NCBI GenBank assembly: GCA_026692885.1
Contig: JAPLNJ010000830.1
Location: forward strand, 1 to 19,953
DNA: 19,953 nt
Direction: 5' to 3'
Source: Planctomycetota bacterium
GTDB lineage: Bacteria > Planctomycetota > Planctomycetia > Pirellulales > Pirellulaceae
Shown: positions 1-19,953 of the stretch, in pieces
Layout: each line of letters starts with the position of its first letter
How positions within the stretch are numbered: position 1 is the stretch's first letter
Translations under genes and position numbers: made by a program
Notes under the pieces: model-generated
What the model saw: only the letters and a program-made list of their open reading frames with translations
The model's database searches: none
Told to the model about the DNA's origin: nothing

Positions 1-24
1 TAGCGGCGACAGCCGCGGAGCGAC

Positions 25-244
25 GCCCTGGGTACGGTATCGAAGCAACCTGGTAGCCCTGAAAGGGCGAAACAAGGCGGTTCCTCTCACGCGCATCGTT
101 CGTCAGACGTCACCAAGGCTTGTTTCGCCCCTTCAGGGCTAGTGTTCTCAATCCTCTCATAACCCAGGGCGGCGCTACGCGGCGAACGCCGCTCCGCTCT
201 GCCCTGGGCTGCTATGTGGCTGCCCCTATCGGGGCGAAAACTTG
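25..244. repeat. Three units of a bipartite dispersed repeat (+, -, +)
   Basis: Seen: a unit starting GCCCTGGGT and ending in a small hairpin motif, AGCCCTGAAAGGGCGAAACA followed by AG, occupies 25-76 (52 bp). An inverted unit with the same two ends, also 52 bp, occupies 119-170. A shorter, more diverged plus-strand unit (GCCCTGGGC ... GCCCCTATCGGGGCGAAAAC) occupies 201-244. The centres are diverged while the ends are conserved. Units one and two form a 21-of-22 inverted pairing (55-76 with 119-140). Units two and three pair through CCCAGGGC/GCCCTGGG around the inner hairpin GCGGCG-AA-CGCCGC at 179-192. It resembles REP-like intergenic repeats of planctomycete genomes, recalled from memory. 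Confidence 0.7.
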
Positions 245-259
245 TGTAACGATGAGAGC

Positions 260-412
260 CTGCCCGGGGGATGTTTACGTTCGTCGCTACACACACGCCT
301 TACTCCTTCCTCCCCCGTTTCGCCAGCGGCGGCTTCGCCGCCGCTGGCGAAACGGGGGAGGAAGGTTGTGGGGTGGATCGCCTCGTGTAGCTGCGAACGT
401 GAACCTCCACGG
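260..412. repeat. Large palindrome with a 29-bp perfect stem
   Basis: Seen: 305-333 and 337-365 are perfectly complementary over 29 bp with a TTC loop, the apex reading GGCGGC-TTC-GCCGCC. Outside this core an imperfect outer arm continues: about 271-291 (TTTACGTTCGTCGCTACACA) pairs with about 383-405 (CGTGTAGCTGCGAACGTGAA) with a few mismatches. No protein-coding signal is convincing here; the short open frames are by-products of the palindrome. It may extrude as a cruciform or be a mobile repeat. Confidence 0.75.
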
Positions 413-425
413 GGCAAGCCCGTGG
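407..425. repeat. Short hairpin CCACGGG/CCCGTGG
   Basis: Seen: a 7-bp perfect stem, CCACGGG and CCCGTGG, with loop GCAAG. It belongs to the repeat-rich, gene-free stretch 1-489. The remaining bases 426-489 are AT-richer and show no gene or recognisable site. Confidence 0.5.
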
Positions 426-489
426 CATCCAATTCACAGAATCACAAAATCTCATTCTTGACACACCAGCCGCAAAAAGCCGTTTGCTG

Positions 490-620
490 CTAGTGCATCT
501 TCAAGGCTAAAGAGTGGGGTAAGCATCCTGCTTGCCTTTCGATTCATCGCGTCAAACGCAAGCTGGAAGCTTACGCCACCGCATCGGTCACCCCAAGCTT
601 AAGCCTGGACAACGCACTAG
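490..620. mobile_element. 131-bp TIR element, copy 1 (MITE-like)
   Basis: Seen: 490-620 is 131 bp, bounded on both sides by CTAG. The same-length sequence at 19572-19702, in the same orientation, differs at about 8 positions (about 94% identity). The two 31-bp ends are imperfect inverted repeats (24 of 31 in this copy), and the interior is itself palindromic (GTAAGCATCCTGCTTGC against a reversed GTAAGCTTCCAGCTTGC). There is no coding capacity. The last base directly abuts the TAA stop of ileS (621-623). Inference: a non-autonomous, transposase-mobilised element. TA or CTAG may be the target duplication, but since both copies carry CTAG at both ends it may equally belong to the element. On the ileS transcript it could fold as a 3' end structure. 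Confidence 0.75.
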
Positions 621-3600
621 TTAACTCGCGGCAGCCACGCACACGTAAATGACCAGCTGGCTGCCGGCGACGGGGTGTTCGACGCTGTCGGTAGCGGGCA
701 GCGGGACCAACGACAGTTGGACGGCCAAAGTCTCATCGCGAATGAACCCGGCATGCTCCTGAATCGCCGCCCGTAACTCCTCGTCCTCGGTGACTAAGCC
801 CAGCTGGAGACGATCCGTGTACTTGCAGTCCAGTTCCTTGCGGCGTTCCTGGATCAGGCGGACCACGTCGCGCGCCAGCCCCTCGCGTACCAGAGCCGGG
901 GTCAGTTCGGTGGACAGGACCACCACGCATTGGTGGCCTTGAGCCGCGGCCCAGCCTGCTTTGGCCTGCAGTCGCACCTGCAGATCTTCGTGGTCCAGTT
1001 CCACGGTCTGATCCTGGACCTGGATTGTCACCTTTCCCGCGGTTTTGATCTGCGACAGCAGGTGGGCGCCGTCCGCCTGCAGCAAAGCTTGCTTCACGCG
1101 GGGCAACAGGGCTCCCAGACGCGGCCCGAGACGCTTGAAGTTGGGCTGGACTTGGTACGAGATATACCGGTCGGCCTCGCGCGTGTACTCGACCTGCTTG
1201 ACATTCAGCTCGTCTCGCAGCAGGGCCTCGTGAGTTTCCAGCCAGGCCTGGTGACGGTCGTCGGCCAGAATCACTTCGACCTTGGCCAGCGGCTGGCGTA
1301 CCTTCAGCTTGGAGTCCATGCGCGCGGCACGTCCCAGCGACGCAATCTCCCGCAATAACCGCATTTGCTCGGACAACGTATCGTCCACAACCGCCGCAGC
1401 GCAGGTCGGATAGTCGCACAGGTGCACGCTCTCCGGCGCGCGATCGCCGAACACGCCCGTCAGATTTCGCCAGATCGTCTCGGCCAGGAACGGCGTGAAT
1501 GGGGCGATCAGCTTGGCCATCGTGAGCAAACACTCATACAGCGTGGCGTAGGCGTCCAGTTTGTCTGCGGACTGGCCATCGGCGCTCCAGAACCGATCGC
1601 GACTGCGGCGCACGTACCAATTGCTGAGCGCGTCGACAAACTCGCTCAGCCGCGAACAGGCCCCGAAGTTGTCGTAGGCATCCATCCGTTGCGTGACTTC
1701 CGCCACCGTGCGGTTCAGTTCGCTCAACACCCAGCGGTCCAGTTCACCGCGTTGCTGCACCGGCCGGAAACTGGCCGTCCCGGCCAAGTCCGCGGCGTTC
1801 AGCTGTCCGATCGATCCACCGGCCCGCTGAGCCGGATCAAAACCATCGATGTTGGCGTAGATGACGAAGAAGCTGTACACATTCCACAGCCGCAACAGAA
1901 ACTCCGGGATGCTTTCCTTAATGGCCTTTTCGCTGTAGATGATCGAGTTCCACGGGGCCTGGTTGGCGAAGAAATACCAGCGCAACGCATCGGCGCCGTG
2001 GACGTCGAAGATCTCCTGCGGACTGCGGTAGTTCCGCAATTGCTTGGACATCTTGCCGATGCGATGCACGATCTTCTCGCCGCAGGCGTCGTGCGCCTCG
2101 ACCTCGGTCAGAAACCGCTGCTTGCCGTCGGGACTCTCCCACCATTCGGCGAGCATCAGGCCCAGGACGATGCAATTCTGGAATGGATGCGGGAACGGGT
2201 GTGGCCGGGCGGACTCGTCACGGGCTTCGTCGTCGCCGGCTTCGTCGTCGCCGAACAGCATGGTACTGATCGCCAGCAGACTGTAGAACCAGCCGCGGGT
2301 CTGATCGATAGCCTCGCTGATGAAGTCCGCGGGGAACTGCTCCTCGAAGCGTTCTCGGTTCTGGTGCGGATAGCCCCACTGGGCGAACGGCATCGCGCCG
2401 GAGTCGTACCAGCAGTCGATCACTTCGGACACGCGTTGCATCCGCGCTCCGGCGGCGAAGGGCGAAGCGTAGGTGATCGCGTCGATGTAGGGCTTATGCA
2501 CCCGCAGGTCATCCGGCAGATCCGGCTTGGCGAGCTTGGCCTGTTCCCAGACTTCGAGGCCGGTAATCCCCGGTTTGGCCAGCAATTCGGCGTAGCTGGC
2601 GACCGACTCCATCCGGCCGGTTTCCTGGCAGACCCAGATCGGCAGCGGCGTGCCCCAATAACGCTCGCGGGACAACGCCCAATCCACATTCGTTTCCAGG
2701 AAATTGCCGAAGCGGCCGTCACGGATGTGGTCCGGCAACCAGTTGATTCTGCTGTTGTTGGCCAGCATCCGGTCCTTGAATTGCGTCGTGCGGATGAACC
2801 AGCTCTGGCGGGGGTATTGGATCAAGGGGTCCTCGTCCGCCCGCCAGCAGAACGGATAGTCGTGCAGGTATTGTTCCTGGTGATAGAGCAAGTTTCGCGT
2901 CCGCAGTTCGCGACAGATATCTTTGTCGGCGTCTTTGACCCAGCGACCTTGGTAGCCGGGAGTTTCCGCGGTGAACTTCCCGTCCGGGCCGACCGAGCAG
3001 ATCAAGGGCGGCCCTTCGCCAGGGACGAAGCGTGCCTGTTCGGCCAGGAGCAGATCGTAATCCACCTCGCCGAAAGCCGGGGCTTGATGGACCACGCCGG
3101 AACCTGTGTCGAGCGTGACGAAGTTGGCCGCCACGACGCGCCACGCAATCGCTTGGCGGCCGCCTTGTCGCAAGCTGCCGGTGGTGTCGCCCCACGTGCG
3201 ACTGTAGTAATCGAAGGGCGGCGTGTATTGTCGGCCCACCAGGGCCGCACCTTTGCAGGTGGCTTCGACCCGTAGTTTCCGTTTGACCTTGGCCGCGATC
3301 GCATCGACTAGGGCGACCGCGATGATCAGCCGCTCGCCGGACTCCTCGTCCGTCACTTCCGCGTAGTCCAGGTCCGGGTGCACCGCCGCGAACTGGTTGC
3401 TGGGCAGCGTCCAAGGCGTGGTGGTCCAGACCAGCAGCGAGGTGTGCTGCGCATCGCGCAGCGGAAACCGCACGAATACGCTAGGATCCGCCACTTCGCG
3501 GTAGCCCTGGCCCACCTCACCGCTGCTGAGCGCCGTGCCGCCCTGCGCCCACCACCACACGATCTTGTGGCCGCGGTACAACAGGCCGCGGTCGAACAGA

Positions 3601-4094
3601 CTCTTGAGTGACCACCAGACGCTTTCCACGTAGCTCTGGTGATAGGTCACGTAGGCCTCGTCCAGGTGGATCCAGAAGCCCAATCGCTCGGTCAGCCGCT
3701 CCCACTCCTGCATGTACCGCCAGACGCTCTCCTGGCAGCGGTGGATGAACGGCTCGATGCCGTAGGCTTCGATCTCTGCCTTCGAGTGGATCCCCAGTTC
3801 TTTGCAGACTTCCACCTCGACGGGCAAACCGTGGGTATCCCAGCCGCCTTTGCGTTCACACCGATAGCCGCGCATCGTGCGGTATCGGGGAAACAGATCC
3901 TTGATCGCGCGGGTCAGGCAATGGCCGGGGTGCGGCATTCCGTTCGCGGTGGGCGGCCCCTCGTAGAATACGAACCGCTCGGCGGTGGCGCGTCGTTCCA
4001 AGGACTGCTCGTAAATCCGCCGGTCTTTCCAGAAGGCCAGGATTTCAGCTTCGAGTTGGGGAAAATTCGCATTGCTTGGAACTGGGTCAAACAT
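621..4094 (-). CDS. ileS: Isoleucyl-tRNA synthetase, type-2-like
   Basis: Charges tRNA-Ile with isoleucine in the cytoplasm. Complete at 1157 residues, longer than type 1 enzymes (about 930). Seen: class I signature HPGH at 55-58; [11 protein letters not shown] at 83-93, as in the type 2/eukaryote-like branch; editing-domain sequence [10 protein letters not shown] at 224-233; WYDSGAMPF at 562-570; and signature loop [10 protein letters not shown] at 680-689, with Gln in the last KMSKS position. A C-terminal anticodon-binding and extension region follows. Odd points: [11 protein letters not shown] (180-190) and CWRAD (416-420) stand where relatives such as the Thermus enzyme have CPxC-type zinc ligands, so a zinc site seems lost. 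An acidic insert containing GDDEA twice (615-624) precedes the KMSKQ loop. The ATG at 4094 overlaps the upstream gene's TGA (TGATG), implying translational coupling. The stop touches a 131-bp mobile repeat. Function is very sure; the subtype is from motif memory. Confidence 0.97.
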
Positions 4095-4498
4095 CAGGCA
4101 TCGTCCTCGACGTCCTCGTCTGTTTCCTCGTCCGCCGCCGCCTTGGCCTTTCCTTGGGCCTTGTCGTCCTCGTTCTCGTCCGCGACGAACGGCAAGATCT
4201 CTTCCTCTTCCTCTTCTTCTTCGTCTTCGAAGTCGGCGACGAACTCCACGTTGGTGATTTCTTCTTCGGCTAGCACTTCTTCGCCTAGATCCTCGTCGGT
4301 TGCGAGGCCGTATTCGTCTTCGAGTTGTTCTTCGAAATCGTCATCGAATTCATCGTCAAAGTCCTCGAAGTCATCGTTCGCAAACTCGTCGTGGGCGAGT
4401 AGATCCGCTTCCAACGGTGGGATTTCGTCCAGCTCGTCGTCGGCATCCAGTTCGCGATCCTCATCGTCGTCGTTGGAGAACCCTGGTTTAGCGCTCAT
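4094..4498 (-). CDS. Highly acidic small protein coupled to ileS
   Basis: Not a family I can name. Seen: 134 residues, about 48% Asp/Glu, with a run of eight Glu near residues 93-100 and repeated aromatic-acidic clusters such as [21 protein letters not shown] few Lys occur only near the C-terminus (KAQGKAK). There is no signal peptide or membrane segment, so it is presumably a cytoplasmic, largely disordered protein. The ATG at 4498 is chosen over the GTG at 4501 because AGGAAG sits five bases upstream of it. Its TGA overlaps the ileS ATG by one base, so the two are probably translated from one message. Inferred possibilities: an acidic chaperone or nucleic-acid-mimic-like protein, or a spacer gene. 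The antisense Ser-rich reading frame is a shadow of the Asp/Glu codons. Confidence 0.8.
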
Positions 4499-4515
4499 CA
4501 CGACTTCCTACGGCT

Positions 4516-4627
4516 AGGGAGATTGGGGCAAAACGAGACTAACTAGCTGACACAGACGGCCTCGGAGGGCCGTCCTACACGTATCACAGGGAGATTGGGG
4601 CAAAACGAAACTAACTAGCTGACACAG
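4516..4627. repeat. 40-bp direct repeat flanking a short hairpin element
   Basis: Seen: 4516-4555 and 4588-4627 are the same 40 bp with one mismatch (both start AGGGAGATTGGGGCAAAACG). They are separated by 32 bp containing ACGGCC-TCGGAG-GGCCGT and then CCTACACGTA. The upstream copy, in transcription direction, carries the -10 of the candidate ileS-operon promoter, so part of promoter and leader has been duplicated. The hairpin core looks like a dispersed planctomycete repeat, from memory. Mechanism unknown: tandem duplication or repeat insertion. Confidence 0.75.
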
Positions 4628-4640
4628 CGGGTTTTGTCAA
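4612..4640 (-). promoter_or_regulatory. Candidate promoter for acidic gene-ileS
   Basis: Seen on the minus strand: TTGACA (4635-4640), a 17-base spacer, then TAGTTA (4612-4617). The predicted start is near 4605, giving a leader of about 107 bases to the ATG at 4498. The -35 lies outside the 40-bp duplication. The second copy of the -10 (nearer the gene) has no matching -35. A sigma-70-type reading is inference only. Confidence 0.5.
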
Positions 4641-4649
4641 CACCGCAGG

Positions 4650-4690
4650 TCAGGTGTGGGGCTCGGGTGTGGGGCTCGGATCAGGTGTGG
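4650..4690. repeat. 13-bp tandem repeat after argJ
   Basis: Seen: GGTGTGGGGCTCG occurs twice in tandem (4653-4665, 4666-4678), bracketed by TCAGGTGTGG at 4650-4659 and 4681-4690. The latter copy encodes the last residues and stop of argJ. It looks like a small slippage expansion of the gene's 3' end. Confidence 0.6.
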
Positions 4691-5874
4691 TAGTCGGCGT
4701 TGAAGCGTACGTAGTCCACTGTCAGATCGCTGGTCCAGAAGCGAATCACGGCATCGCCCTGGGCCAATTGCAGCACAAGCTGTGTTTCGTGTTGGTCGCG
4801 GATTGAACGCGAAACGGTCGCCGCATCGAATTTGACCGGCGCACCGCGGTCGAAAAGCAGCGTGCCGTTCACCGTCAGGCTGAGACGTTGCGGATCAAAC
4901 GGAACGCCCGCGTAGCCCGCGGCCGAGACAATGCGGCCCCAATTCGGATCTCCGCCGGCGATGGCCGTCTTGACCAACGCGCTATCGGCTACGGTCTGAG
5001 CAATCCGCCGGGCGTCGTCCCGTGTCGCACACCCCCGGACGTCGATCGTGATTAGATGCGTCGCGCCTTCGCCATCCGCGGGGATCTGCCGTGCCAGTTC
5101 GATGCACAGCTCCCGGAGCGATTGGGTGAAATGGTCCAACTCGAGACCCGCCAGTGGCTGTGGGCACGCCGCTCCGCTGGCCAGCAGCAGCACCGTGTCG
5201 TTCGTGCTGGTATGACCTTCCACGCTGATGCAGTTGAAGCTGTCGGCAACTGCCGCCGTGAGCGAAGCTTGGGCCGTTTCCGGCGTCAGGGCGGCATCCG
5301 TCATCACGACGGCCAACAAGGTGGCCATGTTCGGCCCGATCATGCCGGCCCCTTTGGCCATCCCGACGATGGTCGCTGTCCGCCCCGCGACCTGGAGCGT
5401 GCGACTGGCGACTTTGTGCGACTTGTCGGTCGTCGTAATCCCCCGCGCGGCGCACAGAAATGCCGCCGAATCGCTCGCCAGCTTCGCCGCGGCCGCTTGG
5501 ATACCCGCGGCAATCTTATCCAGCGGCAGGAAATGCCCGATGATTCCGGTGGACATGACCAGGGCCTGTTCCGGTTCGGCGCCGCAGGCCACGGCGGCCA
5601 GACGCGCCATCTCCAACGCATCTCGCTCGCCGCGTTCACCCGTGCAGGCATTCGCGTTGCCCGAGTTGGTGACGACCACGCGGATGCTGCTCGACGGTGT
5701 CCGGCGGCGGTCGACGGCCACCGGCGCGGCGTAAACCAGGTTTTGTGTGTAGACCCCGGCTGCTACCGCCGGTGACGTGGCGACGACCAGACTGAGGTCT
5801 TCGCGAGTGGGATCCTGCTTGATCCCGCAATGGACGCCCGCGAAGCGGAAGCCGAGAGGAATTGCGACTGACAT
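4681..5874 (-). CDS. argJ: Glutamate N-acetyltransferase (ornithine acetyltransferase)
   Basis: Transfers acetyl from N-acetylornithine to glutamate, recycling the acetyl group in arginine synthesis; bifunctional forms also use acetyl-CoA. Cytoplasmic. Complete at 397 residues, the usual length. Seen: NSGNANACTG (70-79), oxyanion-hole region MSTGIIG (107-113), and the self-cleavage site KGAGMIGPNMATLLAVV, where the Ala184-Thr185 bond would be cut and Thr185 becomes the nucleophile and N-terminus of the beta chain. GDPNWGRI and the terminal YVRFNADYHT are family hallmarks. The His usual in KGxGMIHPNMAT is Gly here. It lies 57 bases downstream of argC on the same strand, so argCJ is probably one operon; argB and argD are not in the window. 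Whether it is mono- or bifunctional cannot be read from sequence alone. Confidence 0.97.
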   Translation of the reverse strand: MSVAIPLGFRFAGVHCGIKQDPTREDLSLVVATSPAVAAGVYTQNLVYAAPVAVDRRRTPSSSIRVVVTNSGNANACTGERGERDALEMARLAAVACGAEPEQALVMSTGIIGHFLPLDKIAAGIQAAAAKLASDSAAFLCAARGITTTDKSHKVASRTLQVAGRTATIVGMAKGAGMIGPNMATLLAVVMTDAALTPETAQASLTAAVADSFNCISVEGHTSTNDTVLLLASGAACPQPLAGLELDHFTQSLRELCIELARQIPADGEGATHLITIDVRGCATRDDARRIAQTVADSALVKTAIAGGDPNWGRIVSAAGYAGVPFDPQRLSLTVNGTLLFDRGAPVKFDAATVSRSIRDQHETQLVLQLAQGDAVIRFWTSDLTVDYVRFNADYHT

Positions 5875-5931
5875 GGATGGACGAGCTCCTGGTTCGTGAC
5901 GGTGGAAACGGTGCGGCTAATCACAGACGAC

Positions 5932-6942
5932 TCACAGCAGGGCAGTGGTTTCCGGAAAGCCGTACATCAGATTGAAATTCTGTACGGCCGCCCCGGAAGC
6001 ACCCTTGATCAGATTGTCGAGGCAGCTGACCAAGATCACCCGTCCACGCACCAGGCGGACCGTGACGTCGCAGAAATTGCTGTGGGCGACATCTTTCGTG
6101 GCAGGCAGGTGCGAGACCACGCGAACGAACGGCTTACCAGCGTAGAACTCGTGCAGGGCCCTCAGCAGATCCTCCTCGTGCAGTGGGCCGACTGGCACGG
6201 CGTACGCCGTCGTCAGAATGCCGCGATCCATGGGCACCAAGTGCGGTGTGAAAACAACCTCAATGGGCCGGCTGGCGGCCATGCTGAGAATCTGGTCGAT
6301 TTCCGGCGTGTGCCGGTGTCGACCGATGTTGTACGCGGAGAAACTCTCGTTGCATTCGGGGAAATGGGTGTTTAGCTTCGGCGTCCGGCCGGCCCCGCTG
6401 ACCCCGCTCTTGGAATCGACAATGATGTCGTGCGGTTGGATTAGACGCTGCTGGAGCAAAGGCGCCAGCGCCAGAATTGCGGACGTTGGGTAACAGCCGG
6501 GATTGGCCACCAAGGGGGCACTGCGGATCCGGTCGGCAAACAATTCCGGCAGGCCGTAGGGCACTTTGCCCAGCTGCTCCGGGTCCACATGTTGATGCTC
6601 GTACCACTTGGCATACACGGCCGGATCGTGCAAGCGATAATCGGCGCTGAAATCAATCACGCGGCAACCGGCGGCCACCAGCGGCTTGATCGCATCTGCC
6701 GAGGCGGCGTGCGGTAGGCAGCTGAATACGCACTCGCACCGCGCCGTCAAGTCCTGTGGGCCGAGATCTTCAAGGGTCAGATCCAACCGGCCGGTCAGAG
6801 ACGGGTGCACCGTAGCCACCGCAGGTTGGCCCTGCTGGCGGCTGGTGAGAGCCGTGATTTGGACTGCGGGATGGCGGAGCAGCAGCTTGATCAATTCCAG
6901 GGCAGTGTAACCGGTTGCTCCCAGGATGCCGACGCGAATCAT
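5932..6942 (-). CDS. argC: N-acetyl-gamma-glutamyl-phosphate reductase
   Basis: NADPH-dependent reduction of N-acetylglutamyl phosphate to the semialdehyde, the third step of arginine synthesis; cytoplasmic. 336 residues from the ATG at 6942; a TTG two codons upstream (6948) is possible but not needed. Neither start has a strong ribosome-binding site. Seen (numbered from the TTG; subtract two for the ATG form): nucleotide-binding GILGATGYT near the N-terminus, IDFSADYRL, and catalytic-cysteine motif ANPGCYPTSA with Cys152. A conserved histidine in the NIGRHRHTPEI stretch is also present, with PHLVPMDRGI towards the C-terminus. It is the first gene of the argCJ unit, with its own candidate promoter just upstream. 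Length and motifs are normal for the family. Confidence 0.97.
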   Translation of the reverse strand: MIRVGILGATGYTALELIKLLLRHPAVQITALTSRQQGQPAVATVHPSLTGRLDLTLEDLGPQDLTARCECVFSCLPHAASADAIKPLVAAGCRVIDFSADYRLHDPAVYAKWYEHQHVDPEQLGKVPYGLPELFADRIRSAPLVANPGCYPTSAILALAPLLQQRLIQPHDIIVDSKSGVSGAGRTPKLNTHFPECNESFSAYNIGRHRHTPEIDQILSMAASRPIEVVFTPHLVPMDRGILTTAYAVPVGPLHEEDLLRALHEFYAGKPFVRVVSHLPATKDVAHSNFCDVTVRLVRGRVILVSCLDNLIKGASGAAVQNFNLMYGFPETTALL

Positions 6943-6991
6943 AGCCAAGACTCATGGGTTAAGGATGTCGCCAAGTCCACTACGGTCCGAC

Positions 6992-7021
6992 AGTATAGCG
7001 TTGCAGTTGGACAGCCGCCAA
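6992..7021 (-). promoter_or_regulatory. Candidate promoter for argCJ
   Basis: Seen on the minus strand: TTGGCG (7016-7021), 18-base spacer, TATACT (6992-6997). The predicted start is near 6985, a leader of about 43 bases to argC. No ARG-box-like palindrome was recognised nearby. The -10 is good and the -35 moderate. Confidence 0.45.
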
Positions 7022-7049
7022 GCCGCACTGGTTCGCATTTGGGGCTGCG

Positions 7050-7526
7050 TTAGGAGGCGAGCAACGCGGCCATGAATTCGCATGCCTCGCGCGCGATGCC
7101 GGGCGACGAGCTTTCGCGCGGCCCCGCCACATTCAACACGGCGATGACTTGGTCGTCGATCCAACGGCAAACCGGCTGCAGATCCACCGGCTGGTTCAAA
7201 TCCACGACAAAATAGGGTTTGCCGTGCTTCTCGGCCAACCGCCGCGTCAGTTCCGTGCCTCCGTACAACCTCTGGCGATACAGGATCAGCGTGCCGTCCG
7301 AGTCCAGCACGTTCTGTTCGGTGCGGGTCGGGTAATCGGCCGATTTGGTCTGCCGCAGGCGATACCGCCGAGGAATGACGCCATCTTCGGCCAGTCGCCC
7401 ACGGGGGCACCAGCCGCCGTGCTCAAGGCCCAGAGAAATGGCTGCGTCCAAGGCACCACGATCGACGCCCGTCTGGCCGCCGGAAACGATGCGCCGGATG
7501 CGGAAATGGTGTTTCTCGCGCTGCAT
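7050..7526 (-). CDS. Putative molybdenum cofactor carrier (SLOG/YpsA-like)
   Basis: 158 residues from the ATG at 7526; an in-frame upstream start (7562) would add 12 residues unlike the family. Seen: IVSGGQTGVDRGALDAA (13-29), the Rossmann-like glycine loop of the family, followed by HGGWCPRGRLAEDG (36-49), YRLRQTKSADYPTRTEQNV and SDGTLILYRQRLYGGTELT. This pattern matches the family annotated 'putative molybdenum carrier', related to the SLOG nucleotide/ligand-binding superfamily. Real ligand and role are uncertain; binding of molybdenum cofactor or a nucleotide is known only for relatives. No molybdopterin genes lie in the window. It follows the small membrane-protein gene closely (45 bases), so probably shares its transcript. 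Cytoplasmic. Confidence 0.85.
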   Translation of the reverse strand: MQREKHHFRIRRIVSGGQTGVDRGALDAAISLGLEHGGWCPRGRLAEDGVIPRRYRLRQTKSADYPTRTEQNVLDSDGTLILYRQRLYGGTELTRRLAEKHGKPYFVVDLNQPVDLQPVCRWIDDQVIAVLNVAGPRESSSPGIAREACEFMAALLAS

Positions 7527-7571
7527 GCCGTCATGGTAGCAGATCGCCCGGATCGGCGCCACCTCGGACGG

Positions 7572-7925
7572 TCAAGGCCCCTGCAATAAGTTTAGCGAGG
7601 GAGCGGAAAGGTACTCGGCCGGGACCGTCGGCGACGGTGTGGTGAGCGACACGTCCCCCACGTATTCGTGGTAACTGGACGGCGTCCCGGTCTGACGCGG
7701 GGACGAGACCACGCGCCCCTCGTCCTGGAGGACCTCCGGCTTCAAAATCGTCGGCTGGTTCAAGATCCGGTCCGAAAGGCGTTCATCAGCGGCCGGTTCT
7801 GCCCGGTCCGAAAGAGAGGTAGCCGGAAGCGCCCCTGAACCCAAAAACGACTTGGCCAGCAACACCGCGAACACCAAACCCGTAGTTGCCAGCAGCGTTA
7901 AAAGGCGATTACTGCCAGTCGTCAT
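7572..7925 (-). CDS. Small bitopic membrane protein in the ftsL position
   Basis: 117 residues from the ATG at 7925; upstream in-frame starts to 7988 exist, but the ATG at 7925 is preceded by GATGGA at suitable spacing and puts the hydrophobic segment at the N-terminus. Seen: a short polar start, one membrane segment at about residues 8-27 (LLTLLATTGLVFAVLLAKSF), then a Pro/Ser/Thr-rich outer tail with no Cys and no evident coiled coil. Directly downstream of rsmH (84-base gap), the place of ftsL in most mraZ-rsmH clusters. FtsL proteins are likewise short and one-pass, but normally have a periplasmic coiled coil. The FtsL idea is positional inference only; no sequence family was recognised. 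Confidence 0.65.
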   Translation of the reverse strand: MTTGSNRLLTLLATTGLVFAVLLAKSFLGSGALPATSLSDRAEPAADERLSDRILNQPTILKPEVLQDEGRVVSSPRQTGTPSSYHEYVGDVSLTTPSPTVPAEYLSAPSLNLLQGP

Positions 7926-8009
7926 CAAGCGAATTCCATCGTGGGGACTGCTAGCACATTCGACCCGTGCAAGAAGAGATACTCGCATATATCGGCAGAT
8001 CGGGCCGGA

Positions 8010-8891
8010 TTATTCACTTGTCCGCTGTGCGGCACGCAATCGGGCGCTGCGGCTGCGAGGGTTACCGGCGGCTTCGCGATCCGTCGGACGAAGCGGCTTC
8101 TTGGTCAAATTCTGCAGCCGTGGATCCTGGCGGAACGCGTGCTTCACGAGCCGATCTTCCAACGAATGGAAGCTGATGACGATGAAACGGCCACCTGGTT
8201 TCAGGCAGTCCGGAATCCGTTGCAAGGCGAGTTCGAGCGATTTCAGTTCCTCGTTCACCGCAATTCGTAACGCTTGGAACGTGCGAGTGGCCGGGTCAAT
8301 CGAGTGTCCCCGGCTACGCGGAACACAACTGCGGACCAGATCGGCGAGCTGAGCTGAGGTCTGCAGGCGTACCGTCCGGCGCCGCTCGACGATCCGGCGG
8401 GCAATCCGGCGGCTAAATCGCTCCTCCCCATACTGGTAAATCAGGTTCGCCAACGGCTCTTCACGCAGCGTCTGGAGCAGTCGCCAGGCGGGTTCGCCCT
8501 GCGTGGGGTCGAACCGCAGATCCAGCGGACCGTCCGAATCGAAGCTGAAACCGCGCTCCCCGTCGGCCAATTGGTCGCTGGATAGGCCGAGGTCCAGCAC
8601 GACTCCGTCGATCGCTCCCAGACGCAATTCGGCCAACACGTCGGGCAGGTGGCAGAAGTTGGCACAAACGGGTTTAACGGGCAGACTCGCGAGATTCTGC
8701 TCCGCCGCCGCCACGGCCTGAGGATCGCGGTCGAGGGCCACCACCAGACCTCCCGGCTGAATCCGTTCGGCGAGCCGACGTGTATGGCCGCCGCCACCCA
8801 GTGTGCCATCGACCAGCACTTGGCCAGGTTGCGGCAACAGCCAGTCCAGGACCTCGTCCAGCAAGACAGGGATATGAATAGGGGTGGACAT
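8010..8891 (-). CDS. rsmH: 16S rRNA (cytosine-1402-N4)-methyltransferase
   Basis: SAM-dependent N4 methylation of C1402 in the ribosomal P site (older name mraW). 293 residues from the ATG at 8891, chosen because AGGGAC lies 4-5 bases upstream and the protein then starts STPIHIPVLLDEV as the family does; the frame is open 105 bases further up but that extension is unlike relatives. Seen: SAM loop VDGTLGGGGHT (27-37), DLGLSSDQL, RGFSF ... PLDLRFD, YGEERFSRRIARRIV, ATRTFQALRIAVNEEL, LKPGGRFIVISFHSLEDR and terminal NPRSRSARLRAAQR. All conserved blocks are present, so it should be active. It follows mraZ by 173 bases containing a hairpin, and precedes the small membrane-protein gene. Confidence 0.97.
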   Translation of the reverse strand: MSTPIHIPVLLDEVLDWLLPQPGQVLVDGTLGGGGHTRRLAERIQPGGLVVALDRDPQAVAAAEQNLASLPVKPVCANFCHLPDVLAELRLGAIDGVVLDLGLSSDQLADGERGFSFDSDGPLDLRFDPTQGEPAWRLLQTLREEPLANLIYQYGEERFSRRIARRIVERRRTVRLQTSAQLADLVRSCVPRSRGHSIDPATRTFQALRIAVNEELKSLELALQRIPDCLKPGGRFIVISFHSLEDRLVKHAFRQDPRLQNLTKKPLRPTDREAAGNPRSRSARLRAAQRTSE

Positions 8892-8913
8892 ATTGTCCCT
8901 AAAAATAGCAGAA

Positions 8914-8948
8914 GACCCAGGGGGCATCCATGCCCCCCTTGGTGGGTC
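8914..8948 (-). promoter_or_regulatory. Hairpin in the mraZ-rsmH spacer
   Basis: Seen: GGGGGCA/TGCCCCC around the loop TCCA, extended by outer arms GACCCA/TGGGTC with a four-base bulge on one side. On the minus-strand transcript it lies 22 bases before the rsmH ATG and is followed by TTCTGCTATTTTTAG. The U-rich run starts about nine bases after the stem, so it is not a canonical terminator. It might attenuate or process the mRNA, or be a dispersed repeat. Confidence 0.5.
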
Positions 8949-9064
8949 AACGCCGATGATCCCTTCGTCCCCGAAGAAAAACGAACGGACCACCATCCGC
9001 GGCCGAGAGGATCCCTCACCCCCGAACCCGCGATCGACCTCGACGCTCGACCGGACCAGGCCTC

Positions 9065-9583
9065 TCAGCGAGGTTGAACCGGGCGGGCGTTGACGTCGTG
9101 CGACTCCGCGAGGCGGTCGTTGCTAGGGACCGTGGCTGCGGGCCTCCCCGAAAATGCGTGGTCGGCGAGTTCGTCGTAATGCGGCTGGGTGCGACTCAGG
9201 TAGGCCTCCCAACGCTGCGTGTCCCAAACCTCCAGGTGATCGTGCACACCCAAAAGAATGATCTCTCGGCAGACCGATACCAATTGAGCTGACTCTATCG
9301 GCAGCCTCACCCGCCCCAGTTTATCGACTTCGACGCGTTGAACCTGGGCGAAAAATAGACGACTGAAGGCCCTCACTTCTCTGGCGTTCGGCGGACCTTG
9401 CTCCAATTTCTCAGCTAGACGCGAGAACGACTGTTCAGGGTAAAGGGCCAAGGTTCCATCGGTACCCGGCGCCAAGTACAGGACCGAATTCTGCGGGAAT
9501 CCGAACGCGTCCCGGAGACTCTTGGGAATCGCAAACCGAAGTTTTTCGTCAATTGATCGGCGGAAAGTCCCGGTCAGCAGCAT
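9065..9583 (-). CDS. mraZ: MraZ, transcriptional repressor of the dcw cluster
   Basis: DNA-binding AbrB/SpoVT-fold protein that forms a ring and represses its own operon in characterised bacteria. 172 residues from the ATG at 9583, chosen for the GGAGG about ten bases upstream and the family start MLLTGTF. Seen: two DxKxRxxxP-type repeats, DEKLRFAIP (12-20, with Leu in place of the usual Gly) and DKLGRVRLP (87-95). Between them lies LYPEQSFSRLAEKLEQ, and the second repeat is followed by EIILLGVHDHLEVWD. The tail after about residue 145 is an extra polar extension compared with typical 140-150-residue MraZ. Its promoter region carries five regularly spaced MraZ boxes, strongly suggesting autorepression here too. 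First gene of the mraZ-rsmH unit. Confidence 0.95.
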   Translation of the reverse strand: MLLTGTFRRSIDEKLRFAIPKSLRDAFGFPQNSVLYLAPGTDGTLALYPEQSFSRLAEKLEQGPPNAREVRAFSRLFFAQVQRVEVDKLGRVRLPIESAQLVSVCREIILLGVHDHLEVWDTQRWEAYLSRTQPHYDELADHAFSGRPAATVPSNDRLAESHDVNARPVQPR

Positions 9584-9587
9584 TGGT

Positions 9588-9632
9588 TCCCACCCTCCAC
9601 CATTTCGCACCATTTTCGCCCAAGCATACCCA
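9588..9632 (-). promoter_or_regulatory. Five MraZ boxes upstream of mraZ
   Basis: Seen on the minus strand, in order towards the gene: TGGGT (9628-9632), TGGGC (9618-9622), TGGTG (9608-9612), TGGTG (9598-9602), TGGGA (9588-9592), each separated by exactly five bases, so on the same helix face at 10-bp spacing. Known for E. coli MraZ: binding to TGGGN direct repeats with 5-bp spacers. The first box overlaps the candidate -10, and the last lies between the ribosome-binding site and the mraZ ATG. Binding could therefore block both transcription initiation and elongation. Confidence 0.85.
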
Positions 9633-9650
9633 CAATTCCTTTCTCGTCAA
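9623..9650 (-). promoter_or_regulatory. Candidate mraZ promoter
   Basis: Seen on the minus strand: TTGACG (9645-9650), 16-base spacer, TATGCT (9623-9628). The predicted start is near 9616, a leader of about 33 bases. MraZ boxes cover the -10 and everything to the start codon, the arrangement expected of an autorepressed promoter. Confidence 0.6.
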
Positions 9651-9775
9651 CATGAGGTACGCTACGACGGCTGGTTACTTCTATTGGCGACTCTCCGTAG
9701 CTTTCGACCAATTGAGAGGTTATGGCCGAGAGCAGCAGGAAAACTTTTTTTTCCCAGACCGATCGATGTCAGTAC

Positions 9776-10894
9776 TTAGGATCGCGTCGACGAAAGGTAG
9801 AGACGTTCGTACGCTGCCACCATGGCCGACAGCGAGAAGTGCTGGATGACCCGTTCACGGTTTCGGCGTCCCAACTCGGCGGCCTCCGCGGCGTCTTGTC
9901 CAACGCGAACCAGCTTGGCGACAAAGCCATCTCGATCGCCCAAGGCAACGCTTTGAGGTTCGGCCAGCGGTCCCAGCAGTTCGTCGACCCCCTGCGTCCG
10001 GACTGCCACAATGGGCAAGGCTGTGGCCATCGCCTCCAGCATGACATTGGGCATCCCTTCCCAGCGGGACGGCAGGACGAGCAGCGCGGAAGCGGCCAGG
10101 ATTTGCGGCACATCCGGCCTCCAACCTGTGAAGTGCACGCGCGCATCAATGCCTAGCGACACGGCCATTTGTTGAAGTGCTTGACGCTGTGGGCCATCGC
10201 CGACAAGTAAGAGATCGTGATGCGGCAGTTGGTCCAACCAGCGCCGGCTGAAAGACAGCAGCCAATCGACGCCTTTTTGTGGGTGGAGTCGCGCCACACA
10301 GGCAATGATTTGGCGGTCAGGCTTGATGCCGAGAGCGGAGAGACTCGCGGGGCCTGACGCTGGATACGCGGAGGTTTCGATGCCATTCGAAACAACGACC
10401 AGTTTCTCTGCCGGCAGGCCGGCTTGCTGACAGAAATCGGCGACGGAGCGGCTCACGCAGACGATACGTTGGACCCGCCGGCTGATCCAGCGTTCCAACC
10501 ATTGGCGCCAGCGGGTCGGATCAGCGACGCGAATGCCTGTCACGATGCATATTCCCGGCAGGGTTTGTGCCGCCAGGGTGGCAACCACGTTGGCATGGAA
10601 CAGAAAAGACTGCACCAGGTGCGGCTGCTGTTGGCCCCACAACATGCGAAGGCGGCGGGTGGCCGAAAACGCCTGCCGGACAGAGGTGACTCCCAAGAAT
10701 TGGACGGGCACGCCAACTGCATCCAGGCTGCGAACCAGGCCATCCCGATCCGCAGCGGGCCGTGGAGCCAGCGAATAGACAGCAGGTTCAAACCGTGTTC
10801 GATCCAACCCGGTGGCCAGGTTGACCAGACATCGTTCTGCTCCGCCCACGTTCAGTTCGGTGATGACCAGCGCCACTCGGATGCGATCGGCCAT
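9776..10894 (-). CDS. Glycosyltransferase, GT4-type (GT-B fold)
   Basis: Transfers a sugar from a nucleotide-sugar donor, probably for polysaccharide, lipid or cell-surface glycan synthesis; acceptor unknown. 372 residues from the ATG at 10894 (AAAGGGGAA about ten bases upstream); a 22-residue upstream extension of the frame is unlike the family. Seen: N-terminal acceptor half with ELNVGGAERCLVNLA (13-27), the usual GGAE loop; linker-region VVVSNGIET (166-174); ACVARLHPQKGVDWLL (198-213); LVGDGP; and donor-binding motif EGMPNVMLEAMA, with Glu279 and Glu287 as the EX7E pair. No membrane segment. The 192-base gap and the mraZ promoter downstream suggest it is a separate transcription unit from mraZ-rsmH. 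Family call is firm; substrate cannot be read. Confidence 0.93.
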   Translation of the reverse strand: MADRIRVALVITELNVGGAERCLVNLATGLDRTRFEPAVYSLAPRPAADRDGLVRSLDAVGVPVQFLGVTSVRQAFSATRRLRMLWGQQQPHLVQSFLFHANVVATLAAQTLPGICIVTGIRVADPTRWRQWLERWISRRVQRIVCVSRSVADFCQQAGLPAEKLVVVSNGIETSAYPASGPASLSALGIKPDRQIIACVARLHPQKGVDWLLSFSRRWLDQLPHHDLLLVGDGPQRQALQQMAVSLGIDARVHFTGWRPDVPQILAASALLVLPSRWEGMPNVMLEAMATALPIVAVRTQGVDELLGPLAEPQSVALGDRDGFVAKLVRVGQDAAEAAELGRRNRERVIQHFSLSAMVAAYERLYLSSTRS

Positions 10895-11054
10895 GGACCA
10901 AGTTTCCCCTTTACCAAAGAGAACATTGCCAACGAAAAACGCTGCCTCGTAGAATCGCACAGGCGGTTTCGCCGTACAAGGTGGATTTGTTCTTGGGGGC
11001 GCAGGAACAGGTTCGTAGCGGAAGTATCGGTCCGCTTGCCAAGCATGGAATTCT

Positions 11055-11084
11055 TGGGAGTTGGCGATTGTAGGCCAACTCCCA
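11055..11084. promoter_or_regulatory. 11-bp inverted repeat in the divergent intergenic region
   Basis: Seen: TGGGAGTTGGC (11055-11065) and GCCAACTCCCA (11074-11084), perfect, with an 8-base loop. It lies about 95 bases before the phosphatase start and 160 before the glycosyltransferase start. The size fits an operator for a dimeric regulator or a stable hairpin; no U-run follows, so a terminator is unlikely. The rest of 10895-11178 shows no gene. Confidence 0.45.
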
Positions 11085-11178
11085 TTACCCTACATTGATG
11101 ACCTCAAGGCAAAGGATGCCCTGCCATCTTTGCGATTCGCCGTGAAACCATGCCCCGCCGCAACTTGGAGAATCGGCC

Positions 11179-12795
11179 GTGAATAATCCGCTCGGTGCCA
11201 TTCCGATACCGGATCTGCCTGAGCAGTCGCACGACGGACTGTTGCGAGAAGTGCGAAGACTGCAGTCCGAGTTGCGGAACATGGAGCAGTTGCTGCGATC
11301 GATCATTGAGTCGACACCGGACTGCATCGTCGTCTGGGACCAGGACTACAACTATCTGTACGCGAACAAGTCCGCGATCGAGCATGTGGGGACGACCCCG
11401 GAACAGGTCCTCGGCGGTAACATGCGTGACGGACTCGGGCACCTGCCTGAGTTTCTTCAACTCTGGATGACCCGAGTGGATGCTGTCTTCGCCACTGGGG
11501 AGTCGCTGCAGGTCCAGGATCGCGTGGTGATTGGTCAGCGGTTCGTGGACTTGGAATCGATTTTGTTGCCCGTTCGGGACGAGCATGGCCAGATGTTCGC
11601 GGTGAGCGTCGTCTACCGGGATGTGACAGCCGGCAAGCAGGCCGAGAAGGAAATCCGGGGCAACGAAGCCAAGTTGCAAACGATCAGCGACTCGGCGTTG
11701 GACGCCATCGTGATGATCGACGGTCGGGGCCGCGTTGTGCATTGGAACACCGCGGCGGAACGGATGTTCGGTTACGGTGAGGCAGAGATGCTCGGCCGCG
11801 ATCCGCATGCGGTACTCGTTCCGCCCTGCCATGCGGAACAAGCCCAGTCGGGAATCGAGCAGTTCTTTATGACGGGCGAGGGGACGGCACTGGGCAAAGT
11901 CTTGGAATTGCAGGCTTTGCGGAAGAACGGAACTGAGTTCCCGATCGAGATGGCGGTTTCGACGTTCCAGATGGAAGGCCAGCGGTGGGCGTTGGCCATT
12001 GTCCGCGACATCAGCGAAAGGAAGCAATCCCAAGCGGTCCAGCAGCGACACGACCTGGAACTGCGGATCGCGGAAGACATCCAGCAGCATCTTCAGCCCG
12101 TACAACCTCCGGCGGTTCCGGGTTTCGACATTGCCGGCGCGACCTATCCAGCGGAGTTTACCGCAGGTGACTTCTTTGACTATTTTGACTATCTATGGCT
12201 GCTGGACCGATCCCTGTGTCTGGCGATTGGCGACGTAAGCGGCCACGGGCTCGGCCCGGCGTTGTTGGCCGTGTCTACCGAGACGCTTCTGCGGGTGTTG
12301 GCTGAAACCCACGTCGATCTCTGCGAGCTGATTACGCGAGCCAATTTCTACCTGGTTCGCCAGACCGACGACGAACGATTTGTGACCCTGCTGTTTGGCC
12401 GCTTGGACCCGGTTTCGCACGTCTTCCGCTACGTCAACGCCGGGCACACGCCTGGGTACCTGCTGGACCAGTCCGGCGCCACCAAGGTCGAGTTGAAGAG
12501 CACGGCGATGCCGTTGGGGGTCTTGCCGGATGCCACGTACCCCGAAGGGGCTCCCGTGACGCTGACCCCGGGAGATCTGTTGGTGTTGCTGACCGATGGC
12601 ATCGTCGAAGCCAGGTCGCCTACGGGAGAGCAGTTTGGCAGCCGCCGTGCGCTGGATGTCATCCGCGCCCATAACACGCGGACGGCACGCGAAATCATCG
12701 ACCGCCTGTATCGGGCGGTGTGCGCGTTCTCGCGGCAGGATCGGTTGGAGGACGATGCCACGGCAATCATCGTCAAGGTCGCACCGGTGGCTTAG
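11179..12795 (+). CDS. PAS-PAS-SpoIIE/PP2C-type phosphatase (RsbU-like)
   Basis: Signal-sensing serine/threonine phosphatase, probably acting on an anti-sigma-factor antagonist in a partner-switch pathway. 538 residues from the GTG at 11179, with GGAG nine bases upstream. Seen: an N-terminal heptad-like helix (20-42), PAS domain one (about 37-150, ending YRDVTAGKQAEKE), PAS domain two (about 165-283, ending VRDISERKQSQ), then a linker and PPM domain (about 300-535) with AEDIQQHLQP, metal-site AGDFFD (329-334), GDVSGHGLGPALL (351-363), NAGHTPGYLL, LLTDGIVEA (470-478) and DDATAIIV (525-532). The metal-binding acids are present, so it should be active. No membrane segment, so it senses inside the cell. 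No kinase, STAS or sigma gene is adjacent. A palindromic element begins right after its TAG stop. What the PAS domains bind is unknown. Confidence 0.93.
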   Translation: MNNPLGAIPIPDLPEQSHDGLLREVRRLQSELRNMEQLLRSIIESTPDCIVVWDQDYNYLYANKSAIEHVGTTPEQVLGGNMRDGLGHLPEFLQLWMTRVDAVFATGESLQVQDRVVIGQRFVDLESILLPVRDEHGQMFAVSVVYRDVTAGKQAEKEIRGNEAKLQTISDSALDAIVMIDGRGRVVHWNTAAERMFGYGEAEMLGRDPHAVLVPPCHAEQAQSGIEQFFMTGEGTALGKVLELQALRKNGTEFPIEMAVSTFQMEGQRWALAIVRDISERKQSQAVQQRHDLELRIAEDIQQHLQPVQPPAVPGFDIAGATYPAEFTAGDFFDYFDYLWLLDRSLCLAIGDVSGHGLGPALLAVSTETLLRVLAETHVDLCELITRANFYLVRQTDDERFVTLLFGRLDPVSHVFRYVNAGHTPGYLLDQSGATKVELKSTAMPLGVLPDATYPEGAPVTLTPGDLLVLLTDGIVEARSPTGEQFGSRRALDVIRAHNTRTAREIIDRLYRAVCAFSRQDRLEDDATAIIVKVAPVA

Positions 12796-12887
12796 GAACG
12801 GCCGAGAAATAACTTCAGCATTTGCCTCTCAACCCCTCACCCCAACCCTCTCCCAGGAGTACCTGGGCGAGGGAGCTATTTCTCGGC
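12796..12887. mobile_element. Palindromic MITE-like element inserted at a stop codon
   Basis: Seen: inner inverted repeats GCCGAGAAATA (12801-12811) and TATTTCTCGGC (12877-12887). A central hairpin has 12-bp arms, CCCTCTCCCAGG/CCTGGGCGAGGG, with one mismatch and loop AGTA (12846-12873). An 11-bp direct repeat CGGTGGCTTAG lies on both sides (12785-12795 and 12887-12897). The left copy encodes the last residues and TAG stop of the phosphatase gene. Inference: a small non-autonomous element inserted here and duplicated its target. The C/T-rich centre resembles a repeat common in many bacterial genomes, from memory. It has no coding capacity. Confidence 0.7.
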
Positions 12888-12919
12888 GGTGGCTTAGTGG
12901 CAAGCCTCGACCCGTTCGG

Positions 12920-12925
12920 TATAAT
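12920..12925 (+). promoter_or_regulatory. Candidate -10 box for the TIM-barrel gene
   Basis: Seen: a perfect TATAAT; no good -35 at the standard distance. A start near 12932 would leave a leader of about 58 bases to the ATG at 12990. It lies just outside the palindromic element, so insertion may have moved or replaced upstream promoter sequence. Confidence 0.35.
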
Positions 12926-12989
12926 CGCTGCCGTTCTGGAGATCGTTCCGCGCGAACTCTTCTTCAACACCTACTCAGCCGAGGCTGCC

Positions 12990-13964
12990 ATGCATCCACA
13001 ATCCACCCATCGCCGTCAGTTCCTCCAGCAAGCCATGGGAGCGGCCGCGACCGCCCCGTTCTTCTTGGCGGGCACAATGGCTCGGTCCCAAGAGACTCCG
13101 CTTGTAACAGCAGGGACGAAGCCCGTTCGTCTTGGCGGGCCGGTATTCCAGGCTCCCCAAGACCCGGACGAACTGGCAGCCTCGCACCGCCAACTCGGCT
13201 ACCGTGCTGCCTACTGCCCGGCGGTAGGCTTGAACGATACCGACCGCATCCGAGACGTCGTGCGGGCTTTTGCCAAGCACGACGTGGCGATTGCCGAAGT
13301 CGGCCGCTGGTGCAATCTTCTGGACGCCGATTCGGCAAAACGCGCGGCCAACTTGAAAACAGTGTCGGACGGTTTGGCTTTGGCCGAGGCGCTGGGGGCC
13401 CGCTGTTGCGTGGACATCGCCGGTTCCTTCAGCCGCGAGGCTTGGCATGGCCCTCATCCGGAAAATCTGTCCGAGAAATATTTCGACGAGACGGTGGAGA
13501 ATGCCCGCAAGATCATTGATGCCGTCAAGCCGCAACGGGCCAAGTTCTGCTTCGAGATGATGGGCTGGGCGTTGCCCGACAGTCCGGACTCCTACGTCCG
13601 ACTCATCAAGGCGGTCGACCGCCCGGCCTTCGGGGTCCATTTGGATCCCTGCAATCTGGTGAATTGTCCGGCCCGTTTCTATCAGAATGGGAAACTCATC
13701 GACGAATGCTTCGATAAGCTCGCGCCGTGGATCGCCAGTTGCCACGCCAAGGACGTGACCTGGGACGTCGAGATGCAGATCCACTTTCGGGAAGTGACGA
13801 TCGGCACCGGCTCGTTGGATTTCACGACCTATCTCCGCCGTTTGGCCGCGTTGCCCGGCGACGTGCCTTTGATGATCGAGCACATGGCCAATGCCGCCGA
13901 GTACGACAAGTGTCGCCAGCACCTGTTCGAATTGGGCAAACGCAGCGGCGTCGGCTTCGCGTGA
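12990..13964 (+). CDS. Tat-exported sugar-isomerase/epimerase-like TIM barrel
   Basis: Xylose-isomerase-like TIM-barrel protein (AP endonuclease 2 fold), a family of sugar-phosphate or keto-sugar isomerases and epimerases; substrate unknown. 324 residues from the ATG at 12990 (GAGG six bases upstream). The frame is open to 12822, but that part runs through the palindromic element. Seen: a twin-arginine-type signal, HRRQFLQQAMG (7-17), then a hydrophobic Ala-rich stretch to about residue 31, so it is probably exported folded. Metal-site residues typical of the fold: Glu189 in CFEMMGW, Asp219 in GVHLDPCN, His252 in SCHAKD and Glu297 in MIEHM. Planctomycetes have many such paralogues with Tat signals, often in sugar catabolism (family knowledge). 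No sugar-catabolic neighbour here. Confidence 0.9.
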   Translation: MHPQSTHRRQFLQQAMGAAATAPFFLAGTMARSQETPLVTAGTKPVRLGGPVFQAPQDPDELAASHRQLGYRAAYCPAVGLNDTDRIRDVVRAFAKHDVAIAEVGRWCNLLDADSAKRAANLKTVSDGLALAEALGARCCVDIAGSFSREAWHGPHPENLSEKYFDETVENARKIIDAVKPQRAKFCFEMMGWALPDSPDSYVRLIKAVDRPAFGVHLDPCNLVNCPARFYQNGKLIDECFDKLAPWIASCHAKDVTWDVEMQIHFREVTIGTGSLDFTTYLRRLAALPGDVPLMIEHMANAAEYDKCRQHLFELGKRSGVGFA

Positions 13965-14012
13965 CGCACGGTCCCTGGGCTGTCCCCGCAAGGTTACGCT
14001 AGCTACCCCCTG

Positions 14013-14039
14013 TTGACACACGGCTAGAGACGTTACACT
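14013..14039 (+). promoter_or_regulatory. Candidate promoter for the CAP-like gene
   Basis: Seen: perfect TTGACA (14013-14018), 15-base spacer, TACACT (14034-14039). The spacer is short, so strength is uncertain. A start near 14046 gives a leader of about 130 bases that can fold (next entry). Confidence 0.45.
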
Positions 14040-14055
14040 CGTGCCGTGTCAGCCG

Positions 14056-14151
14056 GGACTATTCGTGCTAGCGACTCAGTTCGCGACGGCCTACCTGAAG
14101 CCTGCCTGACTTGGTGCCACCCCTTCGCGAATAGTCCACAAGGAAATTGTG
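14056..14151 (+). promoter_or_regulatory. Structured 5' leader with a long-range stem
   Basis: Seen: GGACTATTCGTG (14056-14067) pairs with CGCGAATAGTCC (14126-14137), 12 bp with one G-T pair, enclosing 58 bases. Inside is GCGA-CTCAGT-TCGC. Directly after is CACAA-GGAAA-TTGTG (14137-14151), before the GAGGGAG ribosome-binding site at 14166-14172. It matches no riboswitch class I recognise. It could be a cis-regulatory leader, an RNA thermometer-like fold, or a dispersed repeat. Confidence 0.45.
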
Positions 14152-14177
14152 TCCAATTAATAAAAGAGGGAGTTCGT

Positions 14178-14939
14178 ATGCGCAAAGTAATGTTGACGTC
14201 CGTCGTCATGGTTGCTGCCTGGATGATTCTCGGAACAAACCAGAACCTCGTGCAAGGCAGAGAAGGCCAAGCCCCTGCGATGAAGGCTTGGCTCGCCTTC
14301 GACGCCCAAGGCCGGGGCATGGTGGAAGTGGTCAGCAAGGAAAAACTCGTCCAGCCTAAAGTTCAGCATCATGTGGGAAAGTGGGTCTCGTTCCACGAAC
14401 CGTCGCAAAAAATAGAGGGCGAGTATCTTTACCGCGCGAAAAGCTACTACACGTTGTCCGAAAACATGATACTGACGCTTAAGTCACTTTCGACCGACGA
14501 GAAAGACGAGTTCACGACCAGCCTGGTCGTACCCAGTTTCGCCGCCGGGGGCAAAGTACCGGTAGCGCTGAGGGTCGGCGAGGCCGAGCAGATCGCCAAA
14601 GGCAAAGAAAAAGAGCCAACTGCAGGCGGTGCCGAGACGACGCGTGGGGACATCGGCCTGGGAATCATCAACCGCTTTCGTGCGCTCCGCGGCCTGCCGC
14701 CCATCAAGTACGATCCGGAGTTTGCCCGGGTCTCTCGCGTCAACAACGAGATGGGTGGCGTCCACCGCTACAACACCGGTTGGCAGACGTGGGCGAGTCC
14801 CGCCGATCCCGAATCGGCCGTTTCCATGTGGATGGGAGCGTACTACAACTCGCACGGCGTGATCATCATGAATCCCAATATCACCAAGGGCGCAACGAAT
14901 TCGCATCCCGTTTACGGCACGACGTTTACGGGGAACTAG
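14178..14939 (+). CDS. Secreted protein with CAP/SCP-like C-terminal domain
   Basis: 253 residues from the ATG at 14178 (GAGGGAG six bases upstream); a longer open frame from 14046 lacks a ribosome-binding site. Seen: a signal peptide, MRK then a hydrophobic stretch to about residue 20. A middle domain of about 35-135 is unrecognised (KAWLAFDAQGRGMVEVV, KVPVALRVGEAEQIAKGKEK). The C-terminal part from about residue 159, IGLGIINRFRALRGLPPIKY followed by DPEFARVSRV, resembles the start of a CAP domain. A later W-x-G ... SHGVIIMNPN stretch could be its degenerate second half. CAP domains occur in extracellular proteins of varied function. The domain is short and the canonical His/Glu set is not clear, so activity is doubtful. 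Exported to periplasm or outside. Convergent with the propeller gene downstream. Confidence 0.75.
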   Translation: MRKVMLTSVVMVAAWMILGTNQNLVQGREGQAPAMKAWLAFDAQGRGMVEVVSKEKLVQPKVQHHVGKWVSFHEPSQKIEGEYLYRAKSYYTLSENMILTLKSLSTDEKDEFTTSLVVPSFAAGGKVPVALRVGEAEQIAKGKEKEPTAGGAETTRGDIGLGIINRFRALRGLPPIKYDPEFARVSRVNNEMGGVHRYNTGWQTWASPADPESAVSMWMGAYYNSHGVIIMNPNITKGATNSHPVYGTTFTGN

Positions 14940-14973
14940 CCCGGCGGTTTGGTAGGGTGGGTCGAGCAAGCCG

Positions 14974-15124
14974 TAATTCCCGGTGGGCCGCGGTCGCTTT
15001 GTCAAACGTGGTTGCGCCGTCGCCCTTTGAATCGCGGCGGGAACGGCTTGCGAAGGCCCACCGTGATGTGCGCTCCTTCGGCCCACCGTACGAATTATCC
15101 GGGTTCAGCTTATCCTGGTTCAGC
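14974..15124. repeat. Inverted repeat and 15-bp tandem in the convergent gap
   Basis: Seen: TAATTCCCGGTGGGCC (14974-14989) is an imperfect inverted match of GGCCCACCGTACGAATTA (15080-15097). Another GGCCCACCG lies at 15055-15063. Next to it TTATCCGGGTTCAGC (15095-15109) is repeated as TTATCCTGGTTCAGC (15110-15124), ending two bases before the propeller gene's stop. No gene in 14940-15126. The fold may end transcription from both sides, but no T-run is present. Confidence 0.5.
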
Positions 15125-15126
15125 CA

Positions 15127-18100
15127 TCACCGGCTGACCAACTCCAGGGTGTCCCAGAAGAGGTCGGCGTGGTCGCCATTGCGGAGAAAGTGGGCCTCGA
15201 TCGTCAGCCAACCTGACTGGCCGGCTTGGCCGGTCAGGTCGACTTCGAGCGTTTTCCACGGTTGCGGGTCTGCCGTGGCGGTGACTTCTTTGGAGAAGAC
15301 ATCCTGTTCACCGAGCCGAACTTGTAGTTTCCACTCCTGTCCAGGTTCGTTGCCCACGCTCAGTCGGAGCTTGGTCTGGCCTTCCTGGGGAATGCTGATT
15401 CTGCGAGTCAGAATTATCGGCAGACCCGAGCGACAGCGGGTGCCCGGCACATCTCGCCGGCCCCACCGTTCGGTCTCCACGGCTTGCGGTCCGACTGGTT
15501 CGCCACAAACCAGACGCCAGGGGCCGAGCTTCTGCACCATGGCAGCCACCAATCGCTGCGGCAGATGTCCCGTCCAGGGATCGATTGACCCCAAGTCCGG
15601 TTCGGGCTTCTGAGCCGGACCTTGGGGCACTAACTCGATCAACTCGCGCGTCGTCTGATCGTGGCCGCGCCCAAGAAACGTCCACAGGCGGCCCTGCGCA
15701 ACAACCAACGGGCCAAGACGCGGGTCCGGATCTCCAGGGATGTTCAGTCGCGTCACGGCCCGAGCCAGCCCGGTGTTGGGGTCCAGCCACGCCAGTTGCG
15801 GTTGGAAGCCTGGCTTACCATCTTCCAGGGCCACTCGCCGTGAGTACAAGATGCCATCATCAGCGGTCAGCAAGGCAGTCAACAACTCGGCGGCCGGATG
15901 CGTCCAGAGTTTCTTGCCGGTTTCGCCATCCAACGCCAGCAGGCCGTCGTCCAGTTGAACGATGACGCGTCCGGCGGCCAGGCCGACGATTCCTCGGCTG
16001 GTCGGCAGGACCACGCTCCAGATCGAACGCCCCGTGTCGGTGGCCAGACGCTGGACCGATCGCAGGCCGGGTTGAGTCACGTACAGGGCATTGCCCGCCG
16101 CGAGCGGACGATTGAAATCCTGCGTGACCCACTGCAACTCTTCGTTCGGTGGCAGCAAGGTATGCCGCCGCAGCCACCGCAGAGTCCCGTCCACGTCGCA
16201 GCAAAACGTAAGACCGGCCACGGCAACCGCCAGACCGTCGTCCAACGGCGTCACTTCGCAGTAGCGTCTGCGCGCCCAGACTTCATTCAGACGCAGGAGG
16301 TCGTGTTGCCGAATCACCCGGCCCGATTCGGCATCCAGGATGGCCAGTCGCAGTTGGTTCTCGTCTGGTTCGAGCTGCGACAAAGTCAGGGCGACCAGTT
16401 GGCCTTGGATCCATAAGGGATCGGAGACGAAATGCCGGTTGGCGACGGGTTCCGAAGTCCACCGGGTTTCACCGGTGCGTTTGTCCAGACAGACCAACTG
16501 GGCCGTGGGCTGGTACAGCAGGCGGACGAAGACGCACTGGGGCGTAATCAGCGGCCGCATGCGAACCAAGCCCCAGTCCTGGGCGCGGAGCACGCCATCT
16601 TGCGCCAGCTGTCCCTGCCACTTGCGTTGTCCGCTCGTCAAGTCGTAGGCGGCAACCTGGAAGCGATTGCTGACGTACAGTGTGTTGCCTTCGACCGCAG
16701 TCGCCAGTTGGCGGCCGACCCAGTCGACGTTGAAACGCCGCGCGTTGGGGACAAGTTCTGTGGCCGGATCGCGTCCCACAGCTCCATCTAGCTGGCCCCG
16801 CGGCACGATGTTGAACCCCGTCGGCTGGGGCGCGGTAGGCAGGCTGGTGTCAAACGCACGGGCCGTGGTGGGTTCGGCCGAATTCTGTTTCAACATTTCC
16901 GCCAGCAGCGACTCAAAAGCCTCGGCTCTCACGCCCACGCCGCCCAATTTGACATCCATGCTCGTGGGCCGGCCGACCTGCCGGCCGACCATCGCGGCGG
17001 CGAGCCGAACTCGGGGAGCCAGATCCCGCTTGGACGCCGCGCTCGCCGAACGGGCTGCTTGACGGTATTGGGCCACGGCGGCCAGGAACCAGCCGCTGGA
17101 CAAGGCGCGGTCGCCCAGCCAACGATGGGCCTCGGCGGCCGCTTCCGAACCGGCGTACTGGATGGTCGCCAGCTGAACGACTGCCGCGTTGCTGTCCCGC
17201 GCAGCCTGTTGGACACGCAGCAGCGCGGCGGGGCCGAATCGCTCGCGGATGCGGGCCGCCAGTTCCGGACGGGTGTCCAGTGCCAGCCGCAAGGCCGTCG
17301 GCAACGACACCAGCAGCTGTCGGTCATCCAGGCTGGGTGTCAACCCGGACGTGAGGCCGGGTTCGACGGCGGCGATGAACCGTGCCGCCTCGTCCAACGA
17401 GCCGCCGTCCAGCGCCGAGCGCAGTTCGGTCAGCACATTGTAGGTCTCACGGCTGACGTCGGGAGTCCACGGATGCCGCCAGTCTTCGTGCAGTCCGGCG
17501 ACGGCGCCGCGAGTTTCGCGGCGCCACTGATTGCGAACGGCGATGGCTTCTGCCCAGGGCAGCAGGCCCAGGCCCTCCTGCGATCGGAAGAACCTCAGTT
17601 GGCGGCAGAAATCATGTAGCTCAGCCCAACGTTGTTGCTCGGCCAATTGCATCAGTTCCAGGCGGACCGTGTCCTCGCGGAACAAGCGAACCTGGTGCGC
17701 AGTGGCCAGCGGCACGGACATTGCCGCCTGGCGGATCCACGAGAAGGGCCGTTCGCCTTGTTGTTCGAAGGCTCTCAAGCCCAGCTGGTGATAGCGTTGG
17801 AGGAGGGTCTCGGCACAGGTCACGTCGTCCCGCGTATCCAGCAGCAGGGCCAGTTCCTTCAGCAGGGCTCGCTGTTGCTCCACCGGCCAGCCACGCTGCA
17901 CGGTATCCTCCCACAGCATGCCGACCAAGGAATTCGCCAACTCCCGCGCGCAGCCCGCGCCCAGGGTGCGCACGGCACACGCCCGCCGCCACTCGTCCAG
18001 GTCCACGTCCGCGGGCAGTGATTCCGTAGCTCTGGCGACCCACAGGCCGATGTGCGCAGCGTCGATTAACGATTTCGCGCGCTCAAGCAGCAGACGCGGG

Positions 18101-19479
18101 GCCAGTGAGGTGAGGAGCGGCAATTCACGCACCGTCACCCGTCGCAACCTGATTCGGCAGCCGTCCAGCTTGGGCACATGCTGCACGCCGAACGAGGTCA
18201 CATTGCCAGAGCGACTGCCCCATGGAGCCTCGGGAATCGCCCAGTGCACGCCGTCCGGGCTGATCCACCAGCGTACGGCTCCACAACCGAAGATGAGCCG
18301 AATCCACTGGTGTTCAGCGGCGAAAGCGACCGTGTGGTCGGCGACGGGCGGGAAATCGTGCTCGTACGTGGTGTCGTCGTCCCGTACCGTAAGGCAGGTT
18401 CGTCCGCTGCGGCGGTCCCGCACGAAGCGGATGGCTTCGGTGGGCAGGCCCTCTCCCCGTCCCAGGAACACACCCGTTCCGGGCGTGGCTTGGTCGACTT
18501 CGACGATCACCTCGTACACTCCGCCCGACTTCGGCAGCAGCGTAATCACCGAGCCGCTGCGTTCCGCCTTGTCGGCACTCAACTGCACGGTCCCGTCCGG
18601 AGCCATGGTAAACTGCGCACCCGGACCCAACTTCGGCGTCCACTCCAGCTCCCCAGGACGAGCAGAGTCTAGCACGCTGGCGGTCTCAACAGGGCCTTGG
18701 TCGGGAGACTGGCCCCCACGATCGTCGTTTGGCGGCGGTTGGCTGCGTACGGCGGCAATTCCGCAAACAGCCGCCTTGCCCTCCAGGTACACGGCCTCCG
18801 GCACCTGCTCGCAGGGTGCTCGCAGCAGCACGATGTCGCCGCGGCTGAGCAGTAGTTCCTGCGCATGCCAACGCACTTCGAAGGTGCCGCCGCGTCGCAG
18901 CTCCGTGCGACGCGCCCGGCCCTCGTCGGTCGCGGTCAAGACGTAGGATTCGGGCTGAGGCGCGCCAGGCTTACGCGTGGTGATGTAGGCGGCCCAGCCG
19001 TCCTGTTCTTCCTCGTGGTACGCCAACGTGACGCCCTGGACGCCGTGAAATAGGTGCAGACGCAGGTGACTGAAGCGTTGCAGCGACAGACGCCACGCCA
19101 CCTCGGGCCGCCACGGCATCTGCAGCTTTGCCAAGCCCTCCAACTCCGCGCAGTGGCCGGCCTCGATCTGCGCCGGACGCACGTCGAATCGTTGCCCAGG
19201 CACCGGGGCGAACCACTTCTTCAGATCGTCGGGCTGCGTCAGTGCCCGGGGATCGAAGTCACCGAAGCAAACACTCGCGAAAGTCGGCAATTCGTCGGCC
19301 ACTTCCCACGATTGTTGCCAAGGCGGTGGGTCTTGCCCCAGGGCCTGGGGCATCAGGCAGCCGAAAACGAGCACGCTGAGCGAAACCCGCCTCAGCCAGT
19401 GTCCGGACCTGCCGCCGCGTGCTTGGAGAACCGCGATCTGCCGGTCGAAGTCTGTCGGTACCATCGTATGGGCATCCAT
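15127..19479 (-). CDS. Giant secreted PQQ-type beta-propeller protein
   Basis: 1450 residues, probably exported; function unknown. Start at the ATG 19479 (AGGA about eleven bases upstream; a second ATG five codons in is less likely). Seen: a signal peptide around residues 30-48 (RRVSLSVLVFGCLMPQALG). A beta-rich, possibly LamG/DUF1583-like module follows at about 290-450. An alpha-helical, TPR-like stretch spans about 460-870, including AAAEAHRWLGDRALSSGWF. Then comes a PQQ-like propeller at about 925-1290 with repeated blade ends: YDLTSGQRKW, LDKRTGETRW, ATDTGRSIW, LDGETGKKLW. A C-terminal beta-sandwich, maybe carbohydrate-binding-like, covers about 1350-1450 and ends DHADLFWDTLELVSR. PQQ-type blades bind the cofactor only in dehydrogenases; no dehydrogenase signature was seen, so a structural or protein-binding role is as likely. 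Such modular giants are frequent in planctomycetes (family knowledge). No partner gene adjacent. Confidence 0.88.
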   Translation of the reverse strand: MDAHTMVPTDFDRQIAVLQARGGRSGHWLRRVSLSVLVFGCLMPQALGQDPPPWQQSWEVADELPTFASVCFGDFDPRALTQPDDLKKWFAPVPGQRFDVRPAQIEAGHCAELEGLAKLQMPWRPEVAWRLSLQRFSHLRLHLFHGVQGVTLAYHEEEQDGWAAYITTRKPGAPQPESYVLTATDEGRARRTELRRGGTFEVRWHAQELLLSRGDIVLLRAPCEQVPEAVYLEGKAAVCGIAAVRSQPPPNDDRGGQSPDQGPVETASVLDSARPGELEWTPKLGPGAQFTMAPDGTVQLSADKAERSGSVITLLPKSGGVYEVIVEVDQATPGTGVFLGRGEGLPTEAIRFVRDRRSGRTCLTVRDDDTTYEHDFPPVADHTVAFAAEHQWIRLIFGCGAVRWWISPDGVHWAIPEAPWGSRSGNVTSFGVQHVPKLDGCRIRLRRVTVRELPLLTSLAPRLLLERAKSLIDAAHIGLWVARATESLPADVDLDEWRRACAVRTLGAGCARELANSLVGMLWEDTVQRGWPVEQQRALLKELALLLDTRDDVTCAETLLQRYHQLGLRAFEQQGERPFSWIRQAAMSVPLATAHQVRLFREDTVRLELMQLAEQQRWAELHDFCRQLRFFRSQEGLGLLPWAEAIAVRNQWRRETRGAVAGLHEDWRHPWTPDVSRETYNVLTELRSALDGGSLDEAARFIAAVEPGLTSGLTPSLDDRQLLVSLPTALRLALDTRPELAARIRERFGPAALLRVQQAARDSNAAVVQLATIQYAGSEAAAEAHRWLGDRALSSGWFLAAVAQYRQAARSASAASKRDLAPRVRLAAAMVGRQVGRPTSMDVKLGGVGVRAEAFESLLAEMLKQNSAEPTTARAFDTSLPTAPQPTGFNIVPRGQLDGAVGRDPATELVPNARRFNVDWVGRQLATAVEGNTLYVSNRFQVAAYDLTSGQRKWQGQLAQDGVLRAQDWGLVRMRPLITPQCVFVRLLYQPTAQLVCLDKRTGETRWTSEPVANRHFVSDPLWIQGQLVALTLSQLEPDENQLRLAILDAESGRVIRQHDLLRLNEVWARRRYCEVTPLDDGLAVAVAGLTFCCDVDGTLRWLRRHTLLPPNEELQWVTQDFNRPLAAGNALYVTQPGLRSVQRLATDTGRSIWSVVLPTSRGIVGLAAGRVIVQLDDGLLALDGETGKKLWTHPAAELLTALLTADDGILYSRRVALEDGKPGFQPQLAWLDPNTGLARAVTRLNIPGDPDPRLGPLVVAQGRLWTFLGRGHDQTTRELIELVPQGPAQKPEPDLGSIDPWTGHLPQRLVAAMVQKLGPWRLVCGEPVGPQAVETERWGRRDVPGTRCRSGLPIILTRRISIPQEGQTKLRLSVGNEPGQEWKLQVRLGEQDVFSKEVTATADPQPWKTLEVDLTGQAGQSGWLTIEAHFLRNGDHADLFWDTLELVSR

Positions 19480-19500
19480 TTCTTAACGCGTCCTGCGGCC

Positions 19501-19550
19501 GCAACGAAAGTAGCATGGCTCTCCAGAGCCGTGTGCGACACTTTCGTGGC
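19501..19550. repeat. Nested palindrome upstream of the propeller gene
   Basis: Seen: outer arms GCAACGAAAGT (19501-19511) and ACTTTCGTGGC (19540-19550), 10 of 11 complementary, enclosing CATGGCTCT-CC-AGAGCCGTG (about 19514-19533). It lies 22-71 bases before the propeller gene's start, so it could shape that gene's leader or promoter. The sequence resembles a dispersed planctomycete repeat, from memory. Confidence 0.55.
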
Positions 19551-19571
19551 GAGTCACTATCGCTATGTGGC

Positions 19572-19702
19572 CTAGTGCGTCTTCAAGGCTAAAAAGTGGG
19601 GTAAGCATCCTGCTTGCCTTTCGAATCATCGCGTGAAACGCAAGCTGGAAGCTTACGCCACCGCATCGGTCACCCCACGATTAAGCCTTGACGACGCACT
19701 AG
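19572..19702. mobile_element. 131-bp TIR element, copy 2 (MITE-like)
   Basis: Seen: same length, orientation and CTAG borders as 490-620, about 8 differences. Its 31-bp terminal inverted repeats are better preserved here (27 of 31): left end CTAGTGCGTCTTCAAGGCT and then AAAAAGTGGGGT, right end the near-complement. No open frame of its own; a 97-codon minus-strand frame crossing it is judged spurious. The two copies frame the whole gene block of the window but are 19 kb apart, so they need not act together. Confidence 0.75.
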
Positions 19703-19748
19703 GACTGCGACTGGGCATTTTAGCCGTTGGCCAGAGTAAGGCAATCAT

Positions 19749-19899
19749 GCGTCCGCTCCCGGCGGACGCCACGCTTGCCTCGCCGGGCGAGACCGGTTGC
19801 ATCCTCGGGTGAGACCGGTATCTTGGAGGATTGTGAGCCGTGACAAAACGGCCATGATCGTAGCGCTGCAAAATGTAGTCAGTTTGCAACCTTACGATC
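19749..19899. repeat. Small hairpins and a direct repeat at the window end
   Basis: Seen: GCGTCCGC-TCCCG-GCGGACGC (19749-19769). GGGCGAGACCGGT (19785-19797) is repeated as GGGTGAGACCGGT (19807-19819), 22 bp apart. A two-part stem has GATCGTA/TACGATC outside and TGCAAA/TTTGCA inside (19856-19899, loop of ten). No coding region is convincing in 19703-19953, and none of the hairpins is followed by a T-run. Confidence 0.45.
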
Positions 19900-19953
19900 G
19901 AGGCCCATCTGCGAATGCCCCCGGCTTGCCCCTCGTCGTTATACACAAGTTTT

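Follow-up and report, generated by a model that had tools for sequence, protein, structure and literature searches.

MraZ heads the dcw cluster in many bacteria, and its purpose there is still debated. Its operator is defined by direct TGGGN-type pentamers with a 10-bp period, located upstream of mraZ. The MraZ boxes of Escherichia coli mraZ and the dcw cluster were reportedly described by Eraso et al. in 2014. When E. coli strain SK1144 was read here, TGGG-type pentamers at 10-bp steps were found upstream of mraZ and below a TTGACA-type promoter, and the row consisted of TGGGA, TGGGG and TGGGA followed by a degenerate GGGTG, i.e. three clear boxes and one degenerate box. For the Mollicutes M. 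gallisepticum and M. genitalium, the accessible part of the published account reports an mraZ promoter with direct repeats and a compact cluster of mraZ, mraW, MG_223 and ftsZ (PMC8475190).

The stretch of DNA analysed here (the window, 19,953 nucleotides from a Planctomycetota bacterium of the Pirellulaceae, contig JAPLNJ010000830.1) carries a longer row of this type in front of its mraZ gene. We infer, with a probability of about 0.88, that this array is an operator through which mraZ is autoregulated in a planctomycete of the Pirellulales type, where MraZ would bind and repress mraZ and rsmH, transcribed as an operon. The features of the locus, in the direction of transcription, are as follows.

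9645..9650, minus strand: -35 hexamer TTGACG, a consensus match with a 16-nt spacer to the -10
9628..9632, minus strand: predicted MraZ box 1, TGGGT, the last base of which also opens the -10 hexamer
9623..9628, minus strand: -10 hexamer TATGCT, flanked by the TGG cores of boxes 1 and 2
9618..9622, minus strand: predicted MraZ box 2, TGGGC, adjoining the -10 on its downstream side
9608..9612, minus strand: predicted MraZ box 3, TGGTG, within the predicted 5' leader
9598..9602, minus strand: predicted MraZ box 4, TGGTG, the last G of which overlaps the Shine-Dalgarno-like GGAGG
9594..9598, minus strand: Shine-Dalgarno-like GGAGG, 10 nt from the ATG and between boxes 4 and 5
9588..9592, minus strand: predicted MraZ box 5, TGGGA, past the Shine-Dalgarno-like site and before the start codon
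9065..9583, minus strand: mraZ, encoding a 172-aa predicted repressor (PF02381)
8010..8891, minus strand: rsmH (mraW), 16S rRNA methyltransferase (PF01795, 7.9e-92), the next gene after mraZ
7572..7988, minus strand: 138-aa ORF with a hydrophobic stretch, directly after rsmH, with no Pfam match

The five TGG-core pentamers follow each other in exact 10-bp steps from 9632 to 9588 on the minus strand, upstream of the mraZ ATG at 9583-9581, and span 49 to 9 nt before this ATG. Being TGGGN-type direct pentamers with a 10-bp period 5' of mraZ, they have the composition of an MraZ operator. The initial annotation had described five phased pentamers reaching from the -10 to between the ribosome-binding site and the start codon, which was confirmed both by reading the sequence and by shuffling it. 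Four phased TGG were found twice in the 20-kb window, with 0.00 expected, and both matches were registers of the mraZ array. When the 150 nt upstream were shuffled 20,000 times with dinucleotides preserved, no phased TGGG/TGGT run exceeded three, a length reached in three shuffles; a pair of boxes alone is at chance level (TGGGN6TGGG was found once, with 0.92 expected). The array is overlapped by the promoter reading mraZ, recognised as a consensus match with a predicted transcription start, and TTGACG-16-TATGCT is the sole sigma-70-like site in 9000-10000 (mean of 0.1 in shuffles).

The protein encoded downstream matched the MraZ family PF02381 in two stretches with 62.4 bits (curated cut-off 23), and its predicted model matched MraZ structures, two of them promoter complexes, in agreement with an MraZ fold. 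In an alignment with E. coli MraZ, its D-E-K-L-R falls opposite D-S-K-G-R, and D12, K14 and R16 were invariant in 24/24 homologues. The closest part of the gene neighbourhood is also that of a dcw cluster, as mraZ is followed by rsmH after 173 nt. Among the 45 related loci with at least 1.8 kb of downstream sequence, tblastn with the window proteins located rsmH downstream of mraZ on the same strand in 31 and upstream in one, and did not find it near mraZ in 13.

In the proposed mechanism, an MraZ oligomer with repeated DNA-binding units would touch successive TGG cores, one box per helical turn and on one face of the DNA, as suggested by the 10-bp phase and by MraZ-promoter structures from elsewhere. 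Boxes 1 and 2 would flank the -10 and boxes 3-5 would cover the predicted leader. With a row that brackets the -10 and crosses the predicted transcription start as far as the region of the ribosome-binding site, MraZ on the DNA should keep RNA polymerase off, which would lead to negative autoregulation of mraZ and the presumably co-transcribed rsmH. Judged from sequence, the best reading is thus a known kind of switch, MraZ autorepression of mraZ-rsmH, in an enlarged form, which may or may not be as strong as the initial annotation predicted.

Several differences from the described systems became apparent. As read here, the first E. coli box is located 8 nt below the -10, whereas boxes 1 and 2 of the window bracket the -10. 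In the available part of PMC8475190, the repeat published for Mollicutes is AAAGTG[T/G], in contrast to the TGG-core boxes of the window, and ftsZ is retained in the Mollicutes cluster but not in that of the window. The solved M. genitalium complex 9sz7 contains, by its title, a '4 box promoter', one box fewer than the window. The claim of the initial annotation that there are more boxes here than in characterised systems therefore holds against E. coli, with its three boxes and a degenerate one, and against M. genitalium as far as that title goes. In the window's lineage, the row as read is longer than that of E. coli and its start is shifted upstream with respect to the -10, in a comparison that covers one lineage with no independent replicates and samples that were drawn differently. 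No paper on planctomycete MraZ boxes stood out by title among those listed from a library with few subscription journals, and we do not claim that such boxes are unpublished; a term search did not find MraZ boxes in the accessible parts of PMC5089854 or PMC9602371, and no paper on newly solved MraZ-DNA structures was among those listed by the literature search.

To follow the array in close relatives, an alignment-based scan of one genome per species (84,980 species) gave 50 mraZ loci, carrying titles such as Pirellulaceae, Pirellulales, Planctomycetaceae and similar. Together with the window, this resulted in 51 distinct upstream regions of at most 150 nt each, a biased sample as the 50 loci were chosen by similarity to the window MraZ. 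Runs of at least three, four and five TGG at 10-bp steps were present in 49/51, 41/51 and 22/51 regions, respectively, and with a strict TGGG/TGGT core in 40/51, 25/51 and 6/51, the window being among the six. At other spacings (6-9 and 11-15), three phased TGG occurred in one of the 51 regions and four in none, and 100 shuffled sets of the 51 regions contained on average 0.25, 0.01 and 0 regions with at least three, four and five. On the opposite strand of the 51 regions, no TGG run above one was found. The comparison of upstream regions proposed in the initial annotation therefore bore out the conservation of the 10-bp phase in relatives, with at least four boxes in 41 of 51. Five boxes, which it had set against about three or four in characterised systems, are not exceptional within the lineage when the TGG core is counted, and are rarer with the strict core.

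The promoter was conserved in a similar way. In 47/51 regions (all except L014, L021, L026 and L049), we could identify a promoter of the TTGA[CT] type. Its spacer was 16 nt in every case, with 15-19 permitted in the search. Of its -10 hexamers, 45/47 fit TATNYT and the other two are TAAATT. A TGG is located immediately 3' of the -10 in 31 of these 47 regions and within the 4 nt preceding it in 32. Fewer than four phased TGG were found in 10/51 regions, including L014, which does not have even one phased pair, and L025, the row of which is off phase by one base. In L026, L027, L033, L035 and L049 the row lies farther from the assigned start codon.

A family-wide search provided 30 loci, 20 of which overlap with the set of 50 and 10 of which do not. 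These contained 0, 2, 3, 4, 5 and 6 boxes in 1, 1, 8, 3, 16 and 1 loci, respectively, so that at least three, four and five phased boxes were present in 28, 20 and 17. The exceptions were L209, without a row, and L053 (from the same genome as L025), where just two boxes were phased; in L198, no promoter is visible at the run of three. Because of these counts in the 51 regions and the 30 family loci, the five-box row can be considered a trait of the lineage and not a peculiarity of one genome.

Across the phylum, the long row is much less common. We compared 90 mraZ regions from the better-scoring of the 175 Planctomycetota genomes with a match, the orders of which were unclassified. Like the window, 32/90 regions contain three or more TGG in 10-bp phase, but at least four boxes were present in only 4/90 and more than four in 1/90; at spacings of 7-9 and 11-13, a single region of the 90 reached three. 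Linkage of mraZ to ftsW/rodA (same contig, within about 15 kb) was assigned by eye for at least 24 of the 90, and others may be linked; among the matches listed, these 24 regions contained one, two, three and four boxes in 6, 5, 12 and 1 cases, and none contained five. In the comparison across planctomycetes suggested in the initial annotation, a row of four or more boxes is typical of the lineage of the window.

A different layout was observed in five other upstream regions (L140, L155, L185, L187 and L152), where one or two direct TGGG or TGGT boxes are followed a few bases on by an inverted CCCA, often at TATCCCA or TAATCCCA. This combination of a direct box and an inverted CCCA suggests a partly palindromic MraZ operator in other planctomycetes.

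It was also considered whether box 5, which reads TGGTGA in many relatives, could be an extension of the Shine-Dalgarno sequence. GGTGA was present within the last 12 nt before the start in 18/51 regions. The anti-Shine-Dalgarno pairing energy for the last 20 nt before the start was -11.5 in the window, and its mean over the 51 regions was -7.96 compared with -7.79 for shuffled letters, i.e. about equal. This explanation was not relied on.

Some other features of the window are of interest for the neighbourhood of mraZ. Downstream of mraZ and rsmH, the remainder of a canonical dcw cluster (ftsI, mur genes, ftsW and ftsZ) was not found in the window, and the order after rsmH is the 138-aa ORF, cpYpsA, a semialdehyde dehydrogenase gene (argC), argJ and then a gene which we take from its sequence to be ileS. 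In dcw clusters, the position after rsmH is that of ftsL. The 138-aa ORF has this position and no Pfam match, and tblastn matched it in 1/50 related loci; FtsL was considered as a possible identity. A very acidic, Asp/Glu-rich 135-aa ORF at 4094-4501 on the minus strand, whose stop overlaps the ileS start by one base, had no tblastn match in the 50 related loci. On the other side of mraZ, a glycosyltransferase gene is located upstream on the same strand (9776-10960, minus strand). A relative of it was found near mraZ in 23/50 related loci, in 21 of these upstream and on the same strand, so transcription could enter mraZ from it too.

The row could be explained without an active repressor. One such explanation is that the operator is a relict, in which boxes and promoter persist by descent and no longer exert significant regulation after the loss of the dcw targets. 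The absence of canonical targets and the restriction of MraZ to just 63/149 family genomes, which makes the circuit dispensable in many relatives, fit with this. However, the TGG cores keep their 10-bp phase while the spacers differ, among loci whose MraZ proteins are 45-66% identical to that of the window. In 18 aligned five-box arrays every TGG position was invariant and the spacers were variable, of which the spacers alone are informative as the arrays had been selected for TGG. As promoter-linked four-box arrays were also seen beside mraZ only, we consider a relict unlikely.

The G-rich composition of the row raises the possibility of a G-quadruplex in the DNA or mRNA instead of protein sites, and the accessible part of one report places a G4 motif 3' of the S. 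aureus mraZ promoter (PMC11796246). The unit common to the arrays is nevertheless TGG, with only two Gs in many boxes (TGGTG, TGGCA or TGGAA), and the boxes keep a constant 10-bp spacing, a regularity not required for quadruplex folding, making this explanation very improbable. That boxes 3-5 could simply be codons is scarcely credible. The mechanical ORF list does extend the mraZ frame to an in-frame ATG at 9613, which would yield a 182-aa ORF, but a 10-bp step is not a whole number of codons, and the methionine at 9583 was invariant in the alignment of 24, with N-terminal extensions in two sequences only (3 or 4, and 15 residues). Autoregulation by MraZ is therefore the reading that we prefer.

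The extent of the MraZ regulon was examined across 149 genomes from the family to which one relative (G002) belongs; 36 of these genomes contained a strict four-box match. We examined 36 four-box loci from 33 of those 36 genomes (L115 and L130 being one place), leaving out genomes G237, G239 and G337 and further places in the sampled genomes. TTGACN-16-TA[TA]NNT was present at the array in 13/36 loci, which are exactly the 13 that encode MraZ by profile check. The other 23 had neither promoter nor MraZ in the examined stretch, and many of these 23 were simple tandem repeats, while some of the 23 were located within ORFs. Promoter-linked four-box arrays were thus seen beside mraZ only, which supports a small regulon, short of proof as the strict pattern would miss targets with fewer boxes. 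Because the promoter-linked array was found only at mraZ, and because several fts and PBP targets are gone in the relatives, the MraZ regulon there is probably little more than mraZ-rsmH.

The loss of division and wall genes was determined in the same 149 genomes, and the losses of the host of the window are inferred from these relatives. The FtsZ family was matched in 0/149 (controls 13/14), FtsW/RodA in none over the cut-off, with two weak matches, and the PBP transpeptidase family in 1/149. In the phylum sample, FtsW/RodA was present in 194/199 genomes and MraZ in 175/199. These results in the relatives' family uphold the view of the initial annotation that the lineage lacks a normal FtsZ-based division cluster. 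The family profiles agree with published gene-loss profiles: according to the accessible text of one study, most of the genes for lipid II precursors, together with murJ and ftsW, were lost in the group of orders including Pirellulales, Isosphaerales and Gemmatales, and murB, mraW and ftsK were retained across all PVC (PMC12283558), and the accessible text of another states that ftsW and similar division genes are scarce in Planctomycetia and that ftsZ is missing from all Planctomycetes (PMC10632474).

MraZ itself was matched in 63 of the 149 family genomes, with E 1e-9 or better in 37, and had no match in 86, therefore the mraZ circuit is dispensable in those relatives. The 26/63 with weaker matches only may carry just a divergent second type of MraZ. 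Such a second, divergent MraZ-family gene was observed in 5/8 relatives' genomes (L090-L094, from G007, G002, G008, G004 and G001), and the 150 nt preceding the assigned starts of these five genes never contained a phased TGGG/TGGT run above two. Eight genomes of the relatives had no match to FtsW/RodA (0/8) or transpeptidase (0/8), and all eight contained Mur-ligase-domain proteins, a family which also includes non-wall ligases, and MraY-family proteins that were all below the cut-off. Possible wall-gene targets may therefore remain. The proposal of the initial annotation that the circuit had survived the loss of most of its target genes stands in so far as it persists in relatives where several canonical dcw targets are gone, with the qualifications that some wall genes remain, Mur-ligase-domain proteins being matched in 8/8 genomes, and that MraZ itself was matched in just 63/149.

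A joint reading would be that the Pirellulales MraZ regulon collapsed to mraZ-rsmH together with the loss of division and wall genes, and that its operator, originally with about three boxes below the -10, was extended to four or five that bracket it. We put this forward tentatively, as a possibility with somewhat less than even odds.

To summarise, the array has the sequence of a well-conserved MraZ operator, a known kind of element that is here extended so as to enclose the -10. It is kept by some members of a lineage in which several of the genes under MraZ control elsewhere have been lost, and the survival of the mraZ circuit in this lineage is patchy. The five- and six-box arrays raise the question of how a longer row is bound by MraZ, whose solved promoter complex has four boxes. 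As FtsZ is absent from the lineage, whatever MraZ still does there cannot depend on ftsZ dosage, and by keeping MraZ, its boxes and rsmH without FtsZ and FtsW/RodA, and nearly without PBP transpeptidases, part of the lineage separates the role of MraZ from division. If the regulon did collapse, MraZ would have changed from a regulator of the dcw cluster at large to one dedicated to a 16S rRNA methyltransferase, and this remaining role too would have been lost in many sister genomes.
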